From NCBI RefSeq assembly GCF_014842975.1, contig NZ_JACYXK010000026.1:62001-126000 (forward strand): a stretch of 64,000 nucleotides of DNA. Direction: 5' to 3'. This DNA comes from Rhodanobacter sp. DHB23 (lineage in GTDB: Bacteria; Pseudomonadota; Gammaproteobacteria; Xanthomonadales; Rhodanobacteraceae). This document shows, piece after piece, positions 1 to 64,000 of this stretch (the stretch's first letter is position 1; each line of letters begins with the position of its first letter). Both the position numbers and the translations under genes were made by a program. A model generated the notes under the pieces. That model had not been told where the DNA came from. It saw only the letters and a list, made by a program, of their open reading frames with translations, and ran no database searches.

Positions 1-366
1 GTGGGCAACCTGCTGTTCCTGTCCGGCGTGGGGCCGCGCCAGCCGGGCACGAACGCGATCCCTGGCAACGCGTACGACGTCGACGGCAAACTGCTCGCCT
101 ACGACATCGAGGCGCAGTGCCGCCAGGTGTTCGCCAACGTGCGCGCGGTGCTGGAAGCCAGCGGCGCGCGCTGGGAGGACCTGGTGGACGTCACCGTGTT
201 CCTCACCGACATGGCGCGCGACTTCCCCGCCTACAACCGCCTCTACGCCGAGCATTTCGCCGGCGTGGACGCCTGCCGCACCACACTGGGCATCACGGCC
301 CTGCCCACGCCCATCGCCATCGAACTGAAATGCGTGGCGAGCATCGATCCCTGCGGCCATCCCTGA
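1..366 (+). CDS. RidA-family deaminase, probable 2-aminomuconate deaminase, 5' end missing
   Basis: This is the C-terminal part of a RidA/YjgF/UK114 family protein, about 121 residues in the window. The family usually runs 125-145 residues, so some 20 N-terminal residues probably lie upstream and the GTG at base 1 is likely an internal valine. The segment GVGPRQPGTNAIPG followed by a central YDIEAQC region recalls the 2-aminomuconate deaminase branch of the family (kynurenine/3-hydroxyanthranilate pathway), as opposed to generic imine deaminases. The C-terminal IAIELKCVASID strand is the usual RidA ending. The gene ends just before a bidirectional terminator. Family assignment is firm; the aminomuconate substrate is an inference. 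Confidence 0.75.
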   Translation: MGNLLFLSGVGPRQPGTNAIPGNAYDVDGKLLAYDIEAQCRQVFANVRAVLEASGARWEDLVDVTVFLTDMARDFPAYNRLYAEHFAGVDACRTTLGITALPTPIAIELKCVASIDPCGHP

Positions 367-408
367 CCGCGAAAATCAGGCGCACTCCTGCGATCCCGGT
401 ACGTGCAC

Positions 409-440
409 AAAAAAACCCGCCGGCAAACCGGCGGGTTTTT
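409..440. terminator. Bidirectional Rho-independent terminator
   Basis: An 8-bp perfect GC stem (CCCGCCGG / CCGGCGGG, 416-423 and 428-435) has a 4-nt loop, an A-run on its left (409-415) and a T5 run on its right (436-440). It sits between the converging RidA-family gene and the small secreted-protein gene and can terminate both. Confidence 0.9.
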
Positions 441-463
441 CGTGCAGCCGGAATCCGCTGCGA

Positions 464-724
464 TCAGCCGCCGGAGGCGGTCGACGCGGGTGCGGCGTCG
501 GTCTTGGTCCCGGCCTTCTTGTGGGTCTTGCTGCTGTGGTGCTTGGTGCCGGACTTGTGATGCGCGGCCTTGTGGGTGGAAGAGGCAGCGGCGGGAGCGT
601 CGGCAGCCGGAGCAGTCTGCTGGGCAGCAGCCGGAGCCGCGGCCGGGGCGGCCTGCTGGGCAAACACGGAAGCGGACAGGGCCACGCCGGCGGCGAGCAG
701 GGAAGCGATCGCGAACTTGCGCAT
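464..724 (-). CDS. Small secreted Ala/Pro/His/Lys-rich protein
   Basis: This is an 86-residue protein. Residues 1-21 form a Sec signal peptide (MRKFAIASLLAAG... ending SVFA). The mature part is low complexity: Ala/Pro/Gln-rich first, then a basic stretch rich in His, Lys, Ser and Thr (HKAAHHKSGTKHH). Start chosen at 724 because a GAGG motif lies about 9 nt upstream and the signal peptide begins there; a longer in-frame reading from 781 has no such support. The composition recalls acid-shock (Asr-type) periplasmic proteins, but no homology can be claimed from composition alone. Expression looks monocistronic, ending at the 409-440 terminator. Confidence 0.7.
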   Translation of the reverse strand: MRKFAIASLLAAGVALSASVFAQQAAPAAAPAAAQQTAPAADAPAAASSTHKAAHHKSGTKHHSSKTHKKAGTKTDAAPASTASGG

Positions 725-955
725 GATGGCGAACCTCGATGATTTTTTTATATCGCGAACCCGGCCGGAACCCGGCGCCACGGGTGGCGCGACGGAGCCA
801 CCATAACAGCACTGCCGGCATACCGAGACTGAATGGGGCCAGGTTTTCCCGGCCAGCTCCGGGCGCAGATATCCACGCTTCAGCTTGTGGCCTCCCAGCG
901 ATCTCCAGGCACGGCACGAAGCGCCTGGCGACGGTGGCCAGCCCCAGCGGCCGGC

Positions 956-2215
956 TCAGAGCCCGAAGCGCGACGGTGCGTAAGGCCGGGGATCGATCGC
1001 CGGCGTGTTGCCGCACAACTGGTCGGCGACCAGTTCACCGGTGGCCGCCGACATGCTCACGCCCAGCATGCCGTGCGCGGTGGCGAGATGCAGGTTGGCC
1101 CAGCGCGCACTGGGGCCGATGATCGGCACCTCGTCCACGCTCATCGGCCGCCAGCCCCACCACTCCTCCAGTTGCCGTGGCCCTTCCGGCTCATGCAGGC
1201 CCGTCGCGGCGCCGCGGCGCAAGGCATCGAGGCGCGCACGGTTGAGGCCCTCGGCGTAGCCGGAGAACTCCATCGTGCTGCCCAGCCGGTAACCGTCGGC
1301 CCAGGTGGTGACGCATACCTGCGCCTCGCGCAGCACCAGCGCGTGGCGCGGCGCGCGCGCGGGGCGCGTGTAGGTGATCGAATAGCCCTTGCCCGGCTGC
1401 ATCGGCAGACGCAGGCCCAGCGAACGGGCCAGCAGCGGCGACCACGCCCCCAGCGCCAGAAGCACCCGCTCGCCGGCGAACACGCCACGCGAGGTGCGCA
1501 CCCGCGCGATGCGCCCGTCGTGGGTGTCGAAGCCCTCGATGCGGGCGCCGCACTCGATCCCGCCGCCCAGTTCCCGCACGCGCCGCGCCAGTTCGGCGAC
1601 GTAGCGATCCGGTCGCAGGCGCGCGTCGCCGGGATGGAACAGGCCGCCCGTCACGCCCGGCTTCAGCGCCGGCTCCATCGCCTCCACCTCGTCGCCGCGC
1701 AAACGCCGTACTTCGACGCCCAGGCGGTCGAGCACGGCGGCATGATGATGCTCGTCGGCCGCCAGCGCCCGCGCGGTGCGATACACGTACAACTCGCCTT
1801 CCTCGGCGAATTCGCACTCCAGTCCTTCGTCGCGCACCAGCTCGCCCAGATGCCGGCGCGAGCGCTGCAGGATCGCCGAACGCGCGACGGCGGCACGCTG
1901 GAAATCGGCCCAGTTGCAGTGCCGGGCGAACCCCAGCAGCCAACGCAGGCGCGGGCCGTCGAGCCGCGGGTTGAGGTAGAGCGGCGCATCGGCGCGCAGC
2001 ATCGAACGCAGGGCCACGCCCAGCGTGCCCGGCATCGCCAGCGGCGCGGCATGGCTGGGCGTGATCGTGCCGCAATTGCCGTGCGAGGCACCGCACCCTG
2101 GCGTCCCCTGTTCCAGCACACGCACCGCCACGCCCCTGCGCAGCAGGTGCAATGCGCTGGCAAGGCCGATCACCCCGCCGCCGAGTATCAGTACATCCGC
2201 ACGAGTCGCATTCAT
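956..2215 (-). CDS. FAD-dependent D-amino-acid dehydrogenase-like oxidoreductase
   Basis: This 419-residue DAO/DadA-fold flavoenzyme has a Rossmann dinucleotide-binding motif, GGGVIGLASA, near residues 12-21, followed by an acidic residue (VLEQG) for the FAD ribose. The conserved region SHGNCGTITPSH and the C-terminal GWRPMSVDEVPIIG and AHGMLGVSM segments bind FAD. It probably oxidises a D-amino acid or D-hydroxyproline and passes electrons to the respiratory chain. A TACAAT-like -10 element (complement of 2225-2230) lies only about 10 nt before the start and no good Shine-Dalgarno is visible, so the message may be almost leaderless. No proline-racemase or dad regulator lies next to it, so the substrate is open. 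Confidence 0.8.
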   Translation of the reverse strand: MNATRADVLILGGGVIGLASALHLLRRGVAVRVLEQGTPGCGASHGNCGTITPSHAAPLAMPGTLGVALRSMLRADAPLYLNPRLDGPRLRWLLGFARHCNWADFQRAAVARSAILQRSRRHLGELVRDEGLECEFAEEGELYVYRTARALAADEHHHAAVLDRLGVEVRRLRGDEVEAMEPALKPGVTGGLFHPGDARLRPDRYVAELARRVRELGGGIECGARIEGFDTHDGRIARVRTSRGVFAGERVLLALGAWSPLLARSLGLRLPMQPGKGYSITYTRPARAPRHALVLREAQVCVTTWADGYRLGSTMEFSGYAEGLNRARLDALRRGAATGLHEPEGPRQLEEWWGWRPMSVDEVPIIGPSARWANLHLATAHGMLGVSMSAATGELVADQLCGNTPAIDPRPYAPSRFGL

Positions 2216-2306
2216 CCGCCGATTGTAACCTTCTGCTGCGCCGCGTCATGCGCGCATCGCTCGGCGCATGCACCATGCGAATCGCCTACTCCCCAAAGGC
2301 GTCGCC

Positions 2307-3632
2307 ATGCTGGCTCGTTCCGCCGTCCGTGCAGGCCTTGCCGTCGCGCTGCTGGCTTGCGCCAGCGCCGCCGCGCAGTCGTTCGACCCTTCCGCACTGA
2401 AGCTGCTGCAGTCGATGGGGCGCCAACCCACCACGCTGGCCCGCTACCAGTACCTCATCCAGGTGGAGCCTTCGCTGCGGGCCGACGACCGGATCCTGGC
2501 GCTGCAGTTCCTGTCCTTCTCGGAGGACGAACTCGGCCTGTACGACCAGGCCGTCTTCAGTTTCCCGCTGAAGAACAGCCTGCCCGACGACCTCAAGCTG
2601 CCGACGCCCGCGGACTGGCGAGCGGCCGACGCGGTCGATGCCATCGCCGCGCTGGCGGCGCAGCGGCGCATCGTGATGGTCAACGAGGCCCACCACGACG
2701 CGCATACCCGCCAGCTCACGCTGGAGCTGCTGCCGCGGCTGCGTGCCCTGGGCTTCAACTACTTCGCCGCCGAGGCGCTGGGCACGGACGATCCCGACCT
2801 GGCCAGGCGCGGCTATCCCGTCCGCAAGAGCGGCACGGAGTACCTGCGCGATCCGCTGTACGGCGACATCGTGCGCGAGGCGATCCGGCTGGGCTTCACC
2901 CTCGTGCCCTACGACAACGCGCTCAACGGGCAGGCGCGCGAGAACGCGCAAGCCGACACCCTGTACCAGGCGGTGTTTGCGAAGGACCCCAACGCGCGCC
3001 TGTTCGTGCACGCCGGCTATGCGCACATCGACAAGGTCGCCGGGCGCCTCGGCGGCATACAGCCCATGGCGATGCGGCTGCAGGCGCTGACCGGCCAGGT
3101 GCCGCTGTGCATCGACCAGACCGACTTCCTCGAAACCGGGCTGGATACCTCGGACCCCTACCATCAACTCGTGCGTGCGTTCCCGTCGGAAAAACCCGAG
3201 GTCCTGCTCAGCCGGCAGACCGGCCAGCCATGGAGCGCGCGGCCGACGGCCTACGACATCAACGTGATCCTGCCCGACAGCCTGAGCCTGGATGCCTTCG
3301 GCATGTACAAGTACGGGTACCGGATCACGCTGCAGGGAGAGGCCATGTCGCACGTCATCGACCGCAACGAGATGGAGCGGGACGGCTGGCTCTCGCTGGA
3401 CGGCAAGCGCAGCCCCCACCCAATCAACGCGATGCTGTGCCGGGGCACCGTCCCCTGCGTCGTCGATGCGCACTACCTGGGCGAACCCGACGATGCCATC
3501 GCCGCCGACCGCTACGCCATCACCGGCTACAACGAATTCACCAACCTTTACCTGCGCCCCGGCCGTTACCGGCTGCGCGCCAGCGACAGCGACGGCCATA
3601 CGCTGTCGGAAAGCGAGATCGACATGCCGTAG
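2307..3632 (+). CDS. Secreted protein of Tiki/ChaN or erythromycin-esterase-like type, function unknown
   Basis: This is a 441-residue protein with a Sec signal (MLARSAVRAGLAVALLACASAAAQS). Start 2307 is preferred over the in-frame 2268 because AAAGGC lies 7-12 nt upstream and the signal peptide begins there. The central part has IVMVNEAHHDAHTR and, after a variable region, RLFVHAGYAHIDKVAG. This Glu-His...His pattern is seen in the ChaN/TraB/Tiki and erythromycin-esterase (EreA-like) folds, which use Glu and His residues for metal binding or catalysis. The last 120 residues resemble an accessory beta domain. It stands alone between divergent and downstream genes. Fold assignment is tentative and no substrate can be given. 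Confidence 0.55.
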   Translation: MLARSAVRAGLAVALLACASAAAQSFDPSALKLLQSMGRQPTTLARYQYLIQVEPSLRADDRILALQFLSFSEDELGLYDQAVFSFPLKNSLPDDLKLPTPADWRAADAVDAIAALAAQRRIVMVNEAHHDAHTRQLTLELLPRLRALGFNYFAAEALGTDDPDLARRGYPVRKSGTEYLRDPLYGDIVREAIRLGFTLVPYDNALNGQARENAQADTLYQAVFAKDPNARLFVHAGYAHIDKVAGRLGGIQPMAMRLQALTGQVPLCIDQTDFLETGLDTSDPYHQLVRAFPSEKPEVLLSRQTGQPWSARPTAYDINVILPDSLSLDAFGMYKYGYRITLQGEAMSHVIDRNEMERDGWLSLDGKRSPHPINAMLCRGTVPCVVDAHYLGEPDDAIAADRYAITGYNEFTNLYLRPGRYRLRASDSDGHTLSESEIDMP

Positions 3633-3653
3633 CGGCCGGCCTTGCGCTCAAAA

Positions 3654-3692
3654 GATTACAGGTGTAGTCTCCATGAAACTACATGCGTAATC
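3654..3692. promoter_or_regulatory. Double BlaI/MecI-type operator
   Basis: Two adjacent dyads lie just upstream of the BlaI-like gene. The first, GATTACA-GG-TGTAGTC (3654-3669), is a near-perfect inverted repeat containing TACA-N2-TGTA, the classical BlaI/MecI core. The second, ACTACA-TG-CGTAATC (3678-3692), is a weaker copy. The sites end about 17 bases before the start codon, so the repressor probably represses its own operon. Confidence 0.75.
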
Positions 3693-3708
3693 TCTTTCCG
3701 GTGACCCC

Positions 3709-4101
3709 ATGGCCGCTCCTGCCCCCGCCCCGACGATCAGCGAAGCCGAAAGCCGCGTGATGGAACCGCTGTGGCGCCACGCGCCGCAGAGTTCGGAGGA
3801 CATCGTCGCCGCCGTGCAGCAGGCCAGCGACTGGCACGAGAAGACCATCCGCACCCTGCTCGGCCGCCTGCTGGGCAAGGGCGCGGTGCGCGCGGAGAAG
3901 GACGGCCGCCGCTACCTGTACTCGCCCATGCTGAGCCGCGAGCAGTGGCAATCGCAGGAAAGCCGCAGCCTGCTCGACCGCGTGTTCGGCGGCCGGCTCG
4001 GCCCGCTGCTGGCGCACTTCAGCGAGCACGAGAAGCTGGGCGCGAAGGACGTCGCCGAGCTGCGCAAGCTGCTCGACGCCATCGAGAAAAAGGGGCGCTG
4101 A
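3709..4101 (+). CDS. BlaI/MecI-family transcriptional repressor
   Basis: This 130-residue winged-helix protein has the family layout: an N-terminal helix-turn-helix (ISEAESRVMEPLW through KTIRTLLGRLLGKGAVRAEKDGRRYLYSP, about residues 8-65) and a helical dimerisation tail. In this family the repressor is cleaved or inactivated after the partner BlaR1 metalloprotease senses a signal. The gene is one base from the following M56 peptidase gene, as in blaI-blaR1 pairs, and carries a matching double operator upstream. No beta-lactamase gene lies beside it, so the regulon is probably envelope stress or the operon itself. Confidence 0.9.
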   Translation: MAAPAPAPTISEAESRVMEPLWRHAPQSSEDIVAAVQQASDWHEKTIRTLLGRLLGKGAVRAEKDGRRYLYSPMLSREQWQSQESRSLLDRVFGGRLGPLLAHFSEHEKLGAKDVAELRKLLDAIEKKGR

Positions 4102-4102
4102 C

Positions 4103-5383
4103 ATGGACGCCCTGTTGCTGCGCGGCCTGTCGTTCGCCACCGCGGCGCTGGTGCTGGTGCTGCTGGCGCGCCGCTCCGCCCGGCGCGCCTTCGGCGCCGG
4201 CCCCGCCTTCGGCCTGTGGGCATTGCCCGCGCTGGCCCTGGTGCTGCCTTGCCTGCCCGAACTGCACGTGCACTGGTTCACGCTGCCGGCCATCCGCATC
4301 CTGCCCGATGCGGTTGCCGGTAGCGTCGCGACTGCACCGGCGCCCGCTTCCACGCCGTGGCTGCGCTGGTCGTGGCTGGCCGGTACGGCCACGATGGCGT
4401 TGCGGCTGATCGCGCATTACCTGCGCCTGCGCCGGCAGGGCCGCCGACTGCCGGCGGCGATGGCGGCCCGCCTGCGACACGAGCTGGACGGCTTCGATCC
4501 GCGCCGCGTCCGCCTGCACCCGGCCGGCCCCGCCCTGCTGTGGGCGCCGCGCAGCCTGCTGTTGTTGCCGGCGGACTTCCTCGAGCGCTTCGACGCCAGC
4601 GAACGCCGTATGGTGCTGCGCCACGAGCTCACCCACCTGCACCGTGGCGATGCACTGTGGAGCCTCGTCGCCGAGCTGGCGTTCGCGCTGCTGTGGTTCC
4701 ACCCATTGGCCTGGCTGGCGCGTTCGCGTTTCCGGCTCGACCAGGAACTGGCCTGCGACGAACGGGTGCTGCGCGACACGCCGCACGACGAGGCCCGCTA
4801 CGCCCACACCCTGCTGCACAGCGCCGGCTTGTCGCCCATGCCGGCGTTGATTCCCTGGCTCGCCGAGCCCCAACTGAAGGAGCGACTCACCATGATCCAG
4901 CATCATCGGCCCGGTGCGCTGCGCCGCCGTGCGGGTTTCATTGCGCTTGCCGCGTTGCTGGCGGGCGGCGTGGTCGTGGCGCAAGCGGCCACGGACAACC
5001 CTCCGACACCGGATCACACGGCCACGCCAAGCCTCAATGACGTCGTAAACGCCAATCCCCGTTATCCGGCTGCAGCCATCAAGAACCACGAACAAGGCAC
5101 GGTGATGCTGGACATACAAGTGCGCTCCGATGGCTCCGTAGGCACGATCACCTACGATGCCAAGGGCAGTACCACCAGTTCAGCCGACCTGATCACGGCG
5201 GCTACCCAGGATGCGAGGCAGTGGCATTTCCTGCCGCGGGTCAAGGACGGCAAGCCAGTCGATGGCTACGCACGCGTCCCCATCACGTTCTCGATCGATG
5301 ACTTGCCCAGCAAGAAAATCGAGGAACCGGCCTCGGAACACAAAGTCATCATTACGCAGGGCCACGTTCAACAAGAAAGCTGA
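4103..5383 (+). CDS. BlaR1-like M56 membrane metallopeptidase with TonB-type C-terminal domain
   Basis: This is a 426-residue membrane protein. Hydrophobic segments occur at about residues 5-22, 32-52, 95-110, 190-205 and 275-295. The zinc motif HELTH is at residues 174-178, with a downstream glutamate in DQELACDERVL (E215) as likely third ligand. After the last membrane segment the periplasmic tail (about 315-405) has NPRYPAAAIKNHEQGTVML...WHFLPRVKDG, a TonB C-terminal-like domain, in place of the penicillin-binding sensor domain of classical BlaR1. It partners the adjacent BlaI-like repressor. What the TonB-like tail senses is unknown. Confidence 0.85.
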   Translation: MDALLLRGLSFATAALVLVLLARRSARRAFGAGPAFGLWALPALALVLPCLPELHVHWFTLPAIRILPDAVAGSVATAPAPASTPWLRWSWLAGTATMALRLIAHYLRLRRQGRRLPAAMAARLRHELDGFDPRRVRLHPAGPALLWAPRSLLLLPADFLERFDASERRMVLRHELTHLHRGDALWSLVAELAFALLWFHPLAWLARSRFRLDQELACDERVLRDTPHDEARYAHTLLHSAGLSPMPALIPWLAEPQLKERLTMIQHHRPGALRRRAGFIALAALLAGGVVVAQAATDNPPTPDHTATPSLNDVVNANPRYPAAAIKNHEQGTVMLDIQVRSDGSVGTITYDAKGSTTSSADLITAATQDARQWHFLPRVKDGKPVDGYARVPITFSIDDLPSKKIEEPASEHKVIITQGHVQQES

Positions 5384-5442
5384 GAAACAGGCTTCGAAAT
5401 ACAAGAAATCCAATTGATTTGCATGTGAATTGTTGAATTGAT

Positions 5443-5469
5443 AACCTCGACACATCCCGTGCCGAGGTT
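5443..5469 (+). promoter_or_regulatory. Leader hairpin covering the ribosome binding site
   Basis: AACCTCG (5443-5449) pairs perfectly with CGAGGTT (5463-5469) across a 13-nt loop. The right arm contains the GAGG Shine-Dalgarno of the GTG start at 5475, so the hairpin could occlude ribosome loading. Stability and role are untested. Confidence 0.4.
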
Positions 5470-5474
5470 GTCGC

Positions 5475-6029
5475 GTGAACCAGCCCTTCGCCACCCGGTT
5501 CGCCGCCTCGCCCGCGCGCATTGCACGCTTGGCGCTGACTGCTCTCGCCATCGCTTTGCTCGCCGCCTGCGCCAGCGCGCCGCGCCGCAGCGGTGTTGCC
5601 CCATCCGCCCTCGCCAACGAACCCGCGCGTGCCCCCGACGGCCAGGCCACCGCCGCCAACGACGTGCTGTTCCGTGCGATGGCCCTGGTCGGCACGCCCT
5701 ACCACTGGGGCGGCAACACGCCCGCCGGCGGCTTCGATTGCAGCGGCCTGGTCGATTACATCTACCGCAACGCCACCGGCCTGCAGTTGCCGCGTACCTC
5801 GTACGAAATGGCCGACATGGACGTGCGCAAGGTCAAGCGCATGGCCGCCCTGGTCAGCGGCGACCTGGTGTTCTTCGGCAGCCGCGGCCGCATCAGCCAT
5901 GTGGGCGTGTACGTGGGCAAGGGCCGCTTCGTGCATGCGCCCAACAGCGGCGGCACCGTGCGGCTGGATGACATCGACGGGCCGTATTGGGCCGAGCATT
6001 TCGCGTTCGGGAGAAGGGTGCTGGATTGA
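5475..6029 (+). CDS. NlpC/P60 cell-wall peptidase lipoprotein
   Basis: This is a 184-residue protein starting at GTG with GAGG nine bases upstream. The leader ends in the lipobox LAAC (lipidated Cys32). The NlpC/P60 domain covers about residues 68-184. Its catalytic triad is visible as Cys89 in GGFDCSGLV, His142 in RISHVGVYVG and His154 in FVHAPNSG. The family cleaves D-gamma-glutamyl-diaminopimelate bonds in peptidoglycan, so this is probably an outer-membrane-anchored murein endopeptidase of the Spr/MepS type. It is transcribed alone and followed by a strong hairpin terminator. Confidence 0.88.
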   Translation: MNQPFATRFAASPARIARLALTALAIALLAACASAPRRSGVAPSALANEPARAPDGQATAANDVLFRAMALVGTPYHWGGNTPAGGFDCSGLVDYIYRNATGLQLPRTSYEMADMDVRKVKRMAALVSGDLVFFGSRGRISHVGVYVGKGRFVHAPNSGGTVRLDDIDGPYWAEHFAFGRRVLD

Positions 6030-6131
6030 GCCTGCGCTTGGCGCCGCTCTCTCACGCAAGCTTGGTTGCTTGGGTTTCCTCGCTCGCTTGCGGACGTGGA
6101 CTGGGAGAAGAGGGTTTTACGCAAGGCCGTT

Positions 6132-6167
6132 CCCTCTCCCCAACCCTCTCCCGCAGGCGGGAGAGGG
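6132..6167. repeat. REP-like hairpin repeat, CCCTCTCCC family
   Basis: The element consists of CCCTCTCCCCAACCCTCTCC followed by CGCAGGCGGGAGAGGG. The inner palindrome CCCTCTCCCGC / GCGGGAGAGGG forms a hairpin. Members of the same family occur at 25301-25342, 29079-29265, 36344-36385 and 37944-38060, always between genes or abutting them. Confidence 0.8.
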
Positions 6168-6176
6168 GGGCAAACG

Positions 6177-6202
6177 AAAAACGGCGCCAGGGGCGCCGTT
6201 TT
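6177..6202. terminator. Bidirectional Rho-independent terminator
   Basis: A perfect stem CGGCGCC (6182-6188) / GGCGCCG (6192-6198) with a 3-nt loop is flanked by A5 on the left and T4 on the right. It lies between the converging NlpC/P60 and slyD genes. Confidence 0.88.
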
Positions 6203-6224
6203 GCTTTTACCGTTGATCCGCCGG

Positions 6225-6710
6225 TCAGTGCGGAGCACTGCCCGGCGGATGGGCGTGACCGTGCTGGATTTCTTCCTCGGTGGCCTCGCGCACTTCCTGG
6301 ATGCTCACGTCGAAGTCCAGCGTCTTGCCGGCCATCGGGTGGTTGAGGTCGACGTCGATGGTGCTCATGCCGACCTTGTGCACGGTCACGGCACGGTGGC
6401 CGCCTTCCTTCAGCGCCAGCACGGTGGTCATGCCCGGCTTGAGGTGCTTGGCATGCTGGAAATACTTCTTCGGCACGCGCTGGACCTGGCCTTCCTGGCG
6501 CTCGCCGTAGCCGTCGGCCGGGGCGATGGTGGCCTTGACCTCGTCGCCGGCGGCATGCTCTTCCAGCGCCTTTTCCAGGCCCGCGATCAGCTGGCCGTGG
6601 CCGAGCAGGATCCACAACGGCTCGCCGTTGTCGTGCGAGCTTTCCACCTTTTCGCCGTCCACGTGCAGCGTGTAATGCAGCGCGACGACTTTGTCCTTGC
6701 CAGCCTTCAT
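6225..6710 (-). CDS. slyD: SlyD-type FKBP peptidyl-prolyl cis-trans isomerase
   Basis: This is a 161-residue protein with the SlyD layout: a FKBP half (KVVALHYTLHVDGEKVESS), an inserted chaperone flap (about residues 70-125) and a return to FKBP (LNHPMAGKTLDFDVSIQEVREAT, about 126-148). The C-terminal tail is short and only mildly His-rich (HGHAHPP), unlike the long metal-binding tail of E. coli SlyD, so nickel handling may be weak. It acts in the cytoplasm as a prolyl isomerase and chaperone. The gene appears monocistronic and ends at the terminator at 6177-6202. Confidence 0.9.
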   Translation of the reverse strand: MKAGKDKVVALHYTLHVDGEKVESSHDNGEPLWILLGHGQLIAGLEKALEEHAAGDEVKATIAPADGYGERQEGQVQRVPKKYFQHAKHLKPGMTTVLALKEGGHRAVTVHKVGMSTIDVDLNHPMAGKTLDFDVSIQEVREATEEEIQHGHAHPPGSAPH

Positions 6711-6746
6711 TGCCTGTCTCTCGAATGGTGCAAAGTGGCGATTCTA

Positions 6747-7979
6747 TCAGGTGGACCGCCGGCCGAAGCCCACGCCGCGCGCCTCCGGCCCCAGCCATAC
6801 CAGCAAGACCAGCAGCACGGCCACCGCCGCGATCCACAGCGACATCGCCCAGGCGAAATCGCCGCCGTGCCCATGCGCCAGCCAGGTCTGCGCGGTGGCG
6901 GTGCCGGCGGCGAGCAGGTTGCCCAGCTGGTAGGCGAAGCCCGGCAGGGTGCCGCGCACCGCGTCCGGCGACAGTTCGTTGAGATGGGTGGGCACCACGC
7001 CCCAGGCACCCTGGATCATCACCTGGATCAGGAACGCGCCGAGGCCGAGCAGCCACAGCGAGCCGCCGTACATCCACAGCGGGATCACCGGGATCGCCAG
7101 CAGCGCGGCGACGATCATCGCCCTGCGCCGCCCCACCCGCTCCGACCACGCGCCGAAGCACAGGCCGCCCACCAGCGCACCAAGGTTGAGCAGCGCCACC
7201 AGCAGGAAGGCCGTGCCCGAGCCGGTGGGCAGGTGCAGGTTCACTTCCTCGAAGGTGTGGTACATGTCCTGCGAGCCGTGGCTGAAGGCGTTGAACGCGC
7301 ACATCAGCACGATCATGTAGGCGAACAGCTTCCAGTGCCCGCGCATCGCCTGCCACACGTCCGCGCGGGCGTGCTCGTGCCGTCCGGCCTGCCACACCGG
7401 CGACTCCGGCACCTTGCGCCGGATGTACAGCACCAGCACCGCCGGCAATGCGCCCACCACGAACAGGCCGCGCCAGCCGATCGCATCGACCAGCAGCCAG
7501 TTCGCCAGTGCGGCGAGGAAGAAGCCGCAGGGATAGCCGCTCTGCAGCAGGCCGGAAACCAGGCCGCGCGACTTCGGCGGGATCGACTCCATCGCCAGCG
7601 AGGCGCCGATGCCCCATTCGCCGCCCATCGCCACGCCGAACAGGAAGCGCAGCGCCAGCAGCATGGTCAGCGAGGTCGAGAACGCGGTGGCCAGCTCGAA
7701 CAGCGAGAACAGCACCACGTCCACCATCAACACCGGGCGCCGCCCGTAGCGATCCGCCAGCCGGCCGAAGACCAGCGCGCCCAGCGGCCGCGCCGCCAGC
7801 GTGAGGAACAGGCCGTAGGTGACCGCCCTGGTGTCGGTATGGAATTCCTGCGCCACGCCCACGATCACCAGAGTGAGCAGGAAGTAGTCGAACGCATCCA
7901 GTGTCCACCCCAGGAAGCTGGCCAGCACGGTGTGGCGCTGCTCGTGGTTCAGTTCCCGCAGCGACGACAGCAGCGACAT
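6747..7979 (-). CDS. MFS transporter, SHS lactate/sialate-type
   Basis: This is a 410-residue transporter with twelve predicted membrane segments. The loop motif GRLADRYGRRPVLM (about residues 72-85) is the MFS signature A, and LGWTLDAFDYFLLTLVIVG in segment 1 is typical of the SHS (JEN1-like lactate) and NanT-like subfamilies. Start 7979 is supported by GGAG nine bases upstream and by family alignment of MSLLSSLRELN; an in-frame extension to 8039 is unlikely. The gene is divergent from the rhlE gene. The substrate is probably a monocarboxylate or sugar acid but cannot be fixed from sequence. Confidence 0.82.
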   Translation of the reverse strand: MSLLSSLRELNHEQRHTVLASFLGWTLDAFDYFLLTLVIVGVAQEFHTDTRAVTYGLFLTLAARPLGALVFGRLADRYGRRPVLMVDVVLFSLFELATAFSTSLTMLLALRFLFGVAMGGEWGIGASLAMESIPPKSRGLVSGLLQSGYPCGFFLAALANWLLVDAIGWRGLFVVGALPAVLVLYIRRKVPESPVWQAGRHEHARADVWQAMRGHWKLFAYMIVLMCAFNAFSHGSQDMYHTFEEVNLHLPTGSGTAFLLVALLNLGALVGGLCFGAWSERVGRRRAMIVAALLAIPVIPLWMYGGSLWLLGLGAFLIQVMIQGAWGVVPTHLNELSPDAVRGTLPGFAYQLGNLLAAGTATAQTWLAHGHGGDFAWAMSLWIAAVAVLLVLLVWLGPEARGVGFGRRST

Positions 7980-8157
7980 GATGGGCACTCCGCGAGGCAA
8001 GGTCCGCAGGCTAGCACGCGGCAGAAACGCAGCCGCCACGCTTATCGGTTACACTATGCGGACGGTTCCCCGACCGTTGGCGGTTTCGCCGCCCCCATTC
8101 CCCAAGATCGCAACACGGTTCCGCTTGAACGCTCCGGGTTGCACAGGAGTCGTTCCA

Positions 8158-9507
8158 ATGTCTTTCGAATCGCTGGGCCTTGCGCCCGCGTTGCTGCGTG
8201 CGCTTGCCGAACAGGGCTACGCCGAACCCACCCCGGTGCAAGCCGGATCCATTCCGCTGGTGCTCGCCGGCCACGACCTGCTCGCCGCCGCGCAGACCGG
8301 CACCGGCAAGACCGCCGCGTTCGCGCTGCCGCTGCTGCACAAGCTCGTCGATGCCGGCCCGACCATGACGCGCCGCCCGCGCGCACTGGTGCTCACCCCC
8401 ACCCGCGAACTGGCCGCACAGATCCTCGACAACGCGCAGGCCTACGGCAAGCACCTGCGCATCAGCGCCACCACCATCTTCGGCGGCGTCGGCATGGGCC
8501 CGCAGATCAACGCGCTGCGCCGCGGCGTGGACATCGTGATCGCCACGCCCGGCCGCCTGATCGACCACATGCAGCAGCGCACGATCGACCTGTCCGGCGT
8601 CGAGACGCTGGTGCTGGACGAGGCCGACCGCATGCTCGACATGGGCTTCCTGCCGGCGCTGAAGCGCATCCTCGGCGCGCTGCCGAAGCAGCGGCAGACC
8701 CTGCTGTTCTCCGCCACCTTCGCGCCCGAGATCAAGGCGCTGGCGATGCAGTTCATGCGCGAGCCGCGCGAGGTCACGGTGACGCCGCCGAACACCGTGG
8801 CCGCCCTGGTCAGCCATCACGTGCACCCGGTCGACGCCGAGCGCAAGCGCGACCTGCTGCTGCACGTGCTGGCGCAGGACAGCCGCCGCCAGACCCTGGT
8901 GTTCAGCCGCACCAAGCACGGTGCCGACAAGCTGGTGAAGTACCTGGAACAGGCCGGCCTGCGCGCCGCGGCGATCCACGGCAACAAGAGCCAGAACGCG
9001 CGTACCAAGGCGCTGGGCGATTTCAAGAGCGGCCGCATCACCGTGCTGGTGGCCACCGATATCGCCGCGCGCGGCATCGACATCGACCAGTTGCCGATGG
9101 TGATCAACTTCGACCTGCCGATGGTGGCCGAGGACTACGTGCACCGCATCGGCCGCACCGGCCGCGCCGGCAGCGAAGGCATGGCGGTGTCGCTGGTCAG
9201 CCACGACGAATCCGGCCTGCTGCGCGACATCCGCAAGCTGCTCAAGGACGAGATCGCCATCGACAACGTGGCCGGTTTCGAACCCTCCTCGCCGCTGCGC
9301 CTGGATGCCGGCGCGCCGCGTCCCAAGCAGGGCCAGCGCCAGCCGCGCTCGCCGCAGCGTTCGCAGGGCGGGCAGTCGCAACGCCCGCAGGGCTCGTCGC
9401 AGGCGCACCGTCCGCACGGCCATGCACAGCAGAAGCAGGGCAATGGCGAACACGCCGCGGGCAACCGCAAGCGTCGCCATCGCCCGCGGCCTGCCGCGAA
9501 GGCCTGA
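8158..9507 (+). CDS. rhlE: DEAD-box ATP-dependent RNA helicase RhlE
   Basis: This is a 449-residue protein. Motifs in order are the Q motif (GYAEPTPVQ), Walker A AQTGTGKT, PTRELA, the DEAD box DEADRMLDMG (Asp154), SAT, a helicase C domain with ARGIDI, and HRIGRTGRAG. The tail beyond residue 375 is Gln/Arg/Ser-rich and disordered (QRQPRSPQRSQGGQS), typical of the RhlE branch. Start 8158 has AGGAG (8144-8148) at ideal spacing; the in-frame extension to 7930 overlaps the divergent promoter. A TACACT -10-like box lies near 8050. It acts in ribosome assembly and RNA turnover. Confidence 0.93.
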   Translation: MSFESLGLAPALLRALAEQGYAEPTPVQAGSIPLVLAGHDLLAAAQTGTGKTAAFALPLLHKLVDAGPTMTRRPRALVLTPTRELAAQILDNAQAYGKHLRISATTIFGGVGMGPQINALRRGVDIVIATPGRLIDHMQQRTIDLSGVETLVLDEADRMLDMGFLPALKRILGALPKQRQTLLFSATFAPEIKALAMQFMREPREVTVTPPNTVAALVSHHVHPVDAERKRDLLLHVLAQDSRRQTLVFSRTKHGADKLVKYLEQAGLRAAAIHGNKSQNARTKALGDFKSGRITVLVATDIAARGIDIDQLPMVINFDLPMVAEDYVHRIGRTGRAGSEGMAVSLVSHDESGLLRDIRKLLKDEIAIDNVAGFEPSSPLRLDAGAPRPKQGQRQPRSPQRSQGGQSQRPQGSSQAHRPHGHAQQKQGNGEHAAGNRKRRHRPRPAAKA

Positions 9508-9515
9508 TCGACGCC

Positions 9516-9565
9516 TTCGCCGAAGCGCGCCCCCTCTTCAAGGTGGGTCGACGCGCTTCGGCGAA
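9516..9565. terminator. Long inverted repeat between converging genes
   Basis: TTCGCCGAAGCGCG (9516-9529) and CGCGCTTCGGCGAA (9552-9565) are perfect 14-bp complements with a 22-nt loop. The hairpin starts nine bases after the rhlE stop. No T-run follows, so it is either a Rho-assisted terminator or an mRNA-stabilising stem serving both converging genes. Confidence 0.55.
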
Positions 9566-9607
9566 ATCACGACCACCCCGCTGCCGCTGCGGGATGGTGC
9601 GACGCCG

Positions 9608-10813
9608 TCACGCGGCGACGGCTTCCGTCCGATCTTTAGGGAACGGACGGAACATCGTCGCGATCAGGAAGGCGCCGAGGCCGAGCACGGCCGAACCGAG
9701 GTACAGCCCGCCGTAGCTGCCGAACGTGTCGACGATCAGGCCGCCGGCGACCGGCCCCGTGGCCATGCCCAGGCTGCCGGCCATCGCGCAGCCGCCGATC
9801 ACCGTGCCTATCATCCGCAGCGGGAAGTTCTCGCGCGCGATCACCGGGTACAACGGCATCACGCCCGCGTAGATGAAGCCGAACAGCGTCGCCACCGCAT
9901 AGAACCCGTCCAGCGTGTGCACGAAGTAATAGCCGAGCGCACCGAGCGCCTGCACCAGCAGCCCCGCCACCAGCATGCGTTTCGCGCCTAGGCGATCGCC
10001 GAGCAAGCCGAACACGATGCGACCGCCCATGCCGGCGAGCCCTTCGACGCTGTAGATCGACACCGCGGCGATCAGCGGGATGCCGCAGGTCACCGCATAG
10101 CTGACCGTGTGGAAGATCGGGCCGGAGTGCGTCGCGCAGCAGAAGAAGTTGGTCAGCAGCAGGATGATGAACTGCGGCGAGCGCAACGCGCCCGCGACCG
10201 ACATCGCTGCGGGTGCTTCGACCGGCGCCGGCTGCGCGACTTCAAGCATGGGCGCCCGGCGCACGAGCAGCGACGCGGGGATCATCACGACGGCCGCCAA
10301 CGCGGCGATGACCAGCATCGACGTGCGCCATCCGTGCGCCGACACCAGCCACGCGGCCAGCGGCGACATCGTCATCGGCGCCATGCCCATGCCGGCCGAC
10401 ACCAGCGACACCGCAAGGCTGCGGTGCGTGTCGAACCAGCCCGTCACGCAGGCCATCATCGGCGCGAACACCGCGGCCGTCGAACCGCCGACGGCGAGGC
10501 CGAAGACCAGCTGGAACACGGGCAGCGACGGCGCGCGACTCGCCAGCGCGACGCTCGCCGGAAGCAGGACGGCGCCCGCCATGACCACCGCGCGCGTGCC
10601 GATGCGGTCCGACAGGCTGCCCCACGCCATGCTGCCGAACGCCATCGCGATGAAGGCCAGCGTCATCGCGGCGGAGATGCCAGTCATCGACCAGCCCGTG
10701 TCGCGCGCGATGGAGCGCAGGAACACCGGCAGCGAAAACATCGCGCCGATCGCGACACAACCCATCAGGCCGCCTGCGGCGACGATCACCCAGCGATATC
10801 GGGAATACGGCAT
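9608..10813 (-). CDS. MFS transporter, monocarboxylate-type
   Basis: This is a 401-residue protein with twelve hydrophobic segments. GSLSDRIGTRAVVMAG (about residues 65-80) and GLLGDRLGAKRMLVAG (about 275-290) are the paired MFS inter-segment loops. The overall pattern fits the monocarboxylate porter/oxalate-formate antiporter (OFA) side of the superfamily. Start 10813 is preceded by GAGAGGTGA at good spacing. It is flanked by a converging rhlE and by a 160-base intergenic stretch ahead of a hairpin repeat; no metabolic neighbour suggests the substrate. Confidence 0.8.
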   Translation of the reverse strand: MPYSRYRWVIVAAGGLMGCVAIGAMFSLPVFLRSIARDTGWSMTGISAAMTLAFIAMAFGSMAWGSLSDRIGTRAVVMAGAVLLPASVALASRAPSLPVFQLVFGLAVGGSTAAVFAPMMACVTGWFDTHRSLAVSLVSAGMGMAPMTMSPLAAWLVSAHGWRTSMLVIAALAAVVMIPASLLVRRAPMLEVAQPAPVEAPAAMSVAGALRSPQFIILLLTNFFCCATHSGPIFHTVSYAVTCGIPLIAAVSIYSVEGLAGMGGRIVFGLLGDRLGAKRMLVAGLLVQALGALGYYFVHTLDGFYAVATLFGFIYAGVMPLYPVIARENFPLRMIGTVIGGCAMAGSLGMATGPVAGGLIVDTFGSYGGLYLGSAVLGLGAFLIATMFRPFPKDRTEAVAA

Positions 10814-10977
10814 CTGGCGTCACCTCTCTCGTATCGGCCACCCACGGAAAACGGGCCACGGCTGCGGCACACGGCGGCACATCAGGCCGCCGCACCGGCG
10901 TTGCCGCGAACCCGTTCGATACGGACACGACGGACGGCACACCGGAAAATCGACATGTGCGACACACGCGCCTTTGC

Positions 10978-11054
10978 GTAGGAGCACCCTGTGCGCGAAT
11001 GCTTTTGGCTCTGATCGAAGCATCGGAGCCATCGCGCACAGGGTGCGCCCCTAC
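10978..11054. repeat. 77-bp hairpin repeat (GTAGGAG family), copy 1
   Basis: The long inverted repeat begins GTAGGAGCACCCTGTGCGCG and ends with its complement TCGCGCACAGGGTGCGCCCC plus TAC. A related copy lies at 15497-15572, with a similar central segment including GATCGAAGC. The right end supplies the TAG stop codon of the GNAT gene (11051-11053). Confidence 0.85.
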
Positions 11055-11599
11055 GGCCGGACCAGGGCGGTGAGCACGTGGTCTTCCCACACGCCGGCGA
11101 TCTGCAGGTAGCGCTTCGCGTAGCCTTCGCGCTCGAAGCCCAGTCGCGCCAGCAGGCGTGCGCTGCGTTCGTTGCACGGCAGGTGGTTGGCCATCACGCG
11201 ATTCAGGTCCAGCTCGCCGAAGGCCCAGGCCAGGCCTGCCTGCAGGGCCTCGTGCATGATCCCCTGCCCCTGCGCGCGCGCCGCCACGCCGTAGCCGAGG
11301 TGGCAGGCCTGGAACGCGCCGCGCACCACGTTGGCAAGGGTGAAGGTGGCGAGGATTTCCCGCTCGTCGCGGTCGAACACCAGCAGCGGATAGCCGCGGT
11401 CCAGCCGCGCATGTTCGCCCCCCTCGGCGATGGCCTGCACGCAATGCTCCAGCGTGCAGTAGGCCTCGTCGCGCAGCGGTTCCCACGGCGCGAGGTGCGC
11501 GCGGTTCTCCATGCGATAGTGCAGCAGCGCCGGCGCATCCGCCTCGCCGGCGAGGCGGATGCGGGTGCGCTTGGTGTGCAGTCGCGGCGGGAAACCCAC
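11051..11599 (-). CDS. GNAT N-acetyltransferase, RimJ/RimL type
   Basis: This is a 182-residue protein of the RimJ/RimL ribosomal-protein N-acetyltransferase group (acetyltransferase_3). It opens with TKRTRIRLAGEADAPALLHY, and the acetyl-CoA region reads YGVAARAQGQGIMHEAL (Q/R-x-x-G-x-G/A-like), followed by NRVMANHLPCNERSARLLARLGFEREG, the classic RimJ/L ending. The start is uncertain: GTG at 11599 is the first possible codon, but GAGG is almost adjacent to it. The gene lies directly after the SDR stop, so the two are co-transcribed. Its TAG stop lies inside a dispersed hairpin repeat. Confidence 0.85.
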   Translation of the reverse strand: MGFPPRLHTKRTRIRLAGEADAPALLHYRMENRAHLAPWEPLRDEAYCTLEHCVQAIAEGGEHARLDRGYPLLVFDRDEREILATFTLANVVRGAFQACHLGYGVAARAQGQGIMHEALQAGLAWAFGELDLNRVMANHLPCNERSARLLARLGFEREGYAKRYLQIAGVWEDHVLTALVRP

Positions 11600-11600
11600 C

Positions 11601-12350
11601 TCAGCGCTCCTGGTCGGTCGGCCGCACCAGCACCTCGTTGATGTTGACGTGCGCGGGACGGCCCACGCAGAACGCGATCACCTCCGCGATGTCCTGGCTC
11701 TGCAGCTGGCGCATGTTGTCGGCCCAGGCGTTCAGCGCGTCCTTGGTGGCGGCGTGGCCGATGTGCTCGCGCAGCTCGGTGGCCACCGCGCCCGGCTCGA
11801 TCACGCTGACGCGGATGTTGTCCTTGTACACCTCGCGGCGCAGCGATTCGGAGAATGCCACCACGCCGAACTTGGTGGCCGCGTAGCCGCCCGCGTTCGG
11901 GTTGGCGATGCGGCCGGCGGTGGAGGAGATGTTGACGATGTGGCCGTCGCGCCGCGCGCGCATGCCGGCCAGCGCCGCCTGCGTGGCGGCGATCAGGCCG
12001 AGCACGTTGAGCTCCAGCATGCGCCGCCAGCGGCCGAGGTCGGCTTCGGCGATCGGCTCCAGATACATCACGCCGGCGTTGTTGACGAGGATGTCCAGGC
12101 GTCCGAAGCGCTGCTCGGTCTCGTGCACGATGCGCTGCGCATCGGCCTCGTCGGCGAGGTCGGCCACCAGCACCAGCGGCTCGGCGCCAAGCGCGGCCAG
12201 CTCCTGCGCCAGCGCATCCAGCCGATCGCGGCGGCGCGCCGCGATCGCCACCCTGGCGCCCTGCCTGGCCAGCTCCAGCGCGGTGGCCTCGCCGATGCCC
12301 GAGGAGGCGCCGGTCACCAGCGCGATGCGGTCTTTCAAACGGTTCTGCAT
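11601..12350 (-). CDS. Short-chain dehydrogenase/reductase (YdfG-like)
   Basis: This 249-residue classical SDR has the NADP-binding motif TGASSGIG (about residues 13-20) and arginines after strand 2 (AARRRDR, favouring NADPH). NNAG lies at about residues 87-90, and the catalytic set is Ser in NISSTAG and the YAATK motif. The wording ELREHIGH and DIAEVIAFCVGRP matches the YdfG/serine 3-dehydrogenase-like group acting on 3-hydroxy acids. Start 12350 has GGGAGAG upstream; the in-frame extension to 12422 is not supported. It is upstream of the GNAT gene in the same transcription unit and divergent from deaD. Confidence 0.87.
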   Translation of the reverse strand: MQNRLKDRIALVTGASSGIGEATALELARQGARVAIAARRRDRLDALAQELAALGAEPLVLVADLADEADAQRIVHETEQRFGRLDILVNNAGVMYLEPIAEADLGRWRRMLELNVLGLIAATQAALAGMRARRDGHIVNISSTAGRIANPNAGGYAATKFGVVAFSESLRREVYKDNIRVSVIEPGAVATELREHIGHAATKDALNAWADNMRQLQSQDIAEVIAFCVGRPAHVNINEVLVRPTDQER

Positions 12351-12436
12351 GGTTCTCTCCCGATGGACGGCGTGGGGACTGGTACAATGCCGCATTCTCC
12401 CGCATGCCGCCGCGCATGCCACCCCTGAGGTTCCCC

Positions 12437-14305
<1,869 letters not shown>

Positions 14306-14696
14306 GTCCGGCCGCTTCCCAAGGCTCTGTTCGCGCTCTCCCGGCACCGCATGCCGTGACCTGATTGGCGTCGAGCCCCCCCTATGCGCCGATTGCCCCC
14401 CCCCCCTCCGGGCTGGGGGCGGCTGGGTGGGGGTGAAACCTTGCGAAAGACGCTCATGGATGGCTTTCGCAAGCGCTTGACCCCACCCCAGCCCTCCCCT
14501 GCACGCAGGGGAGGGAGACAGCACATGGCACGACTGGGACTCGACGCTGATCCGGATGCCATGAGAGCGTGAACAGGCTCTCCGGCAGGAGGGAAGCACC
14601 AGCGTTCGCAGACGGCAACGCAGCGTTCCGGTCGGGCCCGCTGCAAATCCGGCAGCAGCCCTTACTCTGGGGAGGTTCCCCACGAGGCTACCCGCC
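14306..14696. other. Intergenic stretch holding a palindromic REPIN-like unit
   Basis: There is no convincing gene in these 391 bases between deaD and ygiD. The main content is the paired inverted repeat at 14395-14515, plus an 11-base C run at 14396-14406. The rest shows a weak GAGG site ahead of ygiD and nothing else. Confidence 0.6.
14395..14515. repeat. REPIN-like pair of inverted CCCTCCCC elements, no gene inside
   Basis: A forward element at 14481-14515 (CCCCACCCCAGCCCTCCCCT plus hairpin end) differs at only two positions from the 35-bp elements flanking the DUF559 gene at 47.5-47.9 kb. A degraded reverse copy lies at about 14395-14434. Between them CTTGCGAAAG (14440-14449) and CTTTCGCAAG (14464-14473) form a perfect 10-bp inner stem. 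The whole unit is an imperfect palindrome of about 120 bases. Confidence 0.75.
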
Positions 14697-15479
14697 ATGC
14701 CTGCCCTGCCCAGCCTGTACATCTCCCACGGCTCGCCGATGACCGCGCTGCAACCCGGCGCGACCGGCGAACGGCTGGCCGAGCTGGCGCAGGCGCTGCC
14801 GCGACCCGGGGCCATCGTGATCGCCAGCGCACACTGGCTGGCACGCACGCCGCTGGTCGGCGCCGCCGCGCAACCGGAAACCATCCACGACTTCCACGGT
14901 TTCCCGCCCGAGCTGTACCAGTTGCGCTACCCCGCGCCGGGCGCACCCGCGCTTGCCGCGCAGGTGGCCGGGCTGCTCGACCACGCCGGCCTCGCGCCGC
15001 GGCTGGACCCGCAGCGCGGGCTGGACCACGGTGCCTGGGTGCCGCTGCGCCTGCTCTATCCGGCCGCCGACATTCCGGTGGTGCCGGTTTCCATCCAGCC
15101 CGGGCTCGGCCTTGCCCACCAGTACGCGCTGGGCCGCGCGCTGGCGCCGCTGCGCGAGCAGGGCGTGCTGCTGATCGGCTCGGGCAGCATCACCCACAAC
15201 CTGCACGACTTCCGCGCCGGCTACAGCGCGGAGCGCGAGGCGCCCTACGTGCGCCCGTTCATCGGCTGGATCGAACAGAAGCTCGCCGCCGGCGACGTCG
15301 ATGCCCTGCTCGACTACCGCCGCCAGGCGCCGTTCGCCCAGCGCGCCCATCCCACCGACGAGCACCTGTTACCGTTGTTCTTCGCCCTGGGCGCGGCGGG
15401 CGACGGCGCGCACGTCCAGCGTATCGATGCCGGCATCGACCTGGGCTTCCTGGCGATGGACATCTACCGCTTCGATTGA
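14697..15479 (+). CDS. ygiD: 4,5-DOPA-extradiol-dioxygenase family protein YgiD
   Basis: This is a 260-residue protein of the class III extradiol dioxygenase (LigB) superfamily. Zinc/iron ligands are visible: His in LYISHGSP (residue about 10), His in ASAHWL (about 46), the central WVPLRLLYP region, and GSGSITHNLHD with a conserved His near 165. The final RIDAGIDLGFLAMDIYRF is typical of YgiD, which cleaves DOPA-like catechols and uses zinc. It starts at 14697 after a GAGG motif. The gene converges on the YkgJ-like gene, with the hairpin repeat at 15497-15572 between them. Confidence 0.9.
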   Translation: MPALPSLYISHGSPMTALQPGATGERLAELAQALPRPGAIVIASAHWLARTPLVGAAAQPETIHDFHGFPPELYQLRYPAPGAPALAAQVAGLLDHAGLAPRLDPQRGLDHGAWVPLRLLYPAADIPVVPVSIQPGLGLAHQYALGRALAPLREQGVLLIGSGSITHNLHDFRAGYSAEREAPYVRPFIGWIEQKLAAGDVDALLDYRRQAPFAQRAHPTDEHLLPLFFALGAAGDGAHVQRIDAGIDLGFLAMDIYRFD

Positions 15480-15496
15480 GCGGATGGAAACAAGGC

Positions 15497-15572
15497 GCAG
15501 GAGCGCACCCTGTGCGCGACGGCCTTGTATCCCGATCGAAGCGAAAAGCCATCGCGCAGAGGGTGCTCCTAC
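15497..15572. repeat. 76-bp hairpin repeat (GTAGGAG family), copy 2
   Basis: It begins GCAGGAGCGCACCCTGTGCG and ends CATCGCGCAGAGGGTGCTCC plus TAC, the complement of the copy-1 ends. It sits between two converging genes and supplies the TAG stop of the YkgJ-like gene (15569-15571), at exactly the same position as copy 1 does for the GNAT gene. It may act as a bidirectional terminator. Confidence 0.85.
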
Positions 15573-15919
15573 GCCGCCGGCCAGTCCTGCGGCGTCAGCG
15601 GCGTCAAGCCGTGCGCGAGGCGCCCCTTGTCGCATTGCGGGCTGTGCCGGCCGAACTCCCAGGACGGCTCCACCTCGCGGCATACCGAGGGCTTGATCGG
15701 GTGGATGCCGCAATGCGCGGCCACGCCGATCTCGCCCACCAGCGCCACGCAGCGCGGCGTCTTCGACTGCGTACCGCGCATCACCACGCGGTGCGGGTCG
15801 AGCTGCTCGGTGAGCTCGGCGGGCACGGTGCCGCCCAGCGACGGGTCGGTCTCGGCCCAGTGGAAGGCAATGCGGAAATAGGCGCAGCAGGCGCCGCAGG
15901 TCAGGCAGGGGTGGCTCAT
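15569..15919 (-). CDS. YkgJ-family Cys-cluster protein (zinc/iron-chelating)
   Basis: This is a 116-residue protein with CLTCGACCAYFRI at the N terminus, a central MRGTQSKTPRCVAL, and CGIHPIKPSVCREVEPSWEFG plus a late Cys in SPQCDKGR. This Cys pattern is the CxxCxxCC domain (YkgJ/UPF0153), thought to chelate zinc or iron. The start is at 15919, beginning at MSHPCLTCGACC as in homologues; the upstream in-frame extension is low-complexity and non-conserved. Function is unknown in the family. Confidence 0.85.
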   Translation of the reverse strand: MSHPCLTCGACCAYFRIAFHWAETDPSLGGTVPAELTEQLDPHRVVMRGTQSKTPRCVALVGEIGVAAHCGIHPIKPSVCREVEPSWEFGRHSPQCDKGRLAHGLTPLTPQDWPAA

Positions 15920-16405
15920 GCGGATGCGACGGGACGCGCCCCGAGGCGCGCAGGCTGCTGATTCTATTGCAGGGCACGCAGCCGTGGTCGCTACCGCAAC
16001 CCCACGGCACCATGGATCGGCGCCACCTCGGGGCGCGCGGCTGCGCCTATACGTTGGTACAGCAGGTCGATACCAGCGTGAAGTCACGCACCGATCCTGT
16101 CGCCAGCCCCCCCCCCAATACCCCCCAACCAGCGCGGTGGAGGTGGCGCTGGAGGCGATGGGCAACGGCTACATCAATGAGGTCCCTGCCGGGCAAATGC
16201 TGCATGACGCCAAAGCACTACGGGATCGGCTCCAGCATCAATGAGATCCATCACATGCTAATCGCTAATCGGCCACGAGCCGCTCCGCGACAAGGCGTGC
16301 CCCCGGTACTGGTGGAGCGGGAAAGCCATGATCACGCCCACGCACGGGGCGACACCCGCGGCGGGTCAGTCAACGCCAAGCCATCGCGTCAACATGCCTT
16401 CCGAA
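15920..16405. other. Intergenic stretch with a possible gene remnant
   Basis: This is a 486-base region with no complete gene. It has a C10 run (16107-16116) followed by AATACCCCCC. On the + strand 16131-16244 encodes a 37-residue tail beginning SAVEVALEAMGNGYINEV and ending ALRDRLQHQ. It reads like a genuine soluble protein terminus but has no start, so it may be the relic of a deleted gene. GC falls progressively toward the lipoprotein gene. Confidence 0.35.
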
Positions 16406-17158
16406 TCAGCCCACCTTGAAATTCGACGTTATAAAATGCACATGGCCATACGTCTTAGTCATGTCCTGCAGGATGACGATTCCGTACGCATTCAGATAAA
16501 CCACGTTCGCATCCATATCCAGCACGCCATTGTCATTGTAGAACTTGCAATTAAATTCCCTGGCATCGCCCTGTATTCCAGTCGCCACCTTTGATGCCAC
16601 GTAAGTGCCTGTAAGTGCGCAAGATATACTGCGATCCAGCGTCCTGGAGTGTGGCGCATTGGAACTCACCTGATAGGAATAACTCAATGCCGACTGGTCA
16701 AATGACGTATCGAAATGCGACACCGAATCAGCACGCCGGGAATACGGCATCACTCGTGAATTTGGCGCAACGTCTTTCCAGTAAAGATTTACCAGACCGC
16801 GATATGTCAGGGAAAACATCTTCCCGCTGACCACGCCATTGACATAATTGAGATCGATAACGCGAACCAGACCACCATCTCCAGCATTCTCGTAGGTCAT
16901 GTCCCGCGACATTTCAACGGAATTGCCCTGAACCAACACCTTCGCATTCTGCGTGAAAGTAATTTTATTGAACGCCAGCGACCGACCATCTGAAACGGCT
17001 TTTTTCACGGAGCTGTCCAGCGCAGATGGCACGAACACCCGCTGGGCGTAATCATCGCCATTCTGGAATGCCGATTTCGGAGTATCTTGCGCGCAGCCCG
17101 CGAGCATCAGATATGCAACTGCAACAGCCGCGGACACGGCAGTTCGATACAACTTCAT
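16406..17158 (-). CDS. Orphan low-GC lipoprotein, unknown function
   Basis: This is a 250-residue protein with a lipoprotein leader ending LAGC (lipidated Cys22) and AAAGGGG about ten bases before the start. The mature part is polar and rich in Asn, Asp, Ser and Tyr, with likely beta-rich segments (GNSVEMSRDMTYENAG, GVLDMDANVVYLNAYG). Two cysteines (in ISCALTG and EFNCKFY) could form a disulphide. Base composition is near 50 % GC, far below its neighbours, and codon choice differs accordingly, so recent acquisition is likely. I recognise no family. Confidence 0.6.
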   Translation of the reverse strand: MKLYRTAVSAAVAVAYLMLAGCAQDTPKSAFQNGDDYAQRVFVPSALDSSVKKAVSDGRSLAFNKITFTQNAKVLVQGNSVEMSRDMTYENAGDGGLVRVIDLNYVNGVVSGKMFSLTYRGLVNLYWKDVAPNSRVMPYSRRADSVSHFDTSFDQSALSYSYQVSSNAPHSRTLDRSISCALTGTYVASKVATGIQGDAREFNCKFYNDNGVLDMDANVVYLNAYGIVILQDMTKTYGHVHFITSNFKVG

Positions 17159-17412
17159 ATATTCGCCCCTTTAACCCGCGTGTTGTTGAACAACATCGAG
17201 ATGCGCCACCACCTGGTCCGCGCTCCATTTGCTCCTGCGGCCCGAAGACAAATGATGCCCGTTCCTTTCTGCCGATCATGCCTACTTCGACTTTTGCGGA
17301 CAAGGGGATACCGACCCGAAAAGCCGCGCAGCCTTCGAACGCCGCGCAGCCGTGCAACAGTCAACGGCGTCGATGCCTGCGGCGTTGGCCGCATGCCCCG
17401 CCCAGGGAGGGA

Positions 17413-19275
17413 TCAACCACCCAACGACGCCGCGCTGCGGATCGCCGCCGCCTCGGTGCGGTGCAGGTCGAGCACCAGCACCTCGTTGTCGCCGGCGCGC
17501 AGCCATGGCGCAGGGCAATACAGGCGCTGCTGCGGGCCGAGGTTCCAGTAGCGGCCCAGCAAGTGGCCGTTGACCCACAGGTAGCCCTTGGCCCAGTCCG
17601 CCATGTCGAGGTAGCAGTCGCCCACCTGCGCGAGTGAAAACGTGCCCTTGAAGAACACGCCGGGGCGCGCGGGCTTGCCACTCAGCGGTTTCAGCGCAGC
17701 CAGCCACGCGTCGTCCAGCGGCAGGCTCACGGCCTCCCAACCCTGCAGCGACTTGCCGTCGAGCCGCACCTCGCCGACCAGGCCCTTGCGATCGGCCATC
17801 GCCTGGCCGAAACCGACATGGCCGAAGCTGTCGATGAGGATTTCCAGCGCTGCCTCGCCCTGGCCCGCCGGCAGGCGCAGCGTGCTGCCCGCGCGCAGCT
17901 TCGGATGCCGCACGCGCGAGACGTAATCGACGTACTGGCCGCCATGGAACACCGTGGCGTAATCGCGCACGCCGTCCACGGCCAGTTCGCCACCACCCCG
18001 CACGGTACGGCGATACAGCACCATGCCGTGGTCCTGGCCGAACAGCAGTTCGTTGGCTTGCGGCTGTTGCACCGGCTTCGCCGCCGGCAGGTTGTCCCAC
18101 AGCGAGGCGTGCGGCTGCGGCGTGATGTCCGCGAAACCCGCCATCGGCGGTACGGGCGGTACGGCGGGCAACGGTTGCGTCGTGTGCGCGGCGATCAGCT
18201 TGCGGAACACGTGGTAGTCCGCCGTGGGCGCGCCGTGTTCGTCGATGGGCGCGCCATAGTCGTAGCTGGTGATGACAGGCTGGAAGTCCGAGTAGTCGTT
18301 GTTCGCGTTGGCACCCGCGCCGAAGCCGAAGTTGCTGCCGCCGTGCACCACGTACAGGTTGAACGAGCGGCCCTCTGCCAACAACGTGGCCAGCGTGCCG
18401 GCGAAGTCGCCGCGCGAGAAATCCTTGTCGCCCCAGTGGGTGATCCAGCCCGGATAACCCTCGCCCATCCATACCGGCATCTCGCCGGCAATCGCCTGCG
18501 CGCCCGCGAAATCGGTGTCGCCGTCCAGGCCCAGAGCGGTGCCTGGCAAATAGGTCTTCTGCTTCCGGACCTGGCCCAGACCGTCCGAAATCGAGAACGG
18601 CCCCTGCACGCCGTGCTGCTGCCACAGCGCGCGAATCGTTTCGAGATAGGCGAGGTCATGGCCGAACGAGGCGTATTCGTTCTCCACCTGCACCATCAGG
18701 ATCGGGCCGCCGTTCGCCGCCAGCAACGGCTTCACCACCGGCGCGACGGTGGCGATGTAGCGGCGCACCGCGGCCATGTAGTCGGCATCGTCCTTGTCGC
18801 GCACGCGGATGTCCGGATGGCGCAGCAGGTACGGCGGCAGCCCGCCGAAATCCCATTCGCCACAGATGTAGGGACCGGGGCGCAGGTATACCCACATGCC
18901 TTCTTCCTGGCAGATGCGGATGAACTTCGCGAAGTCGCGGCTGCCGCTCTTGAGGTCGAATACGCCGGGCTCGGACTCCAGCGCGTTCCACATCAGGTAG
19001 ATGGAAATCGTGTTGAGCCCCATCGCCTTCGCCATGCGGATGCGCTGGCGCCAGTACCTGGCCGGGATGCGGATCGGGTGCATCTCGCCGCTGCGGATCT
19101 GGAACGGCTTGCCGTCGAGCAGGAAGTGCTGCGCGGAAAGCTCGAAGCGGTGCGCACGGCCGTCCGGCAAGCGTTCGACGAATCCGCCTGCTGGACGTTG
19201 GCCGGCATCGACGCGCCAGCCCAGGGCTGCCAGCGGGGCCAAGGCGCTCAGGCGCAGGAAGGTTCGGCGTTGCAT
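17413..19275 (-). CDS. GH35 beta-galactosidase, Tat-exported (paralogue 1)
   Basis: This is a 620-residue protein with a Tat leader (MQRRTFLRLSALAPLAALG). The GH35 TIM barrel begins with FLLDGKPFQIRSGEMHPIRIP (about 51-71). The proton donor is Glu200 in QVENEYASFG and the likely nucleophile Glu272 in WMGEGYPGWITHWG. Later jelly-roll domains end in KGYLWVNGHLLGRYWNLGPQQRLY, the GH35 C-terminal signature. It releases terminal beta-galactosyl residues, probably in the periplasm. It follows the DUF4861 gene by 21 bases, so they form one operon. The paralogue at 25364-27232 shares most blocks. Confidence 0.92.
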   Translation of the reverse strand: MQRRTFLRLSALAPLAALGWRVDAGQRPAGGFVERLPDGRAHRFELSAQHFLLDGKPFQIRSGEMHPIRIPARYWRQRIRMAKAMGLNTISIYLMWNALESEPGVFDLKSGSRDFAKFIRICQEEGMWVYLRPGPYICGEWDFGGLPPYLLRHPDIRVRDKDDADYMAAVRRYIATVAPVVKPLLAANGGPILMVQVENEYASFGHDLAYLETIRALWQQHGVQGPFSISDGLGQVRKQKTYLPGTALGLDGDTDFAGAQAIAGEMPVWMGEGYPGWITHWGDKDFSRGDFAGTLATLLAEGRSFNLYVVHGGSNFGFGAGANANNDYSDFQPVITSYDYGAPIDEHGAPTADYHVFRKLIAAHTTQPLPAVPPVPPMAGFADITPQPHASLWDNLPAAKPVQQPQANELLFGQDHGMVLYRRTVRGGGELAVDGVRDYATVFHGGQYVDYVSRVRHPKLRAGSTLRLPAGQGEAALEILIDSFGHVGFGQAMADRKGLVGEVRLDGKSLQGWEAVSLPLDDAWLAALKPLSGKPARPGVFFKGTFSLAQVGDCYLDMADWAKGYLWVNGHLLGRYWNLGPQQRLYCPAPWLRAGDNEVLVLDLHRTEAAAIRSAASLGG

Positions 19276-19296
19276 GCGGATTCCTCGATGGTTTCG

Positions 19297-20505
19297 TCAG
19301 TGCCGGGCTGCCGGCCAATGTACCTGCAGCGGATGCGACCAGCGCATAAAATAATCATACAAATAGTTTTGCCAGCTGCGGAAATCAGGCATGTCGCCCT
19401 GCGACCAGCCGGAGCCGGAGGCGAAGCGGATGCTGCCGCCGTCGGCCACGTCGAACAGCGTCCAGGCCGCGTCGCGCGTGCCCGCGTAACGTGCGGTTTC
19501 ACCGGGCGCCAGCAGCAGCGCGGTGGCAATGCGGCCGGCGCTGGCTTTTTGCGGCGTGTCCCACACGGCAATCCGCGTGGCGCCGTCATGCACGAGATCC
19601 GCGCCGGCATGCACGGCCACGCCGGCGGCCACGGTGGCGCGCGGCGCGCCTTCGATGCGCCAGGTCACCACCTGCCGGTTGAGATGCGAGCCGGCATCCA
19701 GAGTGACGACCTTGTGCTGGTGCAGCGTCACGTCGCCCACGCGCCACGCCGGATAGTCCACCTCGAAGCGCAACCGCACCGGCCCCTGTGCGGTGATGCG
19801 CACCTGCGAGGCGTTGCGCGAGGCGACCGGCGCGCCATCCAGCCAACCCGCGGTGCCACCGTCGCCGGGCGTGTGGCCCACGTCGTAGCTGTCCAGGCCG
19901 TCGCCGTGGTCGATGTGGTACGACATCGAGGGATCGTTCAGACGCTGCCCTTCAGCGTCGCGTTTGTACCAGGCGTCGACCACGTGCCGCGGTGGCCGCT
20001 TCGACCACACATCGATGCCGGGAAACACCTGGCCAGTCTTTTCCAGCGCGGTGCCATAGATGCGGTACGCCACCTGCCCGTTTTCCCACGCGAAGTCGTC
20101 GTCGCGTTCGGGTACGAGGCGCGCGAACAGCGGATTCGGAATCGTAGGCATCGAAGCGGGCGCGGGCAGGATCTCCAGTCGCGCGGTGGCCTTGGGCGCG
20201 ATGTCGAGCTGCACCAGCAACTGGTCCGGCACGGCACCACCATCGCTGGCATACGCCTGCACGGGCAGCCAGCTGGCACTGCCCTCGACGCGCGCGGCCA
20301 ATGGGCGCGAGCGCCACTGCGGCCGCCGTTGCAGCACCTCGGCCATGGGCAGCGTCAGCACTTCGCCATGACGGGCCAGCGCGAGCGGGTTGTTCACCGC
20401 CACTTCCAGCGGCGTCGATGAAGTCGGCACCGCACTCGCCGTGCGCACCCAGAGTGCCGCCAGCAACGCGATGCCGCTCCCGATACCGCGTGTCGCCATC
20501 GCCAT
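19297..20505 (-). CDS. DUF4861 secreted protein of polysaccharide loci
   Basis: This is a 402-residue protein with a Sec signal (MAMATRGIGSGIALLAALWVRTASA). The mature part has the DUF4861 pattern: an N-terminal beta domain (VAVNNPLALARHGEVLTLP), then FAWENGQVAYRIYGTALE, DVWSKRPPRHVVDAWY and YHIDHGDGLDSYDVGHTPGDGG. The family is common in loci that degrade uronic-acid polysaccharides and is suspected to act on unsaturated or pyruvylated sugars, without firm biochemistry known to me. Start 20505 has GAGG seven bases upstream. It is the first gene of a two-gene operon with GH35 and is divergent from GH105. Confidence 0.8.
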   Translation of the reverse strand: MAMATRGIGSGIALLAALWVRTASAVPTSSTPLEVAVNNPLALARHGEVLTLPMAEVLQRRPQWRSRPLAARVEGSASWLPVQAYASDGGAVPDQLLVQLDIAPKATARLEILPAPASMPTIPNPLFARLVPERDDDFAWENGQVAYRIYGTALEKTGQVFPGIDVWSKRPPRHVVDAWYKRDAEGQRLNDPSMSYHIDHGDGLDSYDVGHTPGDGGTAGWLDGAPVASRNASQVRITAQGPVRLRFEVDYPAWRVGDVTLHQHKVVTLDAGSHLNRQVVTWRIEGAPRATVAAGVAVHAGADLVHDGATRIAVWDTPQKASAGRIATALLLAPGETARYAGTRDAAWTLFDVADGGSIRFASGSGWSQGDMPDFRSWQNYLYDYFMRWSHPLQVHWPAARH

Positions 20506-20535
20506 GCCCGCCTCGTCCGACAGAAAGAAATCGAA

Positions 20536-20567
20536 AGTTCCAAAAGTTATTGAAACCTTTTGAAACT
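20536..20567. promoter_or_regulatory. Inverted-repeat operator candidate between divergent sugar operons
   Basis: AGTTCCAAAAG (20536-20546) and CTTTTGAAACT (20557-20567) are complementary at 10 of 11 positions with a 10-base spacer. The 111-base gap is markedly AT-rich against its surroundings and separates two divergent glycan-degradation operons, so this is a good candidate for a shared LacI/GntR-type repressor site. No regulator gene is adjacent. Confidence 0.5.
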
Positions 20568-20616
20568 CTAGCCTAAGCTCGACCCGGCCCACAACACGCT
20601 CGGATCACGGATTGCC

Positions 20617-21795
20617 ATGTCGACCGCACGTCCTGTTTCGTCCTCGCTTTCATCGCGTCTGTCGACAGGCGTGCTGTGCCTGCTGGCCAGCGTGTTGCTC
20701 GCGCTGTCCCCCCAGCCGGCGCGCGCCGACGATCCGCAGGCCGGCGATGCGCCAGCCAACCCCGGGCCGCGCGCGCAGCTCTCCGGTGCGATGAAGTCCG
20801 TCGACATCCGCCGCGCCGCGGCCCTGGTCGCCGCCTGGCAGCTCCCGCGCGTCGAGCATCACGACAGCCTGGACTGGACCTTCGCCCCGCTCTACCTCGG
20901 CTTCCTCGGCGCCAGCGACCTGCTGCACGACCCGCGTTATGCGGACTACGTGCGCCGCGAAGGCGTGCATTTCGACTGGGGCCTGGGCCCGCGCGTGCAC
21001 CACGCCGACGACCAGGCGGTGGCGCAGGCCTGGCTCGCGTTGTACGCACGCACGCCCGATCCCGCGATGATCAAACCGCTGCGCGAGCGCTACGACATGC
21101 AGATGCGCACGCCCGACGACCCACAGCGTCCGCTGTGGTGGTGGTGCGACGCGCTGTTCATGGCACCGGCGACCTGGGCCGGCCTCGCCAATGCCACGCA
21201 CGATCAGGCCTATCTCGACTACATGGATCGCCAGTGGTGGATCACCAGCGCGTTACTGTACGACCCGATGGAACACCTCTACAGCCGCGACGCCTCCTAC
21301 CTGAAGAAGCGCGAGCGCAACGGGCAGAAACTGTTCTGGAGCCGCGGCAACGGCTGGGTGATGGCCGGCCTCGCACGCGTGCTGACGCTGATGCCCGACG
21401 ACTATCCGCAACGCCCGCGTTACGTGGAGCAGTTCCGCGAAATGGCCACGCGGCTGGCGCAACTGCAAGGCCGTGACGGCCTCTGGCGCGCGGGCCTGCT
21501 GGATGCGGATGCCTACCCGCGCCCCGAAACCTCCGGCTCCGCCTTCATCGTCTACGCGCTGGCCTGGGGCGTGCACCACGGTGTGCTCGACCGCGCCAGC
21601 TATCGCCCGGTGATAGCACGCGGCTGGCGCGGCCTGGTCGGCGAGATCTACGCCGATGGCCGCCTCGGCGACATCCAGCCGATCGGCGCCGCCCCCGGCG
21701 ACTACCCGCCCGGCGCCAGCTACGTGTACGGCGTGGGCGCCTTCCTGTTCGCCGCCGGCGAAGTGGAAGCCTTGAGCGAGAAAAAATCACGATGA
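20617..21795 (+). CDS. GH105 unsaturated glucuronyl/galacturonyl hydrolase
   Basis: This is a 392-residue protein with a signal peptide (to about residue 37, ARA-DDP). The (alpha/alpha)6 barrel shows the family landmarks HHADDQAVAQAWL (about 127-139), WWWCDALFMAPATWAGLA with catalytic Asp178, LFWSRGNGWVMAGLAR, ETSGSAFIVYALAWGV and GASYVYGVGAFLFAAGEV. GH105 hydrates the C4-C5 double bond left by lyases on uronic acids and releases the unsaturated sugar. It overlaps the following lyase-fold gene by four bases (ATGA), matching lyase-then-hydrolase use. Confidence 0.9.
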   Translation: MSTARPVSSSLSSRLSTGVLCLLASVLLALSPQPARADDPQAGDAPANPGPRAQLSGAMKSVDIRRAAALVAAWQLPRVEHHDSLDWTFAPLYLGFLGASDLLHDPRYADYVRREGVHFDWGLGPRVHHADDQAVAQAWLALYARTPDPAMIKPLRERYDMQMRTPDDPQRPLWWWCDALFMAPATWAGLANATHDQAYLDYMDRQWWITSALLYDPMEHLYSRDASYLKKRERNGQKLFWSRGNGWVMAGLARVLTLMPDDYPQRPRYVEQFREMATRLAQLQGRDGLWRAGLLDADAYPRPETSGSAFIVYALAWGVHHGVLDRASYRPVIARGWRGLVGEIYADGRLGDIQPIGAAPGDYPPGASYVYGVGAFLFAAGEVEALSEKKSR

Positions 21796-22853
21796 ACACG
21801 CGCCAGCTCCTTCCCGCCGCCCTGCTTACCCTCGCCTGCGCGACCACGCAGGCCACCGACGCGCCGCGCTGGTGGTGTCCGCTGGCAACGCCATCGCCCG
21901 CCCACGCGAACGATGCCGTGGTGACCGATGCGCTGGCGCACCTGCACGATCAGCCGCAGCCCATGGCCCACCTGCACACGCAAGGCCTGCTACCGCACCA
22001 GGGCATCCACGACGCCAGCACCGCAGCCGAACGCGACTGGCCGCTGGCACTGCGTGCCGCGGTGGCCTGGCGCCTGAGCGGCAAGCCCGAACTGCTGCAG
22101 CAGGTGACGCGCTACCTCGATGCCTGGGCCACCACCTACCAGCCCGACTTCAACCCCATCGACGAAACCAACCTCGCCGAGCTGTTCCAGGCCTATGTAC
22201 TCACCCGCGATGCGCTGCCGGCCTCCACGCGCGACGCGATGGCCGTGCTGATCCGCCGCATCGCCGAGGGTTATCTCACGCGCCTGCGGGCCAAGGTCGG
22301 CTCCACCTACATCAACGACATCAACAACTGGCAGAGCCATCGCATCAAGCTGCTCGCCATCAGCGCCGCCGCGCTGGGCGATCCACAGCTGGTCGAGGCC
22401 GCACGCGAGCGGCTGATGCTGCAGGTGGCCGCGAACATCCGCCCCGACGGCAGCACGGTGGACTTCGCGCAGCGCGACGCCCTGCACTACGTCACCTACG
22501 ACCTCGAGCCGCTGGTGCAGGCCGCGCTGGCGCTCTCGCCCTATGGCAAGGACAACCTGCTCGAAGCGCGCTCGGCCACCGGCAGCTCCCTCGCCGCCGC
22601 GCTGGACTGGCTGGCGCCCTGGGCCAAAGGCCAACGCACGCACCAGGAGTTCGTGCATACCAGCGAACCGTTCGACGTCGAGCGGCAGAAGGCCGGGCTG
22701 AAGGGCTACGGCGGCACCTGGGACCCGCGCAACAGCTCCGCGCTGTATGCACAGGCGGCGGTGCTGCTGCCGAAGTACCGTGCGCTGGCGGAGCAACTGG
22801 GCGATGCACCGCCCGTGCTGCAAGCCTGTGCGCCATCGCCGGAGCGCAAGTGA
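21792..22853 (+). CDS. Alginate-lyase-fold polysaccharide lyase, periplasmic
   Basis: This is a 353-residue protein with a Sec signal (MNTRQLLPAALLTLACATTQA). The body is alpha-helical, of the alginate_lyase (PL5-like) superfamily: an early RDWPLALRAAVAWRLSGKPELLQQVTRYLDAW, the motif NDINNWQSHR (about 176-185) where alginate lyases carry NNHxxxY, then FAQRDALHYVTYDLEPLVQAALAL. The usual NNH is replaced by NNW, so activity on alginate itself is doubtful; a different uronate polymer is more likely. Start and stop overlap the neighbours (ATGA and TGATG), so the three genes are translationally coupled. Confidence 0.78.
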   Translation: MNTRQLLPAALLTLACATTQATDAPRWWCPLATPSPAHANDAVVTDALAHLHDQPQPMAHLHTQGLLPHQGIHDASTAAERDWPLALRAAVAWRLSGKPELLQQVTRYLDAWATTYQPDFNPIDETNLAELFQAYVLTRDALPASTRDAMAVLIRRIAEGYLTRLRAKVGSTYINDINNWQSHRIKLLAISAAALGDPQLVEAARERLMLQVAANIRPDGSTVDFAQRDALHYVTYDLEPLVQAALALSPYGKDNLLEARSATGSSLAAALDWLAPWAKGQRTHQEFVHTSEPFDVERQKAGLKGYGGTWDPRNSSALYAQAAVLLPKYRALAEQLGDAPPVLQACAPSPERK

Positions 22854-25192
22854 TGAAGTGCATCGTGCCTGCCGCGCTCGCACTCGCCACTGGTCTGGTC
22901 ATGCCCGCATGCCATGCCGCCGACGCCACCACCGCATGGCACGACCAGCGCTTCAACGCGGACGTCGGCGGCGTGGTGAGCCGTTCCGACATCGTGCTGA
23001 AGCACGCGAACCTGCGCGCCGACGAAGCGATGCCGCTGGGCAACGGGCGCCTGGGCCTCGCCGTGTGGTCGGAAGATGGCCTGACCCTGCAACTCAACCG
23101 CGCGGACACCTTGCCGGGACGCCTGTCGCCGGGCCAGGTCGTGCTGACTGGCCTCAAGCCTCTGGCCGAGGCACCCGACTACGCGGGCCGGCTCGCCCTC
23201 CACGACGGCGAGCTACGCGAAAGCGGCGCGGGCATGCGTGCCACGGTCTACGTGCAACCCGACACCGACGTTGCCGTGGTCGAAGTGCACGGCGCCGATC
23301 CCGACGCACGGCAATCGGTGTTGCTGCACCTGTGGCAACCACGCAAGCCGCGGACCATCGCGCAACGGGGCGTGGCCGTGCTTGCCGAAACGTGGAAGGA
23401 CGACAGCGAGGCGGGTGCGTCCGGGCAGACCTTCGGTTCGCTGGCCGCGATCACGGCGCAGGCCCGCGATGTGCATGCCCGGGTGCAAGGGCCAGAGACG
23501 GTGGAACTATCGTTCAAGCCCGGGGCGGACGGCTCGTTCCGCGTACTGGTCGCCGCGCCGGAATGGAAAGGCGGCGATGCCCTTCAGCGCGCGCAGGCAC
23601 TGCTCGCCGATGCCGGCAGGATTCCCGACGCCGCGCACCACGACTGGTGGAATGCCTTCTGTCAACGCGCCGGCCTGATGAAGCTCGGTTCGACCGACGG
23701 CAGCGCCGAGTACATGGAGAACCTGCGCGCTATCGACCTGTACGCCACCGCCGCCGAAAGCCGCGGCCCGCTGCCCGGCTCGCAGGCCGGCATCGCCGAC
23801 CTGTTTGCCTCTACGCGCGACCAGCATCGCTGGGCGCCTTCCGCGTACTGGCACTGGAACCTGCGCATGCAGGTCGCCGCCAACCTCGGCGCCGGCCTGT
23901 ACGAACTGAACGCGCCCTACTTCAACCTCTATCGCAGCAACCTCGCCAACATCGAGGCGTGGACCCGCGCGCAGATGGACGGCCGCCCCGGCGCCTGCGT
24001 GCCGGAAACCATGCGCTTCAACGGCCGCGGCTACGAGAACGTGGACTGGCTGAAGCAGCCCGGCGTGAACTGCAGCGCCAAGTCGCCGCCGTACTACAAC
24101 GCGCGCACGCTGACCACCGGCGCCGAAGTGTCGCTGTGGATCTGGCGGCAATACCTCGCCACGCAGGACCGCGCCTTCCTCGCCGCCAACTACCCGGTGA
24201 TGGCCGCCGCCGCGCGCTTCCTGCTCGCCTACGCCAAGCCCGGCACGGATGGCCTGCTGCACACCTTCCCATCCAACGCGCACGAAACGCAGTGGGACGT
24301 ACACGACCCCACCACCGACATCGCGGCGATGAAGGCGGTGTTCCCCATCATCATCGAGGCGGCGCAGGCCCTGCACACCGATGCCGCGCTGGTCGCCGAA
24401 TTGCAGCAGGCGTTGCCAAAGATCCCCGCGTTCCCGCTGCAGAAATCCGGCGACGGCAGCGTGATCGGTCCGTCATACGACGCCGGCGCGGAAATCCAGA
24501 ACACCGAGAACATCGGCCTTGAACCCGTCTGGCCCTATGGCCTGATCGGTGACAGCGGCCCGTTGCACGCGCTCGGTGTGCGCACCTTCATGCAGCGCCC
24601 GAACAAGTTCGAGAACGACTGGAGCTACGACCCGCTGCAGGCCGCCCACCTCGGCCTCGCCGACGAAGTGAAAACCGCCCTGCTCACGCTCACCGGCAAA
24701 TACCAGCAATACCCATCCGGCTTTGCCAAGTTCACCGGCAACGAGTTCTACGTCGAGCAGATCGGCGTGGTCGCTGTCGCCCTGCAGGATGCGCTGGTGC
24801 AAGAACACGACGGCCTGATCCGCATCGCGCCTGCCTGGCCGAAAGACTGGGACGCCAACGCCACGGTCTACATCCAGCAGCGCAGCAAGGTCGACCTGCA
24901 GATACGCGATGGGGTGCCGGGCACGGTGGTGGTCGAGGCAGGTACCGATGGGCACATGCAGGTGCGCAATCCGTGGCCCGGGAAAACGATCGAAGCCGTC
25001 GAATCTGGCAGCGGCAGGCACGTCGCCGAAGCCGGCAAGCAGAACGTGCTGAGCTTCGATGCCCAGGCCGGCAAGGCATATCTGATCCAGCGTGTCGATC
25101 AGCCCGGCGCGAACCTTCCGTATGCAGCCATCAATGGCAGCGCGGCCAGCGGGCCGAAAACGCTGGGCACGAGGCATATTGGCTTGCCGTAG
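22853..25192 (+). CDS. GH95-like alpha-L-fucosidase/galactosidase family protein
   Basis: This is a 779-residue protein. A Sec leader (MKCIVPAALALATGLVMPACHA) precedes an N-terminal beta-sandwich (EAMPLGNGRLGLAVWSEDGLTLQLNRADTL, about 54-85). The (alpha/alpha)6 barrel has WAPSAYWHWNLRMQVAANLGAGLYELN, YNARTLTTGAEVSLWIWRQYLAT, FPSNAHETQWDVHDPTTDIAAM and IQNTENIGLEPVWPYGLIGD. These fit the GH95 / DUF5703 group. GH95 enzymes act on alpha-1,2-fucosyl or L-galactosyl residues. Its start overlaps the previous stop (TGATG). With GH29 nearby, fucose removal is a sensible role but is not proven. Confidence 0.75.
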   Translation: MKCIVPAALALATGLVMPACHAADATTAWHDQRFNADVGGVVSRSDIVLKHANLRADEAMPLGNGRLGLAVWSEDGLTLQLNRADTLPGRLSPGQVVLTGLKPLAEAPDYAGRLALHDGELRESGAGMRATVYVQPDTDVAVVEVHGADPDARQSVLLHLWQPRKPRTIAQRGVAVLAETWKDDSEAGASGQTFGSLAAITAQARDVHARVQGPETVELSFKPGADGSFRVLVAAPEWKGGDALQRAQALLADAGRIPDAAHHDWWNAFCQRAGLMKLGSTDGSAEYMENLRAIDLYATAAESRGPLPGSQAGIADLFASTRDQHRWAPSAYWHWNLRMQVAANLGAGLYELNAPYFNLYRSNLANIEAWTRAQMDGRPGACVPETMRFNGRGYENVDWLKQPGVNCSAKSPPYYNARTLTTGAEVSLWIWRQYLATQDRAFLAANYPVMAAAARFLLAYAKPGTDGLLHTFPSNAHETQWDVHDPTTDIAAMKAVFPIIIEAAQALHTDAALVAELQQALPKIPAFPLQKSGDGSVIGPSYDAGAEIQNTENIGLEPVWPYGLIGDSGPLHALGVRTFMQRPNKFENDWSYDPLQAAHLGLADEVKTALLTLTGKYQQYPSGFAKFTGNEFYVEQIGVVAVALQDALVQEHDGLIRIAPAWPKDWDANATVYIQQRSKVDLQIRDGVPGTVVVEAGTDGHMQVRNPWPGKTIEAVESGSGRHVAEAGKQNVLSFDAQAGKAYLIQRVDQPGANLPYAAINGSAASGPKTLGTRHIGLP

Positions 25193-25300
25193 GCGTCGCC
25201 CATCCGCGGCATCGTCCGGATGAAAGCTCACCACCGTTCGATATGGCAGGGCTCAAGTCAGCAAACTTCGGGCCTCAATCAACGAAGGTTATGGCAAGTC

Positions 25301-25342
25301 CGAACCCTCACCCCCAACTCCTCTCCCGAAGGGAGAGGGGAG
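25301..25342. repeat. REP-like repeat (CCCTCTCCC family), left of the GH35/beta-helix pair
   Basis: The element begins CGAACCCTCACCCCCAACTC and ends in a CTCTCCC-GAA-GGGAGAG hairpin. Its reverse complement is nearly identical to the element at 29079-29120 (about 36 of 41 positions). The two copies therefore lie in inverted orientation on either side of two genes. It may also terminate the converging GH95 and GH35 operons. Confidence 0.75.
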
Positions 25343-25363
25343 AAAGGCTAACCTCGACGCGCT

Positions 25364-27232
25364 TCAGTCGTGCAGGCTGGTGGCTCCGCCAATAGGCGCA
25401 CCGCTCGTGCAGTGGAAATCCAGCACGAGGATTTCGTTGGCGCCCTTGCGCCACCATGGCGCGGGACAATACAGCCGCTGCTGCGGGCCCAGGCTCCAGT
25501 AGCGCCCGAGCAGGTGGCCGTTGACCCACAGGTAGCCCTTGCGCCACGCGCTCATGTCCACATAGGCATCGGCTTCGACGTCGCGCACGACTTCGGCGCG
25601 GAAGAACAAGCCCGGCCGGCCGGGTGCCGACGGCGCTGGCGCATTGCGCACGCGCTGCAGCAGCGCATCGTCCACCGGCAGGCTGTACACGTCCCAGTCC
25701 AGCAGCGTCTGGCCGTCCAGTTGCGCGCTGCCGACCAGGCCCTTGCGGTCGTTGTATATCTGCGCGTTGCCGATGTGGCCGAAGCTGTCGATCAGCAGGT
25801 CGAGCACGCGCTCCTGCCCGTCCAGCGCGAACTTGCCCGTGGTGTGCAGGCGGGGATCGACGACGCGCGCGAAGTAGTCCACGTAGTTGCCATCGGTGAA
25901 CACCGTGGCGTAGTCGTGCACGCCGGTGAGCTGCAGCTGCCGGCCGCGCACGCGCTTGCGGTAGAGCACCATGCCCTGGTTCTGCGCGAACAGTTCCTCG
26001 TTGGAGCGCGGCGCGTGCACCTTCTGCGGTGCCGGGAGAAGATCCCACAGCGAGGCCACCGGCTTCACCTGCACCGGATCGAACCCCGCGATGGGTGGCG
26101 TCGCCGGCACTTCTGGCAGGCTGTGCGATGAGTGCTGCGCGAGCAAGGCGCGGAAGCGGTGATAGGCCGGCGCGGGCGCACCATGCTCGTTGATCGGCGA
26201 GCCGTAGTCGTAGCTCGTGGTCACCGACAGGAAACCGCTGCCGTCCGCGCGTGAAATGCCGCTGGAGGTGAGGCCGAAGTTGGTGCCACCGTGCACCACG
26301 TAGAGATTGAACGAGCGCCCGGCAGCCAGCAGTTGCTTCAGCGTCGGCTCGAAATCGTCCTTCGGAAAATCCTTCTCGCCCCAGGAGGAAATCCAGCCGG
26401 GGTAGCCCTCGCCCATCCATACCGGACGGTCTCCGGCGATCGCCTGCGCCGCCTCGAAATCGGTGTCGCCGTCCAGGCCCAGCGCCACGCCCGGCAGGTA
26501 GGTGTGCGTGGACTGGATCTGGCTCAGCCCGTCGGAAATCGAGAACGGGCCATCGATGCCACGCTCCAGCCACAGCTGGCGCAGCACTTCGAGATAGCCG
26601 AGGTCGCGCCCGTACGAGGCGTATTCGTTCTCGATCTGCAGCATCAGGATCGGGCCGCCGTTCGCCACCAGCAGCGGCGCGATGCGCGGCGCGACGTGGT
26701 CGAAGTAGCGGCGCACCGCGGCCATGTAGCGCGCGTCGTCCTTGGTGCGCACGACGATAGTCGGGTCGCGCAGCAGGTATGGCGGCAATCCGCCGAAGTC
26801 CCATTCGCCGGCGACGAAGGGGCCTGGGCGCAGGTACACCCACATGCCCTCCTCCGCGCACAGGCGGATGAAGCGCACGAAATCGCGCGCGCCACTGGTC
26901 ATGTCGAACACGCCGGGCTCGGATTCGTAGGCGTTCCACATCAGGTACAGGCTGACGGTGTTGAGGCCCATCGCCTTCGCCATGCGGATGCGCTGCCGCC
27001 AGTACACGGGCGGGATGCGGATCGGGTGCATCTCGCCACTCTTGATCTGGAACGGCTTGCCGTCGAGCAGGAACTCTCGCTTGCCGAAGCTGAAACGATG
27101 CGACTTGCCGTCGTTGGGTAGCGGCGCGTGTTCGTCCAGTGCGGGAAGCGCATCTGCACGCAGTCGGAAATCCGCAGCCAGCGTGCCGGTCACGCCGAGC
27201 GCACCGAGTTTCAGGAAGTGCCTGCGTTGCAT
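25364..27232 (-). CDS. GH35 beta-galactosidase, Tat-exported (paralogue 2)
   Basis: This is a 622-residue protein with a Tat leader (MQRRHFLKLGALGVTGTLA). Start 27232 is chosen because AGGAG ends eight bases upstream; the ATG six bases earlier is too close to it. The barrel starts at FLLDGKPFQIKSGEMHPIRIP; proton donor Glu203 in QIENEYASYG; nucleophile Glu275 in WMGEGYPGWISSWG; C-terminal KGYLWVNGHLLGRYWSLGPQQRLY. It is a close paralogue of the 17.4-kb enzyme, with differences mainly in the linkers after residue 300, which may alter linkage preference. The beta-helix gene lies 11 bases upstream in the same operon. Confidence 0.92.
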   Translation of the reverse strand: MQRRHFLKLGALGVTGTLAADFRLRADALPALDEHAPLPNDGKSHRFSFGKREFLLDGKPFQIKSGEMHPIRIPPVYWRQRIRMAKAMGLNTVSLYLMWNAYESEPGVFDMTSGARDFVRFIRLCAEEGMWVYLRPGPFVAGEWDFGGLPPYLLRDPTIVVRTKDDARYMAAVRRYFDHVAPRIAPLLVANGGPILMLQIENEYASYGRDLGYLEVLRQLWLERGIDGPFSISDGLSQIQSTHTYLPGVALGLDGDTDFEAAQAIAGDRPVWMGEGYPGWISSWGEKDFPKDDFEPTLKQLLAAGRSFNLYVVHGGTNFGLTSSGISRADGSGFLSVTTSYDYGSPINEHGAPAPAYHRFRALLAQHSSHSLPEVPATPPIAGFDPVQVKPVASLWDLLPAPQKVHAPRSNEELFAQNQGMVLYRKRVRGRQLQLTGVHDYATVFTDGNYVDYFARVVDPRLHTTGKFALDGQERVLDLLIDSFGHIGNAQIYNDRKGLVGSAQLDGQTLLDWDVYSLPVDDALLQRVRNAPAPSAPGRPGLFFRAEVVRDVEADAYVDMSAWRKGYLWVNGHLLGRYWSLGPQQRLYCPAPWWRKGANEILVLDFHCTSGAPIGGATSLHD

Positions 27233-27243
27233 CTGCATGTCTC

Positions 27244-29076
27244 CTACGGTTTCGGACAGGCAGCCGGCACGCGGATGGGCAACGCCGGCTCGGGTTGGCC
27301 GTCCCTTGCGCCCGCCGCGCCCTGCACCGCCAGCGCCGCTGTCGGCAGCGTTTTCAGGTTCGTGAAGTTCGGCGACCACACTTTGGTGGGGCCGGCGTTG
27401 TGCGGCTTGCCGGCGCCGCCCGTCCAGTTGTCGGTGATGCGCAGGTGGCCGCTCCACGAGGCCCACGCGCTGACCCAGGCGCCCAGCACCACGTTGTGTT
27501 GCACATCGAAATACGTGCTGTGCTCGTCGAGGTAGATGCCGTTGCCTTCGCCACTGTGGCGCATGTCGGTGACGTTGCGCACCACGCACGAGGTGCCCGG
27601 CGTCGATTGCGCCTGCGTGTAGATCGCGCCGCCATCGGCGAGCTGCAGCATCACGCGCTCGATGCGGTTGGCCTCGATGTGGATGGACGACTGCACCGGC
27701 GTCTCGCCCTCGTAATCCCAGCCCCAGCCCACCGAGATGCCGCTGTACGGCAAGTCGCTGATGGTGTTGTGCGCGATGACGAGTCCGTCGACGAAACCGG
27801 CCATGATCGCCACGTTGTCGCGATACGCCAGCGCCACGTGGTCGATGCGGTTGTCCGTGATCAAGATGTCGGAGGTCTTGCTGGCAGGGTCGACGGGATG
27901 CCCCTCCGTATCGCCCGCGAAAATGCCGCCGCCACCGATGTCGGTGAAGCGCGAGTTCGTCACCGCCGCACCGTGCGTGCCGCCCGCCAGGGCGATGCCC
28001 GCCGCCGCAAGATGCTGGAAGCTGTCGCGATCGAACACGATGTCGCGGCCGGCCTCCACGGCCACCGCGCTGGCTATGCGCGTCATGCCCTCGCCGTTGT
28101 CGGGCAGTGCCGTGCGGCGGCTGCCGTCGACCAGATAGCCCGCCTGCAGCGGCACATAGCCATCGGCGGATGCCGGCTTGCGCCATTCGGTGCCGGCGAA
28201 GGTGATGCCGCTAAAGACCAGGTCGTGCACCGGCGTCTTGGACACGCCCTTCAACACCAGCAGTTGTTCGAGTGCGGGCAGTTCGATGGAAGGCGCATGC
28301 GCGGCTTCAGCGGGCAGCGGCCGATAGCGCAGCACGTGGTGCGCCGTATCCACCGTATAGCCACCGGGGGCGGACGGATCGCCGGCAAGGTTTTCGAACC
28401 AGTCCACGCCGGCGTAGTACTTGCCCACGGGGCTGGCCACCGACCAACCGTTCTTGGCCGAGTCCAGCGTGGCGTTGTGCCAGCACGGCTGCGCCAAGTC
28501 GACACGGCCCTGTCCCAACGCAACCACACTGCAGCGGAAATCGCGCCAGCGCTCGTGCATCACCGCCAGCGAGCCCACCTGCAGGCTGTGCAGGATCGCC
28601 GGCGGCACGTTCGACAAGCCCTTCGCATCCACCACGCAATGCGGGCAGGCTTCGGTGCGCGACGGCCAGCGGCGCTGGCCGTCAATGTAGATGCTCGACG
28701 GTGCTGCGTCAGACGGCAGAGTAAAGCTCCACAACACTCCATCACGCGCCCCCTGCACCAGCCGGCTGCCGGACAGCAGCGGATGCGCGCCCGGCGCGGC
28801 CTGCCAGTGCACCGGATGGCCGTCTGCGCCGCTGTCCGAGGCATCGAATTGCAAGGGCTGTTGCAGGCGATAGGTGCCGTCCTGCAATTGAACGGTGATG
28901 TCATTGCGGCCTTGGGCACGCAACGTGCGTACCCGCGCCTGCGCGGACTGCAGCGTGCAAGGTGATGACGCATCGCAGGTGCCGTTGGCCGTCCCCCCAG
29001 GCGCGACGTGCAGGGTTTGCGCATGGGATGCGAGCGGCAACAGCAACAACGCAGCAAACGCAAGTCCGTGACGCAA
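27244..29076 (-). CDS. Secreted right-handed parallel beta-helix protein
   Basis: This is a 610-residue protein with Sec leader MRHGLAFAALLLLPLASHAQ if the TTG at 29076 is the start. That codon is preceded closely by GAGGGG, which belongs to a dispersed repeat; no better start is seen. After a Cys-containing opening (NGTCDASSPCTLQSAQ) it has pectate-lyase-like repeats (DLVFSGITFAGTEW, DIVFDRDSFQHLAAAGIAL, ILITDNRIDHVALAYRDNVAI, LVIAHNTISDLPYSGISVGWGWDY). This arrangement suits polysaccharide lyases and hydrolases of PL6/GH110-type or mannuronan-epimerase-like folds. Catalytic residues cannot be assigned, so activity is open. Confidence 0.78.
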   Translation of the reverse strand: MRHGLAFAALLLLPLASHAQTLHVAPGGTANGTCDASSPCTLQSAQARVRTLRAQGRNDITVQLQDGTYRLQQPLQFDASDSGADGHPVHWQAAPGAHPLLSGSRLVQGARDGVLWSFTLPSDAAPSSIYIDGQRRWPSRTEACPHCVVDAKGLSNVPPAILHSLQVGSLAVMHERWRDFRCSVVALGQGRVDLAQPCWHNATLDSAKNGWSVASPVGKYYAGVDWFENLAGDPSAPGGYTVDTAHHVLRYRPLPAEAAHAPSIELPALEQLLVLKGVSKTPVHDLVFSGITFAGTEWRKPASADGYVPLQAGYLVDGSRRTALPDNGEGMTRIASAVAVEAGRDIVFDRDSFQHLAAAGIALAGGTHGAAVTNSRFTDIGGGGIFAGDTEGHPVDPASKTSDILITDNRIDHVALAYRDNVAIMAGFVDGLVIAHNTISDLPYSGISVGWGWDYEGETPVQSSIHIEANRIERVMLQLADGGAIYTQAQSTPGTSCVVRNVTDMRHSGEGNGIYLDEHSTYFDVQHNVVLGAWVSAWASWSGHLRITDNWTGGAGKPHNAGPTKVWSPNFTNLKTLPTAALAVQGAAGARDGQPEPALPIRVPAACPKP

Positions 29077-29078
29077 AG

Positions 29079-29265
29079 CCCCTCTCCCCTCGGGAGAGGG
29101 GTTGGGAATGAGGGTTCGGGTACACCGCTGCGCCTCGCTTCGACCGAACCCTCTCCCGGCTGGATTCGCGCCATCCATGGCGCTCACCCCGTTCGGGGCC
29201 GGCTTCGCCGTTCCGCAAGCGCTCCTGCGCCTGCAGGTCACCACCCTCTCCCGGAGGGAGAGGGA
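29079..29265. repeat. Cluster of REP-like repeats (CCCTCTCCC family)
   Basis: Three elements are present: one at 29079-29120 reading CCCCTCTCCCCTCGGGAGAG then GGGTTGGGAATGAGGG (reverse orientation), a half element near 29150-29164 (CCGAACCCTCTCCCGGC), and a hairpin at 29243-29265 (CCCTCTCCCGGAGGGAGAGG). They fill the 264 bases between the beta-helix and GH89 genes and place repeat DNA directly at the beta-helix gene's ribosome binding site. Confidence 0.75.
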
Positions 29266-29340
29266 TTCACTCGGCAACGTTTGCGCAAATGACATGTACT
29301 CATCCAAATGCATGGAGCATTACCTCTTTCGTTGGCAGTC

Positions 29341-31536
29341 TCACGGCTTGCATACCCCCAGCCGCTGCGTCACTTCGGTCGCCAGCTGCCACGGATCACC
29401 CTGCGGCGTGGTCGGCTCCGCCGTGTGCGAGACCGCCCACGCATGCTCCATCGCGTACCAGTCGATCTTCTCCGGCAGCTTGCCCGTCGCCAGCGACTGT
29501 TCCAGCGAAGCGAAGAAACGTCGCCAGCGCGGCTCGTACAAACCGCTCACCAGGCCGGACAGCTCGCGGTTCGCGTAGTCGTGCAGGCCACCTTCGTCGG
29601 CGCCTTCGCGTTCGCCCCACACGGTGATGATCGCGCGCTGGTCGTACTCGAACTGCGCTGCTTCGGCCTCGTTGCCCGCCTCCGCGCGTGCCGGTGCGAG
29701 CCAGTTGCCGAGCAGGAAGTCCGGATCGCTGGCGAGCAGGCGGTCGAGCAGGGCCATGTCGTCCAGCCATTCGGTATCGAGTGCATGCAGGCGTGCGGCA
29801 TCCTTCGCACCGTACGCTGCCTCGATCTGCGGCAGCAGCACGCGGGCACGGTTGGCAAGCGTCTGCCGCGCCACGTCCACCATGTCGTGTCGCCAGGCGC
29901 TGGTATCGCGCAGCGCGGGCGCCACCTGCAGCAGTTCGCAGATGGCCTGCTGGAAATGCCCGGCGTCGTAGCGCATCGCCCTGGGCGACCAGCTCGCCGC
30001 CGTGGAGACGTCCTGCGAGGGGCGCGCCTCGAACAGGCTGTCCTGCGGCTCCGAGTCGCCGTCGGACGGCATCGCATAGGCGGTTTCGCCGAGGATGCGC
30101 CACGCGGCTTCGGCATGCGCATCGGTGCCGCCGTAGCGGCTGTCGGCATAGGCGGTGAACCATGCAGTTTCATCATGCGGCACCGGCTCCCACGCCAGCG
30201 CGGTGAACAGGGCGAACGCCGCCGGGTCGATGCCGCTGGCCTCGGGCATCCAGGCGATGCCGCGCAACTTGCTGCCGGGTTTGTCGCGCCACGCGGCGAA
30301 GCGCTTGAGCCACACGCCGGCATTCGCGCCCAGCGTGGTATGGCCGCCGAAGTTGGGGATGCTGCCGAAGGCATACGGCGTGCCGTGCCAGTCCTTCTCG
30401 CGATCCAGGTTGCCGTAGCGATCCGACAGGCCGTCGACGATCAGCAAGCGCTGTTTGTCCACCGCATCGAGCACTGCCGGCAGCGGGTTGTGCTGCCACC
30501 CCAGCAGCACCCAGCGCGCACCCGGGTGCGCGGCCTGCAGCGCAGCCATCACGCCGCGCGCAGCATCCGCCACCGGCACGTTGCCGGCGCGGCCGCCCTC
30601 GTGCAGCAGGTCCATCTTGTACATCGTGCTGTCGCCGAACAGCGCGCGCTGCTGGCGGTAGAAATCCGCCGCGACCTTCGCATAGAGCGGATCGCGCGGG
30701 TCGAGCCAGTCCGGACGCGTGAAGCCCGCCCACCTGCCCTGTGGCACCACGTTGGCACCGGGATGCTTCGCCGCGAAACCCGGCGGCACGGTGCCGAACC
30801 AGCCGGGAAACACCGGCGTGATGCCCAGCTCGCGCAGGCGCGCCACGATCTTCCGTGCCAGCGCCACGCGCCGCGCGTACTGCTGCGGCGACAGCGGCGC
30901 GTCGAAGCCGGACATGTTCTGCAGCAGCCACCACGGCTGGTGCGCGGTGGCGGGAATCCACGCGCGCATCGCCGCATCGCTGTAGCCGAAATCCTGGAAG
31001 GTGCGGCGATACACTTCCTCAGTGCCGACCGTCATCAGCACTTCGTCGATACCGTGCAAGGCGAGCAGATCGATCTTGTGCTCCCACGCCGGCCAGGCCA
31101 GGTAGGCATTGGAATAACCGTCGTCGGTGTCGTTGAGCGCGTAGCGGTCCGGCACCGCGGCGCGGTGCTCGATGGGCGACGCCGGCGCGGGCAGCGTGGC
31201 CGGCAAGCGCGCAAGGCTGTCACCCGGCCAACCGATGTCGACGTGCGCCGCCTGCTGCAAATAGGTTTCCACGCCGGTGAGGATGACTGCTGGTGAGGTA
31301 CCCGCCACCACGATATGGCCCGGCGTGCCGCGGACCTCGAAGCGATCCGCGCCTTGGCCGCGATCCAGCGCAACCAGGGCGAACTGCGCCTGTTGCTTCG
31401 GCAGCAGGCGCTGCAGGGCCGCGCGTGCAGGCGCGATGTCAAAGGCCGGCGTTGCCGATTCGGCAGCGAAGGCGGCAGGTGCGCCGGCACCGACCAGCAG
31501 CAGGCACACCAGCCATCGTTGCAGTGCTCGTTTCAT
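29341..31536 (-). CDS. GH89 alpha-N-acetylglucosaminidase
   Basis: This is a 731-residue protein with a Sec leader (MKRALQRWLVCLLLVGAGAPAAFAA). The NAGLU layout is intact: an N-terminal domain (AALQRLLPKQQAQFALVAL, VAGTSPAVILTGVETYLQ), then the barrel with YSNAYLAWPAWEHKIDLLALHGIDEVLMTVGTEEVYRRTF, HQPWWLLQNMSGF, ITPVFPGWFGTVP, and YKMDLLHEGGR, and a helical C-terminal domain (ISEELLQ-like). Family members cleave terminal alpha-linked GlcNAc, for example from heparan-type or mucin glycans. Start 31536 overlaps the GH1 stop by four bases. Confidence 0.9.
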   Translation of the reverse strand: MKRALQRWLVCLLLVGAGAPAAFAAESATPAFDIAPARAALQRLLPKQQAQFALVALDRGQGADRFEVRGTPGHIVVAGTSPAVILTGVETYLQQAAHVDIGWPGDSLARLPATLPAPASPIEHRAAVPDRYALNDTDDGYSNAYLAWPAWEHKIDLLALHGIDEVLMTVGTEEVYRRTFQDFGYSDAAMRAWIPATAHQPWWLLQNMSGFDAPLSPQQYARRVALARKIVARLRELGITPVFPGWFGTVPPGFAAKHPGANVVPQGRWAGFTRPDWLDPRDPLYAKVAADFYRQQRALFGDSTMYKMDLLHEGGRAGNVPVADAARGVMAALQAAHPGARWVLLGWQHNPLPAVLDAVDKQRLLIVDGLSDRYGNLDREKDWHGTPYAFGSIPNFGGHTTLGANAGVWLKRFAAWRDKPGSKLRGIAWMPEASGIDPAAFALFTALAWEPVPHDETAWFTAYADSRYGGTDAHAEAAWRILGETAYAMPSDGDSEPQDSLFEARPSQDVSTAASWSPRAMRYDAGHFQQAICELLQVAPALRDTSAWRHDMVDVARQTLANRARVLLPQIEAAYGAKDAARLHALDTEWLDDMALLDRLLASDPDFLLGNWLAPARAEAGNEAEAAQFEYDQRAIITVWGEREGADEGGLHDYANRELSGLVSGLYEPRWRRFFASLEQSLATGKLPEKIDWYAMEHAWAVSHTAEPTTPQGDPWQLATEVTQRLGVCKP

Positions 31537-33002
31537 ATCGCATTGCCCGCAATCACGTCGCGGTAGAACCGCGAACTGAGTTTCGGCGTGCGCTTCTGCG
31601 TGGCGAAATCGACATACGTGATGCCGAAGCGCTCGGAATAGCCGCGGCTCCATTCGAAGTTGTCCAGCAGGCTCCACAGGAAATAGCCGCGTACCGGCGC
31701 GCCATCGCCGATCCCGCGCTGCAGCTCACCGAGGTATTGCCGCAGGAACATCACGCGGTCGATGTCCAGCACGCGACCCTCGGTATCCGGCACCGCCGTG
31801 CTGGAGGTGCCGTTCTCGGTGATGTAGATGTCGCCGATGCCCAGCGCCTCGGCCATCAGTTTGGGCCCCCAGTACAGCGCATCCGGCGCGAACTGGATCC
31901 AACTGCTCTGCATGCGCGGGTACGACGAGGGGAACGGCACGGCCTCGTAGCCGCGCTCGTTGTCGGCCGCGATGTAGTAATCGCCGGTGTAGATGTTGAG
32001 ACCCTGGAAATCGGTCTTGCTGCCGATGATGCGCATTTCCTCGGCCGTGAACTTCGGCGCGTCCGCGCCCAGCGTCTTGAGGTACAGGTCGGTATAGCGA
32101 CCGGTGTGCATGGCGGTCAGGTAGCCGGCGTTCTCCTCCACCGCGGCCTTGCGCGCGGCAGCCACGTGCTCGGGTGCGTCGAAGGCCGGCATGGCTGCGT
32201 TGATGCCTTCGGCCGAACCCACCCTGGTCTTCGCATGGGTGGTCGCGCGTATCGCCTGCACGGCCAGGCCGTGGCCCAGCAAGGCGTAGTGCCGCGCCTG
32301 CTCCAAAGCCTGCCCTTTCAGCCCCAGCCCCGGCGCCATCGCGGTGCTGCCGTAACCGTTGCCGATGAAGGTGCTGATCTCGTTCATGGTCATGAAGTGC
32401 TGCACGCGGCCATCGAGCTGGCCGGCCATGTAGCCGGCGTAATCGGCGAAGGCCCTGGCGGTGTCGCGGTTCTGCCAGCCGCCCTTGCGCTGCAATGCCT
32501 CGGGCAGGTCCCAGTGGTACAGCGTGCAATATGGCTCGATGCCGGCCGCGTGCAGCGCATCGACGAGGCGCTTGTAGTAATCCACGCCTTTGGCATTGGG
32601 CTTGCCCGTGCCATCGGGAAAGATGCGCGGCCACGCCACCGAAAACCGGTATGCACCCACGCCCAACCCGCGCATCAGGGCGATGTCCTCGGGGTAACGG
32701 TGGTAGCTGTCGTCGGCCACGTCGGCGGTGTCGCCATGCACGATCCTGCCCGGCGTGTGCGCGTACACGTCCCAGATCGACTCGCCGCGTCCATCCGCCT
32801 TGACCGCGCCTTCCACCTGATAGGCCGCGGTGGCGGTGCCCCACACGAAGCCCTTGGGGAAAGCACGCTTCGCAGAGCTGCCTTGCGCGCCCGTGGCTGC
32901 GGCAGTTGCCGCGCGCGTTTCCGCAGCCAGCGGAACGGCACAGGCCGCCACGAGGCCGCCGATGGCCTGGGTGAATTGCCGGCGTGTCAGGATGGGATTC
33001 AT
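31533..33002 (-). CDS. GH1 beta-glucosidase/galactosidase, Tat-exported
   Basis: This is a 489-residue protein. A Tat leader (TRRQFTQAIGGLVAACAVPLAAETRA) is unusual for GH1, which is mostly cytoplasmic. The barrel shows FPKGFVWGTATAAYQVEGA, YRFSVAWPRI, LYHWDLPEALQ, the proton-donor glutamate Glu208 in FMTMNEIST (Ile replaces the usual Pro), and the nucleophile Glu396 in YITENG, then YFLWSLLDNFEWSRGYSERFGI. AGAGG lies nine bases upstream of the ATG. It is coupled to GH89 downstream and follows the phosphoesterase gene by 16 bases. Likely substrates are beta-glucosides or beta-galactosides released from the target glycan. Confidence 0.9.
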   Translation of the reverse strand: MNPILTRRQFTQAIGGLVAACAVPLAAETRAATAAATGAQGSSAKRAFPKGFVWGTATAAYQVEGAVKADGRGESIWDVYAHTPGRIVHGDTADVADDSYHRYPEDIALMRGLGVGAYRFSVAWPRIFPDGTGKPNAKGVDYYKRLVDALHAAGIEPYCTLYHWDLPEALQRKGGWQNRDTARAFADYAGYMAGQLDGRVQHFMTMNEISTFIGNGYGSTAMAPGLGLKGQALEQARHYALLGHGLAVQAIRATTHAKTRVGSAEGINAAMPAFDAPEHVAAARKAAVEENAGYLTAMHTGRYTDLYLKTLGADAPKFTAEEMRIIGSKTDFQGLNIYTGDYYIAADNERGYEAVPFPSSYPRMQSSWIQFAPDALYWGPKLMAEALGIGDIYITENGTSSTAVPDTEGRVLDIDRVMFLRQYLGELQRGIGDGAPVRGYFLWSLLDNFEWSRGYSERFGITYVDFATQKRTPKLSSRFYRDVIAGNAI

Positions 33003-33018
33003 GTGCAGGCCTCTGTGT

Positions 33019-34227
33019 CTATTTCGTCTTGCGCGCCAGCGTGAACGCGTCGATCAGCTTGCCGTTGCTGTCGGTCACCCTGACTTTCAGCGCGGTGTCG
33101 GCGGCCTCCACCCACGCCACCTGGTCCTGCCCGACGATGAGGATGGGGAAGTCGTTGCCCTGTTCGCCGGGCTTGATGTACTTGAAATAATGCAGATGAC
33201 CGGCAATGAACAGGTCGACGTGCGCCTGGTTGGCCAGTTGCGTCCACTTCGCGTTGTCGCCGCTGGTCCAGCCCCAGTCCGGCTGGTGGCCGAGCACCAC
33301 GGTGAACGGCGCGCCATGCGTGCGCGCCTCGGACAATGCCGCGCCGAAGCGGGCCAGCCCTTCGCGGCGGTAGTCGCGCAGGTCGTTGAGGCCGGCGTAG
33401 ACGTTGGTGTCGTCGGGCTTGTCCTCGCCGGTGTCCACCGCGATCAGGTGCAGCGGGCCGTCGTCGCGGGCGTAGTCGTAGCGACCGCCCTGCTCGTGCA
33501 GGTAGGGGCCGAGCTGCCGCGCGAACGGGCCACGGTATTCGTGGTTGCCGTGCACGTAGAGCAGCGGCGTGCTGCCGCCGAGATCCTCCGCGGTGGGCGA
33601 GAGGAACACGTCCTTGAACTGCTGCTCGCTCGCCGCCCAGTTCACCGTGTCGCCCAGGTGCACCACGAAGTCCTCGGGCGTCTTGCGGATCTCGCCGAGC
33701 ATGGTGTGGATGCGCGAGACCTTTTCGTGGGTGTCGGTGATCACCGCGAAACGTGCCGTGCCACGCGTGGCATCCAGCGTGGTGAAGTGCAGCGTCTCGC
33801 CCTGCACGGTGTTGCCGCGCTCGGGCCAGTAGGGCTTGACCGCCACCACGCGACGCGAGGCCACCTGGTATTGGTAGCCGTGGCCCGGTTCGAGGCCGGC
33901 TATCACCACGCGGTGGAAGGTGCCGACGTCGAGCAGTCCGTCGTGTGCGGCCACCGCGGTGTGGTCCAGCCCGTGCTCACCGTAGCGCACGCTGCCGTCG
34001 GCGTCGCTGTCGGTCATCCACTCCACCACCACCGACGTGCCGGAGACATCGAGCAGCAATGGCGGCATGGTGATCGCGGGCGTGCTGTTCCACACCTTGT
34101 AGGGCGCATCCGCGTCGTCATCGTGGAAGGGCCGGGCCTGCTTCGTGGCAGCCAGTGCAGGCAAAGCCAGCAGCAGGCCGATGACAGCGAGGCCGAATCG
34201 GCGGGGCGGGCAACGAGCATCAGCCAT
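33019..34227 (-). CDS. Secreted purple-acid-phosphatase-like metallophosphoesterase
   Basis: This is a 402-residue protein with a signal peptide (to about residue 27, LAALA-ATK). A fibronectin-III-like N-terminal domain (PAITMPPLLLDVSGTSVVVEWMTDSD...GLEPGHGYQYQV) precedes a calcineurin-like phosphoesterase domain. Metal-binding motifs in order are ITDTHE, LGDTVNW, VHGNHEYRG, VVLGHQPDWGW and FIAGHLHYFKY. The layout is that of purple acid phosphatase-like enzymes. Inside a glycan locus it may remove phosphate or phosphodiester groups from a decorated polysaccharide. It overlaps the GH29 stop by eight bases. Confidence 0.87.
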   Translation of the reverse strand: MADARCPPRRFGLAVIGLLLALPALAATKQARPFHDDDADAPYKVWNSTPAITMPPLLLDVSGTSVVVEWMTDSDADGSVRYGEHGLDHTAVAAHDGLLDVGTFHRVVIAGLEPGHGYQYQVASRRVVAVKPYWPERGNTVQGETLHFTTLDATRGTARFAVITDTHEKVSRIHTMLGEIRKTPEDFVVHLGDTVNWAASEQQFKDVFLSPTAEDLGGSTPLLYVHGNHEYRGPFARQLGPYLHEQGGRYDYARDDGPLHLIAVDTGEDKPDDTNVYAGLNDLRDYRREGLARFGAALSEARTHGAPFTVVLGHQPDWGWTSGDNAKWTQLANQAHVDLFIAGHLHYFKYIKPGEQGNDFPILIVGQDQVAWVEAADTALKVRVTDSNGKLIDAFTLARKTK

Positions 34228-35986
34228 CGATCTTCATCTTCCGGGAAGCGGACTGGTCGGGGTGCATCAGCGGCGCCAGTTCCACCGACTCGATGCTGGC
34301 CGGCAGGCGGTCGCCCTTGTGGAAGGGCGCCACCGGCGTCAGCTCGACCTGCATCGCATACGGGAAGGCATGCAGGTCGCGGCTCACGTGCAGGCTGGCG
34401 GCGCCCTTGCCTGCCGGCAGCGCCAGCCTGCGGGGATGGCCGTCCACCCAGACATCCAATTGCGCCGGCGCATGCGCGTCGCGGTAATGCACGGTCAACA
34501 TGTAATCGCCCGCGCCGGCCTGCGCATGCCAGCGCAGCTTGTAGAGCGTGGCCGGATCGTCGTAGCCGTAACCGTTGTAGTTGAGGAAATGCTCGGCCTG
34601 CGCGGCCACGAGATCCACGCGGCCGTCCGCACCCGGCGCCACGGCGTCGGGCCGCACGTGCAGGGCGCCAGCCAGCTGGATCGCCACCACCGGCATGTAG
34701 CCCGCCTTGGCCAGGCCGTCCACTTTCACGCTCGCACCCGCCGCATCGACCGCGACATTGCCGACGCTCGCCTGCGCATCGCCCAGCACGAGCCCTTGCC
34801 CGAAGCGCGTATCGACCACGCCGGGCAGGTGCAGCACGCCGTCCGCCGGCGGCTTCTCCACGAACAGGTACAACGTGTGGGCATCCAGCGTGGCGTAGCC
34901 GAAGTCCAGCTTCTCGAACGGCGACGCATGCGTGCCGTAGATCGCCTCGCCATGCGGCTTCAGCCATGCGCCGATGCCGCGCAACACGTCGGCCTCGTAC
35001 GGCACCACCGAGCCGTCGCCCTCCGGGCCGATGTTGAGGATGTAGTTGCCGCCGCCGCTCACCACGCGCACCAGCCGCGCGATGTTCTCGCGCACCTTGC
35101 CCGGCAGGTCGTCGCGCACCTGCCAGGAACGGTAGCCCCAGGTCTCGGGGAACATCGACGCCGGCGACTGCCAGGGCTTCTCCATGCCCTCCCCCGGCTC
35201 GCTGTTGTCGCCCATCACGCTGAAGTCGCCCTGGTGGTTCCACACGCGGCCGGACACCATGGTCTGCGGCTGCAGCTCATGCACGGTGCGGGCGAAGCGC
35301 GCGCTCTGCGCCGGCGTGGGCTTTCCCATGTCGAACCACACTTCGCTGATCGGGCCGTAATGGCTCATCAGCTCGCGGATCTGCGCCACGTTGAAGTTGG
35401 CCTGCGCAGGTGTGATCGGATTGTCGTTGTCCGGGCGGTACCGGCCGTGCATCCAGTGCCAGTCGATGGTCGAGTAGTACACGCCGAACGGCATCTGCGC
35501 CCGCGCGCAGGCGTCGGCCAGTTCCTTCACCACGTCGCGTTTGTACGGCGTGGCGTCGACGATGTCGTAGCCGTCCTGCGCGGTGTGGAACATCGCGAAG
35601 CCGTCGTGGTGCTTGGCGGTGATCACGATGAACTTCATGCCCGCGGCTTTCGCCAATGCCACGATGGCATCGGGATCGAACTTCTCCGGATCGAAGCGCT
35701 TGGCCAATGCCTCGTACTGGGCTATCGGCACCGGCGCGAAGGACTGGATCTGCTCGCTGTAGCCATTCGTGACCTTGCGGCCATCCCACACGCCGCCCAG
35801 TTCCGAGTACAGCCCGAAATGGATGAACAGGCCGAACTTGCGCGCCTGCCAGGCTTGCACGGTGGCGGCGCTGGGGCGTGGACCTGGCAGCGGCAGTGGC
35901 CGGTCGCTAACGGTGGTGGCGAACAGGAGGGCCGGAAGCAGGCATGCCAGTGCCGCCGCCAGGATCGTTCGCTTGATGGTTCTCAT
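34220..35986 (-). CDS. GH29 alpha-L-fucosidase
   Basis: This is a 588-residue protein with a Sec leader (MRTIKRTILAAALACLLPALLFATT). The catalytic barrel has WQARKFGLFIHFGLYSELGGVW (about 46-67), FIVITAKHHDGFAMF, VYYSTIDWHW, the nucleophile Asp219 in ISEVWFDMGKP, and GGGNYILNIGPEGDGSV. The C-terminal beta domain (about 340-588) carries a longer carbohydrate-binding-like region with YTVHYRDAHAP-type blocks. GAGGAG precedes the ATG. It is the first gene of a run of tightly spaced genes (GH29, phosphoesterase, GH1, GH89), and probably the operon promoter lies in the 437 bases upstream. Confidence 0.92.
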   Translation of the reverse strand: MRTIKRTILAAALACLLPALLFATTVSDRPLPLPGPRPSAATVQAWQARKFGLFIHFGLYSELGGVWDGRKVTNGYSEQIQSFAPVPIAQYEALAKRFDPEKFDPDAIVALAKAAGMKFIVITAKHHDGFAMFHTAQDGYDIVDATPYKRDVVKELADACARAQMPFGVYYSTIDWHWMHGRYRPDNDNPITPAQANFNVAQIRELMSHYGPISEVWFDMGKPTPAQSARFARTVHELQPQTMVSGRVWNHQGDFSVMGDNSEPGEGMEKPWQSPASMFPETWGYRSWQVRDDLPGKVRENIARLVRVVSGGGNYILNIGPEGDGSVVPYEADVLRGIGAWLKPHGEAIYGTHASPFEKLDFGYATLDAHTLYLFVEKPPADGVLHLPGVVDTRFGQGLVLGDAQASVGNVAVDAAGASVKVDGLAKAGYMPVVAIQLAGALHVRPDAVAPGADGRVDLVAAQAEHFLNYNGYGYDDPATLYKLRWHAQAGAGDYMLTVHYRDAHAPAQLDVWVDGHPRRLALPAGKGAASLHVSRDLHAFPYAMQVELTPVAPFHKGDRLPASIESVELAPLMHPDQSASRKMKIDG

Positions 35987-36423
35987 TGGTCGCTCCTCAA
36001 TGCTGCTCCACCGTAATCAGTGAACCGCCGGCTTTGGCCGTTGCTTCTGCGCGCTTGGAGCGCGCTGCTTTTCCGGGGCCCCTATGTGGCGGTGAGGCGT
36101 GGACGATCAGGCCGCGCAGCGGGCATCGCCATGGATGGCGATGCCTTTTCGACCGGACAGGAGTCCGGCCGAAAAGCCCGGCCACGCCTCACGGACTCGG
36201 AGGGCAGGATGCCCGGAGAGCGCTGCATCGGGGTGTCGTTTTCTCTTGGCTACTTCTCTTTTGGACAAGCAAAAGAGAAGTAGCTCGGCCACCGACAGGT
36301 GGACGAAACCGCTTTGTCGCTTGCGTAAGCCCGCAAGCAAAAGCCCCTCTCCCCCAACCCCTCTCCCGCAAGCGGGCGAGGGGAGACAAGGCTCGGTCTT
36401 ACGCAACCGGGCCACGGCGGGCA
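35987..36423. other. Intergenic stretch between GH29 and GH79 genes
   Basis: This is a 437-base gap. It must contain the promoter of the GH29 operon but no clear boxes are visible. CGATGGATGGCGATGCC-like self-complementary DNA lies near 36128-36145 (GCATCGCC ATGGATGG CGATGC, an 8-bp stem), and a REP-like element lies at 36344-36385. No gene is seen. Confidence 0.55.
36344..36385. repeat. REP-like hairpin repeat (CCCTCTCCC family)
   Basis: The element starts CCCCTCTCCCCCAACCCCTC and ends TCCCGCAAGCGGGCGAGGGG. It is preceded by CTTGCGTAAGC and followed by CTTACGCAA, a flanking inverted pair like the inner stems of the paired units elsewhere. Confidence 0.75.
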
Positions 36424-37875
36424 TCACGCCCAGCGCACCCAGACAGCACTGGCTTTCGGCACGGCGATGCGACACGCACCGCCCGCATCGGCCGACACAT
36501 GCCCATCCGCCGCGAAACTCACGTCGCGCCGACTGTCCAGCGCAGGCGCACGCAACCGCATCAGCTCGCCCTTCGCCCCCTGCGGAAAGCCACTCAACGC
36601 AACCGCGGCATCGCGCTGCGCATCCTTGTTGATCAACGCGACCAGCACCGCATCGCCCTGCTTCGCCGCATAGGCCGTGAGGTTGGCGCCGCCGGCGTCG
36701 AGCCGGCCAGGCAGCATCTGCGCACCGGCGAACCGCTGCGCCAACGTGATGCCATGGAACAGCGGCCGCTGCTGGTAACCCAGCGCGCGGCTGCCGGCGA
36801 TGGCGGAATAACGCGAGGCCTGCGCATCGCGCCGCGCCACGATGTCGCCGCCGGTGGGCGCCTTCGCCACGCGCCCCAGCGAGGTTTCCACCGAAAGCAG
36901 CGTGCCGCCGTGGAAGTGCATGCCCGCCACGCCGCGCTGCGCCAGCGCCAGCATGAAATCCGCTCCCCACAGCGCGGAGGCGAACACGTTGCTGGTGCCG
37001 TCGCGGCCGCCGTTGTAGTACGAGTTGCCCTCGGAGATGCGTAACGGCAGCGCATACTGGTCCGCCACCTGCATGATCTGCTCGACCTCGCCGAAGAAAC
37101 CGGGATCGCCGGCGAGCATGTCCGGGATCGAGCCGTTCTCCGCCGCCTCGCGGTAGTAGTGCCGGCTGAGGAACACGTTTTCCTTGGCGTGTTGCTTGGC
37201 GTATTCGATCACCCAGTCGGTGTTCGCGCCGGTGTCAGGTCCGGCGATGGGTAGCCCGGCGGCATGCAGCAGCTTGGCGTAGGGCAGCCACGCCGCATCG
37301 AACTCGGCATAATCGTGCTCGTAGTTGTTCGCCTCGTTGCCGATCTGGATCGCCAGCAACTGGTCGCCCACGAGCTTCTGCACGGTCTGCGCCAGGTCCA
37401 GCGCCATCTCCGGCGAGCCGATGCGCAGGTTCACGCCGAACACCAGCTTCCAGCCGGTGGCGCGCACGAAGCCTGCCAGCGCCTGCAAGCCCTCCATTTC
37501 CAATACGTGCGGCTGCAGCAGCTTGCCGTGCCTGCGCGGGACATAGGTCGGCATCCCGCCCTTGTAGCCGCCCCACACGGTGTCGTCGCTGGTATTGCCG
37601 CCGATGCGTAGCACGCCGTGCGGATTCATCTCGCGGAACAGGCGCACCAGGCCGTGGTTGTCCGCGGCGAAGAACGTGGGGTCGGACAACTCCAGCGTTT
37701 CGTAGCTGAGGCTGGCGAGACTGGGATCGACGCGTCGCCCGGGTCGGGCCAGATCCAGCGCGAAGCTGGCCTGTGCCGCGTTGGCATCCGCGCTCCACGC
37801 GAGGCTGTTGCAGGCGGCGGCCAGCGGCAGCAGCGCGGCGGCCTTGAGCAGGTTGCGACGGGATGTGTTCACCAT
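36424..37875 (-). CDS. GH79-family beta-glucuronidase/heparanase-like
   Basis: This is a 483-residue protein with a Tat-like leader (SRRNLLKAAALLPLAAACNS) that also offers a Cys near residue 22 in AAAC. The barrel includes VDPSLASLSYETLELSDP, LRIGGNTSDDTVW, the proton donor Glu181 in IQIGNEANNYEHDY, and the nucleophile Glu282 in LRISEGNSYYNGG, then a beta domain ending AVPKASAVWVRWA. These blocks match the GH79 beta-glucuronidase group. It would remove terminal glucuronic acid or 4-O-methylglucuronic acid from glycan chains. GAGG lies nine bases before the ATG. The gene stands between two repeat-containing gaps. Confidence 0.85.
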   Translation of the reverse strand: MVNTSRRNLLKAAALLPLAAACNSLAWSADANAAQASFALDLARPGRRVDPSLASLSYETLELSDPTFFAADNHGLVRLFREMNPHGVLRIGGNTSDDTVWGGYKGGMPTYVPRRHGKLLQPHVLEMEGLQALAGFVRATGWKLVFGVNLRIGSPEMALDLAQTVQKLVGDQLLAIQIGNEANNYEHDYAEFDAAWLPYAKLLHAAGLPIAGPDTGANTDWVIEYAKQHAKENVFLSRHYYREAAENGSIPDMLAGDPGFFGEVEQIMQVADQYALPLRISEGNSYYNGGRDGTSNVFASALWGADFMLALAQRGVAGMHFHGGTLLSVETSLGRVAKAPTGGDIVARRDAQASRYSAIAGSRALGYQQRPLFHGITLAQRFAGAQMLPGRLDAGGANLTAYAAKQGDAVLVALINKDAQRDAAVALSGFPQGAKGELMRLRAPALDSRRDVSFAADGHVSADAGGACRIAVPKASAVWVRWA

Positions 37876-37943
37876 GCTTCAGTCCTCTTTGGTTTTGCGC
37901 TCATCCTTGGGCGCGAGAATCAAACGGGCAACCATCGCGACCT

Positions 37944-38060
37944 GCACCCCTCTCCCGCTTGCGGGAGAGGGGCTGTGGAGAGGGTGCTTTTTTGCAACGC
38001 TGCAAAAAGCCGAACCCTCTCCCGCCTGCCGGCACCCTCTCCCGCAAGCGGGAGAGGGAG
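37944..38060. repeat. REPIN-like pair of inverted CCCTCTCCC elements
   Basis: A reverse element (37944-37987, CACCCCTCTCCCGCTTGCGG then GAGAGGGG...) and a forward element (38010-38060, CCGAACCCTCTCCCGCCTGC then ...CGCAAGCGGGAGAGGGAG) face each other around an inner stem TTTTTTGCA-ACGC-TGCAAAAA (37988-38008). The design is the same as the 14.4-kb unit although the hairpin sequence differs. It separates the GH79 and clan GH-D genes. Confidence 0.8.
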
Positions 38061-38082
38061 TCACTCGACACTACTCGCCTGC

Positions 38083-40137
38083 TCACTCCGGCGTCAGTTC
38101 CAGCGTCAGCACCTCGAATGGCGCCAACGTGATCGTGCTGGCGTGGTCGGCATCCAGCGTCTTCGGCACGTTGGCGCCGCCGTTCCTCCACACGTCGCGC
38201 ACGCTGAAATGGCGCGCCACACCCGGCGGCAGCTGCAGCTGGCGCTGCAGGTCGACCACCGCAATCTGCGGCTTGTCGTCGGGGTTGCGGAAGGTGACGA
38301 TGGCCTTCTTCGGCGACCACGCGGCCCAGCCGTAGACATCGAGGCGGCCGGGGTCGCCGCCGATCCAGTGGTTGTCGCGCAGCACGCCGGCGTTCGCGCG
38401 CGACCACTTCGCGCCCTCGGCCAGCATGTCCCAGTCCTGCGGCGTCAGCAGCGAAGGCGTGATGTACATCTCCTGCAGCTCGGTGCCAGTGGCGAAGTAC
38501 GAGCGCACCTCGTTGGCGAAATCGTGGCCCGGGTCAGTGTCGAGGCGCGGGTTCTTCTGCGCGTAGATGATGCCGTGGAGCATCAGCGAGTCGATCGGGA
38601 ACAGCGGACCCTTCAGCACGATGTTCTGGTAGGTCTGCTGGTCGCGGTAGGTGATCCACTGCTCGCGCATCGTGCCCACGCCGGTGTACCAGTCGTCCTC
38701 GCCGTCGCGCCAGATGGTGTCGGCGTAGCGCAGCCAGAACGGCGAGGCCCAGGTGCCGGTGGTGAGGTTGATGAAGGTGTTCGGCTTGTCCTTGCGGATG
38801 TCGCTGATCAGCTGGATCGCCGCGGCGAAATCGCTGTCGAAGCGGCTGCCGGGGAACACGCTGCTGACGTTGCCGGTGCCGTCGAACTTGAACTGGTTGA
38901 TGCCCTGCTTGTCGATCATGTCCATCACGACCTGGTGGAAGCGCGGGTAGTACTTCGGCCCGGACAGCGCGAGGCCGTCGTCGATGATCTCGTAGCCGGC
39001 CGCCTTGCCGTTCCGGATGCGCTCGTCGTGCGGCTTGCCGTAGCCGCCCCACGGCGACAGCCAGATGCCCGGCGCCGCGCCGTACTTCGCGGCGGCATCG
39101 CGCAGCGGCACGAAGCCGTGCGGGAAATCCTTGCTGAAGTTCCACGCGCCGCTGCGGTCGTCCCAGCCGTCGTCGAACAGGAAGGAGTCGAGCTTCACGC
39201 CACGCTTCACGGCGAGCTCCTCGCCGAAGGTGTTGATGCGGTCCAGCGCCTCCGCCTCGGTGTACGGCGTGAAGTAGCCGATGTCGTACCAGGAGTTGTA
39301 GTGCAGGAAGGTGCGGTACGGATGCGCGCGCTCGCGCTCGACGTAGCTGTTGAAATCGCGGCGCAACTGGCCGTCACGCACCACGCCGACCACCGCGGAG
39401 TAATCCACCGTCTTGCCCTTTTCCAGCGGCAGCGTGCGCGACAATGTCAACCTCGCTTCGCGGTGGTACGCCGTGCTGTCGGACAACGGGTTCTCGAAGC
39501 CGAGGTAGACATCGCCGTCGACGATCGGCGAGCCGTTCACCGTGCCCACCACTTCGGGCGCCTCCACCTTCGACTGCAGCAGCGACACCTTGGCGATCTT
39601 CTCGTCCTGCTTCAGCGCGGTGATGCTGACTTCCTCGCGCAGGTAGGGCGAGCCGTCGCGCTGCACGAGTCTCCAGTCGATGCGGAAGCGGCCGTCCACA
39701 TCGGCGAAGCTGGCCTCGACCGCCTTGCCGGGAAGGCGCGAGGAATAGCGCGAAGCCTGCGCGTCCACCGGCAACGCGACCACCTTCGGCGCCGACAGCA
39801 GGTTCATGTCGGACGCCTTGAGCGTGCCGCCGTCGGCCATCGCCAGCGCGAACGGCGCAGGCACCTCGAACGTGCGGTTGTGCACGCGATCCGTCACCGT
39901 CATGCCGACGAGGTGCCTGCCGTCCAGCTTCCACTTCGCCTCGATCGCGGCATTGCCGAAGCTCGCCGTGCCCTGCTGGTCGGCGAACGCCGCAACGCCG
40001 GGCTCGAGCACCAGTTTGCCGGTGGCGACACCGTCCTCGGCATGTGCCGTGCCGAAGCCCGCCAGCACGGCCAGCAGGCAGGAAGCCAGCACGTTCATGC
40101 GCGGCGAACGAAGGGTGTGCGGATGCGGTGCTGTCAT
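38083..40137 (-). CDS. Clan GH-D glycosidase (alpha-galactosidase / alpha-N-acetylgalactosaminidase-like)
   Basis: This is a 684-residue protein. The start at 40137 has GAGAGG at good spacing; a second ATG at 40098 begins directly at the hydrophobic leader but lacks such a site. An N-terminal beta-sandwich is followed by a barrel with YNSWYDIGYFTPYTE, LDSFLFDDGWDD, PGIWLSPWGGYG, the nucleophile Asp419 in FKFDGTGN, and then TGTWASPFWLRYADTIWRDG and a C-terminal beta domain. The KxD nucleophile and WxSxW barrel entry mark GH36/GH27-type enzymes. Because the next operon degrades a galactosamine-type sugar, alpha-GalNAc removal is a plausible activity. Confidence 0.78.
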   Translation of the reverse strand: MTAPHPHTLRSPRMNVLASCLLAVLAGFGTAHAEDGVATGKLVLEPGVAAFADQQGTASFGNAAIEAKWKLDGRHLVGMTVTDRVHNRTFEVPAPFALAMADGGTLKASDMNLLSAPKVVALPVDAQASRYSSRLPGKAVEASFADVDGRFRIDWRLVQRDGSPYLREEVSITALKQDEKIAKVSLLQSKVEAPEVVGTVNGSPIVDGDVYLGFENPLSDSTAYHREARLTLSRTLPLEKGKTVDYSAVVGVVRDGQLRRDFNSYVERERAHPYRTFLHYNSWYDIGYFTPYTEAEALDRINTFGEELAVKRGVKLDSFLFDDGWDDRSGAWNFSKDFPHGFVPLRDAAAKYGAAPGIWLSPWGGYGKPHDERIRNGKAAGYEIIDDGLALSGPKYYPRFHQVVMDMIDKQGINQFKFDGTGNVSSVFPGSRFDSDFAAAIQLISDIRKDKPNTFINLTTGTWASPFWLRYADTIWRDGEDDWYTGVGTMREQWITYRDQQTYQNIVLKGPLFPIDSLMLHGIIYAQKNPRLDTDPGHDFANEVRSYFATGTELQEMYITPSLLTPQDWDMLAEGAKWSRANAGVLRDNHWIGGDPGRLDVYGWAAWSPKKAIVTFRNPDDKPQIAVVDLQRQLQLPPGVARHFSVRDVWRNGGANVPKTLDADHASTITLAPFEVLTLELTPE

Positions 40138-40257
40138 GGTTGCCTCTCGTGTTGGTCGACCGGCATCGGCGAACCTTCAGGCGGACAGGTCCATCGATGC
40201 GAATGATGTAAAACGCCGCCCGGGGTGACCGGGCGGCGTGGGTTGTCGCAAGCGTGC

Positions 40258-43200
40258 TCAGTAGTCGTAGGTGACGCCGAACCGCACGTAGCGTGGCTGC
40301 TGCAACACCATCGGCGTGCCGTAGAGCGAGTTCAGCGTGCCCGCGCTGTCGCCGTTGTAGTTGGCATCCAGGTTGAGCGGCGCCTGGCCGTTGAACACGT
40401 TGATCACGTCCACGCCGAGGGACATCTTGTGATCGGCGAACGCCGGGCGGTAATGCACGCCCACGTCAAGCTGCTTCATCCACGGCAGGCGCCCGCTCGC
40501 TCCCGGCGGCGACGGCTGGCCGTTGCAGAAGTGGTAGTTGGAACCGTAGGAGACCGGATCGGTCGGATCGGCCGGATAAGTCGCGGTCGGGAAGAAGCCC
40601 AGGCAATACTTCGGCCCGCCCGAGGTCAGGTTGAGGTTGGCCGACACCAGCCACTCGGGCGTGATCGCGTAATAGCCATAGGCCTTGATCACGTTCGTGT
40701 GGTCGTTGCCCTGCGGGCCATCGGCATAGACCATCAGCGACGGGAAATCCCAGTCCTCGTTCTGCGTGCCGCCGATGGCGCGGATGTCGGACTGGCCTTC
40801 GCCCTCGCTGTTGCCGTAGCTGCGCGAGAAGGTGTAGCTGATCTTGCCGTACCACTTGCCGTCGAACGGGTGCTCCAGGAAGGTCTCCAGGCCGTAGTAG
40901 CGGCGCACCGCGCGCGGGAAGACCATGTCGGCGTTCGACATCGTCACGCTGTGGAACGCGCCGCTGGGATCCTGCACCGCGAAAGTGTTGGCCTCGCCCG
41001 GGTTGATGTAGTAGCAGGTGTCGGTGTTGGCGTCGGTGATGCCTTCCGAGGCGGCCTTGGCCGCCAGCGCCCCGGTATCGCACCAGTCGTCGATCACGTG
41101 GCGCAGGATGCGCCGGGTGAGCTTGGCGCCGTAGACCCAGTTCGGGCCGGCCGTCTTCTGGAAGCCGAGCATGAACTCGTCCTGGTCCTCGGCCTTGAGG
41201 CTGGTCGCCGTCATGGTGCGCGGGTCGGGCGTCTGGCCATAGGCGCCGTTCGCCGACACCGGCGCCGACATCTGGGTGAGGCCGGTCGGCGTGCCGTCCG
41301 CCGCGATGCCGCTGTACGTGTAGAACTGCTGCGTGGCCAGGTAGCCGTTGGCGGGATCGCCCGGGGCGATCGGCGAACCGAGGTAGTAGCGGCCGGCGTT
41401 GCCGAACACCTTGAACGAGCTGTCGCCGAACACGTCCCAGCTGAAGCCCAGGCGCGGCGCCCACTGCGGCTTGGTCTGCCGCATGTAGGGGGTGGCGCTG
41501 GCATTGGAGTTGGTGAAGCCGTCGTCACGCAGGCCGATCGACAGCAGCAGGCGGTCGTTGACCTGCCACTGGTCCTCGATGTACTCGGCGTGCTCGGCGG
41601 AGAACAGGTTGCCGCCCTGGTTGAAGATGTACTTGTAGGCGTAGTAGCCGGATGCGCCGTTCGGATAGTCGGCCGGCGCGCCCACGCCGATGCCCGGGTT
41701 GATCGCCACCGTCGGCGTCTTCGTATAGCCGTAGATCCACTGGTAGCCGCCCGGCCCGGAGGTCAGCTCGTCCTGGTCGGTGGCCGCCGTGCGCAGGTTG
41801 TCGATGCCCGCGGTGATCGTGTGGTCGCCCAGTGCGTAGGTCAATGCCATGCGCAGGTTGGTGGTCACGAAGTTCTGGCCGGGGTTGTTGATCTCGCTGA
41901 CGGTCTGGCTGTTGGTGATCGGCGTGCCGCCGTTCAGCGCCGGGTTCTGCCACACCTGGCCGCCGACATACGTCAGGCTCGGGTCGTACTCGGGATTCTC
42001 GCTGTAGCTGCGCGTCTTCATGCTGCCGTACGAGGCGGTGAAGGTCAGCTTGTCCGTGATGTAGCTGGTGAACTTGGCCAGCCACAGGTCGCCGCCGTGC
42101 TTGGTGTCGTTGGCATAGGCCTTGAAACCGTTGTCGCTGAGGTTGCTGTAGTCGTAGTTGTAGACGGTGCCGCTGGTCAGGCTCTTCTCCGACGCGCCGG
42201 TCAGTTCCAGCAGGTTGCTGTCGGTGATGTTCCAGTTCACCTTGGCGTACCACTTGGGCAGCGTGTCCTTGTAGTGCGAGTCGGTGCCGGACTCGACGCT
42301 GTTGACCGAGTTGCCCTGCGTATGGGTCATCTCCGCCGAGGCGAAGAAGAACAGCTTGTCCTTGATGATCGGGCCGCCCAAGTAGAGGTCGTAGACGGAC
42401 GACCACGTGCTGTTCTGGTTCCTGGGGTCGTACAGCGACGGGTTGCCGGGCACGGGGAACGGCGCCGGACCGCTCACGTAATAGGTGTCGTTCGAACTCG
42501 CCACCATCGACGACGGCTCGTACAGGAACTGCCCGCCGAAGTGCCAGTCGTTGGTGCCGCTCTTGCCGATCATGTTGATCACGCCGCCGTCGCTGCGGCC
42601 GTACTGCGCGCTGTAGCCGCCGGTGTAGACCTCTTCCTGGTCGATCGAGCCGTACGGCAGGGTGATGCCGCCCTCGGCGTTGTTGGGATCGGTGGTGTTG
42701 AAGCCGTTGAGGTAGTACGCGTTCTCCGTGGAGGACGAACCGCCGAAGCTGATCAGCGGCTCGCCCGTGGTGCTCGCCGCACCGCCCGCGCCGAGGTTGG
42801 TCGCCGGCGCCAGCAGCGCGACCGCTTCCGCCGTGTGCGCCAGCGGCAGCTTGGCCAGCTGGTCGGCGGTGATCACCGTGCGCGAGTCGACCGAGCTCAC
42901 GTCGATCGGCGGCACGGCGTTGGCCGACACGCTCACGCCCGAAAGCTGCTTCGCGTTCGTCGCGCCGCCCGCGGCCGCTTCGCCGCTGAAGGAAACCTCC
43001 GAACCGACACCCACCTTCAGCAGCACGTCGGCACGCTGCTGGATCACCTGGCCATCGCGCATCAGGCTCACCGTATAGGTGCCGATGGGCAGCTGGTTGG
43101 CGTTGTAGCGGCCCTGGCTGTCGATGCCGACGGTGCGCGACAGGCCCGAGCCGTTGCTGACCGTCACGCTCTCGCCAGCCTGCACCGGCACGTGGCCGAA

Positions 43201-43308
43201 GATGCTGCTGGTGGTCGACTGGCCGTGCGCGGCCATGGATGCCAGGAGCAGGCCCAGCGCCGATGCCAGGCTGGTCTGTCGCAGTAAAACGCTTCTGCCG
43301 GATTTCAT
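40258..43308 (-). CDS. Oar-type TonB-dependent outer-membrane receptor
   Basis: This is a 1016-residue protein with a Sec leader (to about MAAHG-QST). A carboxypeptidase-regulatory-like domain comes first (SIFGHVPVQAGESVTVSNG...GRYNANQLPIGTYTVSLMRDG, about 35-90), then the plug (RTVITADQLAKLPLAHTAEAVALLAPATN...FGGSSSTENAYYLNGFNTTDPNN) and a beta-barrel ending in the aromatic YVRFGVTYDY. The architecture matches Oar/SusC-like receptors that import oligosaccharides or peptides with energy from TonB. It is the only uptake system in the glycan locus. The 123-base upstream gap contains TTTACATGTAGG-type AT-rich DNA but no certain promoter. Confidence 0.92.
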   Translation of the reverse strand: MKSGRSVLLRQTSLASALGLLLASMAAHGQSTTSSIFGHVPVQAGESVTVSNGSGLSRTVGIDSQGRYNANQLPIGTYTVSLMRDGQVIQQRADVLLKVGVGSEVSFSGEAAAGGATNAKQLSGVSVSANAVPPIDVSSVDSRTVITADQLAKLPLAHTAEAVALLAPATNLGAGGAASTTGEPLISFGGSSSTENAYYLNGFNTTDPNNAEGGITLPYGSIDQEEVYTGGYSAQYGRSDGGVINMIGKSGTNDWHFGGQFLYEPSSMVASSNDTYYVSGPAPFPVPGNPSLYDPRNQNSTWSSVYDLYLGGPIIKDKLFFFASAEMTHTQGNSVNSVESGTDSHYKDTLPKWYAKVNWNITDSNLLELTGASEKSLTSGTVYNYDYSNLSDNGFKAYANDTKHGGDLWLAKFTSYITDKLTFTASYGSMKTRSYSENPEYDPSLTYVGGQVWQNPALNGGTPITNSQTVSEINNPGQNFVTTNLRMALTYALGDHTITAGIDNLRTAATDQDELTSGPGGYQWIYGYTKTPTVAINPGIGVGAPADYPNGASGYYAYKYIFNQGGNLFSAEHAEYIEDQWQVNDRLLLSIGLRDDGFTNSNASATPYMRQTKPQWAPRLGFSWDVFGDSSFKVFGNAGRYYLGSPIAPGDPANGYLATQQFYTYSGIAADGTPTGLTQMSAPVSANGAYGQTPDPRTMTATSLKAEDQDEFMLGFQKTAGPNWVYGAKLTRRILRHVIDDWCDTGALAAKAASEGITDANTDTCYYINPGEANTFAVQDPSGAFHSVTMSNADMVFPRAVRRYYGLETFLEHPFDGKWYGKISYTFSRSYGNSEGEGQSDIRAIGGTQNEDWDFPSLMVYADGPQGNDHTNVIKAYGYYAITPEWLVSANLNLTSGGPKYCLGFFPTATYPADPTDPVSYGSNYHFCNGQPSPPGASGRLPWMKQLDVGVHYRPAFADHKMSLGVDVINVFNGQAPLNLDANYNGDSAGTLNSLYGTPMVLQQPRYVRFGVTYDY

Positions 43309-43432
43309 GATTGCCCCTCTCTAGGATCGCTTTACATGTAGGTAGCCGCGAGCCGCTCACTCCCCGCGCCCGCTAACTGTTCAAACGCCGATGGCTCATC
43401 CTCACCGGCAAGCTGGCTGGCTCCGTCTATGC

Positions 43433-44365
43433 TCAGCGTGTCCATTCCTTCACCTGGATCCGGCCGAGCAAGGCCTCGACCTGATCCGGACGTACGTAAC
43501 CCGTTTCCACATCCATCGCGTTGGCGGCGCCGCAGGCCACCGCCAGGCGCAATGCCTCGCGCAGCGGCTCGCCGCGCGCGATCGCCACGGCCATGCCGGC
43601 CAGGAAGCAATCGCCCGAGCCGACGGTGTTGCGCACCTGCGCCAGTTCCACCGCGGCATGCCACGCTCTGCCGTCGTCCATGCCCACCGCGCCCAGCGCG
43701 CCGAGGCTCAGCACCGGCATCGCCACGCCCCGCGCATGGAGTTCGCGCAGCGCGGCGACGGCGGCGTCGATGCTGTCGATGCTGCGGCCGAACAAGGCCT
43801 CGGCCTCGTCGCGGTTCGGCTTCAGCAGGAAGGGCCGCGCCGCCACCGCCTGCCGCAGCACCTCGCCGCTGGCGTCGACCAGGCAGCGCTTGCCGGCGGC
43901 GTGCACCTGCCGCGCAAGCTCGGCATAGGTATCGGTGGCGAGGCCGCGCGGCAGGCTGCCCGAGAGCACCACCAGCGCGCTCTCTTCCAGCGCACGGCGG
44001 AAGACGCGCTGCAAGGTCGCGCGGTCGCGTTCGCCCAGCTCCGGCCCCTGCCCCAGCACCTCGGTGATCTGTCCGCTCGCGTCCTGCAGCGCGATGCAAT
44101 GGCGCACCGGCGCGTCGATTTCCACACCGTGGAACAGCACGCCGCGCTCGCTCATGCGGCGTGCCGTGAGGTTGCGGTGCGCGGCGTCGATCAGGCCGAT
44201 CAGCTGCACCGGCTCGCGCAGCGCGGCGATGGTCTGCGCCACGTGCAGGCCCTTGCCGCCCGGCAACACCTGCTCGTGCACCGTGCGATTGACCTCGCCC
44301 AGGCGCAGCTCGCCCACCTGCATCAGGTGGTCGATGGCGGTGTTGATGCCGAGCACGGTGATCAA
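43433..44365 (-). CDS. PfkB-family sugar-phosphate kinase (tagatose-6-P / fructose-1-P type)
   Basis: This is a 310-residue protein beginning at TTG (ITVLGINTAIDHLMQVGELRLGEVNR). GGAG lies about eight bases upstream and the start overlaps the previous stop by four bases. The 1-phosphofructokinase/LacC hallmarks are PGGKGLHVAQTIAAL (about 36-50), ALVVLSGSLPRGLATDTYAEL and the catalytic base in RNTVGSGDCFLAGMA (GSGD, Asp about 253). In GalNAc catabolism such an enzyme phosphorylates tagatose-6-phosphate to tagatose-1,6-bisphosphate for the aldolase encoded nearby. Confidence 0.85.
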   Translation of the reverse strand: MITVLGINTAIDHLMQVGELRLGEVNRTVHEQVLPGGKGLHVAQTIAALREPVQLIGLIDAAHRNLTARRMSERGVLFHGVEIDAPVRHCIALQDASGQITEVLGQGPELGERDRATLQRVFRRALEESALVVLSGSLPRGLATDTYAELARQVHAAGKRCLVDASGEVLRQAVAARPFLLKPNRDEAEALFGRSIDSIDAAVAALRELHARGVAMPVLSLGALGAVGMDDGRAWHAAVELAQVRNTVGSGDCFLAGMAVAIARGEPLREALRLAVACGAANAMDVETGYVRPDQVEALLGRIQVKEWTR

Positions 44366-45288
44366 GGCGAGGTCTCCAGCAAGGCTTTCGCCTCGCCCGC
44401 GTCGGCCTGCCGCGCCGTGCCGCCCACGCCGCGCGTGGAAAGCGCGCCGCAGGCATTGCCCCAGCGCATGGCTTCCGCCAGCGGGTGTCCGCGCAGCCAG
44501 GCGTGCAGGAAGCCGGCGTCGAAGGAATCGCCGGCGCCGGTGCTGTCCACCGCATCCAGCGCGAAGGCCGGCGATTCGAGCAGGTTGCCGTCGCGGCCCA
44601 GCGTGGCGCAGCCCTGGCGGCCGCGCTTCACCACGATGCAGGTGCGGCCGTTGTCCAGCGCGCGCAGGCCATCGAGCACCGACCCGCAACCGCTGATGGC
44701 GGCGAATTCCACGTCGTTGGGCAGGAACAGGTCGACCTCGGAAAGCAGGCAGGGCCATTCGTTGCCCCAGCGTTGCTCGGGATCGAAGCCCGGGTCGAGC
44801 GAGGTGCTCAGCCCGTGCGCCCGCGCGCGCGCGCACAGCGACTTGAGGTCAGGCCGCAGCGCGCCCTGCAGGTAATACGACGACACGTGCAGGTGGCCGG
44901 CGCCCGCCAGCAGCGCGTCGTCGATGTCGTCGGCGCGCAGCGCGCCGATCGCGCCGGCGAAAGTGACCAGCGCGCGGTCGCCGCGCGTGGAGAACGAGGC
45001 GGTGATGCCGGTGCGCAGCGCGGGATCGCGCCGCACCGCGGCCACGTCGATGCCTGCGCCCTGCAGCGCCGCCACGCAGAAATCGCCCCAGCCGTCCGCG
45101 CCCGCCTTGCCGGCGAAGGCCACCGTGTCGCCAAGCCGCGCCAATCCCATCGCGCAGATCATCGAGGAACTGCCCGGCACGACCTGCGCGTCCTCGGCCA
45201 GCACCTCGTGGCCCGGCGTCGGGAACGACCGGCAATCCCGGAACACCAGATCGACGTTGAGTTCGCCGGCGACGAGGATGCGTTTCAC
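44362..45288 (-). CDS. PfkB-family sugar kinase
   Basis: This is a 308-residue ribokinase-fold kinase starting at GTG with a perfect AGGAGG seven bases upstream. Motifs are VAGELNVDLVFR (residues 5-16), GSSSMICAMGLARLGDTVAFAGKAGADGWG, and the ATP/catalytic site DSTGAGDSFDAGFLHAWL (GAGD near residue 252). Context suggests phosphorylation of an amino sugar such as GalNAc or galactosamine entering without a PTS, analogous to AgaK, but ribokinase-fold kinases vary widely and this is inference. It overlaps both neighbours by four bases, so the operon is translationally coupled. Confidence 0.8.
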   Translation of the reverse strand: MKRILVAGELNVDLVFRDCRSFPTPGHEVLAEDAQVVPGSSSMICAMGLARLGDTVAFAGKAGADGWGDFCVAALQGAGIDVAAVRRDPALRTGITASFSTRGDRALVTFAGAIGALRADDIDDALLAGAGHLHVSSYYLQGALRPDLKSLCARARAHGLSTSLDPGFDPEQRWGNEWPCLLSEVDLFLPNDVEFAAISGCGSVLDGLRALDNGRTCIVVKRGRQGCATLGRDGNLLESPAFALDAVDSTGAGDSFDAGFLHAWLRGHPLAEAMRWGNACGALSTRGVGGTARQADAGEAKALLETSP

Positions 45289-46487
45289 GCCTTGCCTCCT
45301 GCGTGCAGCGCGAAGGCTTCGACCACGCGGGTGAGCACGCCCTGCGAGGGCGTGTCCGGCCTGCCGCCCAGGGCCAGGCAGCGGAAGAACGCCAGCACCT
45401 GGCCCACGACCACGTCGGCCAGCAGCGGCAGCGCGTCGTCGGCAGCCTGCAGGCCTTGCAGGTCCACCACCACGTCCTGCGCGCCGGCCACGTCGTCGGC
45501 GATGCCCTCGCCGACCAGCACGCGCACCGTGCCCAACTGCTTGCGGGTGAGCTCGCGCAGCAGGTCGTACTCGTAGGCGCGCACCGCGGGATCGGGCGAG
45601 AGGTAGGCCACCACCAGGGTGTCCCCGTCGAGGCTGGACATCGGGCCGTGGCGCAGGCCGAGGAAGGTCTCGGCCATCGTGATGACCTGGCCGCCGGTCA
45701 TCTCCAGCATCTTCAACGCGGCCTCGCGCGCCGCGCCCAGCGCGCCGCCGCTGCCGAGGTACACGGCCTGGTCGAAGTCGCGCCGGGCGATGGCCGCCAG
45801 CGCACCGGACTGGTGGTCGAACATTTGCTGCACGCAGCCGGCGAGGCGCTTCACGCCAGCCTGCCATTCGTCGGTGTCGGCGCGACCGCCCAGGCCGCTG
45901 CCGGACAGCACCAGGTTGGTGAAGCTGCTGGTCATCACCAGGCTGCGGTCGTTGGTGCGCTCGTCCAGCACCAGCGCGGCGTAATGCGGCGCGCCGGCGT
46001 ACTGCGTGGCGAGCTTGCCGCTGGCGTTGCAAGTGATGGCGAGGTGGCTCCAGCCCGGCTCGTGCGCCAGCAGTTGGTCCACCACGCCGGCGCTTTCCGG
46101 GCTGTCGCCCGAGCGCGCGATCGAGATCAGCAGGCCGCCGCCCGGCGGCAGCGCGCCACGGTGCGTGAGCAGGGTGCCCGCGGGAATCGCCAGCACCGGC
46201 ACGCCCAGCGCCCGCTGCAGGTCCGGCGCGATGCATTCGCCAGCGTAGATCGAGCTGCCCGAACCGGTCAGCACCACGTGCGCGGGACGCGGCGTCAGCG
46301 CCGACTGCAGTTGCGCACGCACCGCAGGCTCGCGCAGCAGCGCCGCCGTGGCCTGCCAGGTCGCCGGCTGCTGCAGGATCTCGCGCAGCGTATCGGCGTA
46401 GCCGCGTTCGCGCTGCGCCGCGGGGGCGGCCGACGTCAATGTGGCAAGACTGTCGATTTCTTTCGTTTTGTTTTCGAGTATTGACAT
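45285..46487 (-). CDS. agaS: AgaS-like galactosamine-6-phosphate deaminase/isomerase (SIS domains)
   Basis: This is a protein of 400 residues (410 if the ATG at 46517, with GGTGG upstream, is used). Two SIS domains are present: VVLTGSGSSIYAGECIAP and LLISIARSGDSPESAGVVDQLL (N-terminal half), then AVYLGSGGALGAAREAALKMLEMTGGQVITMAETFLGLRHGPMSSLDGDTLVVAYLS (C-terminal half). This wording is typical of AgaS, which converts galactosamine-6-phosphate to tagatose-6-phosphate with loss of ammonia. It heads the operon with the two kinases and is divergent from the aldolase gene; a TTTC-repeat site lies at its 5' end. Confidence 0.85.
   Translation of the reverse strand: MSILENKTKEIDSLATLTSAAPAAQRERGYADTLREILQQPATWQATAALLREPAVRAQLQSALTPRPAHVVLTGSGSSIYAGECIAPDLQRALGVPVLAIPAGTLLTHRGALPPGGGLLISIARSGDSPESAGVVDQLLAHEPGWSHLAITCNASGKLATQYAGAPHYAALVLDERTNDRSLVMTSSFTNLVLSGSGLGGRADTDEWQAGVKRLAGCVQQMFDHQSGALAAIARRDFDQAVYLGSGGALGAAREAALKMLEMTGGQVITMAETFLGLRHGPMSSLDGDTLVVAYLSPDPAVRAYEYDLLRELTRKQLGTVRVLVGEGIADDVAGAQDVVVDLQGLQAADDALPLLADVVVGQVLAFFRCLALGGRPDTPSQGVLTRVVEAFALHAGGKA
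46461..46474. promoter_or_regulatory. AgaR/DeoR-type TTTC-repeat operator candidate
   Basis: TTTCGTTTTGTTTT follows the TTTC-R-TTTY-R-TTTY pattern I recall for AgaR operators of the DeoR family. It overlaps the first codons of agaS and is about 75 bases from the aldolase start, so one repressor could control both divergent operons. A further CGAAAAGTTTTCG palindrome lies at 46577-46589 inside the aldolase start region. The regulator would be the DeoR protein at 49200. Confidence 0.5.
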
Positions 46488-46543
46488 TTGATTCAATTCG
46501 TCCGAATGTGAAGCCATTCGTCCACCAGCCCAGCGTATTCGAA

Positions 46544-47461
46544 ATGAATCAGAACTTACAAGTCCCTTCGCAAGCTTCCGAAAAGTTTTCGAAACTGCCG
46601 CTCTCGCACGGCAAGCGCACGCGCCTGTGGCGCCTTCTGTACGGCTCCGGCCCGAAGAACGGCAGCCTGCTGGTACTCCCGCTGGACCAGGGCCTCGAGC
46701 ACGGCCCCACCGATTTCTTTCCCCATCCGCCCGCCGTGGATCCCGGCTACCAGTTCGAGATGGCCGCGGCGGGCGGCTTTTCCGCCATCGCGCTGGGCAT
46801 CGGCCTGGCCGAGAAGTACATGACCGAGTACTGCGGCCGGGTACCGCTGATCCTCAAGCTCAACGGCAAGACCAACATCCCCAGCGATGCCGAGGCCACC
46901 TCGCCGCTGTTCGCCTCGGTGGAGGACGCCGTGCGCCTCGGCGCCGAGGCGGTGGGCTACACCATGTACGTGGGCTCGCCGCGCCAGGGCGACGAGTTCC
47001 GCCAGTTCGAGAAGGTGCGCCAGGATTGCGAGCGCTACGGCATGCCGCTGGTGGTGTGGTCCTACCCGCGCGGCAGCGCGGTCAACGCCAAGGGCGGCAC
47101 CAACACGCTCTACGCGCAGGACTACGCCGCGCGCGTGGCGCTGGAAATGGGCGCCGACCTGGTGAAGCTGCACGAGCCGAACGACAGCGTGGCCAACGTC
47201 CCGGCGCCGTACGACAAGCTGCAGGAAGACTCTGCCGCCCGTTGCGCCCGCGTGGTGCGCTCGGCCGGCCGCACCATGGTGCTGTTCTCCGGCGGCGAGA
47301 AGAACGACGACGACGCGGCCGTGCTGCGCAAGGTCGAGCACTACATGCAGAGCGGCGCCACCGGCGTGATGTTCGGCCGCAACATGTGGCTGCGGCCGTT
47401 CGACCAGGCGGTCGCCCTGGTGCGCCAGGTGCACGGCATCATGGCGAAGTACCCGCGCTGA
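46544..47461 (+). CDS. Class I fructose-/tagatose-bisphosphate aldolase (DhnA/FbaB family)
   Basis: This is a 305-residue protein of the DhnA/FbaB class I aldolase family. Blocks include LLVLPLDQGLEHGPTDFFPHP, GGFSAIALGIGLAEKY, PLILKLNGKTNIPS, VVWSYPRGSAVN, and the candidate Schiff-base lysine Lys208 in GADLVKLHEPN, then SGGEKNDDDAAVLRKV and GATGVMFGRNMW. Start 46544 is preferred to the in-frame 46439, which lies in the divergent gene. Given AgaS and a tagatose-6-P kinase opposite, its likely role is cleavage of tagatose-1,6-bisphosphate to DHAP and glyceraldehyde-3-phosphate, replacing the usual class II AgaY/GatY enzyme. Confidence 0.85.
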   Translation: MNQNLQVPSQASEKFSKLPLSHGKRTRLWRLLYGSGPKNGSLLVLPLDQGLEHGPTDFFPHPPAVDPGYQFEMAAAGGFSAIALGIGLAEKYMTEYCGRVPLILKLNGKTNIPSDAEATSPLFASVEDAVRLGAEAVGYTMYVGSPRQGDEFRQFEKVRQDCERYGMPLVVWSYPRGSAVNAKGGTNTLYAQDYAARVALEMGADLVKLHEPNDSVANVPAPYDKLQEDSAARCARVVRSAGRTMVLFSGGEKNDDDAAVLRKVEHYMQSGATGVMFGRNMWLRPFDQAVALVRQVHGIMAKYPR

Positions 47462-47472
47462 TGTTGCATGCC

Positions 47473-47507
47473 CCCTCCCCTGCTTGCAGGGGAGGGTTGG
47501 GGTGGGG
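47473..47507 (-). repeat. REP-like 35-bp element (CCCTCCCC family), reverse copy beside DUF559
   Basis: It reads CCCTCCCCTGCTTGCAGGGG then AGGGTTGGGGTGGGG. It is the exact reverse complement, 35 of 35 bases, of the element at 47897-47931. The CCCTCCCCTGC/GCAGGGGAGGG part forms a hairpin. It starts 12 bases after the aldolase stop and ends eight bases before the DUF559 stop codon. Confidence 0.92.
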
Positions 47508-47514
47508 TCGCTCT

Positions 47515-47859
47515 TCAATCCTTGCGCGGTTCCAGATGCCGCCACACTTCTTCCAGCACCGCTTCGGTTCGCAGCAGCACGTCGTCATTCCAGAAGCGCA
47601 GCACGCGATAACCCAGTGCTTCGATGACCTGCGTGCGTTCCATGTCATAACGAGCAGCTTCCAGATGCTGCCCGCCATCGAGTTCCAGCACGAGCCTTGC
47701 GGGGACGCATGCGAAATCGACGATGTAGCCGGCAAGCGGATATTGGCGACGGAACTTGAAACAGCCCAACTGCTCATGCCGCAAACGTTGCCACAGGTGC
47801 CGTTCGGCGTCGGTAGCCGCGTGACGGAGCTGGCGCGCAAGCATCCATTTGCGTTGCAT
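47515..47859 (-). CDS. DUF559 endonuclease-like protein (Vsr / PD-(D/E)XK fold)
   Basis: This is a 114-residue protein. MLARQLRHAATDAERHLWQRLRHEQLGCFKFRRQYPLAGYIVDF is the DUF559 opening; catalytic candidates are Asp48 (YIVDF) and Glu59, Asp61 and His65 in LELDGGQH, then YRVLRFWNDDVLLRTEAVLEEV. The family shares the Vsr very-short-patch-repair nuclease fold. GGAG lies seven bases before the ATG at 47859; a longer in-frame reading upstream (to 49188) is antisense to other genes. It stands alone, bracketed on each side by identical inverted 35-bp REP-like elements, so it looks like the coding core of a repeat-bounded unit. Confidence 0.85.
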   Translation of the reverse strand: MQRKWMLARQLRHAATDAERHLWQRLRHEQLGCFKFRRQYPLAGYIVDFACVPARLVLELDGGQHLEAARYDMERTQVIEALGYRVLRFWNDDVLLRTEAVLEEVWRHLEPRKD

Positions 47860-47896
47860 GGCCGACTCCAAAAGAAGGTTTCCGCAAGCCCGTTTA

Positions 47897-47931
47897 CCCC
47901 ACCCCAACCCTCCCCTGCAAGCAGGGGAGGG
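47897..47931 (+). repeat. REP-like 35-bp element (CCCTCCCC family), forward copy beside DUF559
   Basis: It reads CCCCACCCCAACCCTCCCCT then GCAAGCAGGGGAGGG. It is identical, inverted, to 47473-47507 and differs at two positions from the forward element at 14481-14515. It lies 37 bases upstream of the DUF559 start. Confidence 0.92.
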
Positions 47932-47985
47932 AGTTTTGAAGTCCGACGCTAGACTCTGGCAGCGCATGATGAGAAAGAGAGCACC

Positions 47986-49203
47986 ATGACCCACCAGAAA
48001 GCCTGCCTCTGCTGCGCCCCGCCCACCGGCGCCGGCACCGTGCGCATCGAGAACAGCGGCAAGAACCCGCTGCAGACCGCGCGCGACGACAGCAAGGGCG
48101 AGCTGCGCCTCAAGGACTTCAAGCCGCGCAGCATGCTGCGCGTGCCGCAGACGCATATCGAGCACCCGCGTTTCCCGGTGATCGACGTGCATGCGCACCT
48201 CACCTGGTCGAAGAACGTGCGCAGCGGCGTGTCGGTGGGCGACGAAATCACCGTGTTCACCACGCCGGAGGAACTGCTGCCGGTGATGGACCGCAAGGGC
48301 GTGCGCACGCTGGTGAACCTCACCGGCGGCGTCGGCAAGGGCCTGGAGGAAAGCATCCGGCTGTTCGACCAGGCCGCGCCGGGGCGCTTCCTCACCCTCA
48401 CCGAGCCTTCGTTCGCGCTGTTCCCCGAAGCGGACTACCCGCAACGCCAGGCCGACGCCATCGCGCACGCCCACCGCATCGGCGCGCGCGGCCTGAAGCT
48501 GCTCAAGACGCTGGGCCTGTACCTGCGCGAAGGCATCGACGAAGGCCCGCTGGTGGGCGTGGACGACCGCCGTTTCGACCTGATGTGGGAGGCCTGCGCC
48601 GCGCACGACATGCCGGTGTTCCTGCACGTTTCCGACCCCGAGGCGTTCTTCCTGCCCACCGACGGCGGGAACGAACGCTACGAGGAACTGGCCAACCACC
48701 CGGACTGGTCGTTCTACGGCCCGGAGTTCCCCAGCCACGCGGAACTGATCGCCGCGCGCGACCGCATGATCGCGCGCCACCCGAAGACCACCTTCGTGCT
48801 GCTGCACGTAGGCAACAACGCCGAGAACCTCGCCGCCGTCGAATCCTGCCTGGAACGCTTCCCCAACACCCTGGTGGACATCAGCGCGCGCATCGGCGAA
48901 CTGGGCCGCCAGCCGCGCATCGCGCAGCGCTTCTTCGACCGATTCCAGGACCGCATCCTGTTCGGCACCGACGCGGTGCCCTCGCCCTGGGGCGACGACG
49001 TGCCGCAGCAGTTGTTCGGCGATGCCCTCTACGAGATCTACTACCGGTTCCTCGAAACCGAGGACGAATACTTCGACTACGCGCCCGCGGACGTGCCGCC
49101 GCAGGGGCGCTGGGCGATCTACGGTTTGAAGCTGCCGGACGCCGTGCTGCGCAAGGTCTATCATGACAACGCCGCCCGACTCCTGCATATTCCCACCGCA
49201 TGA
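47986..49203 (+). CDS. Amidohydrolase_2-family metal-dependent hydrolase
   Basis: This is a 405-residue TIM-barrel hydrolase. An unusual N-terminal extension with CLCCAPPTG precedes the barrel. Metal ligands are HAH in VIDVHAHLTW (about 65-74), His in MPVFLHVSDPE, His in TFVLLHVGNNAENL, and Asp in RILFGTDAVPSPWG. The PF04909 family includes decarboxylases and lactonases as well as amidohydrolases. Its stop overlaps the DeoR start by four bases (ATGA), tying it to the amino-sugar module, but it is not a standard AgaA/NagA deacetylase. Deacetylation or lactone hydrolysis are both possible. Confidence 0.8.
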   Translation: MTHQKACLCCAPPTGAGTVRIENSGKNPLQTARDDSKGELRLKDFKPRSMLRVPQTHIEHPRFPVIDVHAHLTWSKNVRSGVSVGDEITVFTTPEELLPVMDRKGVRTLVNLTGGVGKGLEESIRLFDQAAPGRFLTLTEPSFALFPEADYPQRQADAIAHAHRIGARGLKLLKTLGLYLREGIDEGPLVGVDDRRFDLMWEACAAHDMPVFLHVSDPEAFFLPTDGGNERYEELANHPDWSFYGPEFPSHAELIAARDRMIARHPKTTFVLLHVGNNAENLAAVESCLERFPNTLVDISARIGELGRQPRIAQRFFDRFQDRILFGTDAVPSPWGDDVPQQLFGDALYEIYYRFLETEDEYFDYAPADVPPQGRWAIYGLKLPDAVLRKVYHDNAARLLHIPTA

Positions 49204-50015
49204 GCAAAGCCCAGACCGCCAAGCCCGCCGCCAGACCCCGCCACCGCCTGCTGCTCGGCGAACGCCGGCGCCTCATCGTCGAGCACATCGAGGAGCAGGG
49301 CCGCGCCACGGTCGAGGAACTGGCGAAGAAGTTCCACACCTCCGCCGTCACCATCCGCGCCGACCTCGAGGCGCTGGCGAATGCCTCGGCCATCGTGCGC
49401 TCGCACGGCGGCGCGCTGCCGGTGGTGCCGGTCAGCAGCGACATCCCGCTCAACATCAAGGAAACCCGCCACCACGCGCAGAAGCTGCGCATCGGCCAGG
49501 CGGCGGCGGCGATGATCCGCGACGGCGAGACCATCATCCTCGACTCAGGCTCCACCACGGTGGAGATCGCGCGGCAGATCCGCCAGCGCCGCTTCGAATC
49601 GCTCACCGTGATCACCAACGCGCTGAACATCGCGCTGGAACTGTCGGGCCTGCCGCACATCCGCGTGATGATGCTGGGCGGCCTGCTGCGCCAGACCTCC
49701 TACTCGCTGGTGGGCCCCGACGCGGAACACGCGCTGGCCAAGCTTTCCGCCGACCGCCTGTTCCTCGGCGTGGACGGCCTCGACCCCGAGGTGGGCGTGA
49801 CCACGCCCGATCCGCTGGAATCCGCGCTCAACGCGTTGATGATCCGCGTGGCACGGCAGACCGTGGCGGTGTGTGACTCCAGCAAGCTGGGCCAGCGCAG
49901 CCTGTCGGTGATCGCACCGGTACGCCAGGTGCACAAGGTGCTGAGCGACGCCGGCGCGCCGGCGGAAGTCGTGGAAGCGTTGCGCAGCGCCGGCGTGCAG
50001 GTCGAGCTGGTCTGA
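49200..50015 (+). CDS. agaR: DeoR-family repressor, AgaR-like
   Basis: This is a 271-residue DeoR/GlpR protein. The N-terminal HTH is LLGERRRLIVEHIEEQGRATVEELAKKFHTSAVTIRADLEALANASAIVRSHGGAL (about 18-74). The C-terminal sugar-phosphate sensor (DeoRC) has IRDGETIILDSGSTTVEIARQI, TVITNALNIALELS, VMMLGGLLRQTSYSLVGPDAE, DRLFLGVDGLDPEVGVTTPDPLES and VCDSSKLGQRSL. Wording is closest to AgaR-type repressors that respond to GalNAc- or tagatose-type phosphates. Likely targets are agaS/kinases and the aldolase through the TTTC-repeat site at 46461. Confidence 0.85.
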   Translation: MSKAQTAKPAARPRHRLLLGERRRLIVEHIEEQGRATVEELAKKFHTSAVTIRADLEALANASAIVRSHGGALPVVPVSSDIPLNIKETRHHAQKLRIGQAAAAMIRDGETIILDSGSTTVEIARQIRQRRFESLTVITNALNIALELSGLPHIRVMMLGGLLRQTSYSLVGPDAEHALAKLSADRLFLGVDGLDPEVGVTTPDPLESALNALMIRVARQTVAVCDSSKLGQRSLSVIAPVRQVHKVLSDAGAPAEVVEALRSAGVQVELV

Positions 50016-50244
50016 GCGTCGGCGGGCTGCCCACAACGAAACCCGTTGCGATGGCGCGATCCATTGTCTGGTATGAACCGGCCCGATTGGGTTCGGCGCC
50101 TGGTGTTCGTGTCGCGGCATCGGATGGGCGGCACGAGGCACGCGGCCCTGAACGGCCGGGCCATGGGCGGACTGCCGCAGCGCAGGCGTGCCGCCGCGGC
50201 CGCCCCCCGGTGGCGACGCGTTGCGGCGCCGCCACCGGGACCGG

Positions 50245-53070
50245 TCAGAACGACCAGCGGTAGTTCAGCATCGCCATCGTCGCCTGCTGGCCCTGGCCGA
50301 AGTACTGCTCGCAGTCGAGCGCGAGGCTGCTGCGCGCATTCATGCGCCAGTCGAGCGTGGCGCCGGCCAGGCCGCCGTAGCGCGCCAGGCCGATGCCGCC
50401 CAGCGGGGCCCACTGGTTCACCCCGGTGAAGCTGGCCTCGAACACCTCGCCGCGCAGGCCGAAGGACTGCTGCCACGCCAGCTGGCCCTGCAGGCCCAGG
50501 CTGCCGGCTCGCCCGAGTTGCCAGTCGCGGCTGGCGCGCAGGCCCAGGCCTGCCTGCCAGCGCGCGGTGGTGAGCGCATCGGCCTTCAGGCCGAAGCCGT
50601 CGCCGCCCATCTCGTCGAACCCGTCGCGCTGGATCTGCGCGTATTCCAGGCTCGCGTAGGGCATGACGCGGGTGTCGCCCAGCAGCATGCGGTAGCCGCT
50701 TTCGCCGTAGGCCACGCCGTAACGGCCGCTGTCGTCGCTGCCCACGCCGGTGGCCTGGCCGCCCAGCTGCACCTGGCGCTGCATGGTTTCCTGGTAGGTG
50801 CCGAAGCCGAAGCGGCCCATCGCGTACCAGTTGCCGCGCATCGTGCCGCCGTAGAGCATGCCTTCCACGGCGCGGCTGTAGCCCTGGTCCGCGCTTTCGG
50901 TCAGGCGGCCCAGGCCATGCGTGCCGCTCAGCGCGAAGCCGGCCACGCCGCTGCCGTCCACCCGGAAGTCCTGCCCCACCATCCAGCCGTTGAGGTCGTA
51001 GGCCACGTCGCTGTAGCCGCTGCGCGACATGGAGCCCTGGTAGCCGAGGCTCTGCATCCATGCGCCGATGGGTTGCTGCGATGGCGCGGACAACAGCTGG
51101 TCGAAGTGGTCGGTCAGGGCGCGCGTGCCGGCGTCGATCGCCTCGAAGGTCATCGCCGCGCTGGCCGCATGCAGCTGGCCGGAGAGGCTTTCCAGCGATT
51201 GCTGCAGGTTGCCCAGCGTGGCCGTCTGCTGCAGCGTGGCCGCGCCGGCGATGAAGCTGCTGCTCGCCGGCGAGCCGGTCGCCGCGGGGTTGGCCAGTTG
51301 CGCGTTGATCTGGTTGAAGGCCGCGTCCACGCGCTGCGCCGCGCCGTAGGAGGCGACGCTGTAGCTGCTGCCCTGCACCGCGCTCACCTGCACCTGCTGC
51401 ACGTCCAGCCACGCCGTGGTCGTGCTGTAGTTGAGCGAGGCGGTGAGCAGCACGTTCGACGCCGTGGTCATGCCGGCGAAGGTGCCGCTGAGGCCGCCCT
51501 TGGCGACGATCACGTTGGTCTGCGCGTTGGGGGTGTAGCCCGAGTTGGCGCCGGTCACCAGCAGGTTGCCGGCGATGCTGGCCGTGCCGGCCACGTTGAG
51601 CGTGGAACCCAGCGACACCGCCAGCTGGCCCCCGGCCGGTTGCGTGTAGTTGCCGCCCACGCTGACATTGGTGTTCGCGATCGAAAGCGTGCCGGCGTTG
51701 CTCACGTTGCCGCCGATGGCCGACATGCCGCTCAGCGTGGCGCCGCTGCTGATCGCCGCCGCGCCGGCCAGCGACATGGCGGTCAGGGTGCCGCCCTGCA
51801 CCTGCGTCTCGCCGGTGTAGCTGGAAGGCTGGGTGAGGTTGAGCGTGCCGCTGCCCTGCTTGATCAGGCCGCCGGCGCCGGAGATCGGATTGTTCCAGCT
51901 GGAGCTGCCGCTGAAGCTGACGGTGACGTCGCCCCAGTTGAACTGCATCGGGCCGTTCACCGCGCGACCCACGTCCAGTTCGCCGTAGCCGTAGGTCGGG
52001 TTGGGCTGCGAGCCGCCCAGCGGGTCGGCGGTGCCGAGCAGGGTCTGCCGCACCAGGTCGTTGCTGAAATACGGATAGGCCTGCCACACCAGCGCCGCCG
52101 CGCCCGAGACCTGCGGCGCCGCGAACGAGGTGCCCTCCACGATGTAGTAGGTGGGGTTGGTGGTGCCGGCCGTGGTGTCCTTGTCCAGCACGATCACGTC
52201 GCCCGGCGCGGCGAGGCAGTAGTTCATCGCCGCGCCGCACTGGTTGGAATAGCTCTCCAGTTGGGTCGGGTTGTTGCTGTTGACCGCCACCGCCACCAGC
52301 CAACCCTTGGCCAGGTCGGGCGCCACGTTGGGCAGCATCGCGATGGTGCTGGGGTTGGTCTCCGAATCGTTGCCGGCGGCGAACACCACCAGCCCGCCCT
52401 GCTGGTTCACGAACGGGCTGTAGGCCTGGTCGAAGGCCTGGTTGAGGCTGGTGTTGGTGGTGTCCCAGGTGATGCCGCCCCAGGAATTGTTCATCACCTT
52501 GACGCCGGCGCTGATCAGGTCCGCATTGACCTGGCCGAAGAACTGCGCGTCGCTGGCGGTGACCGTCGACGGCGCCGTGGAGCCGTTGTCGTCCGGTGCG
52601 TTGTCGTCGATGATGCGCGCCGACACCAGGTCGGCGCCCGGCGCGATGCCGCCGGGGAACTGGGCGAACGGCGTGCCCGCCGCGATCTCCGACACCCAGG
52701 TGCCGTGGCCCACCACGTCGTCGACACTGGTGTTGTTGGTGCTGGGGTCGACGTAGATCAGCTCCTGCGTCACGCGCCCCGACACCGTCGGGTTGCTCGC
52801 CATGATGCCGGTGTCCACGACGCCGATGGTCACGCCCGCGCCGGTGTAGCCCTGGCTGTGCGCGGCATAGGTGTTGGTGATCGAAAGCTGGGCGTCTATC
52901 GGCGGTTGCGCCGGCGCGGTCGAGGACGACGCAGGCGTCGACGGGGTGGTCGTCTTGACGTTGCCGCCGCCTCCCCCGCCGCAGGCAGCCAGACCCAACG
53001 CAAGGCCGACAGCAGCGGCCAACCGGCAATGACGCAGGCCACGAGTGGCCATCTCTCCATATGGCTTCAT
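50245..53070 (-). CDS. Subtilisin-like autotransporter lipoprotein protease (NalP-like layout)
   Basis: This is a 941-residue protein; start 53070 has GGGGGAGAG upstream. A leader ends in the lipobox LAAC (Cys30) followed by six glycines and a Thr/Ser/Pro linker. The S8 protease domain has the triad Asp86 (VVDTGIM), His122 (VGHGTWVSE) and Ser315 (GTSFAAPQVSG). A beta-helical passenger stem with autotransporter repeat (GGLIKQGSGTLNLTQPSSYTGETQVQGGTL, about 395-425) leads to a C-terminal barrel (from about 670) ending in MLNYRWSF. It is probably surface-displayed and, like NalP of Neisseria, both lipidated and self-exported. Substrate proteins are unknown. Confidence 0.9.
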   Translation of the reverse strand: MKPYGEMATRGLRHCRLAAAVGLALGLAACGGGGGGNVKTTTPSTPASSSTAPAQPPIDAQLSITNTYAAHSQGYTGAGVTIGVVDTGIMASNPTVSGRVTQELIYVDPSTNNTSVDDVVGHGTWVSEIAAGTPFAQFPGGIAPGADLVSARIIDDNAPDDNGSTAPSTVTASDAQFFGQVNADLISAGVKVMNNSWGGITWDTTNTSLNQAFDQAYSPFVNQQGGLVVFAAGNDSETNPSTIAMLPNVAPDLAKGWLVAVAVNSNNPTQLESYSNQCGAAMNYCLAAPGDVIVLDKDTTAGTTNPTYYIVEGTSFAAPQVSGAAALVWQAYPYFSNDLVRQTLLGTADPLGGSQPNPTYGYGELDVGRAVNGPMQFNWGDVTVSFSGSSSWNNPISGAGGLIKQGSGTLNLTQPSSYTGETQVQGGTLTAMSLAGAAAISSGATLSGMSAIGGNVSNAGTLSIANTNVSVGGNYTQPAGGQLAVSLGSTLNVAGTASIAGNLLVTGANSGYTPNAQTNVIVAKGGLSGTFAGMTTASNVLLTASLNYSTTTAWLDVQQVQVSAVQGSSYSVASYGAAQRVDAAFNQINAQLANPAATGSPASSSFIAGAATLQQTATLGNLQQSLESLSGQLHAASAAMTFEAIDAGTRALTDHFDQLLSAPSQQPIGAWMQSLGYQGSMSRSGYSDVAYDLNGWMVGQDFRVDGSGVAGFALSGTHGLGRLTESADQGYSRAVEGMLYGGTMRGNWYAMGRFGFGTYQETMQRQVQLGGQATGVGSDDSGRYGVAYGESGYRMLLGDTRVMPYASLEYAQIQRDGFDEMGGDGFGLKADALTTARWQAGLGLRASRDWQLGRAGSLGLQGQLAWQQSFGLRGEVFEASFTGVNQWAPLGGIGLARYGGLAGATLDWRMNARSSLALDCEQYFGQGQQATMAMLNYRWSF

Positions 53071-53294
53071 GATCTCTCCCCCGATCCACGAACAGCGCTC
53101 GCCACCTCGAAAAGCCGCGGCTACCGACGCGGATCCGGTGGAAGCCCAGTGTGTCACAACACCGGGAGGCGACAAACGCCCTGCAAGACCTTGCGGCCGG
53201 GCCGGGCGGTTTGCCGGGTTTCGCCGCCGGCTGCGATAATCCCGCCCTGTCCCCTCCGGCGCCGTGCGCCATCCGTGATTCCGTGGAGATCCCC

Positions 53295-54479
53295 ATGTCC
53301 GACGTCAGCGTTGTCATCGTCGGTGCCAAGCGCACCGCCATCGGTTCCTTCCTCGGCCAGTTCACCGGCGTGCCCACGCCGAAGCTGGGCGCCACGGCGA
53401 TCCGCGCCGCGCTGGAACAGTCCGGCGTGGCGCCCGCCGACGTCGGCGAGGTCATCATGGGCTGCGTGCTGCCGGCCGGCCTCGGCCAGGCGCCGGCCCG
53501 CCAGGCCGCGCTGGAGTCCGACCTGCCGAAGTCCGCGGGCTGCACCACCATCAACAAGGTGTGTGGCTCGGGCATGAAGGCGATCATGCTGGGCCACGAC
53601 CTGATCAAGGCCGGCTCGGTCAACGTGGTGGTGGCCGGCGGCATGGAGTCGATGACCAACGCCCCGCACCTGGTCCAGGCCCGCACCGGCATCCGCTATG
53701 GCGACGGCAAGCTGGTCGACCACATGGCCTGGGACGGCCTCACCAATCCCTATGACGGCAAGTCGATGGGCGTGTTCGCCGAATCCTGCGCCGACAAGTA
53801 CCACTTCAGCCGCGAGGACCAGGACGCGTTCGCGATCGAGTCGGTCAAGCGCTCGCAGGCCGCCCAGCAGTCCGGCGCCTTCGCCGGCGAGATCGTCCCC
53901 GTCACCGTCGCTGGCCGCAAAGGCGACGTGTTGGTGGATACCGATGAGCAGCCCGGCCGCTCCGATGTCACCAAGATCCCCACGCTGAAGCCCGCCTTCC
54001 GCAAGGAGAACGGCACCGTCACCGCGGCCAGCTCCTCCAGCATCTCCGACGGCGCCGCCGCCGTGGTGCTGCTGTCGGCCGACGACGCGCACAAGCGCGG
54101 CCTGCAGCCGCTGGCGCGCATCGTCGCCCACGCCACCCATGCGCAGGAGCCGGAGTGGTTCACCACCGCCCCGGTCGCCGCCATCCAGAAGGTGCTGGAC
54201 AAGGCCGGCTGGAAGGTGGCCGACGTCGACCTGTTCGAGATCAACGAGGCGTTCGCGGTGGTGGCCATGGCGCCGATCAGGGAACTCGGCATCCCGCACG
54301 AGAAGGTCAACGTCAACGGCGGCGCCTGCGCGCTGGGCCACCCGATCGGCGCCAGCGGCGCCCGCCTGGTGGTGACCCTGCTCAACGCCCTGAAGGTGCG
54401 CGGCCTCAAGCGCGGCGTCGCCAGCCTGTGCATCGGCGGCGGCGAGGCGACCGCGATCGCGGTGGAGCGCCTCGACTGA
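53295..54479 (+). CDS. Acetyl-CoA C-acetyltransferase (thiolase)
   Basis: This is a 394-residue thiolase. The acyl-enzyme cysteine is Cys90 in NKVCGSGMKAIML, the His base lies in NVNGGACALGHPIGASGARLVV (about 341-362), and the second Cys in CIGGGEATAIAVERL close to the end. Start 53295 has GGAGAT upstream and the family-type beginning SDVSVVIVGAKRTAIGSFLG; the in-frame extension to 53151 is rejected. It interconverts acetoacetyl-CoA and acetyl-CoA, which fits the leucine-degradation genes that follow, where acetoacetate is an end product. Confidence 0.93.
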   Translation: MSDVSVVIVGAKRTAIGSFLGQFTGVPTPKLGATAIRAALEQSGVAPADVGEVIMGCVLPAGLGQAPARQAALESDLPKSAGCTTINKVCGSGMKAIMLGHDLIKAGSVNVVVAGGMESMTNAPHLVQARTGIRYGDGKLVDHMAWDGLTNPYDGKSMGVFAESCADKYHFSREDQDAFAIESVKRSQAAQQSGAFAGEIVPVTVAGRKGDVLVDTDEQPGRSDVTKIPTLKPAFRKENGTVTAASSSSISDGAAAVVLLSADDAHKRGLQPLARIVAHATHAQEPEWFTTAPVAAIQKVLDKAGWKVADVDLFEINEAFAVVAMAPIRELGIPHEKVNVNGGACALGHPIGASGARLVVTLLNALKVRGLKRGVASLCIGGGEATAIAVERLD

Positions 54480-54605
54480 CCCCCCGGCGCGCCGTGCCGG
54501 CTTTCAACCCAGCCTGAAGCGGCGCGCCGAAAGTTATGGCGCACAACGCGGGAAAGCGCTAATAATAATCCGCCATTCGGCATTCCACGGCTTAGGAGAT
54601 ACACC

Positions 54606-54977
54606 ATGAAGTTGACGCGTACCCTTCTCGCCTCCGCGCTCGTCGCGCTGCTGGCGGCTTGCAGCAACGGCGCGCAGGACTCCGCGCAGAACGCCCAGTC
54701 GAGCGACCAGGCCCAGCAGGCCTCCGCCGACCAGGCTCAGCAGGCTGCCGCCGCCCCGGCTTCGACCGCTGCTGCTCCGGCTGCTGCCCCGGCTTCCACC
54801 GCTGCCGCTCCGGCTGCCGCCCCGGCCTCCACCGCCGCTGCTGCTCCGGCTGCTGCTGCCAGCGCTGCTGGCGACGCCGCCGCTGCCGCCGGCAAGGCTG
54901 CCGACGCCGCCAAGGACGCCGCTGGCGCCGCCAAGGATGCCGCCGACAAGGCCAAGGACGCGATGAAGGGTCACTGA
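54606..54977 (+). CDS. Small Ala-rich lipoprotein
   Basis: This is a 123-residue protein whose leader ends LAAC (lipidated Cys19). The mature chain is almost entirely Ala, Pro, Ser, Gln and Lys: a Gln/Ser-rich part, three imperfect APASTAAAPAA repeats (about 49-80), then a Lys/Asp/Ala heptad-like helix (KAADAAKDAAGAAKDAADKAKDAMKG), suggesting an extended spacer with a helical tail. AGGAG lies about six bases before the ATG. It is followed by a strong terminator. It could be a periplasmic spacer or stress lipoprotein; no domain is recognised. Confidence 0.75.
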   Translation: MKLTRTLLASALVALLAACSNGAQDSAQNAQSSDQAQQASADQAQQAAAAPASTAAAPAAAPASTAAAPAAAPASTAAAAPAAAASAAGDAAAAAGKAADAAKDAAGAAKDAADKAKDAMKGH

Positions 54978-54995
54978 TCCTCGTTTCGCAGTCCG

Positions 54996-55027
54996 GAAAA
55001 ACGGCCGCCTCGCGCGGCCGTTTTTTT
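54996..55027 (+). terminator. Rho-independent terminator
   Basis: Stem CGGCCGC (55002-55008) / GCGGCCG (55014-55020), 5-nt loop, A-run before it and T7 after (55021-55027). It ends the Ala-rich lipoprotein transcript. Confidence 0.9.
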
Positions 55028-55197
55028 GCGGGATTTGATTTACTTGTGCGGGCTGTACTTGTGCGTTCGTCCTTGAACGCGAGAATCAAACGGGCGGCCA
55101 TCCATGGCCGCACTTTTCGAGAAGCGTCGCGCGGGGCCGGCTTTGCTGCGCTGCACTCTCGGTATCATCCGCGGGTTCCTTCCGACGGCAGCCGCGC

Positions 55198-56805
55198 ATG
55201 AGTGTCATCGTCTCGCAGATCGATCCGCGTTCCCCCGAGTTCCAGTCCGCCGGCGAACGCCTGCGCACGCTCACCGAGGACCTGTGTCGCGAACTGGCGC
55301 GCAGCGCCGAGGGCGGCGGTGCCAAGGCGCGCGAGAAGCACACTGCGCGCGGCAAGCTGCTGCCGCGCGAGCGCATCCGCGCCCTGCTCGACCCCGGCTC
55401 GCCCTTCCTCGAGCTCTCGCCGCTGGCCGCGCACGGCATGTACGACGATGCCGCGCCCGCCGCGGGCATCGTCACCGGCATCGGCCGCGTCAACGGCATC
55501 GAGGTGGTGGTGGTCGCCAACGATGCCACGGTGAAGGGCGGCACCTATTTCCCGATGACGGTGAAGAAGCACCTGCGCGCGCAGGAAGTGGCGCTGGAAA
55601 ACCGGCTGCCCTGCGTCTACCTGGTCGATTCCGGCGGCGCCTTCCTGCCCATGCAGGACGAGGTGTTCCCGGACAAGGAGCACTTCGGCCGCATCTTCTA
55701 CAACCAGGCGCGCATGTCGGGCCTGGGCATCCCGCAGATCGCGGTGGTGATGGGCAGTTGCACCGCCGGCGGCGCCTACGTGCCGGCGATGAGCGACGAG
55801 ACCATCATCGTGCGCGAGCAGGGCACGATCTTCCTGGGCGGCCCGCCGCTGGTGAAGGCCGCCACCGGCGAGGTGGTCGATGCGGAGACGCTGGGCGGCG
55901 CGGACGTGCACACATCCATCTCGGGCGTGGCCGACCACTACGCCGAGAACGACGCGCACGCGCTCTCCATCGCCCGCGACATCGTGGCCAGCCTCAACCG
56001 CAGGAAGGCGATGCCGCTGGCGCTGCGCGAACCCGCCGAACCGAAATACCCGTCCAGCGAGCTGTACGGCGTGATCCCCGAGGACACCCGCCGCCCGTTC
56101 GACATCCGCGAGGTGATTGCGCGCATCGTCGACGGCTCGGAATTCCACGAGTTCAAGGCGCGCTACGGCAAGACCCTGGTCTGCGGCTTCGCGCACATCC
56201 ACGGCTATCCGGTGGGCATCGTCGCCAACAACGGCATCCTGTTCGCCGAAAGCGCGCTCAAGGGCGCGCACTTCATCGAGCTGTGCAACCAGCGCAACGT
56301 GCCCCTGGTGTTCCTGCAGAACATCACCGGCTTCATGGTAGGCAAGAAGTACGAACAGGCCGGCATCGCGAAGGACGGCGCCAAGATGGTGACGGCGGTC
56401 GCCTGTTCCCACGTACCGAAGTTCACCGTGGTGATCGGCGGCAGCTTCGGCGCCGGCAACTACGCGATGTGCGGCCGCGCCTACGGCGCGCGCTTCCTGT
56501 GGATGTGGCCGAACGCGCGGATCAGCGTGATGGGCGGCGAACAGGCCGCGTCGGTGCTGGCCACAGTGAAGCGCGACGGCATCGAGGCCGCCGGCAAGTC
56601 GTGGAGCGCGGAAGAAGAGGACGCCTTCAAGGCGCCGATCCGCGAACAGTACGAGCACCAGGGGCATCCCTATTACGCCAGCGCGCGGCTGTGGGACGAC
56701 GGCATCATCGACCCGGCCGACACGCGCCGCGTGCTGGGGCTCGCCATCTCCGCTTCGATGAATGCGCCGATCGAGCCGCAGCGCTACGGCGTGTTCCGGA
56801 TGTAA
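55198..56805 (+). CDS. liuB: Methylcrotonyl-CoA carboxylase beta subunit (carboxyltransferase)
   Basis: This is a 535-residue carboxyltransferase. Typical blocks are [98 protein letters not shown], and [38 protein letters not shown]. These match the methylcrotonyl-CoA branch (LiuB/MccB) in preference to propionyl- or acetyl-CoA carboxylases. With the biotin-bearing alpha subunit, which starts at 63873, it carboxylates 3-methylcrotonyl-CoA in leucine degradation. The two subunit genes are seven kilobases apart here. Confidence 0.92.
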
Positions 56806-56852
56806 CACACTGGCCGGACGGCCATGGATGCAAGACCAAGGGGGAACAACCA

Positions 56853-58544
56853 GTGATCGTCGGCATTGACCTGGGCACCACGCATTCGCTGATCGGCTGT
56901 TTCGGCGAGGACGGCCCGCGGCTTTTCCCAAATGCGCTGGGCGAATTGCTCACGCCCTCCGTCGTCAGCATCGACGACGACGGCCACATGATCGTCGGCG
57001 AAGCCGCGCGCGACCGCCTGGTGAGCCATCCCAAGAGCACCGTTGCGGCCTTCAAGCGCTGGATGGGGTCGTCGCGCGAGACGCCGCTCGGCAACCGCCA
57101 GTTTCGCCCCGAGGAGTTGTCGGCCCTGGTGCTCCGCTCGCTGATCGCCGACGCCGAAGCCGCGCTCGGCGAGAAAGTGGATGAAGCCGTGATCAGCGTG
57201 CCGGCCTATTTTTCCGATGCGCAGCGCAAGGCCACGCGCGCGGCCGGCGAACTGGCCGGCATCAAGGTGGAACGCCTGATCAACGAACCCACCGCCGCCG
57301 CCCTCGCCTACGGCCTGGAAGCCAAGCCCGAGGGCACGCGTTTCCTGGTCTTCGACCTCGGCGGCGGCACGTTTGACGTCTCGGTGCTGGAGACCTTCGA
57401 AGGCGTGGTCGAAGTGCATGCCAGCGCCGGCGACAACTTCCTGGGCGGCGAGGACTTCCTCGACCTGCTGGAAAACACCTGCCTCGCCGACCTCAAGTTG
57501 AATGCCGCGGACTTCTCGCCCGTCGAACGCGGCCTGCTGCGCCGACGCCTGGAAGTACTCAAGCGCGCGTTGAGCCAGCAATCCGAGCAGCGCATCGATT
57601 GCCAGGTCGGCGAACGCGTCATCCGCTGGCAGATCGACCAGGACCGTTTCCTGCAACTGGCCGAGCCGCTGCTGCAGCGCATGCGCGCCCCGCTCGAACG
57701 CGCCTTGCGCGACGCACGGCTGCAACCGGAACAACTCAACGAGATCGTGCTGGTCGGCGGCGCCAGCCGCATGCCGCTGGTGTCGCGGCTGATCGCGCGC
57801 ATGTTCGGCCGGCTGCCGCTGCGCCACATCAACCCGGACGAAGCCATCGCCATGGGCGCCTGCGTGGCCGCCGGCCTCAAGAGCCGCAACGTCAAGCTGG
57901 ACGAGATCATCCTCACCGACGTCTGCCCGTACACGCTGGGCGTGGAAGTTGGGCAAAAGGACGAGCACGGGAACGTGCAGAACGGGCTGTTCTCGCCCCT
58001 CATCCAGCGCAACAGCGTGGTGCCGATCAGCCGCGAATCCACCTATTTCCCGATGACCGAGCGGCAGAAGCTGCTGTCGCTCAAGATCTACCAGGGCGAA
58101 AGCCCGATGGTGGCGCGCAACATCAAGCTCGGGCAACTGGACGTGCCGCTCAACCCCACCCTGCCCATCGCGGACAACGCCGTGGTCGTCCGCTTCACTT
58201 ACGACATCAACGGCGTGCTGCAGGTGGAGGCCGCGCCCGCCGCCAGCGGCACGCGCCACGAACTGGTGCTGGAGCAGAACCCGGGCATCCTGAGCAAGGA
58301 GGAAATCCGCGCCAGGCTGGATGCCCTGTCGGAACTGAAGATCCACCCCCGCTCCAAGCAGGAAAACCTCGCGCTGCTGGCGCGCGCCGAGCGCCTGTTC
58401 GAGGAATACATCGCCGCGCGCGACGTGTTGCGCGAATGGATAGGCCGCTTCACGCAGACGCTGGAATCGCAGGACGAGCGGCTGATCGGCGAACACCGCA
58501 CGCGCTTCGGCCAGGCCATGGACGAACTGGAACGCCAGCTTTGA
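56853..58544 (+). CDS. hscC: HscC-type Hsp70 chaperone
   Basis: This is a 563-residue protein starting at GTG with AAGGGGGAA upstream. The ATPase domain has IVGIDLGTTHSLIG, AVISVPAYFSDAQRKATRAAG, INEPTAAALAYG, VFDLGGGTFDVSVLE and VGGASRMPLVSRLI. The substrate domain is short (CPYTLGVEVGQ...QGESPMVARNIKLGQLDV) and the lid is truncated, giving about 560 residues instead of the 630-640 of DnaK, as in HscC. Its stop overlaps the start of the J-like protein gene by four bases, as in hscC-djl pairs. Clients are unknown. Confidence 0.9.
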   Translation: MIVGIDLGTTHSLIGCFGEDGPRLFPNALGELLTPSVVSIDDDGHMIVGEAARDRLVSHPKSTVAAFKRWMGSSRETPLGNRQFRPEELSALVLRSLIADAEAALGEKVDEAVISVPAYFSDAQRKATRAAGELAGIKVERLINEPTAAALAYGLEAKPEGTRFLVFDLGGGTFDVSVLETFEGVVEVHASAGDNFLGGEDFLDLLENTCLADLKLNAADFSPVERGLLRRRLEVLKRALSQQSEQRIDCQVGERVIRWQIDQDRFLQLAEPLLQRMRAPLERALRDARLQPEQLNEIVLVGGASRMPLVSRLIARMFGRLPLRHINPDEAIAMGACVAAGLKSRNVKLDEIILTDVCPYTLGVEVGQKDEHGNVQNGLFSPLIQRNSVVPISRESTYFPMTERQKLLSLKIYQGESPMVARNIKLGQLDVPLNPTLPIADNAVVVRFTYDINGVLQVEAAPAASGTRHELVLEQNPGILSKEEIRARLDALSELKIHPRSKQENLALLARAERLFEEYIAARDVLREWIGRFTQTLESQDERLIGEHRTRFGQAMDELERQL

Positions 58545-60349
58545 CCTGGGTCCACGAATTGCTCGGCGTTGCCGCCGATGCCGATGCCGCCACGATCAAG
58601 CGCGCCTATGCGCGCCTGCTGCGCACGACGCGGCCGGACGAGGATGCTGAAGCGTTCCAGCGCCTGAACACCGCATACCAGATAGCACTCACGCAAGCGG
58701 GCAGGCAGACGACCCGCCCCCCGATGGCACAACCCGCACCTATCCCGCCCCCGGCGACACCGAAACGCGATACCCACGTCATCCCCGTATCCACCGGCGA
58801 CACCCAGCCGCCAGCAGCGCCGCTACATGTGGTCGTCCAACCCAGCCGCCCCGCTGTACCGCTGGAAACGCTCAGGACCGGGCCATCGATCGCACCCAGG
58901 GCACCGCATGTGCTCGAAACCCTGTCGCAACCCGAAATTTCCGGGCCCGACCTGGTGCCCCCGCCGCTGGAAACGCTCAAGCCCGGGCCATCGATCGCAC
59001 CCAAGGCAGCGCACGCGCTCGAAACCCTGTCGCCACCCGAAACCTCCAGGCCCGGCCTGGCGCCTGCGCCAGTGGAAATCCTGAAGCCGGCGGGCCCCGC
59101 CTCCACGCCGGCCCGAGTGCTTCCACCGGTCGAGACCCTGCGACCGGCGGCGTCGCGACCAGCGCCGGCGGTCAATATCGCCGAACTGGCCAAGCGCGTG
59201 ATCGACGAAGCATGCCGCGCCGAAGGCCCGGTGGTGCTTGCCAACTGGCTGGCCCGCTGCCCGGAACTATGGTCGTTCCGCATCAAGCAACTCACCGGGC
59301 AGCGGATGATGCAGGGACTGGCGCAAGAGTCACGTCCCATGCAGTCCGCCAACTTCGATGCACTGCTGGGCTTCTTCGATCTCAACAACGTGCTGACAGG
59401 CCTGAACCCGGTTGCCCTGGAAAAATTACGCAGCAGGCTGGCGGCACACTGGGAGATGTTCAACGACCATACATCGCTGGCAAGACGATCGCGCACCCTG
59501 ACCGAGAAAGGCCAGCCTCATCCTTGGAGGGTGCGCAGTTGCATCGCCCTGCTGCAACAGCCGCGCAGCTGGTACCGAACCATCGGCGTGACCCTGACGC
59601 GCGAAAAATCCGCGAACCTCGCGCGCATCGCGCACGCGCTTTGCCTGGGCGTCCCCGAGCAATTGCCAGCCACGTTGAATCGGGAACATGCGCAATTCTG
59701 GTTGCGTGCCGTGGGCAGCAATGGCAATAGCCGCGAATACTGGACACTCGTCGCCATCCGCGTGCTCGCCATGGCCCTGGCAGGCGCTGCCATCACCGCC
59801 ATCGTGCTGTTCTGGGCGGCATCGCAACAGGGCGACATCACCAAGCCGGCCGCCTGGCTAGGCATCGGGTCCGTCTCGGTCGTGATGTTCGCTGGCATCG
59901 CGCTCTTTCTGTCCGCCCTGATCGGCGTCAGGTGGATCAATCGCTGGCAAGGCGCGCCGGAGTCTTCAAGCGAGGCCAATCCATGGCGGCGGCGATTACT
60001 CATCCCTTCGCTGTGCGCCCTTGGACTTGGAATGGACTACCTGCTGGACAAGCCCATCGTGGCGACGCCGATCGTACTTGGCGCGTTGGCCCTGGCCATC
60101 CGTCGGTACAGGCTTCGCACGCCGAAACGCAGCAGGAAACCCATCCTCAACCTCAGTCCGCGTGCCCTCACGTACCTCTTGCTGGCCTGCGCATCCGTTA
60201 TCGGCAGCGTGGCAACCCAGGCCGTGAATGGGGGAGCACTCGACAACGTTCCGCTGCTGGCCATGGCCGCAGCCACGACGCTCGTCATTTGGGGCATCGA
60301 CATGTTTCGTCACCGCGCGCATTGGCGGGTGAAGCAAGCCAGGGGCTGA
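58541..60349 (+). CDS. Membrane J-domain-like co-chaperone with RPD instead of HPD
   Basis: This is a 602-residue protein from a TTG start overlapping hscC (TTGA). Residues 4-50 are J-domain-like (HELLGVAADADAATIKRAYARLLRTTRPDEDAEAF), but the HPD tripeptide is RPD (31-33). A Pro-rich linker (about 60-210) has 35-residue tandem repeats (108-142, 143-177, partial third) built on LETL-GPSIAP-LETLS-P. A cytosolic helical domain (210-395) precedes about six hydrophobic segments from residue 400 to near the C-terminus. It resembles DjlB/DjlC-type partners of HscC. It probably tethers the chaperone to the inner membrane. Confidence 0.75.
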   Translation: MTWVHELLGVAADADAATIKRAYARLLRTTRPDEDAEAFQRLNTAYQIALTQAGRQTTRPPMAQPAPIPPPATPKRDTHVIPVSTGDTQPPAAPLHVVVQPSRPAVPLETLRTGPSIAPRAPHVLETLSQPEISGPDLVPPPLETLKPGPSIAPKAAHALETLSPPETSRPGLAPAPVEILKPAGPASTPARVLPPVETLRPAASRPAPAVNIAELAKRVIDEACRAEGPVVLANWLARCPELWSFRIKQLTGQRMMQGLAQESRPMQSANFDALLGFFDLNNVLTGLNPVALEKLRSRLAAHWEMFNDHTSLARRSRTLTEKGQPHPWRVRSCIALLQQPRSWYRTIGVTLTREKSANLARIAHALCLGVPEQLPATLNREHAQFWLRAVGSNGNSREYWTLVAIRVLAMALAGAAITAIVLFWAASQQGDITKPAAWLGIGSVSVVMFAGIALFLSALIGVRWINRWQGAPESSSEANPWRRRLLIPSLCALGLGMDYLLDKPIVATPIVLGALALAIRRYRLRTPKRSRKPILNLSPRALTYLLLACASVIGSVATQAVNGGALDNVPLLAMAAATTLVIWGIDMFRHRAHWRVKQARG

Positions 60350-60360
60350 CGCTGTCCGAG

Positions 60361-60701
60361 TCAGCGCGAACGCGACCTGAAATGCAGCGGCATCGGCTCC
60401 ACCGCCGTGCGCGCCTGCCCGGATGAACCGGGAGCACGCGACTCCGTCGAAGCCGCTACCGGCTTCTTCGGCCCGCAAGCGCCGCAGGTGCTGCAACCGT
60501 CACTGCAATCGCCCGTGCCCTGCTTCGGCTGCAGGCGTCGTCCCAGGGCCTTCAGCAGGCGCGAATCGCTGCGCGACAGGCGGATCGACGCCGCCGCCAG
60601 CCAGCGGCTGGTGAGCTGCGGCGCCAGCTTGCGCAACACCACCAGCACGCTGGCCGCCACGATCAGGCCAAGCACGACGTACTGGATCAGCAGGCCCTTG
60701 C

Positions 60702-60705
<4 letters not shown>
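60361..60705 (-). CDS. FeoB-associated Cys-rich membrane protein
   Basis: This is a 114-residue protein. One N-terminal membrane segment (LLIQYVVLGLIVAASVLVVL, residues 5-24) is followed by a basic cytoplasmic stretch and the cluster DCSDGCSTCGACGPKK (about 66-82), a C-x3-C-x2-C-x2-C pattern able to bind iron or an Fe-S cluster. It overlaps the feoB stop by four bases (ATGA). Small Cys-rich partners, such as FeoC or the FeoB-associated Cys-rich family, are common next to feoB; this one looks like a Xanthomonadales version. A role in ferrous iron transport or sensing is inferred. Confidence 0.75.
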
Positions 60706-62533
<1,828 letters not shown>

Positions 62534-62537
<4 letters not shown>

Positions 62538-62782
62538 GCCGCCTCCTGGCGCACGGCTACGCGCGCGGCCTCGGCTCGGCGCAGGGCGAAGCGGGTGAAG
62601 CCGATCTGGATCAGCAGCGGGTCGGCGCCCAGCGGCGCCCGCGCCACCACGCGCACCGGCTCGCCGTCGACGAAGCCGAGGTCGCGCAGGCGCTGCGCCA
62701 CCGCGTCGTCCGCGTGCGCGTCGTCCACGCGGTCCACCACGGCGGTGACACCCTTCGGCAAGTCGGACAAGCGCACGGTCAA
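62534..62782 (-). CDS. feoA: FeoA, ferrous iron transport accessory protein
   Basis: This is an 82-residue SH3-like protein (MTVRLSDLPKGVTAVVDRV...RLRDLGFVDGEPVRVVARAPLGADPLLIQIGFTRFALRRAEAARVAV). The LGF-x-x-G block and the final LR-x-x-EA strand are the FeoA signature. It is the first gene of the feoA-feoB-Cys-rich operon and has a Fur box 12 bases upstream of its start, so it should be repressed by iron. Confidence 0.93.
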
Positions 62783-62793
62783 TCCGAGTACAA

Positions 62794-62812
62794 ATAAGAA
62801 TGGTTCGCATTG
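62794..62812 (-). promoter_or_regulatory. Fur box upstream of feoA
   Basis: AATAAGAATGGTTCGCATT, read on the complement as AATGCGAACCATTCTTATT, matches the 19-bp Fur consensus at about 15 of 19 positions and is itself a dyad. Its position 12 bases before the feoA ATG fits iron-dependent repression. Confidence 0.75.
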
Positions 62813-62813
62813 T

Positions 62814-62857
62814 ATCCGTATTACGCGCGTGTTGCAGGGTATCCCTGTTACGCGCGC
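62814..62857. repeat. 27-bp-spaced direct repeat upstream of liuC
   Basis: TATCCGTATTACGCGCGTG (62814-62832) and TATCCCTGTTACGCGCGCA (62841-62859 region) match closely, with the shared TTACGCGCG starting at 62821 and 62848. The 27-base spacing is about two and a half helical turns. It lies in the feoA/liuC divergent gap and could be a tandem operator or a local duplication. Confidence 0.5.
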
Positions 62858-62925
62858 ATCCCGGGGTTTCCGGGCGCGGACGGCGCGACGATTTAAGATG
62901 GCGCCTTTCTCCGCAGGATCCCCCG

Positions 62926-63717
62926 ATGGCTTCCTCCGTACGGACCACCGACCTCGCCGGCGTGCGCACGCTGGCCATGCACCGCCCCGAGGTGCACAAC
63001 GCCTTCGACGACGCGCTGATCGCCGGGCTCACCGCCGCCATCGAGGACGCCAGTCGCGACCCGGCGGTGCGTGCCGTCGTGCTCACCGGCAGCGGCGCCA
63101 GCTTCTCGGCCGGCGCCGACCTCAACTGGATGCGCGGCATGGCCAAGGCCAGCGAGGCTGAGAACCGCGACGACTCGCTGCGGCTCGCACGGCTGATGCG
63201 CAGCCTGCAGTTCTGCCCCAAGCCCACCGTCGCCCGCGTCAATGGCGCGGCCTACGGCGGCGGCGTGGGCCTGGTCGCCTGTTGCGACATCGCCATCGGC
63301 GCGGAGGGCGCGAAATTCGGCCTCACCGAGGTGAAGCTGGGCCTGGTGCCCGCGGTGATCTCGCCCTACGTGCTCGCCGCCGTCGGCCTGCGCCACGCAC
63401 GCAAGCTGTTCCTCACCGGCGAGGTGTTCGACGCCGCCGAGGCGCAGCGCATCGGCCTGCTGCACCAGGTCGTGGCGCCCGAAGCCCTGGACAACGCCGT
63501 GGCCTTCGCGCTGAAGCTGCTGGCCAAGGCCGGCCCGGAAGCGCAGCGCGAAGCCAAGCAACTCGCCTTCCGCATGGGCGGCCTGGACGAAACCGCCGCC
63601 GAGCGCATCGACCGCGACAACGCCGCGCTGATCGCCCGCCTGCGCGTGTCGCCGGAAGGCCAGGAAGGGCTCACCGCCTTCCTGGACAAGCGCGCGCCGC
63701 GATGGGCTGCCGGCTGA
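62926..63717 (+). CDS. liuC: Methylglutaconyl-CoA hydratase / enoyl-CoA hydratase
   Basis: This is a 263-residue crotonase-family protein. The oxyanion-hole segments are SFSAGADLNWMRGMA (about 62-76) and NGAAYGGGVGLVACCDIAIG (about 105-124); acid/base region FGLTEVKLGLVPAVISPYV. The ADLNWMR wording with the ensuing helix is typical of LiuC/AtuE-type hydratases. It starts at 62926 (MASSVRT); the in-frame extension to 62800 crosses the Fur box. With liuB and the biotin carboxylase that follows, methylglutaconyl-CoA hydration in leucine breakdown is the natural role. Confidence 0.88.
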   Translation: MASSVRTTDLAGVRTLAMHRPEVHNAFDDALIAGLTAAIEDASRDPAVRAVVLTGSGASFSAGADLNWMRGMAKASEAENRDDSLRLARLMRSLQFCPKPTVARVNGAAYGGGVGLVACCDIAIGAEGAKFGLTEVKLGLVPAVISPYVLAAVGLRHARKLFLTGEVFDAAEAQRIGLLHQVVAPEALDNAVAFALKLLAKAGPEAQREAKQLAFRMGGLDETAAERIDRDNAALIARLRVSPEGQEGLTAFLDKRAPRWAAG

Positions 63718-63872
63718 CCCGCCATGCTGCGCTGCGCATCGGCGCAAGCCGGCGCATCTGCTAGTTTTCCGGGGCTTTGCATCGCGCGCCAGGCCAAAGG
63801 CGCGCCTGCAGCCACCGCCATCCCGGCCCACCCCGGGATGGCGACAAGACCAAGGCATCGCAAGGAACCCGC

Positions 63873-64000
63873 ATGTTCGAACGCGTACTGATCGCCAACC
63901 GCGGCGAGATCGCCTGCCGCGTGATCCGCACCTGCCGGCGGCTCGGCATCCGCAGCATCGCGGTGTATTCGGAAGCGGACCGCGACGCGCAGCACGTGCG
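63873..64000 (+). CDS. liuD: Biotin carboxylase subunit (methylcrotonyl-CoA carboxylase alpha), 3' end outside window
   Basis: Only the first 42 codons are present: [20 protein letters not shown] followed by [23 protein letters not shown]. This is the universal start of biotin-dependent carboxylase alpha subunits (ATP-grasp biotin carboxylase). AAGGAA lies before the ATG. Placement after liuC makes the methylcrotonyl-CoA carboxylase alpha subunit most likely. Confidence 0.88.

Follow-up and report, generated by a model that had tools for sequence, protein, structure and literature searches.

A DUF559 nuclease gene bracketed by BoxC/PIT/TM-type hairpin repeats, and a candidate enzyme for the spread of this repeat family

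A small DUF559 nuclease gene enclosed by two exactly inverted copies of a hairpin repeat lies at 47473-47931 of the 64,000-nt stretch of Rhodanobacter sp. DHB23 DNA analysed here (the window), and this bracketed unit is both real and general. It is nearly certain that DUF559 and these repeats belong together. With moderate confidence we regard them as a dedicated pair, in which the nuclease would cut its own repeat variant and spread gene-less inverted doublets in trans. Of several readings we favour the one in which the enzyme moves the repeats; this would amount to a RAYT-like partnership built on an unrelated enzyme. Since the pairing recurs in many bacteria, DUF559 is a good candidate for the spreader of a repeat family lacking a known mover.

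Results

The bracketed unit and its enzyme

The DUF559 gene (47515-47859, minus strand) encodes a 114-aa, single-domain Vsr-fold protein of the PD-(D/E)XK type, with the conserved motif ELDGGQH intact. The left arm (47473-47508, plus strand) is a BoxC/PIT/TM-type repeat, designated variant A, composed of the hairpin CCCTCCCCTGC-TT-GCAGGGGAGGG and the gene-facing third block TTGGGGTGGGGT; the right arm (47896-47931, minus strand) is its exact reverse complement, and its third block faces the gene too. The initial annotation had described exact inverted repeats of 35 bp around a gene standing alone between them. Both points were borne out, with reverse complementarity exact over 36 nt, one base longer (47473-47508/47896-47931), an arm-to-arm interval of 387 nt, and gaps between arm and reading frame of 6 nt on the left and 36 nt on the right (about 8 and 37 had been given). 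Both arms folded into hairpins in the folding computation. A DeoC/LacD-type aldolase gene neighbours the DUF559 gene on one side and an amidohydrolase gene on the other; just beyond the right arm, GTCCGACGCTAGACTC at 47941-47956 resembles the terminal repeat of a ~200-nt element described below.

The protein matched Pfam PF04480 with E 1.9e-40 (137.6 bits, cut-off 20.6), and PF04480 and PF18741 were the only Pfam domains found in it. Its AlphaFold2 model (pLDDT 89.8, pTM 0.84) gave as best PDB match NGO0050 of Neisseria gonorrhoeae (3hrl), followed by the homing endonuclease I-Bth0305I and then Vsr (weak, E 0.015). Neither Pfam nor the model comparison identified the window enzyme as an HUH/Y1 (IS200/IS605-like) transposase, and matches in PADLOC were weak (best E 4.8e-4). 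Twelve columns were invariant among 52 aligned DUF559 sequences, including E66, D68 and G69, and H72 was conserved in at least 90% of them; these conserved residues are presumably catalytic. YcjD is listed as a PD-(D/E)XK member in a passage of a 2005 paper (PMC1189080), and the DUF559 family is discussed as a putative nuclease or repair enzyme in parts of PMC1189080 and PMC12907096. The latter links a Caulobacter DUF559 protein, VsrA, to a cytosine methyltransferase, which counts against a dedicated repeat partnership; no cytosine methyltransferase gene was present among the two direct neighbours of the window gene.

Repeat class and third-block design

By their sequence, the arms are of the BoxC/PIT/TM intrastrand-triplex kind and not ordinary REPs, each consisting of a hairpin built from one pyrimidine and one purine arm and, on its gene-facing side, a G-rich third block. 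Such repeats have been known from E. coli since the 1990s and, according to passages of PMC4666352, are reported from more than 260 genomes; the same source reports triplex formation in vitro, for the E. coli motif rather than for the variants described here. Counting flanks, which are not independent events, the third block mirrors the purine arm in 167 of 215 hairpins of DUF559 flanks, while shuffled tails averaged 17. Where a mirror could be distinguished from a direct repeat it prevailed by 83 to 6, with 82 ties. Triplets were perfect in 134 of the 167, compared with a mean of 34 when tails were swapped between stem variants, and therefore stem variant and third block change together, as in CCTTCCCCC with third block GGGATGGGGG and TCTCCCCC with AGAGGGGG.

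Several alphaproteobacteria-like genomes carry a second small hairpin between stem and third block (L181, L182, L051, L168, L187 and L192), a longer version of the triplet design. At another locus (L021, 1462-1860) the DUF559 reading frame continues into the downstream repeat, so that an arm can encode the C-terminal tail of the protein (LTPTPLPEGEGL).

Bracketing of DUF559 genes and controls

Bracketing was scored as the best ungapped inverted match between the 220 nt upstream and the 220 nt downstream of a gene. The DUF559 table held 140 loci among the matches listed, with weak matches left out; 136 of them, from 89 Pseudomonadota genomes, had full flanks, and 10 of the 136 have a stop in the match frame. 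The score was at least 15 in 90 and at least 20 in 73 of these loci: 34 and 29 of 43 in the window's family, and 53 and 41 of 81 in the rest of the phylum. In other families of the order, just 3 of 12 loci reached either threshold, and 63 of the 136 loci scored below 20, without clear brackets; both figures speak against a dedicated pair. A named set of 80 loci, overlapping the first by at least five loci from genomes already among the 89, gave 51 and 38 of the 75 with full flanks.

The hairpin enrichment at DUF559 borders that had been named as a check proved strong. When the gene position was shifted by 700 nt at the same loci, 1 of 383 windows scored at least 15 and none at least 20, so the bracketing is not due to chance; a shift of 600 nt gave 6 and 2, and a shift of 800 nt none. 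This control covers the 136-locus set together with 55 named loci; 25 of the 80 were set aside as truncated, duplicate or hand-excluded (many of them MAG rows). Among the best 30 matches to ParE toxin genes from 61 relatives, 9 truncated loci were dropped and none of the 21 usable loci was bracketed, none scoring above 12.

GIY-YIG genes (PF01541) were rejected as a neutral control, and since they proved repeat-flanked themselves, ParE and the shifted windows were used. The best 30 GIY-YIG matches of 61 relatives comprised 27 loci with full flanks after 3 truncated ones were dropped (25 in short frames, 2 in long); inverted flanks scored at least 15 in 15 and at least 20 in 11 of these, and 0 of 54 GIY-YIG shifted windows were bracketed. 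The repeats are different ones. Two other families, the GTCATTCC..GGAAT type and the GTTCGCCCTGAG..CTTCGAC type, stand on both sides of 15 of the 27 loci (10 and 5; L062-L091, e.g. L067, L071, L081, L089 and L090), and such repeats were on both sides of 1 of the 136 DUF559 loci. Triplex-type repeats flanked 77 of the 136 DUF559 loci on both sides versus 0 of the 27 GIY-YIG loci.

On one contig (C44 of G007, NZ_MUNP01000077.1) DUF559 hits occur in two pairs at mirror positions, as if its two halves were inverted copies of each other, probably through an assembly fault; given these positions, the paired hits were not read as recent copies. The truncated end copies (L008 and L132) were excluded from the flank counts and L132 from the tree, L137 being one of the inner pair.

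Repeat copies in the window and the genome

Relatives of the repeat had been described as scattered, which holds: dozens occur in the organism's own genome and gene-less copies in the window. There were 60 matches to the repeat in the genome (some places on both strands), and the hairpin-plus-third-block pattern gave 145 hits (some places double-counted), compared with 0 for the pattern read backwards. In the window, a gene-less doublet of another variant, CCCTCTCCCGC..GCGGGAGAGGG, lies at 37948-38058 and resembles the arms around the DUF559 copy of contig C13, which is broken. At 29080-29264 there are two hairpins without a gene, of the CCCTCTCCC..GGGAGAGGG type, with a clear third block in the left one only, and a single gene-less hairpin with third block TTGGGGAGAGGG lies at 6144-6167 on the minus strand.

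The initial annotation had also placed the same repeats without a gene at 14.4 kb. An arm without a gene is indeed present there, as an intact variant-A hairpin (14492-14515) with its third block (14480-14491), but it sits inside a different, composite element of ~200 nt (14361-14554) whose left part is decayed, and it was therefore rejected as a plain empty version of the window unit. Similar ~200-nt elements with terminal inverted repeats CTGATTAGCGTCGAGTCTCAG and an A/B doublet inside were seen elsewhere (L213-L219, L221 and L230). By eye, the ends of the 14361-14554 element resemble the CTGATTAGCGTCGAGTCTCAG repeats around about nine other genomic copies, and about nine doublets of the genome lie within a larger ~200-nt element of this sort, bearing its own terminal repeats.

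Four DUF559 loci occur in the genome; one is broken, and another was matched only over positions 26-108. Of the 89 distinct pattern hits, taken from the first listed places of the 145, 85 belong to the four variants found around these four loci (28, 15, 11 and 31 listed copies per variant). Inverted doublets were seen in 16 of 20 genomic regions examined, at least 11 of which had been chosen because two hits had shown there. By eye, 15 of the 16 gene-less doublets combine variants A and B, one with a truncated B, unlike the window gene, which has variant A on both sides; inverted pairs in E. coli likewise combine a type A with a type B according to a passage of PMC4666352. As single strands, two doublets folded into long hairpins (L223, -40.7 kcal/mol, z -5.3; L224, -31.8 kcal/mol, z -3.2), as REPINs are described to do in part of PMC3116915.

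Co-occurrence and enzyme-variant pairing

Among 299 Pseudomonadota genomes, 83 were DUF559-positive at E <=1e-20, and at least five repeats occurred in 58 of these 83 versus 9 of the 216 DUF559-negative genomes (Fisher p 4e-32). Permuting presence within families (20,000 permutations) gave a mean of 43.5 and a maximum of 51 against the observed 58, and the backwards-read pattern was nearly absent across genomes, with at most 5 hits in each. Two groups of genomes count against the pairing: nine have at least five repeats without DUF559 at the cut-off (G113, G229, G301, G108, G149, G078, G144, G200 and G286), and 12 DUF559-positive genomes have no hit of the searched pattern, some of them having other stem variants.

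The stem variant follows the enzyme. On a tree of 127 DUF559 domains (106 columns, 65 of 124 inner branches open; sequences with stops or shorter than 80 aa excluded), 58 flanked genes, classed by the stem of their upstream arm, required 19 changes of class, compared with a mean of 34.9 and a minimum of 30 in 300 shuffles; for the 18 genes of the window's family, 4 changes sufficed, the minimum possible for 5 classes. Whether a gene is bracketed at all is not congruent with the tree (33 changes versus a shuffled mean of 35.7), which weighs on the other side.

Enterobacteria-like loci and ycjD of E. coli

One family (f19, probably Enterobacteriaceae) was represented by 149 genomes, shared in part with the phylum sample; 18 carried DUF559 at E <=1e-20, and 12 weaker hits, one of them at E 1e-15, were scored negative. 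At least three boxC-type repeats were present in 15 of the 18 DUF559-positive genomes versus 5 of the other 131 (p 8e-14); because this threshold was chosen after the counts had been seen, we also give those for at least five repeats, 14 of 18 versus 5 of 131. A hairpin lay within 61 nt of the 3' end of the domain in 16 of the 18 DUF559 genes and an upstream arm was found in 1, so bracketing is not universal, a further point against the preferred reading. The usual form in this family is the gene with 3' repeats, often a doublet, rather than a bracket.

A DUF559 gene from one genome of this family had matches in 3,364 of 5,426 E. coli genomes, with a coverage below 80% of the gene, and the 10 matches listed were annotated as ycjD or DUF559 protein. 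In MG1655, ycjD (b1289) has by eye a decayed arm at its 3' end, and an exact boxC motif lies ~170 nt downstream. With the 23 boxC motifs in 4.64 Mb given for E. coli in PMC4666352, we calculated that ~0.4% of genes would have a copy no farther than 250 nt away. The DUF559-repeat pairing apparently includes E. coli.

Sites, inheritance and landing places

At the window's own site, nine other genomes of the genus lack the gene; five of them carry an orthologous gene-less doublet, of a variant differing from the window's arms, and two carry pairs of GTCATYCC-type repeats. A second site, between hpd and hmgA, was matched in 58 genomes, of which 30 loci were examined (L312-L341). Eight of these have a DUF559 gene flanked on both sides by hairpins; in one of the eight the gene has an apparent in-frame stop, in another the arms are decayed, and in two the right arm lies farther away. 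A GIY-YIG gene accompanied by repeats of its own is present at 2 loci, a single hairpin at about 3 and other sequence at 13. The remaining 4 are empty, with 18-26 nt and neither gene nor repeats; empty sites in relatives, another check named beforehand, were accordingly found in other genera of the family. The hpd-hmgA site serves two unrelated kinds of nuclease-repeat unit as a common landing place. None of the sites examined, here or elsewhere, showed a target duplication, which counts against spreading by the enzyme; at hpd-hmgA this was judged by eye, among relatives too diverged for strict comparison.

The 18 compared loci nearest the window gene by protein identity, its own included, form seven groups that have no flanking genes in common, and the flanking genes of each group are constant within one genus or a few genera. 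The unit is thus mostly inherited in place, yet it occurs at different places with its arms. Frequent inheritance of the DUF559 gene at a conserved site counts against an enzyme that moves repeats.

Discussion

RAYTs are thought to let REPINs spread in trans. We propose that 47473-47931 represents a comparable dedicated pair of enzyme and repeat, in which a stand-alone Vsr-fold DUF559 nuclease would recognise the folded form of its own BoxC/PIT/TM-type variant, a hairpin or perhaps a triplex exposed on single-stranded or cruciform DNA. Once the folded repeat is cut or nicked, inverted doublets without a gene would be able to spread in trans; we infer three steps, namely cutting of the repeat by the protein, the folded form as the substrate, and copying as a consequence of cutting. 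Computed support for this reading consists of bracketing, its breadth, the congruence of variant and enzyme clade and co-occurrence by genome, together with heterotypic doublets, mirror covariation of the third block, intact conserved residues and related units at several genomic sites.

A role in maintenance, in which the nuclease processes or repairs stalled hairpin or triplex structures at the repeats and is selected for chromosome protection with no spreading, is unlikely, although it accords with the conserved nuclease-type residues, the Vsr-like fold and a gene often inherited in place, and E. coli repeats have been linked to instability (in part of PMC4666352) and a Caulobacter DUF559 protein to DNA damage (in part of PMC12907096). 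Taken alone, it leaves the bracketing, the variant-clade congruence and the paralogue-specific variants without explanation. Homing endonucleases cut an allele, and repair copies their own gene into the site. A DUF559 enzyme cutting repeat doublets or repeat-free alleles could likewise be copied in with its arms, gene-less doublets being the remnants, and both the second-best PDB match, I-Bth0305I, and the gene-less doublet in place of the gene in five of nine relatives would suit such a course. We consider it a little less likely still, as the doublets at the window's own site belong to another variant than the window's arms, 4 of 30 hpd-hmgA sites have neither gene nor repeats, and the repeats far outnumber the DUF559 loci of the genome.

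Another enzyme, such as a RAYT, might instead move the repeats, with DUF559 as cargo or as a neighbour caught between copies; the repeats are abundant in intergenic DNA, which makes such capture possible. The absence of bracketing at score >=20 from all 383 shifted windows and at all 21 ParE loci, the other repeats of GIY-YIG genes, the congruence of enzyme and variant and the co-occurrence within single families make this improbable. Least credible, and in our view very improbable, is that the arms are ordinary bidirectional terminators of a small gene or stabilisers of its mRNA. They do fold as hairpins, but arms of the same locus match each other far better than upstream and downstream arms taken from different genomes do (73 of 136 versus 78 of 1,968 at a score of at least 20; 202 of 1,968 at 15), other small genes (ParE) are not bracketed, and we know of no role for a mirror third block in a terminator. 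E. coli copies, moreover, are said in the discussion of PMC4666352 to have been without terminator activity in earlier work.

The dedicated DUF559-repeat pair may be one instance of something wider. Tentatively, and somewhat short of advocating it, we suggest that short repeats driven by nucleases form an entire class in bacteria. Each member would pair a stand-alone nuclease with a hairpin repeat of its own, which the nuclease spreads as inverted doublets lacking the gene, and the nucleases would differ in fold: DUF559/Vsr would serve triplex repeats (with YcjD and boxC of E. coli K-12 among the pairs), and small GIY-YIG proteins repeats of the GTCATTCC and GTTCGCCCTGAG types. This would be convergent with RAYT/REPIN, the triplex fold itself being the recognition mark of DUF559. 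If the DUF559-repeat partnership holds, much of the short-repeat content of Proteobacteria is shaped by a Vsr-like nuclease instead of a transposase, and the parallel GIY-YIG case points to a general principle. A candidate enzyme partner in E. coli K-12, ycjD, makes the BoxC/PIT/TM puzzle testable at the bench.

Within the DUF559/YcjD/Vsr-like family (PF04480, 3hrl) the window protein is a clear member with its conserved residues intact. The literature, in the parts cited here, treats this family as a nuclease or repair enzyme without a link to repeats, and none of the titles and abstracts listed from open PMC papers mentioned a DUF559-, ycjD- or GIY-YIG-repeat pairing. The fold is shared with I-Bth0305I and Vsr; the window unit differs from the former in that no intron or intein was seen at it, and from the latter in that neither of the two genes beside it is a methyltransferase. 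With the BoxC/PIT/TM repeats it shares the hairpin with a third purine block and the heterotypic A/B inverted pairs, and enterobacteria-like DUF559 loci bear the boxC sequence itself. The difference is a DUF559 partner across many stem variants, whereas the 2015 study (PMC4666352), where it treats its E. coli repeat sites, reports no mobility genes near them. GTAG- and CGTC-tagged palindromes carry another tag, and a third block is not mentioned for them in the relevant part of PMC3733652, which says that the CGTC families lack a dedicated transposase; by eye, neither tag was present at the hairpin foot of the window arms or the listed stems.

The parallel with REP elements and RAYTs drawn in the initial annotation stands for the anatomy (inverted doublets, a variant that follows the enzyme clade, co-occurrence by genome) and fails for the repeats, which are of the BoxC/PIT/TM type. 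As in REP-RAYT systems, a single small nuclease gene lies beside its own repeat variant, at about half of the loci (score of at least 20), the inverted doublet is the apparent unit and many copies are gene-less. The enzyme, in contrast, is a Vsr-like PD-(D/E)XK protein where RAYT is an HUH/Y1 transposase, and the DUF559 repeats have a mirror third block and no GTAG foot; by enzyme class and tag, the DUF559 unit is therefore not a member of REP-RAYT. It looks as if a function resembling that of REP-RAYT is carried here by an enzyme class and a repeat class that both lie outside it.
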